42,892 nt of DNA, from contig CALVZA010000048.1 of assembly GCA_944372415.1 (NCBI GenBank), positions 1-42,892 on the forward strand, given 5' to 3'. This document shows positions 1-42,892 of this stretch, in pieces. Source of the DNA: an uncultured Bacilli bacterium (GTDB taxonomy: Bacteria > Bacillota_I > Bacilli_A > RF39 > UBA660). Made by a program: the position numbers and the translations under genes. The notes below the pieces were generated by a model. It saw only the letters and a program-made list of their open reading frames with translations. It made no database searches and was not told where the DNA came from. How positions within the stretch are numbered: the first letter of the stretch is position 1; each line of letters starts with the position of its first letter.

Positions 1-270
1 TATCAAAGAATACAGGAGAAATTTAATAAAGAAATTTCTTTAAAGAAAAATAAACTTAATGAAATAAATGAATATTTAGAGAAGATAAATAAAGATGAAG
101 ATACATTTAAGACAATAAAAAAAGAAGTTCTAGAATTTAAAGATAGATATCCAACTAGAGATTTAATATTAAAATTAATTAAAAATATTTCCATACACAA
201 AGATGGAAATATTGATATTTATTTTAACTTTAAAGAGTTAAATTTTATTTATAATAAGCGTGATGCCTGA
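1..270 (+). CDS. Large serine recombinase, C-terminal end (5' partial)
   Basis: The frame is open from base 1 and ends at TGA 268-270, giving 89 residues with no start in the window. The first half is a Lys/Glu-rich coiled coil; the second half has a DLILKLI-KNISIHKDGNIDIYF pattern ending in FNFKEL, which resembles the tail of large serine integrases of phages and conjugative elements, where the coiled coil lies in the C-terminal DNA-binding part. Such enzymes insert or excise an element between attP and attB through a catalytic serine near the N terminus, which is outside the window. The gene stops about 15 bases before recognisable transporter coding sequence begins, as expected for an integrase at the edge of its element. 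Another DNA-binding protein with a coiled-coil tail is possible. Confidence 0.75.
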   Translation, partial: YQRIQEKFNKEISLKKNKLNEINEYLEKINKDEDTFKTIKKEVLEFKDRYPTRDLILKLIKNISIHKDGNIDIYFNFKELNFIYNKRDA

Positions 271-290
271 TAACTTCAATCAGAAGGTAT
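268..290. other. Putative attachment junction (element right end / zupT)
   Basis: Here the recombinase reading frame ends (TGA, then TAA) and transporter coding sequence starts in the same frame. ZupT proteins carry HNFPEG in this position; the window reads LQSEG, so homology resumes at about base 281-283 (CAGAAGGT). The crossover therefore lies close to 280-286. The left end of the element and the other half of the gene are outside the window, so the core sequence cannot be fixed. Confidence 0.55.
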
Positions 291-678
291 CATAACTTTT
301 TTAACTAGTGATAGTGATTTAAGATTAGGTTTAAAAGTTGCTATTGCAATAACACTACATAACATACCAGAAGGAATATGTATAGCCGTTCCAATATACT
401 ACTCTACCAAGAGGGTAGGTAAATCAATACTAACTACTTTAATAAGTGGACTATCTGAACCATTTGGCGCTATATTAGCCTACTTATTCTTATATAAGTA
501 TATAACTACTACTATATTAAATATTATATTTATATTCGTAGCAGGAATTATGATAAGTTTAGCAATAAATGAAATTTTAAAAGAATCTATTAAATATTCA
601 GAAAAACATAATAAATACATTTATACGGGAATAATAATTGGAATAGTATTTTTTATAATAAGTTTATTATTTACTTAG
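274..678 (+). pseudogene. zupT: ZIP-family metal transporter, 3' fragment (ZupT-like)
   Basis: The frame from 274 to TAG 676-678 encodes the C-terminal half of a ZIP (Zrt/Irt-like) divalent-metal transporter. Visible marks are TLHNIPEGI, the second of the two HNxPEG metal-site motifs, then GLSEPFGA, and four hydrophobic segments. E. coli ZupT has HNFPEGIATF about 30 residues earlier; this copy keeps only EGIITF and has lost the H, N and P, together with all N-terminal helices. No start codon with a ribosome binding site is seen in front. The gene looks interrupted by the recombinase-carrying element; the N-terminal half should be at the other end of the element. It is probably non-functional unless the element excises. 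Confidence 0.8.
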
Positions 679-1182
679 TAATTTTTTTAATATTTAAAAA
701 ACAAATATTAAATGATGCAATAACTATAAATTAATATTTTAAAAGAGTGTACTAATTTTAATAACATACTAATAGTAGCAACATACTTACAATAAATATA
801 GTGAATAAAGCAATCATATTATATAAATAATAATCTTTTTATTCAAAATATAGAAGTTAACATAATATATATTATATGAAGTTTAATATTTTTTATAATA
901 CAACATACTTTTTATTTTATTATACTATAAACATATAGTTATTATTTAATTAAAAATAAATATTAATTTTTAAATTATAACTTTTATATTAATTAATTTT
1001 ATTATTTATTTTCTTTCTATCATTGATAAATACTCTATAAATTATAAGCGTATTTAACTAGAATATTTGTTCTTTAATTATAAATATATTTTATTAACTA
1101 TAAACACTTAATCTTAATTTTTCAGTACTCCCTCCCCCATTTTACAATACAAAAAGGGGAGTTTAATCAATTTTTTCAGACA
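679..1182. other. AT-rich gap without genes
   Basis: About 500 bases with stops in all frames and no coding region. The only structure seen is a hairpin at 1132-1161, with arms CTCCCC and GGGGAG plus an inner TTTT/AAAA, standing out by its G/C runs in very AT-rich DNA. It has no U-tract on either strand, so it is not a standard terminator. The rest is featureless. Confidence 0.6.
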
Positions 1183-1208
1183 TAAAAAAACTAATGAAAT
1201 AGTTTTTA
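1183..1208 (-). terminator. Intrinsic terminator of the HTH gene
   Basis: On the minus strand AAAAACTA (1207-1200) pairs with TAGTTTTT (1193-1186) and is followed by T residues. The stem overlaps the stop codon of the HTH gene. Confidence 0.7.
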
Positions 1209-1973
1209 AACTCCACGAGTTTGAATTTCTGCAATTTTCTCAAAAACTTCAGCAGCATTTGAAGCATTAATTTCGTTATAACCAAGTTCTCTTAAAGCTT
1301 GAATTCTAACAGTATTTAATTGTTGAGTTCTAGATAATTTTTCTTCATTACGTGCCTCAATTTCTTGAACAAATCTATCTCTTGAAATTATAACTTTGCT
1401 TTTAGAGGCTCCCCCACTATTATATAAAGTAAACGCAGAATGAATTATACCTTCAAACATAAATTGTTTATCTTCATTAAATTTAAATTCATTTGGTTTA
1501 GTAAAACCTGTAGCTTTACTAACATAACCTAATAAATATTTTAATTCCGGAATGTTATCAACAGATTGTAATAAGTGATATAGATATTCAATAACATAAT
1601 AATTTTCATCGTCTGTTGATTCAGTTAATTTTTCTTTTAATAAAAATGTAAAATCCGATAAAATAATTTGAGATTTTTTATCTAAACCTTTAATATCTAT
1701 TAGTTCGTAACTATTTGATTTATTATTTGACTTTAATCTATTTTCAACTGTTTCCATATAATCAGTATTTACTTTTATCTTTTTTAGAGTTTCTTCTTCT
1801 CCATCTTCAATATTTAATAATTTAAATAATAATATTTTTTTCTCTTTAGGCCATTTATCAATACTATCTAATTCTAAATAATTATATACCATTTGTCTAG
1901 ATACACCTAAATATTTAGCTAATTTAACTTTAGATATACCTAAACTGTTTAATATTTCTTTTAATGTTTCCAT
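1206..1973 (-). CDS. Helix-turn-helix DNA-binding protein of unknown role
   Basis: 255 residues. Residues 1-50 form a Cro/CI-like helix-turn-helix (LGISKVKLAKYLGVSRQMVY, followed by a WP motif), so the protein probably binds DNA. The remaining 200 residues are helical and charged and match no family I recognise; the last 60 contain RFVQEIEARNEEKL and a segment ending AEIQTRG. A strong sigma-A promoter lies upstream and a terminator directly behind, so it is transcribed alone. The promoter-to-ATG region could hold an autoregulatory operator, but none is clear. It is the first intact gene after the split zupT; whether it is ordinary chromosome or related to the element cannot be told. Confidence 0.7.
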   Translation of the reverse strand: METLKEILNSLGISKVKLAKYLGVSRQMVYNYLELDSIDKWPKEKKILLFKLLNIEDGEEETLKKIKVNTDYMETVENRLKSNNKSNSYELIDIKGLDKKSQIILSDFTFLLKEKLTESTDDENYYVIEYLYHLLQSVDNIPELKYLLGYVSKATGFTKPNEFKFNEDKQFMFEGIIHSAFTLYNSGGASKSKVIISRDRFVQEIEARNEEKLSRTQQLNTVRIQALRELGYNEINASNAAEVFEKIAEIQTRGV

Positions 1974-2012
1974 ATTTTAACCCACTCTCTTAACTATTTT
2001 GTTTACACTTTA

Positions 2013-2042
2013 ATTTTATCTTAATATACATATTTTTGTCAA
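2013..2042 (-). promoter_or_regulatory. Sigma-A promoter of the HTH gene
   Basis: On the minus strand TTGACA (2042-2037), an 18-base spacer and TAAAAT (2018-2013), about 40 bases before the ATG. Confidence 0.75.
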
Positions 2043-2052
2043 GTAAAAGTAA

Positions 2053-2075
2053 AGAAAAAGAAGATAAAAATCTTC
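2053..2075 (-). terminator. Terminator of mnmA
   Basis: On the minus strand GAAGAT (2075-2070), loop TTTT, ATCTTC (2065-2060), then TTTTTC. It sits just behind the mnmA stop and separates mnmA from the HTH gene promoter. Confidence 0.85.
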
Positions 2076-2077
2076 AA

Positions 2078-3184
2078 TTATAAATACCATAATTTTTTAT
2101 CATTTTTTCTAACTTCTTTTATTATACCGCTACCTAAACATTCTCTACCTAAATATAACACACATGCTTGACCAGGTGTGACAGCAGGAACTTTTTCTGG
2201 GTATTTTACCAATATTTTATCATTGCCTATATATTCTAAAGAAACTTCATAATCAGGTCCACGATATCTAAATTTAGCTGTACAAAAAGTAGGATGTTTG
2301 GAAGATATAAAATTTATATTATCTATAACACATGAGTCACTATATAGTGTTTCAGGATTATCACCAAAATCTACATAAAGTATATTTTTCTCTACATTTT
2401 TTCCAACAACAAAATGTTTTTCAGGGTTACCGCTAATACCAACATTTCTTCTTTGCCCTATAGTATAATTCATAAGTCCATTATGTTTGCCTATTATTTT
2501 TTTTGTTTTAACATCAACAATATTTCCAGGATTAGGTTTTAAATAATTTTGAATAAATTTTTGATAATTTCTTTCTCCTATGAAACATATACCTGTAGAA
2601 TCTTTCTTTTTTGCTGTAATTAAGTCTAATTTTGAAGCAATATCTCTTACTTCAGATTTTGTTATTTCACCTAATGGAAATAAAACATTCTTAAAGTTTT
2701 TTAAATCAACTTGTGCTAAAAAATAAGTTTGATCTTTATTTAAATCTTTTGCTCTTAATAATCTATTACCGTCTATTTTAGCATAATGTCCTGTTGCAAC
2801 ATAATTCGCTCCTAATCTTTTAGCCTCTTTTATAAATAAATCAAATTTTATATATTTATTACACATTAAATCTGGATTAGGTGTTCTTCCTAACTTTAAT
2901 TCATTTAAAAAATAAGTAAATACATTGTCCCAATATTCTTTTATAAAATCTATTCTGTATAATTCTATATCTAACTTTTTACAAACTTCTAAAGCATCAT
3001 TATAATCTTGTTCTTGAGGACATATATTATTATTAATAGTAGGATTCCCATTTATATCATTATTAATCATACTGTCCCAATTTCTCATAAATAATCCTAT
3101 TACTTCATATCCTTGTTCTTTTAATAAATATGCTGCTACTGAAGAATCTACTCCCCCACTCATTCCAACTACTACTTTTGACAT
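2078..3184 (-). CDS. mnmA: tRNA-specific 2-thiouridylase MnmA
   Basis: 368 residues, full length. MnmA thiolates U34 in the wobble position of Lys, Glu and Gln tRNAs, using ATP to adenylate C2 and a persulfide for sulfur. The PP-loop GMSGGVDSSV is at residues 7-16. The two catalytic cysteines are Cys108 in TPNPDLMCN and Cys200 in STGICFIGERNY. TGHYA (131-135) and DQTYFLAQ (151-158) are also typical, and TPGQACVLY near the end belongs to the beta-barrel domain. The ATG follows a GAGGTG ribosome site. Its promoter and leader are one copy of the 67-bp inverted repeat described separately. A terminator follows, so it is probably transcribed alone. Confidence 0.95.
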   Translation of the reverse strand: MSKVVVGMSGGVDSSVAAYLLKEQGYEVIGLFMRNWDSMINNDINGNPTINNNICPQEQDYNDALEVCKKLDIELYRIDFIKEYWDNVFTYFLNELKLGRTPNPDLMCNKYIKFDLFIKEAKRLGANYVATGHYAKIDGNRLLRAKDLNKDQTYFLAQVDLKNFKNVLFPLGEITKSEVRDIASKLDLITAKKKDSTGICFIGERNYQKFIQNYLKPNPGNIVDVKTKKIIGKHNGLMNYTIGQRRNVGISGNPEKHFVVGKNVEKNILYVDFGDNPETLYSDSCVIDNINFISSKHPTFCTAKFRYRGPDYEVSLEYIGNDKILVKYPEKVPAVTPGQACVLYLGRECLGSGIIKEVRKNDKKLWYL

Positions 3185-3248
3185 TTAATTCACCTCAACA
3201 AAACAATTATACTAAATATTGAATAATAAATAAAGTATTTTAATATTA
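3182..3248 (-). repeat. 67-bp inverted repeat, left copy (mnmA promoter/leader)
   Basis: Read on the minus strand this segment runs from TAATATTAAAATAC through a TATAAT -10 box and a GAGGTG ribosome site to the ATG of mnmA. It matches 5020-5086 on the plus strand with one mismatch (G against A just after TATAATT). Confidence 0.9.
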
Positions 3249-3326
3249 CTAAAAAGTCCAATTCGTAGTTAAATTATTTTATTAATATATCATTTATTTA
3301 TAATATATTAATTAATGTTTAATACA

Positions 3327-3365
3327 TAAAAAAATTATTAGTTTTTTAAAATATACTAATAATTT
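3327..3365 (-). terminator. Terminator of the unknown gene at 3388
   Basis: On the minus strand AAATTATTAGT (3365-3355) pairs with ACTAATAATTT (3342-3332) and is followed by TTTT. Confidence 0.75.
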
Positions 3366-3387
3366 CTATTGTAAATATGTACTTTTA

Positions 3388-4116
3388 TTATTGTAATATT
3401 TTTTTTAAATTATTTATCTCTTCCTTTAACTGATCTTCTGGTTCAATAGTAAAATCTATATTAAAATAAAGATTATCAGGTATTTTTTTTACTAATTTTA
3501 TTGCAGATTCGATTTCTTCTTCTAAATTTTGTTTTTTTTCAGCTATATTTAAATTTAATTTTGAATTCATAAATTTTTTATGATATTCATCTAATAAGAT
3601 TTTTACTTCATCATCGATATCTTTTATTTCAAAATTTTCTTTTTTAATAAGACGTAAATATTTTTTTCTTTCTGGTTTAATATTTTCTATAACATACTTC
3701 AATGCTTCCTCAATTTTTTCATTATGTGTTTTCATATGTGTTATAATTTGCTCAAAAAAGCATTCTCCATTATTTTCAAAAACAGCATTAAATAATAAAG
3801 GTATAAAATAATTTTTACGAAAACTTAAACTAACTGATATTGGAATTAAATTATACATCATTAAATTGTTTTTTATTATAATTTCCTTAAAACGTGTAAG
3901 ATCTAAAAATAATTCATAGTAAATGTTAGATATAATATCTACTGAATTAAAATACTCTTGTATTCCAATTAAATATAATAATTTAGAATTTTTTTCTTTA
4001 TCTATTAATTTTGTCTTTAAAGTATATAAATATATTTTAAAAATATTAAATATAAGATGTTTATTTTTGTTTAATTCTTTTTCCATAATATCATATGTTG
4101 TTATTTCTTTTTTCAT
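3388..4116 (-). CDS. Unknown soluble protein, 242 residues
   Basis: I do not recognise this family. The frame is open upstream to a TTG at 4170, but the likely start is ATG 4116-4114 because GAGGAAAAGAAA lies just in front of it and because the upstream part overlaps a hairpin. The protein is Lys/Glu/Ile/Leu-rich and helical, with no signal peptide or clear membrane segment; a hydrophobic stretch near residues 85-115 (NLIPISVSLSF, YFIPLLFNAVF) looks like a buried core. The C terminus is a probable coiled coil. It has its own promoter and terminator, with a terminator-like hairpin in its leader. It lies inside the 67-bp inverted repeats together with the SpoIIM-like gene. Confidence 0.65.
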   Translation of the reverse strand: MKKEITTYDIMEKELNKNKHLIFNIFKIYLYTLKTKLIDKEKNSKLLYLIGIQEYFNSVDIISNIYYELFLDLTRFKEIIIKNNLMMYNLIPISVSLSFRKNYFIPLLFNAVFENNGECFFEQIITHMKTHNEKIEEALKYVIENIKPERKKYLRLIKKENFEIKDIDDEVKILLDEYHKKFMNSKLNLNIAEKKQNLEEEIESAIKLVKKIPDNLYFNIDFTIEPEDQLKEEINNLKKILQ

Positions 4117-4153
4117 TTTCTTTTCCTCTTTTCTAATTTTATTTATATATTTC

Positions 4154-4180
4154 AAAATAAAAGACTCCAAAATGGAGTCT
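4154..4180 (-). terminator. Leader hairpin with U-tract (attenuator-like)
   Basis: On the minus strand GACTCC-ATTTT-GGAGTC is followed by TTTTATTTT, a textbook intrinsic terminator. It lies between the promoter at 4220-4248 and the start at 4116, so it is inside the 5' leader of the unknown gene and not behind a gene. It may attenuate transcription. Confidence 0.65.
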
Positions 4181-4219
4181 ACTTATCTAAAATATACCCA
4201 ACCCCCATTGGTGGAAAAT

Positions 4220-4248
4220 ATCTTAGCATAATATTTGGGCTTTGTCAA
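4220..4248 (-). promoter_or_regulatory. Sigma-A promoter of the unknown gene
   Basis: On the minus strand TTGACA (4248-4243), 17 bases, TAAGAT (4225-4220): a near-consensus promoter. Just downstream is a G/C-rich stretch (CCACCAATGGGGGTTGGG on the minus strand) that could be an operator. Confidence 0.8.
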
Positions 4249-4409
4249 TTTTATTAAAAACTATGATACCTTATCTTTAACAAATAAATTTAAGTAAAAA
4301 ACATCAACTATAAAATAAATTAATAAGAAAAATATATACATACGCAAACTAAAACTAACTCTAACATAAAAAACTAAACTAAAACTTAACAAATTAATTT
4401 AAATAACAT

Positions 4410-5003
4410 TTACAATAAAAAACTAAAGAAATTAAATAATTTTGGTGCTATAAATATATTTAATAAATTATATAAAGTAATTGTTATAATACAAAATAAA
4501 GTTTTAAGTATAATTTTAGAATATAAACTATATATACTTTCATTTTCTTTATTTCTTAAAGATAGTATAAACTTTTTAATAAATTTATATATATTTATAG
4601 TTAAATATAATAATAATATAAGATATACTAACTTAGTAATAGTAAAATAAATAATACCAAATAATAAACCTTTTAAAGCACTTTCTCTAAGTAATATTCC
4701 TAATATTAATCCAATACTCATATTTTCTATAAAAATCATTAAAAATGGCATAAAACAGCCTAATAAAGTTAAAGATAATATAAATATTAATAAATAAATT
4801 ATAATAGGATATAAAATATTATTTAAAGTATTAGAATTATATTGATTTAAATGATTTAAAAAATAATTATATATATTAGTAACTAATTCTTTATCTAAAC
4901 ATAATGATACTATTAAACCTAATGTAATACTTATTGAAATACTTAAAAAAATTAAATTATATAACTTACTATATCTTCTATAACTACGCTTAATATATTT
5001 CAT
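4410..5003 (-). CDS. SpoIIM-like membrane protein
   Basis: 197 residues with about five membrane segments: near 17-35, 65-100 (including LLGCFMPFLMIFIENMSIGLILG), 105-135 and 165-190. The size, topology and the central pattern of FIENMSIGLILGILLRESALKG resemble stage II sporulation protein M, part of the SpoIIDMP machine that drives engulfment of the forespore. The match is by general pattern, so another integral membrane protein is possible. The ATG is preceded by TTAGGTGATAGC. It runs divergently from the 37-residue peptide gene, whose promoter lies directly upstream. The only other sporulation-type genes in the window are sigK and the SirA-like gene, both far away. Confidence 0.55.
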   Translation of the reverse strand: MKYIKRSYRRYSKLYNLIFLSISISITLGLIVSLCLDKELVTNIYNYFLNHLNQYNSNTLNNILYPIIIYLLIFILSLTLLGCFMPFLMIFIENMSIGLILGILLRESALKGLLFGIIYFTITKLVYLILLLYLTINIYKFIKKFILSLRNKENESIYSLYSKIILKTLFCIITITLYNLLNIFIAPKLFNFFSFLL

Positions 5004-5019
5004 GCTATCACCTAATTAA

Positions 5020-5086
5020 TAATATTAAAATACTTTATTTATTATTCAATATTTAGTATAATTATTTTGTTGAGGTGAATTAAATG
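5020..5086 (+). repeat. 67-bp inverted repeat, right copy (promoter/leader of 37-residue ORF)
   Basis: Plus-strand copy of the mnmA promoter/leader. It carries TATAAT at 5057-5062 and GAGGTG at 5072-5077 and ends exactly at the ATG 5084-5086. It has one mismatch to the copy at 3182-3248. Identity stops at the start codon of both genes. Confidence 0.9.
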
Positions 5087-5197
5087 GCTAAAGGAAAGAA
5101 AAACAAAAATATTGCTGCCAAAGTATTAGTATGGATTATGTTAATAGCAATGGTTGGAAGTATGATAGCTAGTTTAGCAATATATTTTATAGGATAA
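5084..5197 (+). CDS. Small single-pass membrane protein, 37 residues (DUF4044-like)
   Basis: The ORF begins MAKGKKNKN, then a hydrophobic helix of about 22 residues (VLVWIMLIAMVGSMIASLAIYF), and ends FIG. This Lys-rich head plus one helix with WIMLIAMVG resembles the DUF4044 small membrane proteins of Firmicutes; the function of that family is unknown. Translation is well supported by GAGGTG seven bases before the ATG and by the duplicated promoter. It is transcribed away from the SpoIIM-like gene and faces the yqeY terminator. Confidence 0.65.
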   Translation: MAKGKKNKNIAAKVLVWIMLIAMVGSMIASLAIYFIG

Positions 5198-5232
5198 TTA
5201 TTTAAAATTTATTTATAAGATTTTTTATTATG

Positions 5233-5258
5233 AAAAAAGTAGGAATTTAACCTACTTT
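5233..5258 (-). terminator. Terminator of rpsU-yqeY
   Basis: On the minus strand AAAGTAGG (5258-5251) pairs with CCTACTTT (5243-5236), followed by TTTC. The yqeY stop codon lies in the loop. Confidence 0.8.
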
Positions 5259-5693
5259 ATTTAATTTTTCTTTAACTATTTTGCTAACTTCACCCATATC
5301 AGCACGTGTACCTACAATACTAGATATAGATTTAATAACTTTACCCATATCTTTAATGCTAGTAGGTTTTAATAAATTAAATTGTTCATCAATAATTTTA
5401 TTTAATTCATCAACTGATAATTCTTTTGGTAAATAAGATTTTAAAATATCTATTTCTTTAGTTAAATCATTAACTAAATCTAATCTATTATATTTTTTAT
5501 ATTCTTCTAAAGAAGAAGTTCTAACCTTGACTTGTCTTTTTATTACATTTAATACTTCATCATCAGTTAGTTCTGTTTTTTTATTAATTTCTTCATCTTT
5601 TATTGCACTCTTTAGCATTCTTAATACTGATACTTTAAATTTATCTTGTTCTTTCATGGCACTTACCAAATCACTTTTAATTTTATCAATCAT
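5247..5693 (-). CDS. yqeY: GatB/YqeY domain protein
   Basis: 148 residues, the usual length of YqeY. This family shares its helical domain with the tail of GatB and is thought to bind tRNA, but its exact role is not settled. Typical features are the start MIDKIKSDLVSAMKEQDK, the segment LRMLKSAIKDEEI and the C-terminal DMGKVIKSISSIVGTRADMGEVSKIVK. AAGGAG lies before the ATG. It follows rpsU in the same direction, a gene order common in Firmicutes, and shares the rpsU promoter. Confidence 0.9.
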   Translation of the reverse strand: MIDKIKSDLVSAMKEQDKFKVSVLRMLKSAIKDEEINKKTELTDDEVLNVIKRQVKVRTSSLEEYKKYNRLDLVNDLTKEIDILKSYLPKELSVDELNKIIDEQFNLLKPTSIKDMGKVIKSISSIVGTRADMGEVSKIVKEKLNKVG

Positions 5694-5742
5694 ATTTTTT
5701 TCTCCTTATATAAAAAGTGCTTATATAAATATAACCACTTAA

Positions 5743-5934
5743 CTATCTATTTTTTTTATTTCTTTTACGGGAATTTTTAATCATTTCTTTCTTTGCTTCA
5801 CGTCTTTTTACGCCTGGTTTTTTATATTCCTTATGTTTTTTTAATTCAGAAGGGACTCCGCTTTTAGCAACTTTAATTTTAAATCTTTTTAAAGCTCCAT
5901 CTACATTTCCATTTCTTACTTCTACTTTAGTCAT
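5743..5934 (-). CDS. rpsU: 30S ribosomal protein S21
   Basis: 63 residues. The start TKVEVRNGNVDGALKRFK is typical of S21, and the C terminus is strongly basic (KKPGVKRREAKKEM, SRKRNKKNR). S21 sits on the platform of the small subunit near the anti-Shine-Dalgarno region. A strong GGGAGGG ribosome site precedes the ATG. It is the first gene of the rpsU-yqeY unit. Confidence 0.95.
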   Translation of the reverse strand: MTKVEVRNGNVDGALKRFKIKVAKSGVPSELKKHKEYKKPGVKRREAKKEMIKNSRKRNKKNR

Positions 5935-5964
5935 TTACTATCCCTCCCTTCGTTTTCCTCAATT

Positions 5965-5993
5965 ATTATAACAAGAAAAACAAAGAGTTTCAA
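5965..5993 (-). promoter_or_regulatory. Sigma-A promoter of rpsU
   Basis: On the minus strand TTGAAA (5993-5988), 17 bases, TATAAT (5970-5965), about 30 bases before the rpsU ATG. Confidence 0.8.
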
Positions 5994-6022
5994 TAAATAT
6001 TTCCTATATTTTTACAAAAAAT

Positions 6023-6655
6023 TCAAATTATATATTTTAAGTTTTGAATAATATCTTTATTTTTTAAATTGATGTGACTAAGTGTGTTATATATAACAGG
6101 TTCTATTTTTTTACTAATACAATAATCATATATATCTTTATTAAATAAATCTTCTAATATTAATATAAAATCGTAGTTAGATAAATCTATTAAAGAATTA
6201 AAAACATAATTTAAAAGACCTATTTTATAATCAATACCTATTAAATTATCTATACTTTTTTTATTAAAACTCATAATATAATATTCATTAGTATTATTTT
6301 GTTTTAGTATATTGACAAGTTCCTCTTTACTAAATTTTTCTTTTAATTCAATAAAAATAATAGTATTGCTTATATTTTTTATTATATCTAATAATAGTGG
6401 TATTTTAGATTTATTTTTTTTAGTCCCAAAATTATATTTTAAAGCATCTTTATAAGTCATATTATTTATACTACCCTTACCATTACTAGTTCTATTTATA
6501 AATTTATCGTGCAGTACAACTATTTTATTATCTTTAGTCTTTCTTATATCTAATTCTATACCATTATAATTATTATTTATAGCATTTTTAAAAGATTCTA
6601 ATGTATTTTCTTTAAAAATATCATTAGTTAATCCACGATGTGCAATTAATTGCAT
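6023..6655 (-). CDS. Glycerophosphodiester phosphodiesterase family protein
   Basis: 210 residues, a little shorter than the usual 230-250. It starts with IAHRG (residues 4-8), then ENTLESFKNAI, GIELDIRKTKDNKIVVLHD and FINRTSNGKG, which are the GDPD catalytic and metal-binding motifs (His, Arg, Glu, Asp and the second His). IFIELKE is the later conserved strand. These TIM-barrel enzymes hydrolyse glycerophosphodiesters to glycerol-3-phosphate and an alcohol. No signal peptide is seen, so it is probably cytoplasmic. The ribosome site AGGTGAT is also the 3' arm of the hairpin that ends the preceding gene. Confidence 0.88.
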   Translation of the reverse strand: MQLIAHRGLTNDIFKENTLESFKNAINNNYNGIELDIRKTKDNKIVVLHDKFINRTSNGKGSINNMTYKDALKYNFGTKKNKSKIPLLLDIIKNISNTIIFIELKEKFSKEELVNILKQNNTNEYYIMSFNKKSIDNLIGIDYKIGLLNYVFNSLIDLSNYDFILILEDLFNKDIYDYCISKKIEPVIYNTLSHINLKNKDIIQNLKYII

Positions 6656-6659
6656 AAAA

Positions 6660-6689
6660 AATCACCTAAATAATTATATTCAGGTGATT
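6660..6689 (-). terminator. Hairpin behind the surface protein gene, overlapping the gdpD ribosome site
   Basis: On the minus strand AATCACCT (6689-6682) pairs with AGGTGATT (6667-6660), followed by TTTT and the ATG of the GDPD gene. The same 3' arm is the ribosome site of that gene, so the hairpin can end transcription or hide the site. Confidence 0.7.
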
Positions 6690-6694
6690 AATTT

Positions 6695-8077
6695 TTAAAA
6701 ATCTAAATCTCCCAATTCAAGTTTTTTTGTTTTCATTAAGTCATCTAACGCATCATCTATATCTTGTTTAGGTTCTTCTTTCATTTGACGTCTTGTTTCT
6801 TCTAATATATTAAGAGTATCAGTATTTTCTTTAATAATATCATTTTCTAAAGTATCATTATTTAATATATTAGGATCTGTTTCTATATTTTCTTCTTCTT
6901 TATTTTGATTATTATTATTGTTTTTATCATTATTATCTTTTTTATTCTTTTTATCTTTATTTTTCTTTTTCTTAAATATTAAAATAAATGCAGTAATAAT
7001 AATTCCTAATCCTAATATAGATAATAATATAATTAACCAAGTATTATTTTTTTTCTTTGTTACTTTACTAGTTTCTAGTTTTTTATCTTCTTCTTTTTCT
7101 TCTTCAAGTTCTTCTTTAGTAACTATTATAGTATAAACTTGCTTATTTTCTCCATCACTACTTGTTACAGTAATTGTAATAGTGTTTTCTCCTTCTTTTA
7201 AGTTCTCATTACCCTTAATTTCTACGTTAGCAGTTGGATCTTCTGGAACATAGCTAATATCTAATTTATTAATATCCATTCCAACAGTGGCAGTATAATC
7301 ATTTACCATAGAGTCAAAATTAGGACTTAATATAGCATCTTTTATTTTTAAGCTTTCTAAATAAGCAGAACTAGTAGTTATTTCTCCTCTATAAACATTC
7401 AAATTATAAGTTTTAACTAAAGTACCATTTTCAGCATATATTTTTAACTGTACTTGATTAGCACCTGTTTCTAAAGGAACTCTAATAGAATTTTGAGATT
7501 TTTCTTGATCATTTAATGACCAACTACAGTTATCAGTACAAGTTGGAGTAACAGTAACAGAGTTTATTGTATCTTTAATTCCCGTAACTGTGTAATCTAA
7601 TATATCACTACTAAATGTTTTATCAAGTGACCCAACAGAGAATGCTATATTTGATACTGTTGTAGTGCTTTTTAATTCAACAGGCTTAGTAGTACCCGCT
7701 TTTAAAGTAAATGTTTTAGTTGCTCCCGGAATATCACCACCTATAGTAATTGTTGTTTCCTTACTATCAGCAGTAGAATTTTTAACAGTTAAAGTTGCTA
7801 TAGTGGTTTCAGATGTTATCGTAGTAGTAATTAAGGTACATTCTAAATTCTTATCACAAGTACCATAATCACTTTTTAATTCATAAGTTAAATCATCATT
7901 TGTTTTATCAACTTTCAATTTAATAGAGTCTTTTGTATCACTTTCTGGATTATACTTTATAATATACTCTGCAGTATTATTATTTGGATTACCTTCAAAA
8001 GTCAAAGTAGCAGCATTTGTAACTGTAGGAAATAATAATATTCCCATTCCAACTAATAAATATTTAAAATTTTTCAA
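6695..8077 (-). CDS. Surface protein with two cadherin-like beta-sandwich domains
   Basis: About 460 residues. A signal peptide (KNFKYLLVGMGILLFPTVTNA) is followed by a beta-rich region with a CDKNLEC pair. Two cadherin-like beta-sandwich (Cadherin-like/PF12733 type) repeats follow, near residues 140-232 and 240-320, each with the LDYTV or NDYTA turn and ending in YNLNVYRG or YTIIVTKE. One membrane helix lies near 345-370, then a cytoplasmic tail with Lys/Asn runs. The outer part probably binds other proteins or sugars. The frame opens with GTG at 8086, but AAAGGA is only a base or two before it; TTG at 8077 has proper spacing, so I prefer that start. Confidence 0.8.
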   Translation of the reverse strand: MKNFKYLLVGMGILLFPTVTNAATLTFEGNPNNNTAEYIIKYNPESDTKDSIKLKVDKTNDDLTYELKSDYGTCDKNLECTLITTTITSETTIATLTVKNSTADSKETTITIGGDIPGATKTFTLKAGTTKPVELKSTTTVSNIAFSVGSLDKTFSSDILDYTVTGIKDTINSVTVTPTCTDNCSWSLNDQEKSQNSIRVPLETGANQVQLKIYAENGTLVKTYNLNVYRGEITTSSAYLESLKIKDAILSPNFDSMVNDYTATVGMDINKLDISYVPEDPTANVEIKGNENLKEGENTITITVTSSDGENKQVYTIIVTKEELEEEKEEDKKLETSKVTKKKNNTWLIILLSILGLGIIITAFILIFKKKKNKDKKNKKDNNDKNNNNNQNKEEENIETDPNILNNDTLENDIIKENTDTLNILEETRRQMKEEPKQDIDDALDDLMKTKKLELGDLDF

Positions 8078-8261
8078 ATTTAACACATCCTTTATTCTAA
8101 TAACATTTTATCATATATAAAAAAAAATACAAGATTTTTTATTTTTTTGAGTTTCGATTTTTTACGATTTTCTCTCTATATATTTTTTTATTAACTTGCA
8201 TAAATATTTCATTTTTATTCTTTTTATATTTTTTTTATATTTTATTTCACAACAAAATTCA

Positions 8262-8282
8262 GGTGCTTTACCTGTTTTTTCT
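8262..8282 (+). terminator. Hairpin at the left side of the IS
   Basis: CAGGT-GCTTT-ACCTG followed by TTTTTT on the plus strand. It lies behind the transposase gene and would stop transcription entering the element from the left. Confidence 0.6.
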
Positions 8283-8303
8283 TAAGTATAAATTAATTCT
8301 ATT

Positions 8304-9566
8304 TTAGAGTTTTAATTCTAATTGTTTATATCTTTTTCTTTTTTCTACATGCTGCCATTCTTTTATCCCTGTATGTGCTAATTCTAATATTTTTCCTATA
8401 CCTCGTGCTATTTGTCCTGTCCACATACTTACTTTTTCCCTTAATGATTCACTTGCATATATTATCTTTAGTGTTAAAAGACTTTTATTTATCTTTTCTC
8501 CTTTTAATCCTATATATCCCATAAATATCGTTAAAATTAAATTTAAATTATTCATACCTTTTAATGTTCTTAGTCTAATATTTTCAAAATCATATTCTTC
8601 TTTTTTTGTTCTAAAATATTCTTCTACTCTCCATCTATAAAAATACAATCTTACTACTTTTATTACATCTTCCTTTGAATGTATACTTCTATTTGTAAGT
8701 AGTATTAATGGTCTTTCTTCGTTTAATCCATATACAAATACTAATTCATAATTTTTCTTGTTATATGGTAATGTTACTCTTGTATGACTTACATATACTT
8801 CTTTTCTATCATTATCATCAAACCATAATTCCATTCTTACTTTCCCTTTTCGTTTTAATGCTTCTTTGTAACAATTCTTTTTTCTTCCTTTAAATAAGAA
8901 ATTTCTTTTATCATCAATTCTAATTACAAAATAATCTCCATTAGATTCTACATAATCTATTATTTTATTATCATCATATCCTCTATCAAATATCATATTG
9001 CATTTTCTTTTAAGTATATCTCTTACTTTATTAATACTTTCAAATGTATATTCGTTCATACTTATAAAATTATTACTTTTGCAAGAATATATTTTGCTAT
9101 ATAAACTAATTGGTTGTTTTTCTTCTCTTGTTAAGCATACTGCTTCACAAACATGATAACCATTAACAATTTCCTTATTTATGCTTGAAGCATCAACAAC
9201 TCTATCTAAATCTTCAAATTTTTTGCCATATCTTTTTGCAATATCAGAATCATCGAAAATTGTAATTGGTTCATCATGGAATAAATCCTTTATTTCATCA
9301 TAATAATTATTTTTAATAATATTAATTTCATCATTAGTTAAATTAGAATAATTATTACATAATCTTTCTATAACATATTTTAATTTAATATCTTCTTTTA
9401 ATGCTCTTGCGATATTTGAAATAAGACAAGATTTTGATTTTGCAATACCATATAAAGAATCCATAATAAATTTCTCAGTAGGTTTAGATAAATTATTTGA
9501 CATTTTTTTAGAAAAATTTAAAATATCTCTTTTCATTTCATAAGTATTTAAAGTATAATTAAACAT
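8304..9566 (-). CDS. IS4-family DDE transposase
   Basis: 420 residues. The catalytic triad of the RNase H-like domain is visible: first Asp in IFDDSD (about residue 105), second Asp in MIFDRGYDD (about 194), and Glu at about 315 within LYFYRWRVEEYFRTKKE. That segment fits the IS4 signature Y-x2-R-x3-E-x6-K exactly. The frame extends to a TTG at 9581, but the ATG at 9566 has GGAGGTG eight bases in front and is the likely start. The gene is uninterrupted and all motifs are present, so the element may be active. Its direction is the same as its neighbours. Confidence 0.92.
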   Translation of the reverse strand: MFNYTLNTYEMKRDILNFSKKMSNNLSKPTEKFIMDSLYGIAKSKSCLISNIARALKEDIKLKYVIERLCNNYSNLTNDEINIIKNNYYDEIKDLFHDEPITIFDDSDIAKRYGKKFEDLDRVVDASSINKEIVNGYHVCEAVCLTREEKQPISLYSKIYSCKSNNFISMNEYTFESINKVRDILKRKCNMIFDRGYDDNKIIDYVESNGDYFVIRIDDKRNFLFKGRKKNCYKEALKRKGKVRMELWFDDNDRKEVYVSHTRVTLPYNKKNYELVFVYGLNEERPLILLTNRSIHSKEDVIKVVRLYFYRWRVEEYFRTKKEEYDFENIRLRTLKGMNNLNLILTIFMGYIGLKGEKINKSLLTLKIIYASESLREKVSMWTGQIARGIGKILELAHTGIKEWQHVEKRKRYKQLELKL

Positions 9567-9664
9567 GTAAAACACCTCCAAAATTTTGTTTACTATTGTT
9601 TTTGATTTACAATTAAATTATACTAAACAAAATTGTGTTTTACCTTAATTTTCATACAAAAAAT

Positions 9665-9699
9665 CAGAAAATCTTAAAGAAATTCTGATTTTTTTAATT
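9665..9699. terminator. Bidirectional hairpin right of the IS
   Basis: AAATCAGAA and TTCTGATTT form a 9-bp stem with T-runs on both strands. It can end the gene at 9730-10107 and shield the transposase from outside transcription. Confidence 0.75.
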
Positions 9700-9729
9700 A
9701 TCCACAAAATTTTACCTCAACTCAAATTT

Positions 9730-10107
9730 TTATTTTATTGTATTTCTCTTATTTAATTTTAATTGTTTAACATATTCTTTTTTAACAGATTTTACTAGCA
9801 TATATTTACCATAATTATCTCTATACCACTTTTTATAATTTTTTATATAATCTTCATTTAAAGATTCACCATTTTCTAAATATAAATTTCTCTTTAAAAA
9901 TGGATACTGTTCTTTTAAAATATTCATAATAGTATTTCTATAATAACTAATATTACTCATATTTACTTCTTCGCCAACAACAAATGATGCAAATTCAAAT
10001 ATTTTCTCATATTCAAAACCTCCTAAATAACAGACTTCAACAAAAGAAGCAACTATATCTGTTTTAAAATATTTTTCTTGATTTTTTGTAGTTATTTCAT
10101 AAAACAT
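9730..10107 (-). CDS. Unknown protein, 125 residues
   Basis: I do not recognise this protein. It is predicted soluble, with an aromatic and Glu-rich N-terminal half (FKTDIVASFVEVCYLGGFEYEKIFEFASFVVGEE) and a basic C terminus (KSVKKEYVKQLKLNKRN). The ATG has AAAGGAATT a little upstream. It follows hemW closely (18 bases) and in the same direction, so it is probably co-transcribed with it. It ends just before the IS and appears complete. Confidence 0.6.
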   Translation of the reverse strand: MFYEITTKNQEKYFKTDIVASFVEVCYLGGFEYEKIFEFASFVVGEEVNMSNISYYRNTIMNILKEQYPFLKRNLYLENGESLNEDYIKNYKKWYRDNYGKYMLVKSVKKEYVKQLKLNKRNTIK

Positions 10108-10125
10108 AATATTATAATTCCTTTC

Positions 10126-11208
10126 TTATATTAATTTTAACAAAATTTCATTCATAATGTAAAGTTTATCTGGGTTTATAAAAATATAACCATTTTTATA
10201 TTTTAAGTCTTTATTTTTAAGTAATGGTTTAATAGGAAACACATCTTGCATATTAACACCATATTTATCATAAAACTCTTCTAAATTAATACCATTTATC
10301 TTTCTTAAACCTAACATAAGTTCATTTTCTTGAGTTTCTTTAAATCCAACTATTTCTTGTTTGTATACAAATTCTTTTTTTACATACTTATTAAGATTTT
10401 TAGTATTTTCATACCTAATACCATCTATATAACCATGTGCTCCTAATCCAAAACCATAGTATTCTTGATTATTCCAATAATTTAAATTATGAATAGACTG
10501 ATATCCATCAAGAGAAAAATTGCTTATTTCATAATGAATATATTTTTTCTTATGTAATTTATTTCTTATATAATTGTACATTTCTAAATCTAATTCTTCA
10601 TCTATAGGAGTTACTTTGTTTAAACTTAATTTAGTATATTCTTCTAATATTAATGAATATGTACTAATATGTGTAGGTTTTAATTTTAATATTAAATCTA
10701 AATCTTTTTTTAAAGTTTTAATTGTTTCTCCTGGAATTCCATACATTAAATCTATATTAATATTATTAATTCCTATATTTCTAATCATGTTAACTTTTTT
10801 TAAAACATCTTCAAAATCAGAGTATCTTTCCATAAATTTTAATTTATTTTTATCAAAGGATTCTACTCCTATACTTATTCTATTAACGTTATTATCTTTT
10901 AATAACAATATTAATTCTTCTGTTATATCATTTACATTACATTCAAAGGTATATTCTTTAATATTATTTATTTTAACTATTTTTAAAATATTAAACAGTT
11001 CCTTTAATTCATTTATATTTAGCGAACTAGGACTTCCTCCTCCAATATATAAAGTATCTAATTCTTCATCATTATATCTATCTTCTATTTCTGATTTCAA
11101 AGCTTGTAAATATTTTTTTACATTTGTTTCATTATATAACTGTTTACAAAAATCACAATAAGTACAAATTGATTTACAAAAAGGTATATGTATATACATT
11201 GATTTCAT
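10126..11208 (-). CDS. hemW: Radical SAM heme chaperone HemW
   Basis: 360 residues. The start KSMYIHIPFCKSICTYCDFC carries the CxxxCxxC cluster motif at Cys11, Cys15 and Cys18, followed by Cys21, the HemW-type CxxxCxxCxxC arrangement. LYIGGGSPS, SIGVESFD, NIDLMYGIPGET, THISTYSLILEE and GFGLGAHGYI are further family motifs. HemW proteins were long annotated as oxygen-independent coproporphyrinogen oxidase but act in heme trafficking. The ATG follows TTAGGTGATATACT. It lies between the HerA-type gene, whose terminator is upstream, and the 125-residue gene. Confidence 0.92.
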   Translation of the reverse strand: MKSMYIHIPFCKSICTYCDFCKQLYNETNVKKYLQALKSEIEDRYNDEELDTLYIGGGSPSSLNINELKELFNILKIVKINNIKEYTFECNVNDITEELILLLKDNNVNRISIGVESFDKNKLKFMERYSDFEDVLKKVNMIRNIGINNINIDLMYGIPGETIKTLKKDLDLILKLKPTHISTYSLILEEYTKLSLNKVTPIDEELDLEMYNYIRNKLHKKKYIHYEISNFSLDGYQSIHNLNYWNNQEYYGFGLGAHGYIDGIRYENTKNLNKYVKKEFVYKQEIVGFKETQENELMLGLRKINGINLEEFYDKYGVNMQDVFPIKPLLKNKDLKYKNGYIFINPDKLYIMNEILLKLI

Positions 11209-11254
11209 AGTATATCACCTAAATATAGTATAACATCTTTTATTTTATAATAAA

Positions 11255-11277
11255 AGAAAAACAACTATAAAAGTTGC
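11255..11277 (-). terminator. Terminator of the HerA-type gene
   Basis: On the minus strand CAACT (11276-11272), loop, AGTTG (11266-11262), then TTTTTCTTTT, directly behind the stop codon. Confidence 0.8.
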
Positions 11278-13032
11278 TTAACCTCTCCATCTATTTATAA
11301 TATCACAATTTGAACTATATGGTGTAGGATCTGGCATATCCATCTTTATAAGCAAGGGTATTTTAAATGCATTTCCAAATGCAACTAACGTTCCAGGTTG
11401 TAATGAATTTAATTTATCTATAACATCACCACTAATATTAGGAAGCATTTTTTCAATATATTCTAAATCTTTTGGATGAGTCATTTTTAATATTAAGAAA
11501 TTACTCATTTGCGAAACTACAGTATCACTTATTTCTACAGGTCTTTGACTTACTAAATCTAAAATAACTCCATATTTTCTTCCTTCTTTTGCAATACGTT
11601 CAAATATATTATAGCCAAGTAAAAATACATCATTATCTTTTACAACATATCTATGTGCTTCTTCTATAAATAAATGAAACGGAATACTTGCTCTATCTGT
11701 TCTAGATTTAGCAAAATCAAATAACATTTTAGATAATATTTTAACAATAACCTTTGCTAAATTATCATCGACACCTTCTAAATTAACATTAATAATTTGA
11801 CTTCTTTTATTATTATTCATAATTAAATTAGATATATAAGTTTCTAAATTATTATACTCAGTAGCATTAAAGAATTCACTATTACTACTATTTATTAAGG
11901 AATTTAATCTAACTTTTAATATAATTGCAGCATCTTGTATGGTACTATTTTCTTGGAACCCCTCACCTATTAACGTAAAGTTTAAAGCATTAGATAAATC
12001 GTTTAAAGTAAAATAAGCTTGATCTGGAATTTTAATTGAATTTTCTAATGAATCATCAATATATTTATTTAAATATTCATTTAATAATACTGATTCACCA
12101 AATTCTCCATTTCTATCTATTCCAAAACATTCACTAAAAATTCTAGTATATCCTATTCCTTGTAATTCAGCTTTTAAATTAAATTCTTCTGTAGAACAAC
12201 TTGCTATAATAGAGAATATATCAGATTTTTTTGCTGTAGCACTTTGGTTAGAAAATAATACATTCATTATAGCTTTAGCAATTAGATGATTTTTTAATTT
12301 TTTAGCATTATCATCATTTCTAGAAAATATTCTAACTAATTTATACATTCTTTCTATTATGGTTATTTGTTGATGATCAGTTGCTTGCAATAATAAAGCA
12401 ATATCATCTATAGATAATAAATATATAGGAATAATTAACTTACCGTCAGTAGTATCTACTGGATTAGTAGTTAAAAATTTATATTGATAATTTGGATTTA
12501 TTTCTGATAAACTTTTAAAAGCATTTTTATATTCTCCATATGCATCAAAGAAAAATAAATTAGCATTATAAGTCAAGAAGTTTTTATTTAAAAAAACATT
12601 TTGAATTATTCTAGATACACTACAACTTTTACCACTACCAGAGTTACCAAATATAGATAAATGATTAGAAAATAAATCATTTATATTACAATATATATTT
12701 TTATTAGGGTATATTGGACTTTTACCAATATATATACTAAATGCATTATCGCTACCTAATAATATATTTAATTCTTCTTCATTTATAACTCTTAATGTAC
12801 TTGATAAAGATGGTTTTATTATAGTACCAGCAATAAATTTTTCTCCAATAAATTGTCCCTTTAAATCTACTTGTATAGTACTTTCTAAAACTGTTCTAAT
12901 TTCACCTAATATTTTAGTGTTTTCATCTATAAATACTACGTGCAAATTCATTAAATTAGGTACAACTTGCACTTGTTTATTTATTTCAACTTCTACAGTT
13001 GAATCAGTAATATTTAATATTTTTCCAAACAT
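11278..13032 (-). CDS. HerA/FtsK-type ATPase (DUF87 family)
   Basis: 584 residues. An N-terminal beta-barrel (residues 1-75, the HAS-barrel pattern of HerA) is followed by Walker A GNSGSGKSCS at 129-138 and Walker B FHLFIEEAHRYV near 455. The later segments ISDTVVSQMSNFLILKMTHPKDL and LQPGTLVAFGNAF are typical of HerA-like hexameric translocases. HerA usually partners the NurA nuclease or SIR2/other effectors; neither is next to it here, so this is a solitary copy. It follows the nucleoside phosphorylase gene by 47 bases and may share its transcript. AGAAGGTG precedes the ATG. Confidence 0.85.
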   Translation of the reverse strand: MFGKILNITDSTVEVEINKQVQVVPNLMNLHVVFIDENTKILGEIRTVLESTIQVDLKGQFIGEKFIAGTIIKPSLSSTLRVINEEELNILLGSDNAFSIYIGKSPIYPNKNIYCNINDLFSNHLSIFGNSGSGKSCSVSRIIQNVFLNKNFLTYNANLFFFDAYGEYKNAFKSLSEINPNYQYKFLTTNPVDTTDGKLIIPIYLLSIDDIALLLQATDHQQITIIERMYKLVRIFSRNDDNAKKLKNHLIAKAIMNVLFSNQSATAKKSDIFSIIASCSTEEFNLKAELQGIGYTRIFSECFGIDRNGEFGESVLLNEYLNKYIDDSLENSIKIPDQAYFTLNDLSNALNFTLIGEGFQENSTIQDAAIILKVRLNSLINSSNSEFFNATEYNNLETYISNLIMNNNKRSQIINVNLEGVDDNLAKVIVKILSKMLFDFAKSRTDRASIPFHLFIEEAHRYVVKDNDVFLLGYNIFERIAKEGRKYGVILDLVSQRPVEISDTVVSQMSNFLILKMTHPKDLEYIEKMLPNISGDVIDKLNSLQPGTLVAFGNAFKIPLLIKMDMPDPTPYSSNCDIINRWRG

Positions 13033-13079
13033 ATTAACACCTTCTATTCTTAATAATTATATCATAGTATTTATAATTA

Positions 13080-14306
13080 TTATTTTATATCAAAACAATT
13101 TACATCTTCATTTGACAATTTTATATTTTTATTAGTATATAATGTTGCCAAAATATCTCCTTTTTTTACTTTATCATTTATTTCTTTATAAAGTTTTATT
13201 CCAGCAGAATAATCAATTGTTTCTCTATCATTAATTTTACCAGCACCAAGTTTAAGAGCAAGTTGTCCTATTTTTAAAGCATCTATATTTTTTAATACGC
13301 CAGTTTTTTCACTTTTAATAACTTTAATTTTAGCATCAATTTTTAATTTACTTAAATCTCCATTTTGTGCTTTAACAAATTGAATAAATTTTTTATACGC
13401 TTTTCCATTTTTTATTACTTCATCTACTAACTCGCTTGCTTCTTCTACAGTTATATTTTTAGCCATTGATATAAGTAAACTTGCTATTTCTTTAGATGCT
13501 TCATAAAGTCTACCTTTGCTCCCTTTTAATACGTTTATTGCCTCTTCTACTTCTAAAGCATTTCCAATACTATTTGATAATGGAACATTCATATCACTTA
13601 TAATAGTTATCACTTTTTTGTTATATTTTTTACCAATTTCTTTCATCCAAGAACTTAAAAGTTTAGCGTCTTTTTTTGTTTTTATTAAAGCACCACTACC
13701 AACTTTTATATCTATAAGAATTATATTAGCTCCACTTGCTATTTTTTTAGACATTATACTTGATGCAATTAATGGAATAGATTCTGTTGTTCCTGAATTA
13801 TTTCTAAGATTATAAATTATTTTGTCTAAAGGAACTAATCTTTTTGTTTGTGAACAATCAACAAATCCTACATTACGTAAATTATTTATAAATTCTTTTT
13901 TATTAAGATTAACATTAAATTTAGGAATACTTTCTAATTTATCTATCGTTCCTCCAGTAATTCCTAGTCCTCTACCACTTATTTTTGCCATATAGCACCC
14001 AAGTGCTGCTACTATTGGACCTACAACTAAAGTAGTAGTATCACCTATTCCACCCGTAGAGTGTTTATCTACTATTTTATCACTTACTTTACTTAAATCA
14101 TAAATATCTCCACTTTTAATAAAAATATCTGTTAAATTAATAGTTTCTTCTTTAGTCATACCATTTATTAAAATAGCCATTAATAAACTACTCATTTGAT
14201 AATCTTCATGACGTTTATTTAAATAACCCAAAAAAGCATAATTTAATTCATCATAAGTTAATTCATTACCTAATCTTTTTTTATCTATAATCTCAATTAT
14301 ATTCAT
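13080..14306 (-). CDS. pdp: Pyrimidine-nucleoside (thymidine) phosphorylase
   Basis: 408 residues, slightly shorter than the usual 430-440. DKHSTGGIGDTTT (phosphate binding) and KISGRGLGITGGTIDKLESIPKF are clear; TTESIPLIASSIMSKKIASGA is the pyrimidine-binding region. The enzyme splits uridine, thymidine or deoxyuridine with phosphate to base and (deoxy)ribose-1-phosphate, feeding nucleoside salvage. The usual LRDVTATV stretch is changed to LRNNSGTTES, so specificity may differ. It lies between the tsf terminator and the HerA-type gene. Confidence 0.9.
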   Translation of the reverse strand: MNIIEIIDKKRLGNELTYDELNYAFLGYLNKRHEDYQMSSLLMAILINGMTKEETINLTDIFIKSGDIYDLSKVSDKIVDKHSTGGIGDTTTLVVGPIVAALGCYMAKISGRGLGITGGTIDKLESIPKFNVNLNKKEFINNLRNVGFVDCSQTKRLVPLDKIIYNLRNNSGTTESIPLIASSIMSKKIASGANIILIDIKVGSGALIKTKKDAKLLSSWMKEIGKKYNKKVITIISDMNVPLSNSIGNALEVEEAINVLKGSKGRLYEASKEIASLLISMAKNITVEEASELVDEVIKNGKAYKKFIQFVKAQNGDLSKLKIDAKIKVIKSEKTGVLKNIDALKIGQLALKLGAGKINDRETIDYSAGIKLYKEINDKVKKGDILATLYTNKNIKLSNEDVNCFDIK

Positions 14307-14359
14307 AATAATCCCCTCTTATTCTTATATAATTCTACCATAATAAATTAAAAAAATAC

Positions 14360-14386
14360 ATAAAAAAATAACCATAAAGGTTATTT
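14360..14386 (-). terminator. Terminator of rpsB-tsf
   Basis: On the minus strand AATAACC (14385-14379), loop TTTAT, GGTTATT (14373-14367), then TTTTT. The stem contains the tsf stop codon. Confidence 0.85.
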
Positions 14387-15250
14387 AATTTGACTCATAA
14401 CTTCTTCAGCAAAGTTTTCTTCACGTTTTTGCATTCCTTCTCCAACTTCAAAACGTATCATTGATTTAACAACTCCACCATTATTTTTAACATAAGTTTG
14501 AACGTCAACATCTCCATCTTTAATAAATGCTTGATTTAATAAACATACTTCTTTATAGAATTTTTTAATTCTACCAGCAACCATTTTTTCTGCAATATCA
14601 GCAGGTTTTCCCTCTTCCATTGCTTGAGTTTTAAATACTTCGCTTTCACGTTCTACAACTTCAGTTGGAATATCAGCGCTACTTAAATATTGAGGTTTCA
14701 TAGCAGCAGCTTGCATTGCAACATCTCTTGCTACTTCTTCATTTGCTCCTTCAAGAACAGTTAAAACAGCAATTTTACCTCCCATATGTAAGTATTCACC
14801 AAAAACTTCATTATCGTTTTTCTCTACTAATTCAAATCTTCTTAAAGATAATTTTTCTCCAATTTTAGCAGTTTTTGCAATAATTAAATCATTAATAGTA
14901 CCGTCTTCTACTTCTAAAGTAAGAACATCATCTATAGATTTAGCTTTGCTTTTTAAAATTGTATTACCAATTGTATCAATCATTCCAGTAAATTCTTCAT
15001 TTTTACTTACGAAATCAGTTTCACTATTAACTTCTAATATAACAGCTTTATTGCCATCTATATAAATATTCGCTAATCCTTCTGCAGCGATACGGCTTGC
15101 TTTTTTAGCGCTTTTTGCAATACCTTTTTCTCTTAACCAGTCAACCGCTTTATCAATATCTCCATTAGTTTCAGATAAAGCCTTTTTGCAGTCCATCATA
15201 CCTGCACCTGTTAAAGTTCTTAATTCACTAACTTGTTTTGCACTAATCAT
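14381..15250 (-). CDS. tsf: Translation elongation factor Ts
   Basis: 289 residues, full length. The N-terminal ubiquitin-associated domain (VSELRTLTGAGMMDCKKALSETNGD) and the core signature EVNSETDFVSKNEEF are present. EF-Ts exchanges GDP for GTP on EF-Tu. It is 15 bases behind rpsB, and the pair is co-transcribed in most bacteria. A terminator overlaps its stop. Confidence 0.97.
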   Translation of the reverse strand: MISAKQVSELRTLTGAGMMDCKKALSETNGDIDKAVDWLREKGIAKSAKKASRIAAEGLANIYIDGNKAVILEVNSETDFVSKNEEFTGMIDTIGNTILKSKAKSIDDVLTLEVEDGTINDLIIAKTAKIGEKLSLRRFELVEKNDNEVFGEYLHMGGKIAVLTVLEGANEEVARDVAMQAAAMKPQYLSSADIPTEVVERESEVFKTQAMEEGKPADIAEKMVAGRIKKFYKEVCLLNQAFIKDGDVDVQTYVKNNGGVVKSMIRFEVGEGMQKREENFAEEVMSQIK

Positions 15251-15265
15251 TGATTATTCTCCTTT

Positions 15266-16198
15266 TTATTTATTTAAAACACTTATTAATTCATCTTTTT
15301 TCATTGAAGTATAACCACTTATACCTCTCTCTTTTGCTATAGTCTTTAATTCAGCAACAGTTTTTTTAGATAAATCTTCACTTGTTTCTTTAACTTCTTC
15401 TTTTATGTCTTCTTTAACTTCAACTTTTTCTTGTTTTTTAACTTCTTTTACTTCTTTAACTTCTTCTTTTTTTGTAGCTTTTTTAGGCTCTTCTTCAGTT
15501 ATATAATCTACTATTTCTAAACCTTTAGCCTCACAAATAGCATTATTTAAAACGCCTAATACTACCTTAACACTTCTAACTGCATCATCATTTCCTGGAA
15601 TAACAAAATCAACATCATCAGGATCACAGTTAGTATCAACTATACCAAATACAGGTATATTTAATTTTCTAGCTTCTCTAATTGCATTAATTTCTTTTTT
15701 TGGATCTACTATAATTAAAGCGTTAGGTAATCTATCCATATTTCTTATACCACATAACACTTTATTTAATTTATCATATTCTTTTTTTAAGCCTATTACT
15801 TCTTTTTTAGGAAGTAATTCAAATGAACCATCTTTTTCCATATTTTCTATTTCTTCTAAACGTTTAACACGTCTTCTAATAGTACGGAAATTAGTTAATG
15901 TTCCACCTAACCACCTTTCAGTTACATAAAAACTTTCACTACGCAATGCTTCTTCAACACATACTTCGCTTGCTTGTTTTTTAGTACCTGCAAATAAGAA
16001 TTTTCCTCCATTTTCTGCAATTTTTTTAATTTCTGCATATGCTTTTTCAATACATTCTACAGTCTTTTCAAGATTAATAATATATATATCATCTCTTGAA
16101 GTAAAGATGTATTCCTTCATTTTAGGATTCCATCTTTTAGTTTGATGTCCAAATTGAACACCTGCTTCTAATAAATTATTCATAGAAACAACAGCCAT
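15266..16198 (-). CDS. rpsB: 30S ribosomal protein S2 with C-terminal Rho_N-like domain
   Basis: 310 residues against the usual 230-260. Residues 1-230 are normal S2 ([64 protein letters not shown]). Then come about 40 residues of Lys/Glu/Val linker and, at 275-310, a compact motif [21 protein letters not shown], followed by MKKDELI. That matches the helical Rho N-terminal/SAP-like fold that binds nucleic acids. The tail is in frame and is the gene's natural end. The ATG lies behind AAAGGATTGTG. A long leader separates promoter and start, as is common for ribosomal protein operons under feedback control. Confidence 0.95.
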
Positions 16199-16306
16199 AA
16201 TTTCACAATCCTTTCGTTATTCTTCCACTTACGTCTACTTATCTCACCAACAATAGCCACTAGGATCAATAATCAGTAAATGTGTTTATTAGGTCTTCAA
16301 AAAACC
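16199..16306 (-). promoter_or_regulatory. Structured leader of rpsB-tsf (possible S2 autoregulatory site)
   Basis: About 105 bases between the promoter and the rpsB ATG, less AT-rich than other spacers here (CCTAGTGGCTATTG, AAGTAGACGTAAGTGG on the minus strand). Other Firmicutes carry an rpsB leader RNA in this place. I could not establish a confident fold by eye. Confidence 0.4.
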
Positions 16307-16312
16307 AATAAT

Positions 16313-16341
16313 ATTTTAACAAACATTTTCTTTAATTTCAA
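16313..16341 (-). promoter_or_regulatory. Sigma-A promoter of rpsB-tsf
   Basis: On the minus strand TTGAAA (16341-16336), 17 bases, TAAAAT (16318-16313). Confidence 0.75.
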
Positions 16342-16363
16342 TAAAAAAAGAACGATAAACTAA

Positions 16364-16714
16364 TCATTTCTTTGAATTATACATCCTTCTTCCAAATTTT
16401 ATACAATTATTATTATTATCCAACTCTTTAACATCAATAATTAAATCGTTTTTATACTTGTCTGTAACTAAATTAATTATATCTTTAATAACTAAACTAC
16501 CATTTATCTTATTTGCTAACACACATTCAGTATTTATTAATTCATCATTACCATCTAATATATTTAATTTTAATACATAATGATTATCTTTTTTTAAATA
16601 ATCTACTACCATATTATAAACTTTCTTATCATCTAAAAATGAATCTAATAATAAAATATTATCAAAAAAATTTATAGAAGTTACAAACTTCTTATCTAAT
16701 AATAAATTATTCAT
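16364..16714 (-). CDS. Unknown protein, 116 residues
   Basis: Not recognised. It is Asn/Leu/Asp-rich and predicted soluble, with a start MNNLLLDKKFVTS and a strand-rich middle (YVLKLNILDGNDELINTECVL). Its pattern of alternating hydrophobic strands, then I..S..I..L.TD.Y, is weakly like one repeat of the next gene upstream (16766-17719), so it may be a single-copy relative; that is inference. It is 51 bases behind that gene in the same direction and probably shares its promoter. Confidence 0.6.
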   Translation of the reverse strand: MNNLLLDKKFVTSINFFDNILLLDSFLDDKKVYNMVVDYLKKDNHYVLKLNILDGNDELINTECVLANKINGSLVIKDIINLVTDKYKNDLIIDVKELDNNNNCIKFGRRMYNSKK

Positions 16715-16765
16715 ACTACCACTTCCTTGGTACTATATTATAATTTATAAATATTTAAAAAACAA

Positions 16766-17719
16766 TTACTTTTTTAATAATTTCAAAATATCTTTATCAC
16801 TATCTAACTTATCATTATTTAATTCACTAAATTTTTTATAAAAGATTCTATCAATATTATTATTTAAACTAAATTTTAAATTAATATTACTATTTAATTT
16901 AATAGCATAATAAGGATTAGTACTATAATTAAAAGACTGAATAACATAATTATTAGCATATCTAACTTTATTTAATAAATCATATAACTTTTCATAAATA
17001 ACACTATTATCTATTATAGATGCTCTTAAAGTCAATACATTTTCTTCTATAACGCTACCTCTTTTTATATTAAATGAATATATAAAACATTCTTTTTCTT
17101 TATCATAATAATTGGATACAGCAAATAAAAAAGGTTTAACATTATCATAATCTTCTTTACTATTATACTCATTTATTAAAAATAAAATATTAGAAAAAAT
17201 ATCAATAATTCTTATAGCCTTTTCTTTTTGTAATTCATCTTTATTAATAGAAGAATTCTCTTCCTTTTTAACAACTATAACTTTATCATTAAATCTCTCT
17301 TCTATTTTTTTACAATTTTCAATATCAATATCATTTTTTAAAACAAATTCAACTAGTATATCATTTTCTAAATTTATATTATATTTAAATGGTTTATTAT
17401 TCATATTAGTAAAAGATGTATAATAAAGTGAATTATTATATATTACATTTTCTAAAAAATTTATAATAGAACTATTATCTAGTTTATCTGCTAGTATTCT
17501 TACAACAAAAATTTCTTTTTGATTATTAATTCCTCTTAAAAGTTTTACTTCATATACTTTTTTATCTTTATCCTTAGCATATCGTTCTTCTATATTAAAA
17601 GTAAATCTTTTTTGATTATCATAACCTCTAATACTATTATATGATGATAAACGATTTATTAATTTATTTAATAAATCAAATTTAAAATTTTTTTTATATT
17701 CTTGTAAATTATTATTCAT
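16766..17719 (-). CDS. Unknown protein with internal duplication, 317 residues
   Basis: I know no family for this. Two halves align by eye: residues about 57-145 (YEVKLLRG, then DNSSIINFLENVIYNN, then INLENDILVEFVLKNDID) and about 212-303 (YSFNIKRG, then DNSVIYEKLYDLLNKV, then IKLNSNINLKFSLNNNID). Both have the order two strands, RG, strand, DNS plus helix, two strands with a final N-D/N-ID. A charged linker joins them. There is no signal peptide or membrane segment. It has a good promoter of its own and AAAGGAG before the ATG, and runs divergently from sigK. Confidence 0.65.
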   Translation of the reverse strand: MNNNLQEYKKNFKFDLLNKLINRLSSYNSIRGYDNQKRFTFNIEERYAKDKDKKVYEVKLLRGINNQKEIFVVRILADKLDNSSIINFLENVIYNNSLYYTSFTNMNNKPFKYNINLENDILVEFVLKNDIDIENCKKIEERFNDKVIVVKKEENSSINKDELQKEKAIRIIDIFSNILFLINEYNSKEDYDNVKPFLFAVSNYYDKEKECFIYSFNIKRGSVIEENVLTLRASIIDNSVIYEKLYDLLNKVRYANNYVIQSFNYSTNPYYAIKLNSNINLKFSLNNNIDRIFYKKFSELNNDKLDSDKDILKLLKK

Positions 17720-17749
17720 TAAACTCTTTCTCCTTTAAAACGAAATTAT

Positions 17750-17778
17750 AATATATTATAAATAAACTTTTTTGTCAA
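17750..17778 (-). promoter_or_regulatory. Sigma-A promoter of the duplicated-domain gene
   Basis: On the minus strand TTGACA (17778-17773), 17 bases, TATATT (17755-17750), about 30 bases before the ATG. Confidence 0.75.
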
Positions 17779-17827
17779 ATTATGTTATTTAAAATAAATA
17801 TTTTTATATAATTTATTGGAGGAATAT

Positions 17828-18523
17828 ATGATATTAAGTTTACTAAGTATATTTAAAAATCTCTATTTTTTTACAGGCTCTTACTCAATAAATGTTTTTC
17901 CAGATCCTCTTAGTCCAGAGGAAGAGGAAATTGCATTAGAAAAATTAAAATTAAAAGATAAAGCCGCAAGAGCTACACTAATTGAACATAATTTAAGATT
18001 AGTTGCTCATATAGTAAAAAAATATGATACTAAAGATAAAGATATAGACGATTTAATAAGTATTGGAACAATAGGCCTTATTAAAGGAATTGATAGTTTT
18101 AAAAATGATAAAAATACTAAATTAACCACCTATTGTGCTAAATGTATCCAAAATGAAATATTAATGTTTTTTAGAAATAATAAAAAACATATTAATGATG
18201 TAAGTTTAAATGATTCAATTGGTTTTGATAAAGACGGAAATGAAATTAATTTAATAGATGTAATTAAAAGTGATGAAGAAGATATATTAACAACTTTACA
18301 TAACAAAGATTCAATTAATACACTAATAAATTACTTAGATATACTAAATGCAAGAGAAAAAGAAATTATTATAAAACGTTATGGATTGTTTAATAATGAT
18401 GAATTAACACAAAAAGAAATATCAGAACAATTAAATATTTCTAGAAGTTATGTTTCTAGAATAGAAAAAAGAGCATTATTAAAAATATATAAAAAATTCT
18501 TAAAAAACAAGAAAGAATATTGA
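17828..18523 (+). CDS. sigK: Sporulation-type sigma factor SigK (unsplit)
   Basis: 231 residues from ATG 17828, which has GGAGG five bases in front (the frame extends to a TTG at 17816 that overlaps this site). The N-terminal hydrophobic stretch (ILSLLSIFKNLYFFTGSYS) and PLSPEEEE resemble the pro-sequence of SigK. Region 2 follows: LIEHNLRLVAHIVKKYD, DDLISIGTIGLIKGIDSF, TYCAKCIQNEILMFFR. Region 4 carries the HTH LTQKEISEQLNISRSYVSRIEKRAL. SigK directs late mother-cell genes in spore formers. The gene is continuous here, not split by a skin-type element. SigE is the nearest alternative. It ends with TGA, evidence for the standard code. Confidence 0.85.
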   Translation: MILSLLSIFKNLYFFTGSYSINVFPDPLSPEEEEIALEKLKLKDKAARATLIEHNLRLVAHIVKKYDTKDKDIDDLISIGTIGLIKGIDSFKNDKNTKLTTYCAKCIQNEILMFFRNNKKHINDVSLNDSIGFDKDGNEINLIDVIKSDEEDILTTLHNKDSINTLINYLDILNAREKEIIIKRYGLFNNDELTQKEISEQLNISRSYVSRIEKRALLKIYKKFLKNKKEY

Positions 18524-18628
18524 ATAAAACTCTAAACGTTAACACATAATATTTATATCTCGTACTATAAGCCCGTTCACTATTTAAGCTCTTTTTGAGA
18601 AAATATAATTAGAAAAGGTGTGAATTAC

Positions 18629-18865
18629 GTGGCCTATTATCATGCAAGTGATCATTATTATAACATTATAAGAAAAAATATTAAAAAGTATCGTAAAGAA
18701 AAACATTTTACGCAACAGCAACTCGCAGATGCAGCAGATTTGTCAGTAGATTATATCTGTGAAATAGAAAGTCTTACTAAAAATAAAAGTTTTAGTATAG
18801 TAACTTTAGGTAGAATTGCTGATGTTTTGGAGATTGACATTAGAGACTTTTTTATTAAAGAATAA
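18629..18865 (+). CDS. XRE-family transcriptional regulator
   Basis: 78 residues from GTG 18629 (AAAAGG ten bases upstream); a GTG at 18620 is in frame but too close to that site. One Cro/CI-type helix-turn-helix: IRKNIKKYRKEKHFTQQQLADAADLSVDYICEIES, then SIVTLGRIADVLEIDIRDFF. This is the usual five-helix domain with nothing added, so it probably acts as a dimeric DNA-binding regulator; the target is unknown. A terminator follows directly. Confidence 0.85.
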   Translation: MAYYHASDHYYNIIRKNIKKYRKEKHFTQQQLADAADLSVDYICEIESLTKNKSFSIVTLGRIADVLEIDIRDFFIKE

Positions 18866-18877
18866 TATAACAAAATT

Positions 18878-18905
18878 AAACTTACAAAAGTAAGTTTTTT
18901 CTTTT
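18878..18905 (+). terminator. Terminator of the XRE gene
   Basis: AAACTTAC (18878-18885), loop AAAA, GTAAGTTT (18890-18897), then TTTCTTTTT. Confidence 0.85.
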
Positions 18906-18944
18906 TCTAATTTTTTTAAAATAAATTATGTAAACTTAACATAA

Positions 18945-18972
18945 AATAAAAAAAGTTGATTAATCAACTTTT
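18945..18972 (-). terminator. Terminator of dut
   Basis: The palindrome AAAGTTGATTAATCAACTTT (18952-18971) is followed on the minus strand by a T-run and contains the region of the dut stop. Confidence 0.75.
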
Positions 18973-19425
18973 ATCAGTGGAACCAAATCCACCTATTCTT
19001 TCGCCTGTTGCATTATCATCGTCTACAACTAAATATTTTTGAAAAAAACCTTGTGCAATAGTATCACCTTTTTTAATAGTTACTTCTTCATCTTTTATAT
19101 TTATACATTGAATATAAATATGCCCATCATTATCTATATTACCATAATAATCTGAATCAATTACTCCCATACTATGTGGAAACATTATCCCTTGTTTTTT
19201 TGGCCCAGAACTTCTTGGCAATATCATTAAAACCTCATCGCTTAACATATAAGCCTTTAAACCCGTTGGAATAAGAGTTGGCTTCATACCTAATTTAAAT
19301 GGTAACAAAACAGTATCTTCGGCAGACTCTATATCATAAGCTGCAGAATGTTTTGTAGATCTTTTTGGTAAGTTAATATTCTTGTTTTCCCAACCCTTGG
19401 CTATTTTAAAACCTCTTTGTTTCAT
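18964..19425 (-). CDS. dut: dUTP diphosphatase
   Basis: 153 residues, trimeric dUTPase family. The five motifs are recognisable: AAYDIESAED, PRSSGPKKQGI, GVIDSDYYGNI, KKGDTIAQGFF and GERIGGFGSTD. The enzyme hydrolyses dUTP to dUMP and pyrophosphate, keeping uracil out of DNA and supplying dTMP synthesis. Its place directly behind nrdD-nrdG fits a deoxynucleotide supply unit. AAGGAG precedes the ATG. Confidence 0.93.
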   Translation of the reverse strand: MKQRGFKIAKGWENKNINLPKRSTKHSAAYDIESAEDTVLLPFKLGMKPTLIPTGLKAYMLSDEVLMILPRSSGPKKQGIMFPHSMGVIDSDYYGNIDNDGHIYIQCINIKDEEVTIKKGDTIAQGFFQKYLVVDDDNATGERIGGFGSTDKS

Positions 19426-19438
19426 AAATTCTCCTTCT

Positions 19439-19930
19439 TTAATCTAACAATATTATTTTATTTTGTTTTAAAGAGTTTTTTACATCGATAACTCTTTGAT
19501 TAGATGAACCACGCCACTTAAGTTTTGGATTATGTAATTCATCTTTATATACTCCATCAACTAATACGTCAATATATTTTAAAATTTCTAAATCTTGTAA
19601 ATTTTTATCAAATAAGAAACCAGACCATACCCAAATAGTTTTTTGGGGGTATTTTTCTTTAAAAGCCTTAGCTAATTCTGTTGTTCCTTTTATATTTTTT
19701 GGATGTAATGGTTCACCACCTAATATTGATAAACCAACTATGTAATCTAAATTAGATAATTCTAAAATCTTTTCTATGGTTTTAAAGTTAAATTCATTAC
19801 CACCATTAAAATCATGAGTTTCAGGATTAAAACAATTTTTACAATTAAACGTACAACCTTGCATAAATATCGAAACTCTTATTCCAGGACCATTTGAAAT
19901 ATCCATTTTTCTAATTTTATTATATCTCAT
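19439..19930 (-). CDS. nrdG: Anaerobic ribonucleotide reductase activating protein
   Basis: 163 residues. Radical SAM enzyme with CTFNCKNC (CxxxCxxC, Cys26/30/33) for the 4Fe-4S cluster, preceded by DISNGPGIRVSIFMQG and followed by LSILGGEPL. It uses S-adenosylmethionine to create the glycyl radical on NrdD. It starts two bases after the nrdD stop, so the two are translated together. Confidence 0.95.
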   Translation of the reverse strand: MRYNKIRKMDISNGPGIRVSIFMQGCTFNCKNCFNPETHDFNGGNEFNFKTIEKILELSNLDYIVGLSILGGEPLHPKNIKGTTELAKAFKEKYPQKTIWVWSGFLFDKNLQDLEILKYIDVLVDGVYKDELHNPKLKWRGSSNQRVIDVKNSLKQNKIILLD

Positions 19931-19932
19931 AA

Positions 19933-22092
19933 TTATTCCTCAGAATCTTTATTATCTATATGAATTACTCTTTCTTTTATTTCTTGAGTTCTTCCTTTAT
20001 TCCAAAAATTTGTACCAATATAACCGCAAGTACGTCTCGCAACATTTAATTTATCGTGATCTCTGTTACCACAATTTGGACAATACCATTCTAACTTATC
20101 ATCAATTAATATTTCTCCAGCATAACCACATTCTTGACAATAATCAGATTTAGTATTTAATTCAGCATACATTATATTATCATATATAAATTTAATTACT
20201 TCCATAACAGCATCTAAATTATTAGTTAAATTTGGCGTTTCAATATAAGATATTGCACCTCCAGGAGATAATTTTTGAAATTCACTTTCTAATTTTAATT
20301 TAGTAAAAGCATCTATTTCTTCAAATACTGGTACGTGATATGAATTAGTAATGTAATCTCTATCTGTTATACCTTTTATAATTCCAAAACGATCTTTTAA
20401 ACATTTTGCAAATTTATATGTAGTAGATTCTATTGGAGTTCCATAAACACTATAGTCTATTTTTTCCATTTCTTTCCATTCTTTACATTTATCATTCATT
20501 TTTTGCATAACTTCAAGACCAAATTCTTTACCCTTACCATTATCAGTATGAGAGTGTCCTGTCATAAATTTAACACATTCATATAGACCAGCATATCCTA
20601 ATGAAATAGTAGAATACCCATTATGCAATAAATCGTGAATAGATTCTCCTTTTTCAAGTCTTGCTAAAGCACCGTGTTGCCATAATATTGGAGCAACATC
20701 ACTAGTAGCCTTAGAAAGTCTCTTATGTCTTATTTGTAATGCTCTATGGCATAATTCTAGTCTTTCCTCAAATATTTTCCAGAATGTATCAAAATCTTTG
20801 TCGCTAGAAAGGGCTACATCAACTAAATTTATAGTTACAACACCTTGATTAAATCTTCCATAATATTTAGGTTTTCCATTTTCATCTACATAAGGAGTTA
20901 AAAATGAACGACATCCCATACAAGGGTAACAATTTCCATTACCATTCTTATCAATTTTAGATTCCTTCATAATTTTCTCTGAAATATAATCTGGTACCAT
21001 ACGTTTTGCAGTACATTCACAAGCAAGTTCTGTTAAGTAATAATATTTACTATCTTCTTTAATATTATCTTCTTCAAGTACATATAAAAGTTTTGGAAAA
21101 GCAGGAGTAATATAAACACCCTTTTCATTTTTCATACCTTGAATTCTTTGACGTAAAACTTCTTCTATAATCATAGCAAGTTCATCTTTGTATTCTTCAG
21201 TTTCACCTAAATACATACATACACTTAGAAATGGTGCTTGCCCATTAGTAGTAGTCATAGAATTTATTTGATATTGAAAAGTTTGCACACCATCAGTTAT
21301 TTCTTTTTTCAAATCTTCCTTAGCGTATTTTTCACATTCTTCTTTTTTAAATTTACGTCCTTTATATTTATCTAAATAACGATTATAACTATCTCTAACA
21401 AAAGGTGCTAAATGAGTAAGTGTAATAGTACAACCACCATATTGACTTGATGATACAGCAGTTATTAACTGCGTTGCTATAGTCATTGCTGTTAAAAACC
21501 TATGAGGTTTTTCTATCATAACTCCATTTATATTAGTACCATTTTGTAACATATCTTCAAGATTAATTAAATCACAATTATGTAAAGCATTTTGAGCAAA
21601 ATAATCCGCATCATGAAAATGTATTATTCCATCATCATGAGCACTAACTATATCTTCAGGCAATAAAAATCTTCTAGTAATATCAGTAGATGTAATACCT
21701 GCTAAATAATCTCTTTGTGTAGTAACAACCTTAGCATTTTTATTTGAGTTTTCTGTATTCCAGTATTCGTTTTCACCATCAATTAACTCTTTTATTGCTA
21801 AATCTGTTGTATTGCTACGTCTAACTAATTCTCTTGTATATCTATAAGTAATATACTTTTTAGCCAAGTTATATTTACCAATAGACATTAATTTCATTTC
21901 AATAATATCTTGAATATCTTCTACTAATATTCTCTTCTTATTAAGTCTTTCTATATATTTAACAATATTTTTTATTTGAGTAGATGACGCTTGATCTTCC
22001 TCTTCTACCTCTTTGTTAGCCTTTTCTATTGCTATCTCAATTTTTTCTGGACACCAATCTACCATATGTCCATCCCTTTTAATGACTTTCAT
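19933..22092 (-). CDS. nrdD: Anaerobic ribonucleoside-triphosphate reductase
   Basis: 719 residues, class III reductase, which makes dNTPs without oxygen. An N-terminal ATP-cone (KVIKRDGHMVDWCPEKIEIAI, about 1-90) is the allosteric site. FHDADYFAQNALHNCDL and FMTGHSHTDNGKG are in the barrel. CQECGYAGEILIDD, followed by WYCPNCG, is the four-cysteine zinc site, and RRTCGYIG near 686-693 carries the radical glycine. All key elements are present. It heads nrdD-nrdG-dut; upstream is a 16-bp palindrome shared with a divergent Crp/Fnr-type regulator. GGAGGT precedes the ATG. Confidence 0.97.
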   Translation of the reverse strand: MKVIKRDGHMVDWCPEKIEIAIEKANKEVEEEDQASSTQIKNIVKYIERLNKKRILVEDIQDIIEMKLMSIGKYNLAKKYITYRYTRELVRRSNTTDLAIKELIDGENEYWNTENSNKNAKVVTTQRDYLAGITSTDITRRFLLPEDIVSAHDDGIIHFHDADYFAQNALHNCDLINLEDMLQNGTNINGVMIEKPHRFLTAMTIATQLITAVSSSQYGGCTITLTHLAPFVRDSYNRYLDKYKGRKFKKEECEKYAKEDLKKEITDGVQTFQYQINSMTTTNGQAPFLSVCMYLGETEEYKDELAMIIEEVLRQRIQGMKNEKGVYITPAFPKLLYVLEEDNIKEDSKYYYLTELACECTAKRMVPDYISEKIMKESKIDKNGNGNCYPCMGCRSFLTPYVDENGKPKYYGRFNQGVVTINLVDVALSSDKDFDTFWKIFEERLELCHRALQIRHKRLSKATSDVAPILWQHGALARLEKGESIHDLLHNGYSTISLGYAGLYECVKFMTGHSHTDNGKGKEFGLEVMQKMNDKCKEWKEMEKIDYSVYGTPIESTTYKFAKCLKDRFGIIKGITDRDYITNSYHVPVFEEIDAFTKLKLESEFQKLSPGGAISYIETPNLTNNLDAVMEVIKFIYDNIMYAELNTKSDYCQECGYAGEILIDDKLEWYCPNCGNRDHDKLNVARRTCGYIGTNFWNKGRTQEIKERVIHIDNKDSEE

Positions 22093-22138
22093 TTTATACC
22101 TCCTACCTTCATGATTAAATTCTACAATATTTTCAAAA

Positions 22139-22183
22139 ATTATATATGTTGCAATTGCAACAATTAAATAAAAATGATAATAT
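22139..22183. promoter_or_regulatory. Divergent promoters with a 16-bp palindromic operator
   Basis: TGTTGCAATTGCAACA at 22147-22162 is a perfect palindrome. Its right half gives TTGCAA (22155-22160), the -35 box of a plus-strand promoter with a 17-base spacer and TAATAT (22178-22183) for the regulator gene. On the minus strand TATAAT (22144-22139) lies directly beside it and is the likely -10 box of nrdD. The palindrome overlaps both promoters, so a bound protein could repress both. Confidence 0.7.
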
Positions 22184-22201
22184 TTAATTAAGAGGTGTAA
22201 A

Positions 22202-22837
22202 ATGAAAAATTTATTTTATAATATTAGCGCCCTAAATAAACAAAAAATATTAAAGTCTTTAGAAGCAAATACTTTACAATTCAAAAAAAATAATATGATT
22301 TTAACTAATATTAAAGAAGATAATATTATTTGTATAATAATAGAAGGTTATTTACAAATAATTAAAACTGACTACAATGGAGATAGAACTATTATAGAAG
22401 AATTATATGAAGATGATGTATTTGGATCTAGAATGTCCTCTATTTCAAATAACGAATATGGTGTTATTACTAAAGAAGATTCTAAAATAATAATTATATA
22501 CTTTAATGAAATTATTAATAATAACCTTAATACTCCATACTATAATCAATTTTTAAAAAACTTATTACATATAATGTCAGATAAAATGAATAAAAATAAT
22601 GAACGAGTAGAAATTTTAACAAATAAAACAATTAGAAATAAACTACTTGCATATTTCAAAATAACTTCTAAAAAAAATAACTCACGAATTATATATTTAC
22701 CATATACATTTACTGATTTAGCAGATTATTTAGGAGTAGATAGATCAGCAATGTATAGAGAATTAAAAAATTTAAAAGAAGAAGGTTTAATAGAAATTAA
22801 AAATAAAAAAATAACTTTGAATATGTATGATAACTAA
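22202..22837 (+). CDS. Crp/Fnr-family transcriptional regulator
   Basis: 211 residues. A cyclic-nucleotide-binding-type beta barrel (about 20-115, with NIICIIIEGYLQIIKTDYNGDR and LYEDDVFGSRMS), a long dimer helix (about 110-140) and a C-terminal winged helix (FTDLADYLGVDRSAMYRELKNLKEEGLI, about 175-202). It has only one cysteine, so it cannot carry an FNR-type iron-sulfur cluster, and the barrel does not show the classic cAMP-binding residues. Lying opposite nrdD, it probably regulates nrdDG and itself through the palindrome between them. AGAGGTG precedes the ATG. Confidence 0.85.
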   Translation: MKNLFYNISALNKQKILKSLEANTLQFKKNNMILTNIKEDNIICIIIEGYLQIIKTDYNGDRTIIEELYEDDVFGSRMSSISNNEYGVITKEDSKIIIIYFNEIINNNLNTPYYNQFLKNLLHIMSDKMNKNNERVEILTNKTIRNKLLAYFKITSKKNNSRIIYLPYTFTDLADYLGVDRSAMYRELKNLKEEGLIEIKNKKITLNMYDN

Positions 22838-22873
22838 CTTTTTGTGATACAATATAAAAAAAGGAGAATTGAA

Positions 22874-24058
22874 ATGAAAGAAAAATTAAATAAGTATGCT
22901 AAATTATTAATAAATAGATGCTTATCAGTAAGTGAGGGACAACCACTTTTAATAAGTGCTCCAATAGATGCTATAGAATTTGTAAGAATTGTAACGAACG
23001 TTGCAATAACATCTGGAGTTAGAGATATATATTATGACTTTACAGATGATGAATTAAAATATTATGAATTAAAATATTATAATGAATCAGAACTTATAGA
23101 AAGTAATTTCTTTAATAAAAAAATATATGATGAATACGCAAAAAAAAATGCAGCATTTTTAATACTATGTGCAAATAATACGGATTTAATAAATGATATA
23201 AACGAAGATAAAATAACGTATACCAGCAAAATTTCTAGAAGTACTAGACCAATTTTTAATAAAAAACAACTTACATATGAAGTTCCTTGGTGTATAGCAT
23301 GTGTTTCTACTTTACCATATGCAAAAAAAGTTCTTCCAAACAGTAAAGATCCAGTTAATGATTTATGGAATTTAATATTTAAAATGACTTTAATTGATAC
23401 AGAAGATCCAATAAAATCATGGAATAATAAAATATTAAACAATACTCGTCTTGTAAAAAAATTAAATGAATTAAATATTAAAACATTAAAATATAAAAAT
23501 AGTCTAGGAACTGACTTTAAAATAAGTTTTGATAATAACATTTGGTGTGGAAGTAATACCAAAAGTAAAGACGGAAAAGATTTAATCGTTAATATGCCTA
23601 CAGAAGAAATATTTTCTTCTCCTAATAAATTTACTGCAAATGGTATAGTATATTCTTCTCGTCCCCTTATATATAATGGAACTTTAATAGATAAATTCTG
23701 GTTAAAATTTGATAAAGGAAAAGTAGTAGACTTTGATGCAGTTAATGGTAAAGAAATTTTAAAAGGTATATTAAATATTGAAAACGGAAACTACTTAGGA
23801 GAAGTCGCACTAGTAGATAAAAATTCTCCTATTTTTAAATCAAACATTATTTTTTACGAAACATTATATGATGAAAACGCAAGTTGTCATTTAGCACTAG
23901 GAGGCGGATTTACAGAATGTATAAAAGAAAATAATACAACTTTAAATAAATCGTTAATTCATATCGATTTTATGATAGGTACAAGCGATATGAACATAGA
24001 TGCAATAACTGATAATGGTATAGTTACAATTATGAAAAATGGTGAATTTGTAATATAA
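22874..24058 (+). CDS. M29-type aminopeptidase
   Basis: 394 residues from ATG 22874 (AAAGGAG nine bases upstream; the frame extends 10 codons further). The start KEKLNKYAKLLINRCLSVSEGQPLLISAPIDAIEF is typical of the thermophilic metalloaminopeptidase (AmpS/PepS) family. NMPTEEIFSSPNK, GEVALVDKNSPI, LYDENASCHLALGGGF and HIDFMIGTSDMNIDA hold the Glu, His and Asp ligands of the two metal ions. The enzyme trims N-terminal residues from peptides in the cytoplasm. It begins 36 bases behind the Crp/Fnr gene and may share its transcript. A strong terminator follows. Confidence 0.9.
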   Translation: MKEKLNKYAKLLINRCLSVSEGQPLLISAPIDAIEFVRIVTNVAITSGVRDIYYDFTDDELKYYELKYYNESELIESNFFNKKIYDEYAKKNAAFLILCANNTDLINDINEDKITYTSKISRSTRPIFNKKQLTYEVPWCIACVSTLPYAKKVLPNSKDPVNDLWNLIFKMTLIDTEDPIKSWNNKILNNTRLVKKLNELNIKTLKYKNSLGTDFKISFDNNIWCGSNTKSKDGKDLIVNMPTEEIFSSPNKFTANGIVYSSRPLIYNGTLIDKFWLKFDKGKVVDFDAVNGKEILKGILNIENGNYLGEVALVDKNSPIFKSNIIFYETLYDENASCHLALGGGFTECIKENNTTLNKSLIHIDFMIGTSDMNIDAITDNGIVTIMKNGEFVI

Positions 24059-24075
24059 ATTATGTTAAAATTAAT

Positions 24076-24103
24076 AAAAAACCATTCTTAAAATGGTTTT
24101 TTA
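24076..24103 (+). terminator. Terminator of the aminopeptidase gene
   Basis: AAAAACCATT (24076-24085) pairs with AATGGTTTTT (24092-24101), followed by TTATT. The flanking A- and T-runs make it work in both directions. Confidence 0.85.
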
Positions 24104-24131
24104 TTGTCAAAATTAACTTATCTTTCATTAA

Positions 24132-24782
24132 CTAAATATTAAATATTCTTTTTAATTCTTCAATTACATTATCTTTAAAGAAAATTAATAAACCTAAAAA
24201 AGTAATCGCATTTAAAACAACAGATATATATACAACTAAATCAGTAGCTAATAAATCCAGATAAATAAATACTAACGGTATTAAACCAACAATAGAATCT
24301 ATTATAATAGTCCTGGTATATTTAATAATAAAAGAATTTTTGTAAGCAATCATAATTATACTATTTATAGCATAAATAACCATACATAAAATAGGAATAA
24401 AATAAGTTGTTATAATTAAACTTTTCGTAAGAATATACCACCCTATTAGTAACAACATAATTATAAGAAAATATCTATTTATTGCTTTTATTATATTTTT
24501 ATAATTGTTTAATATAAATAAAACTAAAATAAAATTAGTAACTACTCCAAATATTATATATTTAGATATAAAAAATTTACTGGTAATATATTGTTCTAGA
24601 AAAAAAGATATAATACATATCGTTAATGATATAAATAACAACATTTTTTTAAAAAAACTATCACGTTTTTTTTCTATTTTTGGAAAAACATTATCGCTGA
24701 CTTCACCAAATAATTCCTTATCACATAAAGGACATCTTTTTAAAGAACCACTAATATCTAGTTTACAATTTCTACATCTCAT
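24132..24782 (-). CDS. Zinc-ribbon membrane protein (DUF6320-like)
   Basis: 216 residues from ATG 24782. The N terminus MRCRNCKLDISGSLKRCPLC is a two-CxxC zinc ribbon; after a charged linker come six or so membrane helices (about 45 to 205). I choose the third in-frame start because GGAG is then eight bases away; GTG 24791 and ATG 24788 are too close. The start lies inside the end of the acyltransferase gene, so the two are translationally coupled. This combination of a zinc ribbon with a multi-pass domain next to a condensation-type protein is seen in gut Firmicutes; the function is unknown. Confidence 0.75.
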   Translation of the reverse strand: MRCRNCKLDISGSLKRCPLCDKELFGEVSDNVFPKIEKKRDSFFKKMLLFISLTICIISFFLEQYITSKFFISKYIIFGVVTNFILVLFILNNYKNIIKAINRYFLIIMLLLIGWYILTKSLIITTYFIPILCMVIYAINSIIMIAYKNSFIIKYTRTIIIDSIVGLIPLVFIYLDLLATDLVVYISVVLNAITFLGLLIFFKDNVIEELKRIFNI

Positions 24783-26013
24783 CTTCATCACTCCAATTAA
24801 TATTTAACTTACCATTAATATTTTTATTAGCAAAAAATCTACAAAAAGTTTTTATAATATTGTTGTTATCATACTTAGAAGATATTCCTATAGATAAATC
24901 ATCTTTATAACTACATACTGTAAGTTTTAAACTATCTGTAGTATTTAAAACATTAAAATTTTCTATATACTTATCTAACTTATTATTCATTTTTATAACG
25001 CCGATATTAGATAAACAAGAAGTAGATGTAGTCATAGATATTTTATCTATTATATTTAATACAAAGTCTTTTAAGAAAATTGGAGTAATACGAGCAAATA
25101 TATTTTTTTCAAAAGATATCATTTGGTTCATTCTAATTTTTAAATTATCTATATTAATAGATTTTTTTAATTGACTATTCACTGAATTTATTATATTTTC
25201 AAAAGATTCTTTCTTATTTTGAAATTTATAAACTACATATATTAAACCAAAAAAATTTCTTGAAGTTTCTGAATTAAAATAATTTCTTAAATCTACAGGA
25301 ACTTCAATTCTTATAGTTTTATTTATATCATTAGCCCTCATTTCATTTTTATAGGAAATAATTAAAACAGATAGTAACAAAGATGTTAAACTTGCATTAT
25401 AAGTATGTGCTAACTTAAGTGCTTCATTAGTAGATATATGATATTCCATAAAAGTAATATTATTTCTTTTTCTTCCTCTATAACGATATATTTTTCTTAA
25501 ATGAGGAATAGAAATTTTACCCTTAGTATAATATTTATCAAAACTATCTTCTGATTTTTCATAGCTACTTGATGTATCTGCTATTTCAATATCACTTAAA
25601 GAATGTTTTAAAACTAAATATTTTGTAACTAAAGCTTCAAAAAATTTTAAACTTCCTCTACCGTCAGATAAAATATGTGAAACTTCTAAATTAATTCTTT
25701 TTTTATAATAATTAACTCTAAACAATACATCATCACTATCATTATATATTTTAGAACAAATAGGTATATTTTCTTCATTTATTTTAACCTTAGTTGCTGT
25801 TTCTAAATAGTACCAAAAAAAACCTCTTTTCAAATGAACAAAAAAATGTGGAAAATCTCCCATTATTTGATTTAAAGCTTCTTGTAAGATTTTGGAATCA
25901 ACAAATTCATATAAAGTAACAGAATATCTAAATACTGCTGGTATCTTTGACTTATTTGTAAAAGAGTAAAAATTACCGACATTATCCAATTTATACCATT
26001 TTCTTCTTTTCAT
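24772..26013 (-). CDS. Condensation/alcohol-acetyltransferase-like acyltransferase
   Basis: 413 residues from ATG 26013, which follows GGAGGAATACTA; the frame is open 20 codons further but without a ribosome site. LEVSHILSDGRG near residues 128-139 is the HxxxDG active-site motif of CoA-dependent acyltransferases and condensation domains, and a second-half segment IRIEVPVDLRNYF matches the family's conserved Arg strand. The domain joins an acyl group to an alcohol or amine; the substrate cannot be read from the sequence. Its overlap with the zinc-ribbon membrane protein suggests work at the membrane, perhaps on a lipid or cell-envelope compound. Confidence 0.75.
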   Translation of the reverse strand: MKRRKWYKLDNVGNFYSFTNKSKIPAVFRYSVTLYEFVDSKILQEALNQIMGDFPHFFVHLKRGFFWYYLETATKVKINEENIPICSKIYNDSDDVLFRVNYYKKRINLEVSHILSDGRGSLKFFEALVTKYLVLKHSLSDIEIADTSSSYEKSEDSFDKYYTKGKISIPHLRKIYRYRGRKRNNITFMEYHISTNEALKLAHTYNASLTSLLLSVLIISYKNEMRANDINKTIRIEVPVDLRNYFNSETSRNFFGLIYVVYKFQNKKESFENIINSVNSQLKKSINIDNLKIRMNQMISFEKNIFARITPIFLKDFVLNIIDKISMTTSTSCLSNIGVIKMNNKLDKYIENFNVLNTTDSLKLTVCSYKDDLSIGISSKYDNNNIIKTFCRFFANKNINGKLNINWSDEDEM

Positions 26014-26292
26014 TAGTATTCCTCCCAAAATAATTATACTATAAAAAATTAATAACAAAAATAAAATAATCACCTACTAACAATACAAACTTTTAATTAA
26101 CTTATTAAACCAACATAAAAAATAGTTAGACATAGTATTTATACTGCTAGCAAAATCATTTTTTAATATATTATATACTTATTTTATAACATTGCTTATC
26201 ATACTCAATTTTTAAACTTACCAACTTTACTTTTTTATTGTAAAATTGTTATAATTAATACAAATTCAATTAGAAAGTAAGTGATATTTTAA

Positions 26293-26634
26293 ATGGAACA
26301 TAAAATGAAGTTACAACCTGAATATTATAATTTTATACTTAATGGTACAAAAAGAATTGAAATTAGACTTTTTGATAAAAAGAGACAACAAATTAAAATT
26401 GGAGATATTATTAAATTTTTAAAAGAACCTGAGTTAACTGAATCATTTAACGTTAAAGTTGTGGAGTTATTAAGATATAATTCTTTTGAAGATATGTTTA
26501 AAGATTTTGATATTTCCATTTTATCAGATGAATCTATGACAAAAGAAGAATTAATTAATGCTCTTGAACAATTTTATACTAAAGAAATGCAAGAACAGTA
26601 CGGAGTTTTAGGAATTAAAATTGAATTATTATAA
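26293..26634 (+). CDS. ASCH domain protein
   Basis: 113 residues. MKLQPEYYNFILNGTKRIEIR, then QIKIGDIIKFL, is the ASCH pattern (a PUA-like beta barrel that binds RNA or modified nucleosides). The protein is the domain alone plus a helical end. A TATAAT box lies about 35 bases upstream. Function is not known beyond likely nucleic-acid binding. A terminator overlaps its stop. Confidence 0.85.
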   Translation: MEHKMKLQPEYYNFILNGTKRIEIRLFDKKRQQIKIGDIIKFLKEPELTESFNVKVVELLRYNSFEDMFKDFDISILSDESMTKEELINALEQFYTKEMQEQYGVLGIKIELL

Positions 26635-26674
26635 AAGATGACAATGAGATTATATCTTAAAATCATCTTTTTTT
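26634..26674 (+). terminator. Terminator of the ASCH gene
   Basis: AAAGATGA (26634-26641) and TCATCTTT (26663-26670), followed by TTTT. Confidence 0.75.
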
Positions 26675-26920
26675 ACGAAAATTTAAATTTTCAACTTTTT
26701 TTCTTAAAAAAGTGATTAAAAAACATTTAAATAAATATATTTAATTATGTTAAATTAATTTCATTTATATTTTTTTCTCAGCATATATTTCTTTAATACT
26801 ATTTAAAAAAATATTTTTAATTTATTACTATTATTTTCAGTTTAAAGGTGTCGAATTCGACACCTTTAAAATTTCATTATATATTCTGAATCAACTATTT
26901 TTTAAAATAATTTTACAAAC
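26675..26920. other. AT-rich intergenic region with a 30-bp palindrome
   Basis: No coding region. The only clear structure is the perfect palindrome at 26841-26870. Confidence 0.6.
26841..26870. repeat. 30-bp perfect palindrome
   Basis: The half-site TTTAAAGGTGTCGAA is followed directly by its exact complement, with GAATTC at the centre. No U-tract follows on either strand. It could fold into a stem in RNA or be an operator. Confidence 0.85.
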
Positions 26921-26950
26921 AAAAAACTAACTCCCTTACGAATTAGTTTT
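26918..26950 (-). terminator. Terminator of tRNA-Met
   Basis: On the minus strand AAAACTAA (26950-26943) pairs with TTAGTTTT (26930-26923), followed by TTTG. Confidence 0.75.
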
Positions 26951-26959
26951 ATTCAAATT

Positions 26960-27036
26960 TGGTAGCGGCGGAGAGGGTCGAACTCCCGACCTACCGGGTA
27001 TGAACCGGTCGCTCTAGCCAACTGAGCTACACCGCC
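26960..27036 (-). tRNA. tRNA-Met (CAT), elongator type
   Basis: 77 bases including an encoded CCA. The acceptor stem is GGCGGTG with CGCCGCT, the D-arm begins GCTCAGTTGG, the anticodon loop is TTCATAC (CAT) in stem ACCGG/CCGGT, and the T-loop is TTCGACC. It lacks the initiator features (first-pair mismatch and three G-C pairs in the anticodon stem) and matches the elongator tRNA-Met of Bacillus closely. An isoleucine tRNA with lysidine also has CAT but a different body. Confidence 0.95.
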
Positions 27037-27054
27037 ATTAATAAGAACAAATTA

Positions 27055-27083
27055 ATTATAACAAACATAATTTGTTCTTGCAA
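27055..27083 (-). promoter_or_regulatory. Promoter of tRNA-Met
   Basis: On the minus strand TTGCAA (27083-27078), 17 bases, TATAAT (27060-27055), about 20 bases before the mature 5' end. The same region forms an AAGAACAAATT/AATTTGTTCTT hairpin that may end rpmF. Confidence 0.7.
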
Positions 27084-27091
27084 GCATTATT

Positions 27092-27283
27092 TTATTCAGC
27101 GTCTTTTTTTGAAACTTCTATTACTTCTTTTCCTTTATAATTACCACATTCAGTACATGCTCTATGAGGTCTAATAACTGCACCACATTTTGCACAAGTT
27201 GTCATTCCTGGTACTTCTTTTTTTAAATGAGTACGACGCATTCTCTTTTTAGTTTTACTAGTTCTTCTAAATGGAACTGCCAT
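27092..27283 (-). CDS. rpmF: 50S ribosomal protein L32
   Basis: 63 residues. [21 protein letters not shown] is the typical start, and CAKCG (28-32 region) with CTECG forms the zinc-binding four-cysteine site. L32 belongs to the large subunit. AAGGAGTGAT precedes the ATG. It follows yceD, the usual partner. Confidence 0.97.
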
Positions 27284-27305
27284 ATTATCACTCCTTCCTT
27301 GCTAA

Positions 27306-27716
27306 TCAACTAATTAATTCCCATCCATCCCCAGATGTGTTGGAAGGTTCTTTTGTATCAGACACAACACGAATGGGAATTTCCAATACAATATTCTCCC
27401 ATAAAATCTCGGATATTTCAAGAGTATTTTTATTATTTTTATAAATTTCTTCAAATTTACCTAACGTTTCATCTACTATTGACTCAAAACTATAAGGAAC
27501 ATCTTTTAAAGTTATTGCACAAGGTAAAACCATTGTTCCAGTAATTTTTAAATTTAGATTAATATTATCCTCATAATCAATATCTATGCAACCAAAAACG
27601 TGTAAATCTTTTAGTTCTCTTATATCAGTATTTTTATAAATTTCACTATCTAACGAAAAATTAATATCAATTTCAATTTTTCCAAATCTATTTAAATAAT
27701 TTAAATCTAACTTCAT
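27306..27716 (-). CDS. yceD: YceD/DUF177 family protein
   Basis: 136 residues. Family marks are GCIDIDYEDNINLNLKITGTMVLPCAITLKDV and the acidic middle, in the common place directly upstream of rpmF. The family is linked to 23S rRNA and ribosome assembly; its exact role is unsettled. Its ATG lies one base behind the yneF stop with no separate ribosome site, so its translation is probably coupled. Confidence 0.85.
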   Translation of the reverse strand: MKLDLNYLNRFGKIEIDINFSLDSEIYKNTDIRELKDLHVFGCIDIDYEDNINLNLKITGTMVLPCAITLKDVPYSFESIVDETLGKFEEIYKNNKNTLEISEILWENIVLEIPIRVVSDTKEPSNTSGDGWELIS

Positions 27717-27717
27717 A

Positions 27718-27927
27718 TTACATCATCTTATTCATTTGTTGCATTAATTGTTTAACTTGTTTTTGACTTGGTTTTCTTCCCATTCCACTCATTAAAGTTT
27801 CTATCATTTTTTCATTTATTGGAGGATTCTTTTTGAAATATTTCATCATATAATTTTTAGCAACTAAAAAGCCTACAATTCCTCCTATAATAAGTCCAAC
27901 AAGCACTAATAATATATCTTGTAACAT
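27718..27927 (-). CDS. yneF: YneF family membrane protein
   Basis: 69 residues from ATG 27927, with AAAGGAGTGAT in front (a GTG three codons earlier lies inside that site). One N-terminal membrane helix (ILLVLVGLIIGGIVGFLVA), then KNYMMKYFKKNPPINEKMIETLMSGMGRKPS, the signature of the UPF0154/YneF family. Function unknown; a small anchored protein of Firmicutes. Confidence 0.92.
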   Translation of the reverse strand: MLQDILLVLVGLIIGGIVGFLVAKNYMMKYFKKNPPINEKMIETLMSGMGRKPSQKQVKQLMQQMNKMM

Positions 27928-27992
27928 TATTATCACTCCTTTAATTAATTATACTAAATATAAATTTATTTTACAAGAATTTATGATTTACT

Positions 27993-28433
27993 TTACTTAT
28001 CTTTACTTCCCTTTAAAACATAATTCTTACTTTTTAAATAATCATAATTATCATTAATAAAATCACATACAAATAAATCTGTTAAATCCTTTATATTAGT
28101 TAAAAATATATTATTTTCTAAAGTAGATTTAATTCTAATATGACTTTTATTAATATTCATCTTACTTTCTTCATTAGTAAAATAATTATGGTACATATGA
28201 ACATTTTTAAATTTAGTATATTCATCATATTCTTTTAATCTATCATAAAAGTATTTATTAAAAAATTCTTCATTTATTGGTATACATAATTCATTAAATA
28301 AATCAAAAGCAACTATAACATCTTTTCTGTTATAATTATATATACTTTTTAGCATAATATATATATTTTCTGGTATTTTATTAGCCATACTAGTGTAATT
28401 TTTATTTAATTTAAATATATAAAAAGTTCTCAA
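27993..28433 (-). CDS. SirA-like replication inhibitor (tentative)
   Basis: 146 residues. The start is probably TTG 28433 (MRTFYIFKLN), because AGGTGATATA lies directly before it; the frame reaches a GTG three codons earlier inside that site. The start RTFYIFKLN and the middle YTKFKNVHMYHNYFTNEESKMNI with NKSHIRIKS resemble SirA, which in sporulating Bacillus binds DnaA and blocks new rounds of replication. The match is from memory of the pattern and is not certain. It is downstream of helD in the same direction. Confidence 0.5.
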   Translation of the reverse strand: MRTFYIFKLNKNYTSMANKIPENIYIMLKSIYNYNRKDVIVAFDLFNELCIPINEEFFNKYFYDRLKEYDEYTKFKNVHMYHNYFTNEESKMNINKSHIRIKSTLENNIFLTNIKDLTDLFVCDFINDNYDYLKSKNYVLKGSKDK

Positions 28434-28470
28434 ATATATCACCTAATATAATATATCAAGAACTAACTTA

Positions 28471-30495
28471 CTATTTTGTCGAATTAAATATTATTAATTC
28501 GTGTTGTGCTCTAGTAACAGCAACATAATATAAATATTTATTATTATCAAAATTATTTATTATTATAACTGAATCGAATTCTAACCCTTTAGAAATATAT
28601 GCAGGAATTATAATTGATTTTTTATTAAACTTTTCTATATTTTCATTAACTATATTAATTTCTTTAACTTTATCTTTAACATTACTAAATACACTATTTG
28701 CTTCATCAATACTTTTAGTTATTATAGCTATGCTATTATACTTACTTTTTAAACGGTTTATTTCATCTACTAATAAATTATAATCTAAACTATCATATGT
28801 TTTAACAGGAATATTATTTTCTTTTCTAACAGCAGATGTATAATTTAAATTTAACACTTTGTTGCTATACTCTATTATTTCTTTACTAGATCTATATGTT
28901 TTTAATAATTCAATATATTTAGAATTATTATCAAATATATTTAATAATTTATTTAAACTATCATATTTATAAAATGGATTAATAGTTTGATTAACATCAC
29001 CTAATATAGTAAATTTAGAATTTTTAAATATTCTTTTTATTATTTTATATTGTAATAAAGTATAATCTTGAGCCTCATCTATGACAACTAATTTAGTATA
29101 TACTTTATAAGGTATACTTGATATTAAAAACTTAAAATATATAAATAAAGAAGAATCTTCATAATTTAATACTTTTTTATTTAAATTTTTAATATTTTCA
29201 CTTCTATTAAAATATCCTTTATAACTATATAGAAATTCTTGACTATCATAAAAACCTTTATATAATTCTTTTATATCAGAAGTTAAATTAATAGATTTTA
29301 ATAACAATGTCTTTATTCTAATTTTATCTTGTTTTTTACCCTTATAATACCTATTATTTAATTTATCTGCTATATAATCAAATCTTTCAAATAAATTAAA
29401 TTTATCAAATCTTACTTTTAATAATTCATTTAAAATGTTTTTATCTATAGTTTGTTCTTTATAAATTAAATCATTAGTAAAACTACATAAATTAGTTAAA
29501 GTATTAGCATAATTTTCTAAAATAGATATTACATTATCACTTAATTTATATTTAATTAGTTCATTATTTTGATATTCATTTTTATAATATCTTGCTAAAA
29601 AGTCTGAATATGATTCAACTTTGTTATATTCTTTAATATAAAATGAAGCAAAATCATGAAACGTTGATATTAAAGTATTATCTTCTCCTAATTCTGGTAA
29701 AACATTTGATATATATTCTTGAAATATATTATTAGGAGAGAATATTAATATATTATTACTATTTAAATAATTTAGTTTATATAATAAATAAGCTATTCTA
29801 TGTAATGCAACACTAGTTTTACCACTACCTGCTATTCCTTGAACTATTAAGTTATTTGTTTTATCATCTCTAATTACTAAATTTTGTTCTTGTTGTATGG
29901 TATTAACAATATTTTTCATATAGTCACTAGAATTTTCTTTTAATACATTTTGTAATACTTCATCATCAATATTAATAGTAGTATCAAATACATTATTAAG
30001 TTTGCCGTCTTTAATTTGATATTGACGTTTTAATAATATTTTTCCTTTTATTATTCCTTCTGGCGCAATATATTTAGCATCACCAATACCATAATCATAA
30101 AACATAGAACAAATAGGACTTCTCCAATCATATACATAATAATTTTCATCATCATTAACATTTGTTAAACCAATATAAATTTCATTAAAATTATTATTTG
30201 TTTTAAAATCTATTCTTCCAAAATAAGGTTTATTTTGAATAGAGTATAGTTTTTTAAATTTTTTAGCCTTTTGTTCTAGGAAAAATACTTCTAAATCATT
30301 GCTAGTACGTAAACTTTTCATTTCCGCTGGGTCTAATTCTGCTTTATTATCCCACATCATTATTTGAAATTCTCTTAATTTTGTTTCTTTATCATAAAGT
30401 TCTGTACCTAAACTAGATATTTCATTTTTTATAATATCTAAAGTACTTTCAAGCTTTTTTTTCTCAAGTAAAATTTCTTTTTCAGATATACTCAT
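28471..30495 (-). CDS. helD: HelD-type UvrD-like ATPase (RNA polymerase recycling)
   Basis: 674 residues. An N-terminal coiled coil (1-85) is followed by YFGRIDF and VYDWRSPICSMFYD, both typical of HelD, then Walker A QGIAGSGKTS at 219-228, KLVVIDEAQDYT (Walker B) and the final motif YYVAVTRAQHELIIF. HelD pulls stalled RNA polymerase off DNA. It is close in layout to the Firmicute form. It has a strong promoter upstream. Confidence 0.9.
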   Translation of the reverse strand: MSISEKEILLEKKKLESTLDIIKNEISSLGTELYDKETKLREFQIMMWDNKAELDPAEMKSLRTSNDLEVFFLEQKAKKFKKLYSIQNKPYFGRIDFKTNNNFNEIYIGLTNVNDDENYYVYDWRSPICSMFYDYGIGDAKYIAPEGIIKGKILLKRQYQIKDGKLNNVFDTTINIDDEVLQNVLKENSSDYMKNIVNTIQQEQNLVIRDDKTNNLIVQGIAGSGKTSVALHRIAYLLYKLNYLNSNNILIFSPNNIFQEYISNVLPELGEDNTLISTFHDFASFYIKEYNKVESYSDFLARYYKNEYQNNELIKYKLSDNVISILENYANTLTNLCSFTNDLIYKEQTIDKNILNELLKVRFDKFNLFERFDYIADKLNNRYYKGKKQDKIRIKTLLLKSINLTSDIKELYKGFYDSQEFLYSYKGYFNRSENIKNLNKKVLNYEDSSLFIYFKFLISSIPYKVYTKLVVIDEAQDYTLLQYKIIKRIFKNSKFTILGDVNQTINPFYKYDSLNKLLNIFDNNSKYIELLKTYRSSKEIIEYSNKVLNLNYTSAVRKENNIPVKTYDSLDYNLLVDEINRLKSKYNSIAIITKSIDEANSVFSNVKDKVKEINIVNENIEKFNKKSIIIPAYISKGLEFDSVIIINNFDNNKYLYYVAVTRAQHELIIFNSTK

Positions 30496-30535
30496 TTTAC
30501 CTCCAAAACTTGATATTTAAAAACTAAGCAAAATA

Positions 30536-30565
30536 ATAATATCACATATTATTTTTTTTAATCAA
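30536..30565 (-). promoter_or_regulatory. Promoter of helD
   Basis: On the minus strand TTGATT (30565-30560), 18 bases, TATTAT (30541-30536), about 40 bases before the ATG. Confidence 0.6.
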
Positions 30566-30583
30566 GTATTTTAAATGAAATAT

Positions 30584-30611
30584 CAAAAAAATCACCATTT
30601 TATGATGATTT
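30584..30611 (-). terminator. Terminator of the hisS-aspS-gatCAB operon
   Basis: On the minus strand AAATCATCA (30611-30603) pairs, with G-U pairs, with TGGTGATTT (30597-30589), then TTTT. Confidence 0.8.
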
Positions 30612-32045
30612 TTATTTGTTATCTAATTCACTAGATAATATTTCTTTTACTAATACAGGATTTGCTTTACCTTTAGTTTCTTTCATAACTTGACCTACAA
30701 AATAATCAAACATATTTGTCTTACCATTTTTATATAATTTTATTTGATCTAAATTACTATCTAATATATTTACTATGATATCTTTAATAGTATCTATATC
30801 ATTTATTTGTTCCATACCTAATTCTTTTATTAATATTTTAGGATCTTTTTGTAATTCTAAAGATTTATTAAATAACTCTTTTGCTTGTTTGCTACTAATT
30901 TTATCTAATATAGTTTGATCTATTATAAATTTTAATTTATCTGGAGTTAGATATAATTCATTTATGCTAATATTATTAGAATTTGTATAATCAGATATTT
31001 GATTTAATACCCAGTTTACAGATGATTTTATATCACATCCTAAATTAATTAAATTATCAAAATATTCACTTACATCTTTATTTTTTATTAAATTATTAGC
31101 GTCAATTATATTTAATCCTAATTCATTAATATATTTTAATTTTTTTTCATTTGGTAATATAGATATTCTAGATTTTATATCATTAATTAAATCAGATGTA
31201 ATTTCATAAGGAGGTATATTTGGTTCTACAAAATATTTATAATCAATAGCATCTATTTTACTTCTCATTGTGATAGTTGTTTCTGTTGCTTCATCATATC
31301 TTCTTGTTTCTTGAACTATTTCATCTTTTTTACCGTTTAATATAAGTTCTGTTTGTCTTTTTATTTCATATTCTATAGTTTTTTCTACATTATTTATATT
31401 ATTAACATTTTTAACTTCTACTTTAGTTCCTAATTCTTTTGAATCTTTTTCCATCATAGAAACATTTACATCACATCTAATTTGACCACGTTTTATATCA
31501 GCATCACTAATTCCTGTATATCTAAATATATATTTCATAGTATCTAAAAATGCTACTGCTTCTTTACTAGAATGCATACAAGGTGATGTTACCGTTTCTA
31601 AAAGTGGTACTCCTGCTCTATTATAATCTATTAAAGAAAAATAAGAATAATGATCTAGTGATGCAGAATCTTCTTCTAAGTGTATATCTAATATATCAAT
31701 ATTTTTTTCTATTCCATCAACATCTATTGTTAAAACTCCATTAGTCCCAATTGGTTTATTAAATTGAGTTATTTGATAACCTTTAGGTAAATCTGGGTAA
31801 TAATAATTTTTTCTATCAAACATAAAAATTTCTGGAATATCACATTTTAATATAAGAGCCATTTCTATTGCTTTTTCTATACATTCTTTATTTAAAAGCG
31901 GAAGAATACCTGGAAAAGCCATATCTATTTTATTAACATTTAAATTTGAAATATCATTATAAGAATTTTTTGCAGGAGAAAAGACTTTAGTATTACTTTT
32001 CATCTCTGCATGCATTTCTAATCCAATAACAGGTATTAATTCCAT
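30612..32045 (-). CDS. gatB: Asp/Glu-tRNA(Asn/Gln) amidotransferase subunit B
   Basis: 477 residues, full length. VIGLEMHAEMKSNTKVFSPA, FDRKNYYYPDLPKGYQITQF, DYNRAGVPLLETVT and RCDVNVSM are signatures of the kinase-like domain that activates the misacylated tRNA; the C-terminal YqeY-like part ends GKANPVLVKEIL. GatB binds the tRNA and phosphorylates the Glu or Asp. Its ATG shares a base with the gatA stop (TAATG), so it is translated with gatA. Confidence 0.97.
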   Translation of the reverse strand: MELIPVIGLEMHAEMKSNTKVFSPAKNSYNDISNLNVNKIDMAFPGILPLLNKECIEKAIEMALILKCDIPEIFMFDRKNYYYPDLPKGYQITQFNKPIGTNGVLTIDVDGIEKNIDILDIHLEEDSASLDHYSYFSLIDYNRAGVPLLETVTSPCMHSSKEAVAFLDTMKYIFRYTGISDADIKRGQIRCDVNVSMMEKDSKELGTKVEVKNVNNINNVEKTIEYEIKRQTELILNGKKDEIVQETRRYDEATETTITMRSKIDAIDYKYFVEPNIPPYEITSDLINDIKSRISILPNEKKLKYINELGLNIIDANNLIKNKDVSEYFDNLINLGCDIKSSVNWVLNQISDYTNSNNISINELYLTPDKLKFIIDQTILDKISSKQAKELFNKSLELQKDPKILIKELGMEQINDIDTIKDIIVNILDSNLDQIKLYKNGKTNMFDYFVGQVMKETKGKANPVLVKEILSSELDNK

Positions 32046-33481
32046 TATTCCACTTCCTTTGCTATTTGATATTTATAATTCATTGATTGTTCTAAAGCAT
32101 ATGAAATATTCAAAATATTTGCATCATCTAAAATATTTCCAGTAATATTTATACCTATAGGCATATTTTCAACAAATCCATTTGGTATAGTAATACTTGG
32201 ATAACCCCCAAAATTTCCAATTACCATCAAATTTTCTAATACTTGTTCATTACCACTTATTACATCATTAGAATTTTCTATCTTAGGTGCAATTTTACCA
32301 CTTGCTGGCATAATCATAACATCATACTCTTTAAATAGATTATTCATTTTTTCAGTTATAAGTCTTCTAACTCTTTTTGCATTTAAGAAATATTTTTCTT
32401 GATTTTCTTTTTGAAGAACATAAGAGCCTATTACAAATCTACGTTTAATTAAAGAAGAAAACCCTTTAGTTCTATGATTTTTTATCATATCTACATAATT
32501 ATCTCCTTCTCCACGTGGTCCAAATATTATTCCTGTTAAATTAGAATCATTACTAGTAGCTTCTGCACATGATATACATAAATAAGAAGGAAATAAAGCT
32601 TGAAGTAAATTATCGTCAATATTTATTCCAGTTACATTTGCTCCCAATTCTTCTAACTTATTTAATGTATTTTTAAATTCAGTTATAATACTTGTTAATT
32701 CGTTTGATGGATTTTTATAATTCTTTAAATCAATTAGATTTTCAATATAAAATAATCTTTTTCCTGTTATATTTCCTGTTAATGATTTAGTTAAATTTAC
32801 ATTTAAATCTATACTTGTCATATCTAATTCATCTTTTCCTTTTACGTTGTCGACAACTATTGCAGCATCTTTAACAGAACGTGTTAATACTCCAACATGA
32901 TCTAAACTTGAAGCAAATGGAAATAATCCAAATCTACTAATAACACCGTAAGTAGGTTTATAGCCAACTATACCACAATATGCTGCTGGCTTACGAATAG
33001 AATCTCCAGTATCACTACCAAGTGCATATGGAACAACTCCAGTTGCTACTAAACAAGCTGACCCAGAACTTGACCCTGCAGTGATTCTAGTTTTATCCCA
33101 TGGATTTTTAACAATTCCAGTATGACTTGTAGTTCCTGTTGCTCCCATACCTAACTCGTCCATAGCACTTTTACCAATTAAACATGCACCAACATCTTTT
33201 AATTTACTTATAACAGTAGCATCAAAGAATGGAACATAATTATTTAATGTATTGCTACTAGCAGTAGTTAGAATATCTTTTGTAGATAAATTATCTTTTG
33301 CAACATACGGAATACCAGATAAAATATTATCATTAACTTCAGTTTCTTTTGTATCTTCACATATAGTAACATATGGATTATATTCCTTTTGTATTTCTTT
33401 GGATTTTTTTAATGATTGTTCTAATAACTCTTTACTAGTTATTTCACCAGATATTAGTTTTTTATGTAATTCTTCTAACAC
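32045..33481 (-). CDS. gatA: Asp/Glu-tRNA(Asn/Gln) amidotransferase subunit A
   Basis: 478 residues, amidase family; GatA releases ammonia from glutamine. By alignment the triad is Lys62 (PYVAKDN), Ser137 (AGSSSGSA) and Ser161 (GSDTGDSIRKP), all present with the usual spacing. Two glycines of the signature are replaced: GSSGGSA reads GSSSGSA and DTGGS reads DTGDS. The start is a GTG that shares its G with the gatC stop (TAGTG). It is the fourth gene of the operon. Confidence 0.95.
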   Translation of the reverse strand: MLEELHKKLISGEITSKELLEQSLKKSKEIQKEYNPYVTICEDTKETEVNDNILSGIPYVAKDNLSTKDILTTASSNTLNNYVPFFDATVISKLKDVGACLIGKSAMDELGMGATGTTSHTGIVKNPWDKTRITAGSSSGSACLVATGVVPYALGSDTGDSIRKPAAYCGIVGYKPTYGVISRFGLFPFASSLDHVGVLTRSVKDAAIVVDNVKGKDELDMTSIDLNVNLTKSLTGNITGKRLFYIENLIDLKNYKNPSNELTSIITEFKNTLNKLEELGANVTGINIDDNLLQALFPSYLCISCAEATSNDSNLTGIIFGPRGEGDNYVDMIKNHRTKGFSSLIKRRFVIGSYVLQKENQEKYFLNAKRVRRLITEKMNNLFKEYDVMIMPASGKIAPKIENSNDVISGNEQVLENLMVIGNFGGYPSITIPNGFVENMPIGINITGNILDDANILNISYALEQSMNYKYQIAKEVE

Positions 33482-33774
33482 TATCCCACCACCTTTGGAA
33501 CTTCTATTTCTCTATCACTAACTTTACCACTGTTTTTAAGTATATCCTCAATATTTTCGTTTATAATTTTATCTCCATTTCTAGGAACAGACTTAATTAT
33601 AAATGGATAATGTTGTGGTTCTACATCACTTATACCATCTATTTTATTTATTAAATCCATATTTGCTTCTATAATTTCAAATTCATTAAAAATAGTATCT
33701 GTTTCTTCTTTTGTTAAACCAATTAATAATTTATCAGCATAATCATTTATTAATTCTTTAGTAAATTTACTCAT
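33481..33774 (-). CDS. gatC: Asp/Glu-tRNA(Asn/Gln) amidotransferase subunit C
   Basis: 97 residues from ATG 33774. GatC is the small belt around GatA and GatB. LTKEETDTIFNEFE, ISDVEPQHYPF and the ending DREIEVPKVVG are typical. The start overlaps the aspS stop by eight bases (ATGAGTAA), with GTGAGTGAT as ribosome site; the upstream GTG is less likely. Confidence 0.92.
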   Translation of the reverse strand: MSKFTKELINDYADKLLIGLTKEETDTIFNEFEIIEANMDLINKIDGISDVEPQHYPFIIKSVPRNGDKIINENIEDILKNSGKVSDREIEVPKVVG

Positions 33775-35518
33775 CTTTATCACTCACTTCAATTCCTAAT
33801 TCTTTTAATTGCTTTTCACTAACTACATTAGGAGCTTCGCTCATCATATCACTACTAGATGTAGTTTTAGGAAATGCTATAACGTCTCTTATATTATCTG
33901 TACCAGCTAAAATCATTGTTAATCTATCAAGACCTAATGCAAATCCACCATGTGGAGGTGTTCCATATTTTAAAGCATTTACAAAAAATCCAAACTTCTC
34001 ATCAATATCTTTTTGTGATATTTCTAGAGCTTCAAACATTTTTTGTTGTACATCTTGATTATGTATTCTTATACTTCCTCCACCTACTTCATATCCATTA
34101 ATAACAATATCATAAGCTTTAGAATAACAATTTGCCTTATCAATTAATAGTTTATCTATATCTTCATCTTTTGGCATTGTAAACGGATGATGGCAAGAAA
34201 CAAATCTATTTTCTTCATCGCTCCATTCAAAAGATGGAAAATCAGTAACCCATAACAATTTATAATCGTCATTCTTTATTAAATTATTATCTTTTGCTAT
34301 TTTACTTCTTAAAGCACCTAATGAAGTTTTAACTATATTTTTTTGTCCAAAAACTATAAATACAATATCATTATTATTTACTGCTAATTCATCTTTTATA
34401 GAATTAATTTCTTCTTCACTTAAAAGTTTAACTATACTACCTGTAATTTCATTACCAAATTTTAAATATGCTAAACCATTTGCTTTATATTTTTTTACAT
34501 ATTCTGTTAATTTATCTATTTCTTTTCTTGAATATTTATCTTTTAAATCACGTACAACAATTGCATTTATTATTTCGTTATTATCTATAACTTTTTTAAA
34601 TAAATCAGATTTATTATCTTTCAATATATTAGTAATATTACATATATGCATATCAAAACGTAAATCAGGTTTATCTGTTCCATACATATCTATAGCATCA
34701 TCATATTTCATTTTAAGTAATGGTAATTTTACATCAATATCTTTAGTTTCTTTAAATACATTAGCAACTAAATTTTCACATATATTCATAACATCTGATT
34801 CATCGACAAAACTCATTTCAACATCAACTTGTGTAAATTCAGGTTGCCTATCTGCACGTAAATCCTCATCTCTAAAACATTTTGCGATTTGAAAATATCT
34901 TTCTATACCTCCAACCATTAATAGTTGTTTATAAATTTGAGGTGATTGAGGTAGAGCGAAGAATTTACCATTAAATATTCTAGAAGGAACTAAATAATCT
35001 CTTGCCCCTTCTGGAGTACTTTTACATAAAATTGGAGTTTCAACTTCTAAAAAGTCTAATTTATCTAAATAATTTCTAATAGACATAGTTATTTTATGTC
35101 TTAATTTTAAATTATTAGATAATACATTTCTTCTTAAATCTAAATATCTATACTTTAATCTTGTCTCTTCGCTTGCATTAACATCATCAATTATTTGAAA
35201 AGGAACTTCATTAGAAGTATTTATTAAATTTAATTCTTCAACTATAACTTCTATTTTACCTGTTTCTATCTTTTTATTTGATGTTATTCTTTCAACAACT
35301 TTACCAGAAACATTTATAACATATTCATTTTTTAAACTTTCAGCAATAGTATAATATTTACTTTCTGGATTAACTACTAATTGAATTAATCCACTTCTAT
35401 CTCTTAAATCAATAAATATTAATCCTCCTAAATTACGTACTCTATTAACCCATCCTGTTAATTCAACTAATTGATTAATGTTATCTATTCCTATTTCATT
35501 ATTAAATATTTTTTTCAT
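33767..35518 (-). CDS. aspS: Aspartyl-tRNA synthetase
   Basis: 583 residues, bacterial class IIb type: an OB-fold anticodon domain (1-105), then the catalytic core with RYLDLRR, FRDEDLRADRQPEFTQVD (motif 2) and GLDRLTMIL (motif 3), and the GAD insertion near 280-410. Because gatCAB follows directly, it may also charge tRNA-Asn with Asp for later amidation; no asnS is in the window. AAGGAG precedes the ATG. Confidence 0.96.
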   Translation of the reverse strand: MKKIFNNEIGIDNINQLVELTGWVNRVRNLGGLIFIDLRDRSGLIQLVVNPESKYYTIAESLKNEYVINVSGKVVERITSNKKIETGKIEVIVEELNLINTSNEVPFQIIDDVNASEETRLKYRYLDLRRNVLSNNLKLRHKITMSIRNYLDKLDFLEVETPILCKSTPEGARDYLVPSRIFNGKFFALPQSPQIYKQLLMVGGIERYFQIAKCFRDEDLRADRQPEFTQVDVEMSFVDESDVMNICENLVANVFKETKDIDVKLPLLKMKYDDAIDMYGTDKPDLRFDMHICNITNILKDNKSDLFKKVIDNNEIINAIVVRDLKDKYSRKEIDKLTEYVKKYKANGLAYLKFGNEITGSIVKLLSEEEINSIKDELAVNNNDIVFIVFGQKNIVKTSLGALRSKIAKDNNLIKNDDYKLLWVTDFPSFEWSDEENRFVSCHHPFTMPKDEDIDKLLIDKANCYSKAYDIVINGYEVGGGSIRIHNQDVQQKMFEALEISQKDIDEKFGFFVNALKYGTPPHGGFALGLDRLTMILAGTDNIRDVIAFPKTTSSSDMMSEAPNVVSEKQLKELGIEVSDKDE

Positions 35519-35532
35519 AAAATTACTCCTTA

Positions 35533-36795
35533 TTATAATTTTGTATCTAAATAATCTACCAAGTCATTAATATTAACTAGTTCTTCTTCTTTAGTAGTGT
35601 TATCTTTAACTTTAACTTTATATTGTTTTATATCTTCGCTATTTAATAGAATTAGATATTTACTATTAAATCTATCTGCAGATTTAAATTGATTTTTAAA
35701 ACTTTTATTCATATAATCTGTTTCACATATAAATCCATTCATTCTTAAATCTTGTAGTAAGTAAGTAGCAGTATCTTTTTCTTCTTCGTTGCCATACATT
35801 AAAAATATATCTATATCATCTCTTATTTTAAAATTTATATTTAATGATTCCATAGCAAGAATAGTTCTATCAAGCCCCATAGCAAAACCAACTGCAGGTA
35901 TATTAGGTCCACCTAACTCTTCTACAAGTCCATTATATCTTCCGCCACCCCCTAATACATTTTGGCTTCCAAAATCTGGTATATTTCCAACAATTTCAAA
36001 TACAGTATGGTTATAATAATCTAATCCTCTTACTAAGTTTGTATCTAATTCATAATCAATATCCATAAGATCTAAGTAATCTTTTAATTTATTAAATCTA
36101 TCTAAACTTTCTTTATTTAAGTAATCTATTGTTTTAGGAGCATTTTTTAATATATCAGTATCAGCATCAACTTTACAATCTAATATTCTTAATGGATTCT
36201 TAATTAATCTTTCTCTACAATCTTCACATAAATTATCTATATTTGGTTCAAAATAATTAATTAAAGCTTTTCTATACTTATCACGTGATTCATTATCCCC
36301 TAATGTATTTATTTTAACCTTTACATCTATACCTAATAATTTATAAGCATTATATGCTAAACTAATTATTTCCGCATCACTCATAACATCATCTGTACCA
36401 ATACATTCAATACCAAATTGAGTAAACTGACGTGTTCTACCACTTTGTGGTCTTTCATATCTAAACATTGGACCAATATAATATACTTTTACTGGCTCAC
36501 TCATATTGCCATACATTTTATTTTCTATAAAACTTCTTACAACACCAGCAGTTCCTTCAGGACGTAAAGTAATATTTCTATTTCCTCTATCTAAAAAATC
36601 ATAAGTTTCTTTAGTAACTATATCACTAGATTCACCTACACTTCTATGAAATAATTCTGAACTTTCAAATATAGGTGTTTCAATATAAGTATAATTATAC
36701 TTTTCACACACTGCATCAATTACATCACATACATATTTCTTTTTTTTAGCATCTATGCCAATTACATCGTAAGTACCTTTTTGTTTTGTTATCAT
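35533..36795 (-). CDS. hisS: Histidyl-tRNA synthetase
   Basis: 420 residues, class IIa. TLRPEGTAGVVRSFIE is motif 1-2 region, MFRYERPQSGRTRQFTQFG is motif 2, and VRGLDYYNHTVFEI with GRYNGLVEELGGP and GFAMGLDR (motif 3) are histidine-specific. It is the first gene of hisS-aspS-gatC-gatA-gatB and lies behind a T-box. AGAGG precedes the ATG. Confidence 0.97.
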   Translation of the reverse strand: MITKQKGTYDVIGIDAKKKKYVCDVIDAVCEKYNYTYIETPIFESSELFHRSVGESSDIVTKETYDFLDRGNRNITLRPEGTAGVVRSFIENKMYGNMSEPVKVYYIGPMFRYERPQSGRTRQFTQFGIECIGTDDVMSDAEIISLAYNAYKLLGIDVKVKINTLGDNESRDKYRKALINYFEPNIDNLCEDCRERLIKNPLRILDCKVDADTDILKNAPKTIDYLNKESLDRFNKLKDYLDLMDIDYELDTNLVRGLDYYNHTVFEIVGNIPDFGSQNVLGGGGRYNGLVEELGGPNIPAVGFAMGLDRTILAMESLNINFKIRDDIDIFLMYGNEEEKDTATYLLQDLRMNGFICETDYMNKSFKNQFKSADRFNSKYLILLNSEDIKQYKVKVKDNTTKEEELVNINDLVDYLDTKL

Positions 36796-36807
36796 ATTTA
36801 ACCTCTT

Positions 36808-36972
36808 TCTAAATAAAAAACACTTATTAACATAAGGACGAGTTACCCCGCGGTGCCACCTTACTTTACAAGTGTACTCTCTTTATTTTAACGCAAATAT
36901 ACGTTCTTAATTATAGAAGTGTCTTTTAGTATATTTTTATATAGACATTCTCACCATACTTGTCTTCTCTTA
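36808..36972 (-). promoter_or_regulatory. T-box riboswitch of the hisS operon
   Basis: On the minus strand AAGGTGGCACCGCGG is the T-box antiterminator bulge that pairs with the tRNA 3' end, preceded by AGAGAGT. Stem I is short: AGAAG at its base pairs with CTTCT, and an upper stem AGTAT/ATACT encloses GGTGAGA. The 3' side of the specifier loop reads AAAAGACAC (near 36928-36919), which offers GAC (Asp) and CAC (His). The terminator is ACACTT with AAGTGT, aided by GTAAGG with CCTTAT, and TTTTTT at 36820-36815. Uncharged tRNA would raise expression. Confidence 0.92.
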
Positions 36973-36977
36973 ATATA

Positions 36978-37022
36978 AAAAATATACCTACTTTTCTTCA
37001 ATAAGAATATAGGTATATTTTA
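36978..37022 (-). terminator. Terminator of the surface protein gene
   Basis: On the minus strand AATATACCTA pairs with TAGGTATATT and is followed by TTTTATATT. It ends the gene at 37042 before the T-box begins. Confidence 0.8.
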
Positions 37023-37041
37023 CTTTATATTTATATTATAG

Positions 37042-38571
37042 TCAAGGTCTTATTGTGTATGGATCATCAATTGTTCCAGTACCTTGTGTTACTAATACTC
37101 CATTTTTTAAATTAATAACTGGTCTAATAGAATTACTATTTGAAACATTACTACTAGTTAAACTATCTGTACCACTACTAATAACTACACTTGCAACATC
37201 ATCTTTATAACTAAATGGAGACATTGTCCAAAAAGATTCACCATTACTTAAATAGAATGAATTATTTACGTTACCTTCTTTTGCTCCAGCCATTAATAAT
37301 TCTTCTTTAGAAAGCAATGCTATTGGGTAAGATAAATAACCATTCGTTGAAATATTTTTATTAGTGTTTTCACCACTAACAGTATACCTTGAATAATTAT
37401 TTGTTACATCTTTAGCACATTCTAAAGTTATATTATTATTTAGACTTCCATAATTAGTATTATTTTTCCCATACCCCAATTCTTCATTTAACGGTGTAAT
37501 ATTACCACAAAATAATGTGTCCGATATATAATCTTTATAGTTTAATAAATTAGTTTCAAAATATTTATCCAAACTTGATTTTATAGTACTATGTCCAGAA
37601 GTTTCTGTACCAGGTACATAATTATTTTTATCTTCTATAAATTTATGGGCATCATCATAATTATAACTTCCTGGTGTTCCATACATATAACCCAAATAAG
37701 CATTATCATCACTTTTAGAATTAAAAGTAGAATTTCCAATTGATGAATTGAGTATAAGTCTTACACTTCCGTCACCATTTATTCTTACTATTCTCCATAG
37801 TTGATTAGCAAATGAAACATAATTATTTTGTACTGCACCTCTAAAGTAATAACTAGTACCATAATCGTCTATTGTTTCAAATAGTCCTAATTCTGCCGTA
37901 GCAGTAGAAGATAAATCAGGCTCTTTTATATTTAAATTAGCATTTATTGGTAACATTACTTTATTAGTCTTTTCTAACAAACTATCAATTTCTGGATTAC
38001 TTTTTTCGCCACTATATAAACCAGAATTAATATATTGATTAATTACCTTATATGCTAAAGTATCTATTTTATTAGCATAAGGAACTTCATTATAAACAAG
38101 AGTATATTTATTAATATTATCTATATGGCTGTTTTCTATATATTTTTCTAAATCATAATTTAATGTAGCATAAGTAGTATCAAGTATAAAATTAATTGTA
38201 ATATCTTTATCATTTAAATTAGAAATATACAAATATACATCTTTACTTGAATTAGCCTCTAATACTCCATAAGAATTATTTCCATCTTTATCTAATACCT
38301 TTACAACATAATCACCGTCAGACTTTGCAAGTATTCCATAATTTATAGAAACTGTACTAGAATTAGAAATAGTCTGTTTAATTAAATATTCTTCTTTCGC
38401 TCCAACAGAAACAGTTGGTATAGAAAGAGTTGATGATAAAGTTGGTATAGTGGAAGATACAACTTCTTTTTCTTCAGTTTGTACAAATAAACTATAACTT
38501 AAATTCAAAGCATAACAACCAATTATCATAACTATAGCACTTAAGAAATATATTTTTTTTGTCCTATTCAT
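37042..38571 (-). CDS. Anchored surface protein with DUF6273-type domain
   Basis: 509 residues. One N-terminal membrane segment (IYFLSAIVMIIGCYALNLSYSLFV) acts as signal or anchor. Residues 50-130 form a beta-rich domain (TISNSSTVSINYGILAKSDG); the rest carries a C-terminal domain with NQLWRIVRINGDGSVRLI and ends SNSNSIRPVINLKNGV with GTGTIDDPYTI. This domain is common in surface proteins of gut Firmicutes, related in look to formylglycine-type or lectin-like folds. Cysteine pairs (Cys in LFCGN, LECAKD) may form a disulfide. It probably stands on the cell surface; the ligand is unknown. Confidence 0.75.
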   Translation of the reverse strand: MNRTKKIYFLSAIVMIIGCYALNLSYSLFVQTEEKEVVSSTIPTLSSTLSIPTVSVGAKEEYLIKQTISNSSTVSINYGILAKSDGDYVVKVLDKDGNNSYGVLEANSSKDVYLYISNLNDKDITINFILDTTYATLNYDLEKYIENSHIDNINKYTLVYNEVPYANKIDTLAYKVINQYINSGLYSGEKSNPEIDSLLEKTNKVMLPINANLNIKEPDLSSTATAELGLFETIDDYGTSYYFRGAVQNNYVSFANQLWRIVRINGDGSVRLILNSSIGNSTFNSKSDDNAYLGYMYGTPGSYNYDDAHKFIEDKNNYVPGTETSGHSTIKSSLDKYFETNLLNYKDYISDTLFCGNITPLNEELGYGKNNTNYGSLNNNITLECAKDVTNNYSRYTVSGENTNKNISTNGYLSYPIALLSKEELLMAGAKEGNVNNSFYLSNGESFWTMSPFSYKDDVASVVISSGTDSLTSSNVSNSNSIRPVINLKNGVLVTQGTGTIDDPYTIRP

Positions 38572-38621
38572 TCACTTTCCTACTCTCTATAATTTAGTAT
38601 AAAATAAAATCTTTTTTTTTT

Positions 38622-38663
38622 CAATATTAAAAGAAGTATTTTTTTCTACTTCTTTTAATATTG
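38622..38663. repeat. 17-bp perfect inverted repeat behind proS
   Basis: CAATATTAAAAGAAGTA (38622-38638) and its exact complement (38647-38663) around an 8-base loop. It includes the proS stop. On the minus strand it is followed by A residues instead of T residues, so it is not a standard terminator; a shorter inner stem ending in TTCTTTT could still work weakly. Confidence 0.8.
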
Positions 38664-40082
38664 TTTACCAAAATATATTTTTGTAACTGCTTCTTTGCCA
38701 CAAACTATACAATTTCCATCAGTATCAGTAAGTTCTTCTGGCATACAACGTGATTTTAAACCTAATTCATTTTTAATTTTATCTTCACATTCAGTGCTTC
38801 CACACCAATTTATTAAAGCAAAACCAGGTTTATTTTTTGCAATATCTTTTAATTCTTCATAGGTCTTAACATTGTTATACAACATAGAATTACGTCTTTC
38901 TAATGCTTTATTATAAAGATTATGTTGTATTTCTATTAATAATTCTTTGATTTTATTAATAGTATCACTTTTTTCTAAAATTATTTTTTCTCTAGTATCA
39001 CGTCTTACTAATGTTACTTGATTATTAAACAAATCACGTGGGCCAATTTCTAATCTTATAGGATAACCTTTAACTTCACTTTCTGCAAACTTAAATCCAG
39101 GAGATTTATCTGACATATCTGTTACAAATGTAATATCTTGCTCTTTTAAATTCATTTCAAAATATTTAATAGCATCTAATACTTCTTCAGTATTTTTAAT
39201 AGGAACTATAGAAACTTTAATTGGCGCTATATTAGGAGGCAATACTAACCCATAGTCATCACTATGAACCATTATCAAGCCACCTATCATACGAGTAGAT
39301 ACTCCCCAACTAGTTTGATAAGGGTACTCCCATTTATTTTCTTTATTTAAAAATTTTATATCAAAAGCTTTTGTAAATTTTTGTCCAAAATAATGACTTG
39401 TACCATTTTGCAATGCAACACCATTATACATCATTGCTTCAATAGTATATGTTTCTTCAGCGCCAGCAAACTTTTCTTTTTCACTTTTTTTACCAACTAT
39501 TACAGGTATTGCTAAATAATTTTTTTGAAAATTTTCATAAATTTTAAACATTCTTAATGTTTCTTCTCTAGCCTCAAGTTCAGTTGCATGCATAGTATGT
39601 CCTTCTTGCCAAAGAATTTCTCTACTTCTTAAGAATGGTCTAGTTTCTTTTTCCCATCTTACAATAGTACACCATTGATTATATAAAAGTGGTAAATCTC
39701 TGTAACTTTTTATTATTTTTTTATAGTGATCACAGAATAATACTTCACTAGTAGGTCTAACACACATTCTTTCATCTAACTTATTATCTCCACCATGAGT
39801 AACCCAAGCAACTTCTGGAGCAAAACCTTCAACGTGACTTTTTTCAACATTTAATAAAGATTCTGGTATAAACATAGGCATTTGTACATTTACGTGTCCA
39901 GTTTCTTTGAATTTTTTATCTAATACATTTACCATACTTTCCCAAATAGCATAACCATATGGTCTAATAATCATACTACCTTTAACTGATGAATAATCTA
40001 TTAAATCAGCCTCTCTTATAATATCATTATACCATTTAGCAAAGTCAACATCTCTACTAGTAATATTTTTATTATCTTTCAT
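38655..40082 (-). CDS. proS: Prolyl-tRNA synthetase, archaeal/eukaryotic type
   Basis: 475 residues, the short form without the editing insertion. KGSMIIRPYGYAIWESM, CVRPTSEVLFCDHY, RWEKETRPFLRSREILWQEGHTMHAT and GTSHYFGQKF are class IIa core motifs. The C-terminal zinc domain has CGSTECEDKI and CIVCGKE. Bacilli of the Bacillus type use a longer form; the short form is found in Mycoplasmatota, some clostridia and archaea. No T-box lies in front. GAGGTG precedes the ATG and a TATAAT box lies close. Confidence 0.95.
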   Translation of the reverse strand: MKDNKNITSRDVDFAKWYNDIIREADLIDYSSVKGSMIIRPYGYAIWESMVNVLDKKFKETGHVNVQMPMFIPESLLNVEKSHVEGFAPEVAWVTHGGDNKLDERMCVRPTSEVLFCDHYKKIIKSYRDLPLLYNQWCTIVRWEKETRPFLRSREILWQEGHTMHATELEAREETLRMFKIYENFQKNYLAIPVIVGKKSEKEKFAGAEETYTIEAMMYNGVALQNGTSHYFGQKFTKAFDIKFLNKENKWEYPYQTSWGVSTRMIGGLIMVHSDDYGLVLPPNIAPIKVSIVPIKNTEEVLDAIKYFEMNLKEQDITFVTDMSDKSPGFKFAESEVKGYPIRLEIGPRDLFNNQVTLVRRDTREKIILEKSDTINKIKELLIEIQHNLYNKALERRNSMLYNNVKTYEELKDIAKNKPGFALINWCGSTECEDKIKNELGLKSRCMPEELTDTDGNCIVCGKEAVTKIYFGKQY

Positions 40083-40133
40083 ATTTGCACCTCAATATAC
40101 TTAATTATACCATGAAATAAAATTATATAGAAT

Positions 40134-40167
40134 AAAAAAAATATACTAATTAGTAAAATTAGCATAT
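40134..40167 (-). terminator. Terminator of the 43-residue ORF
   Basis: On the minus strand ATATGCTAAT (40167-40158) pairs with ATTAGTATAT (40150-40141), followed by seven T. Confidence 0.85.
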
Positions 40168-40298
40168 TATTTTATCATTTCATATGTTGATTTTATTTTA
40201 TTCATAACTTTTTTATTATTTTTCATATACATATAAGTACCGTACCCAACTCCAGCCATAACAGCAATCCCCATCATAGTTTTAGTTACTTTTTTCAT
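40167..40298 (-). CDS. Small membrane protein, 43 residues
   Basis: MKKVTKTMMGIAVMAGVGYG begins the peptide, followed by TYMYMKNNKKVMNKIKS and TYEMIK: one short Gly/Met-rich helix and a basic tail, with AAAGGAG eight bases before the ATG and a terminator on its stop. This supports a real gene although it is too short for family assignment; it looks like the small YtxH-type peptides of Firmicutes. It lies behind recD2 in the same direction. Confidence 0.65.
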   Translation of the reverse strand: MKKVTKTMMGIAVMAGVGYGTYMYMKNNKKVMNKIKSTYEMIK

Positions 40299-40337
40299 AA
40301 TCTACTCTCCTTTAATATTAGTATGTCTCATTTTAAA

Positions 40338-42506
40338 TTAATTATTCAATAACATTTCCATTAAAGAAGTTTTTCTAACTAAACTATAATCATTATTTAC
40401 AGAATAAACAAATGTTTCGCTATTTCCTATAATAACTAAACTTTTCTTTGCTCTAGATACAGCAGTATATATAAGTTTATTATAAAGCATTTTATTATAA
40501 GACTTTGATATAGATAGTATTACGTGATCAAATTCACTACCCTGTGCCTTATGAACACTTATTGCATACGCGTGCTTAATCATAGACATTTCTTCTCTTT
40601 TAAATGAAACTATATTATTATCAAAATTCACTTCTATAAAATTAGATTTACTATTAATATCTATATTATAAATATATCCAATATCTCCATTATAAATACT
40701 TTTATCAACATCATTAACTAAATTTAATACTTTGTCACCAACTCTATAAATAATAGTACCAATAGATACCTCTTTTAAATTATCTCTTGGTGGATTAAAT
40801 ATATTTTGTAATTCAATATTTAAATTATCTATACCAATTTCACCTTTATACATAGGAGCTAGTACTTGTATATTATTTTCATCTAATCCTTTATCTAAAG
40901 ATTTTTTAGCAACATCAACAATTAATTTTTTTATACTTCTAGTATTACATTCAATAAAATTATAATCATCTTTTTTATTTAAAAAATCAGTTAATTTTTT
41001 ATTCTTAATCTCATTTGCTAATATAGGAATATAAGAACCTTCACTTTGTCTATAAATATTATTTAATTTAATATGAGCAAACTTATTACTATTAATTAAA
41101 TCATTTAAAACAAGTCCAGGAGAAACACTTGGTAATTGATGCTCATCTCCTACAAGTACTAATTTAACATTCTTTCTCAAACCTTTAAGTAAACTATCAA
41201 AAAGTATTGTATCAATCATACTAGTTTCATCTATTATAATAAGTTCGTGGTCTGTCTTATTAAATTCATTTATTCCAAAAGTATTAGTTTCTTTATTCCA
41301 TTTTAAATATCTATGTATAGTAGAAGCACCAAAATTAGTAGTTTCACTCATTCTTTTACTAGCACGTCCAGTTGGTGCTATAAGTGCTATCTTATTAGAT
41401 AAACCCTGTTCATTATATTTATAAACTCTTCTATATAAATTTATAATTCCATTTATAATAGTAGTTTTACCAGTACCAGGACCTCCAGTAATAATTACTA
41501 TATTATTACTAAATATAGAAGTTATTGCATCAATTTGTTCTTTATTATATTTTATACCTAAATGCTTTTCTATAACTTCTATATTTTTATTTATATCATT
41601 CTCTTTAGTACTTTCTTTTTTATTTATTTCTTTTAAGTTTTTAACTATATTAACTTCAGCATCATAATATTCTTTTAAATAATATTTATCATCTTTAATA
41701 ACTATTTTATTTTCGTTAGATAATAAGGTAAAATATTCACTATTATCTATACTAATATTAAATTCACTATATAAACTCTTAATTATTTCATCTTTATATG
41801 AATATGTATCTCCAGTATTAAAAGTTATTCTTTTCATAGTTTCAACTATACACGCTAATATTCTTAAATTAGTTGTCTTTTTATATATATTTAAATATAT
41901 TTTATCTAATATTTTAAATTCTATTAAATCTATTAAACTATATATATTATTTTCAACTATATTCAATATACCATTACCATATACATTAATAAGTTTCATA
42001 CTTTCTCTTATACTAAAACCATAACTTTTTAGTTTTATTATAGTTTCATTTGATTCATAATATTTTATTATAGAATTATATATACTTTTCTTTTTTGTTT
42101 CTGTAAGTTTAGGTATTAAATCTAAGTTATTTATATTTTCTTTAATTTTAGCAACTGCATTATCACCTAATATATCAACTATTTTATTTGCAGTTTTTTC
42201 TCCACAACCTTTTATTAATGGACTTGTTAAGAATTCAACTATAGCATCATGTCCTGTAGGCATAACTTTTTCATAACTAGCAACACTATATTGATAACCG
42301 TATCTATCGTGGTATATTAAAGAACCATACATTATATATGTATCATCCAAATTAAGTTCACTAAAATAACCTGTAAAAGTTATAGTTTTTTTTACAAAAT
42401 CTTGCATCTCAGGATCATTAGTTTCACTTATTTTAAATAAGCCCACATTATAACCAACATCACTTTTATAAATAGTCTGCTTATACTTTCCTTTAATAAA
42501 ATTCAT
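40338..42506 (-). CDS. recD2: RecD2-type DNA helicase
   Basis: 722 residues. The N-terminal domain (1-80) and helix-hairpin-helix repeats (85-200, such as IKGCGEKTANKIV) are found in the RecD2 form and are absent from RecBCD-type RecD. ITGGPGTGKTTI (339-350) is Walker A, LIIDETSMID is Walker B, VLVGDEHQLPSV is motif III, and the end ISVHKAQGSEFDHVIL with IYTAVSRAKKSLVIIG is motifs V-VI of superfamily 1B. It unwinds DNA 5' to 3' in repair. GTGGTGAT precedes the ATG. Confidence 0.95.
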   Translation of the reverse strand: MNFIKGKYKQTIYKSDVGYNVGLFKISETNDPEMQDFVKKTITFTGYFSELNLDDTYIMYGSLIYHDRYGYQYSVASYEKVMPTGHDAIVEFLTSPLIKGCGEKTANKIVDILGDNAVAKIKENINNLDLIPKLTETKKKSIYNSIIKYYESNETIIKLKSYGFSIRESMKLINVYGNGILNIVENNIYSLIDLIEFKILDKIYLNIYKKTTNLRILACIVETMKRITFNTGDTYSYKDEIIKSLYSEFNISIDNSEYFTLLSNENKIVIKDDKYYLKEYYDAEVNIVKNLKEINKKESTKENDINKNIEVIEKHLGIKYNKEQIDAITSIFSNNIVIITGGPGTGKTTIINGIINLYRRVYKYNEQGLSNKIALIAPTGRASKRMSETTNFGASTIHRYLKWNKETNTFGINEFNKTDHELIIIDETSMIDTILFDSLLKGLRKNVKLVLVGDEHQLPSVSPGLVLNDLINSNKFAHIKLNNIYRQSEGSYIPILANEIKNKKLTDFLNKKDDYNFIECNTRSIKKLIVDVAKKSLDKGLDENNIQVLAPMYKGEIGIDNLNIELQNIFNPPRDNLKEVSIGTIIYRVGDKVLNLVNDVDKSIYNGDIGYIYNIDINSKSNFIEVNFDNNIVSFKREEMSMIKHAYAISVHKAQGSEFDHVILSISKSYNKMLYNKLIYTAVSRAKKSLVIIGNSETFVYSVNNDYSLVRKTSLMEMLLNN

Positions 42507-42645
42507 TTTTTATCACCACGCTATAATAAATTAATCACTATTAATTATAGTATCAAAGAATTGATTAAAAATAAAGGAAGTTTTTATATATTATTGTACT
42601 TTAAAAATTTATACAAATTAATTATTAATTTTAAATATAAAAAAA

Positions 42646-42686
42646 GAATGAAATAAATTTCATTCGCCAACCATCTTTGATGGTTG
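42646..42686. terminator. Back-to-back hairpins before the right-edge ORF
   Basis: GAATGAAAT (42646-42654) and ATTTCATTC (42657-42665) with a T-run on the minus strand, then CAACCATC (42668-42675) and GATGGTTG (42679-42686) followed by TTTGTTTTTCTTTT on the plus strand. They stop transcription in both directions, as often seen at the edge of an insertion sequence. Confidence 0.75.
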
Positions 42687-42723
42687 TTTGTTTTTCTTTT
42701 GATATAATTTAATTGTGATTTTT

Positions 42724-42892
42724 ATGATAATATGCACTCAAGATTATAATGATTTTATTAAGTTAAAAAAAGATATCGATAATAAAAAAGTTAGATTTAA
42801 AATTCAAGTTATTTTTTCTAAATGGTGGCCTATTTTTCTCGAAACTTATAAACACTTAAATATTAGGCAAGTTGTTAAAGATTATGTTGATA
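42724..42892 (+). CDS. Probable transposase, N-terminal part (3' partial)
   Basis: Open from ATG 42724 to the window end (56 codons); GTG 42715 is another start. A TATAAT box is at 42703-42708. The part FSKWWPIFLETYKHLNIRQVV resembles the start of IS91-type transposases with a zinc-binding domain (IF..W..F....IR..V), but the cysteines would lie beyond the window. The shielding hairpins upstream agree with a mobile element. The identification is tentative. Confidence 0.45.
   Translation, partial: MIICTQDYNDFIKLKKDIDNKKVRFKIQVIFSKWWPIFLETYKHLNIRQVVKDYVD

Follow-up and report, generated by a model that had tools for sequence, protein, structure and literature searches.

How the open frame of a serine recombinase (LSR) comes to run into the second half of a metal-transporter gene is the question raised by the very first bases of the DNA considered here. 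The window, i.e. the whole stretch of 42,892 bp that was analysed, is the entire contig C48 (G000:C48:1-42892) of a gut bacterium whose genome of 987 kb is 83% complete and, since it is a whole contig, the record holds no sequence upstream of base 1. The earlier note on this DNA had proposed that a zupT gene is split there by a serine-recombinase element, and this reading is upheld by the 5' half of the gene found in the same genome (contig C46) and by the uninterrupted gene of relatives.

A zupT gene interrupted at its first HNxPEG motif

Open from base 1, the recombinase frame ends at 270, as first read, with a TGA that is immediately followed by a TAA (271-273); past both stops, the same frame encodes a ZIP protein up to the stop codon at 676-678 (Table 1). 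Positions 274-678 match the Pfam family Zip (PF02535) at profile positions 192-320 of 323 (E 2e-14). Of its two HNxPEG motifs, zupT is split in the first, with an exact joint at GA, which agrees with the proposal that the C-terminal half of a ZIP transporter starts inside that motif. This 3' part is 75-80% identical to the intact ZupT of four congeneric genomes.

Table 1. Features of the interrupted zupT locus (window coordinates unless a contig is named).
Feature	Position	Strand	Basis or remark
LSR, C-terminal 89 codons	1..270	+	gene start outside the contig; open frame to TGA 268-270
attR P arm, element side, TAAGCGTGATGCCTGATAACTTCAATCA	255..282	+	overlaps the recombinase stop codon; inverted complement of the P' arm
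Crossover dinucleotide GA, inferred	283..284	+	2-bp overlap of the C46 and window alignments to L037
zupT (ZIP transporter) 3' part, from GA of motif 1 to the stop codon	283..678	+	Pfam Zip
Second HNIPEG metal-site motif, intact	358..375	+	read from the sequence; integration site of a related element in G350
zupT 5' part	G000:C46:169-531	-	at contig end

With the N-terminus of a congeneric ZupT as query, the missing 5' half was recovered at the end of C46, 79% identical to the sister ZupT. It reads ...LHNIPED-CSCYVSR-stop, that is zupT up to the first HNxPEG motif and foreign sequence thereafter, much as had been anticipated for an upstream fragment. When both contigs are aligned to the intact gene of the sister locus L037, C46 matches up to position 10002 and the window from position 10001, leaving an overlap of exactly GA. 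Sister loci taken together place the neighbours of C46 upstream and those of the window downstream of an intact zupT, in collinear order on both sides; from homology and synteny, C46 and C48 would thus be joined through one element. Joined at GA, the two halves restore an open 251-aa ZIP protein with HNIPEG at both motifs, i.e. the two HNxPEG-type metal motifs of a ZIP transporter, which matches PF02535 as well as solved BbZIP structures. The uninterrupted zupT that was to be expected in related genomes is present in all four congeners examined.

Attachment sites

The left junction on C46 (attL) reads ATACCA-GA-GGATTGTAGTTGTTATGTATCACG and the right junction in the window (attR) CGTGATGCCTGATAACTTCAATCA-GA-AGGTATC, which gives a reconstructed attB of TTACATAATATACCAGAAGGTATCATAAC and a reconstructed attP of CGTGATGCCTGATAACTTCAATCAGAGGATTGTAGTTGTTATGTATCACG. 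The attP of the window genome consists of two inverted arms around GA, matching at 19 of 27 positions, a degree of symmetry equalled by none of 20,000 shuffles. Across the elements tested, the arms are complementary at 17-20 of 27 positions, with 0-5 shuffles per 20,000 matching the observed complementarity in the four elements shuffled, and the attP centre is GA in all seven elements of which both ends are known. The att structure of the window genome has the anatomy expected for an LSR. The short direct repeat predicted around the joint does exist but is limited to CAGA around the GA core in the window genome; the wider match of attL and attR in some relatives arises because the P and B arms agree there by chance.

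The P arm is identical in the complete elements of genomes G350 and G492 and in locus L089, whose contig holds 22 bp of it, and nearly identical in that of G347. A search for the P arm of attR in 395 genomes sampled over the whole class returned the window genome alone. Eighteen exact 17-mer matches to the P arm in viral contigs were dismissed as chance, none extending as an attP, and the exact P' arm is absent from the viral contigs searched.

The element and its complete relatives

The body of the element is missing from the assembly, where its two ends are present as stretches of about 170 bp and 282 bp on two contigs; a search of the same genome for the rest of the LSR returned unrelated LSRs only, on contig C40. 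Compared with the ends of complete elements in two other genomes, they show 96.6% (175 bp) and 98.9% (281 bp) identity to the 4,046-bp element of G350 and 98.8% and 92.5% to the 4,042-bp element of G347. The 281-bp match lies at the 3' end of the LSR gene of G350, the C-termini of both proteins being nearly the same, which assigns the frame that stops at 270 to a recombinase, as originally claimed; the 89-aa tail taken alone has no significant Pfam match. In G350, the LSR is a protein of 533 aa with Resolvase, Recombinase and Zn-ribbon domains, also found in the LSRs of G010 and G069, and the cargo comprises a GNAT acetyltransferase and two ASCH proteins, one matching PDC-M11B. As its ends match complete elements and the left one includes the end of a G350-type GNAT gene, the element of the window genome is likely to be about 4 kb long, a size taken from its relatives, with a similar cargo.

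Aligned over 4,051 positions, the elements of G350 and G347 share 92.8% identity, although only 126 bp of their host flanks can be aligned, at 73%. Cargo can change entirely, as in G520, where wholly different genes accompany an LSR that shares 88% identity with the G350 enzyme. A 13.6-kb element in the zupT of G010 (L147:13476 to L148:7051, G010:C4) carries enzyme-like cargo, namely a GHMP kinase-methyltransferase fusion, an aminotransferase, a U32 peptidase-like protein, an M23 peptidase and a glycosyltransferase, and no transfer genes were recognised in it. A prophage or ICE was considered and rejected, no virion or transfer genes being recognised in the 4-kb elements or in the 13.6-kb G010 element, a test that rests on the elements of relatives given the missing body of the window's own. 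Viral contigs yielded no relatives, either in pattern scans with the LSR tail and with the full G350 LSR or when queried with the ZIP half, and phage LSRs reach up to about 34% identity among the matches listed. The G350 element has no match in Rfam or among plasmids.

Two small proteins of these elements deserve mention. In the 4-kb element, the ASCH-like protein of 142 aa (L214:6675-7103) matches PDC-M11B (E 2.5e-24), a candidate defence family of PADLOC with a name not found in the literature searched. Besides, in the elements examined the LSR is directly preceded by a conserved short ORF of 36-43 aa (at about 7870-8000 on the plus strand of L214, with equivalents in L215, L264, L265, L148, L216/L217 and L149), e.g. 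MKQELKFNLFYDNVNEDLEQLLVSAIINYLNNKKEMGLHFG in G520; its start codon is apparently ATA in G350 and G492. This ORF has no match in Pfam or NCBIfam and could be a candidate directionality factor.

Recurrent integration at either motif of zupT

Insertions in zupT were collected by family-wide searches for LSRs and inspection of the joints. In L089, a locus of a MAG from water deer, it is a different zupT that adjoins the same P arm and core. Motif 1 is interrupted in the window genome, L089, G347, G492 and G520, and motif 2 in G350, G410, G010 and G069; the larger related elements (13.4-13.6 kb) also sit in HNxPEG motifs of zupT. The elements of G350 and G492 are 99.0% identical over their full length and, in hosts of different genera, occupy motif 2 and motif 1, respectively, from which it follows that one type of enzyme uses either motif. 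At both motif positions the codons read CCNGARGG in all 14 intact genes readable by script, and the rebuilt zupT frames are open throughout in 7 of 7 cases. In the LSR phylogeny, all seven full-length LSRs that target zupT group in a single clade (support 97/99). In congeners of the window genome and of both G350 and G347, zupT is intact, the element being patchy among genera. Integration at the HNxPEG codons is well supported, and the idea that the motif codons serve as integration site, initially drawn from one junction, is supported by independent elements hitting the same codons.

Related recombinases at other targets

For the LSRs of G003 and G376, the target is another ZIP gene, with the same type of motif interrupted. 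Others adjoin a P-type ATPase (G336, G056, G340, G372, G186, G072, G337, G525 and G465), the interrupted ATPases resuming at EGLPMM, a place that reads VAVPEGLPMM in intact congeners of G056; the 5' halves of these ATPases were not located in the sequence stretches examined. The ATPase-targeting LSRs are not a single clade on the tree, where G465 is labelled 'other', its ATPase target having been recognised later. An LSR directly before a P-type ATPase resuming at EGLPMM can be seen at loci L191-L197, L230 and L235.

Further conserved genes are found next to LSRs. In G519 (L237), a relative on the tree, the LSR is followed by the C-terminal part of an FtsW/RodA-like protein. In L124, L126, L127 and L130, LSRs from the same bacterial family end right before LysM repeats that resume at an SGD motif, e.g. 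VSGDTLWQIARRFGTT, which suggests the LysM SGD motif as another conserved-motif target for LSRs. In the window genome itself, contig C40 (L162:1-2404, G000:C40) starts inside the C-terminus of an LSR, followed by a 254-aa ORF and then by the apparent C-terminal portion of an amidase that carries LysM repeats; the same contig carries two further LSR genes.

The glutamates of PEG bind ions in ZIP proteins as well as in P2-type ATPases. On the sequences compared, the simplest reading would be the recognition of a DNA word that encodes PEG in several membrane proteins. A bolder version, tentative and on the doubtful side, would be an LSR lineage specialised on the DNA for the ion-binding PEG of unrelated metal transporters (ZIP at both motifs, ATPases at PEGLP), which would find two attB per gene, hop between protein families via the shared word and maybe toggle metal transport in some hosts.

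Proposed explanation and alternatives

Almost certainly, then, an LSR element of about 4 kb is integrated site-specifically into a zupT-type zinc-transporter gene at its HNxPEG codons. The evidence consists of the split gene, both junctions with their 2-bp overlap, the intact rebuilt frame, intact orthologues, near-identical elements in other genera and the occupation of both HNxPEG copies by nearly identical enzymes; as for the hallmarks of an LSR integrase, the domains are found in relatives, the att core is short with imperfect inverted arms, and the gene is restored once the element is taken out. In the proposed mechanism, the element carrying the LSR would recombine site-specifically into zupT, with the stretch of HNxPEG codons, whose Glu codon is cut at GA, acting as attB and the imperfect palindrome beside the recombinase stop codon as attP. 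The enzyme would recognise the motif-encoding DNA, i.e. CCNGARGG and its flanks, and a strongly constrained protein motif would in this way provide a site in many species. ZupT activity would presumably be lost for as long as the element is integrated, because translation of the interrupted gene would end after about 128 aa and leave the transporter without its second half. Elsewhere in this genome, a further ZIP gene (C49, 261 aa) and a ZnuA-like protein (C56) are still present.

The earlier note had gone further in seeing here a reversible switch of metal uptake, in which conditional or stochastic excision would restore ZupT as excision of the skin element does for sigK. Both halves are indeed open, and joining them restores the frame in 7 of 7 cases, and the conserved 36-43 aa ORF before the LSR could be a directionality factor, but intact halves are equally expected from recent insertions and this ORF belongs to no family matched. 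Moreover, the same element uses either motif, no cargo gene indicates zinc, and neither an excised circle nor a same-species empty site nor a proven directionality factor was found. The element is scattered among genera, with intact genes in congeners of the window genome, G350 and G347; it is because of this patchy distribution and horizontal spread that an ordinary mobile element is favoured over a programmed switch, which appears improbable.

Alternatively, loss of zinc uptake might itself have been selected, in which case the insertion would have been kept for a benefit to the host and the ATPase insertions would express the same theme. While related LSRs in ZIP genes of two kinds and in the PEGLP of P-type ATPases would fit, and while the remaining ZIP gene and ZnuA-like protein mean that loss of ZupT may be tolerable, the shared CCNGARGG codons account for these targets with no metal-related selection, and one relative sits in an FtsW-like gene and other LSRs of the same bacterial family adjoin LysM proteins, all of which makes such selection highly improbable. 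As for an assembly or binning chimera fusing a recombinase end to a zupT fragment, which a MAG contig starting inside an element with an unbinned body might evoke, its likelihood is negligible in view of the exact 2-bp overlap, the synteny and the recurrence of this joint in independent MAGs, of which several hold the entire element and both gene halves on one contig.

Site-specific insertion by a mobile element would make zupT a natural case of an integrase exploiting the functional constraint of a protein as a landing site across many species, this site being the codons for a metal-coordinating motif of which one gene holds two copies. With near-identical enzymes at both copies and relatives in ATPases, the recognition of targets by LSRs and its shift become testable with few constructs. 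In practical terms, zupT fragments in these genomes should be read as marks of insertion rather than as short ZIP proteins.

Comparison with known systems

Mobile elements whose LSR integrates within a coding gene at a single conserved site are known (Durrant et al., 2022, PMC10083194), with targets that include a magnesium chelatase/ATP-dependent protease and a prolyl isomerase; the word 'transporter' is absent from the main text of that paper. The zupT elements resemble these systems in the LSR gene beside attR, in the reconstructed attP and attB with a short core and in the disruption of a conserved coding gene, but differ in targeting the ZIP HNxPEG metal site, or PEGLP of P-type ATPases for their relatives, and in the use by nearly identical enzymes of two attB copies in one gene. 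Like the skin-type sigK elements (PMC5025042, for C. difficile), they split a gene that excision would restore; unlike them, they are not kept in the lineage, four congeners being uninterrupted, and are patchy and horizontally spread. SCC/ccr cassettes are likewise comparable, the zupT elements being small with variable cargo and CcrB being the best-scoring NCBIfam model for the LSR; this score of 127 bits is nevertheless far under the Ccr cut-off of 900, and the target gene differs. TnpX is required for the excision of Tn4451; with this and similar small LSR transposons, the zupT elements share a compact LSR-moved format, whereas every member of the zupT group sits at the same codons and the 4-kb form showed no resistance gene. 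No paper joining zupT, a serine recombinase and an integration site was found in a search from which most subscription journals and the supplementary target lists of PMC10083194 were excluded. In short, LSR elements in conserved coding sites are already known, and it is the HNxPEG target that is unusual and testable.
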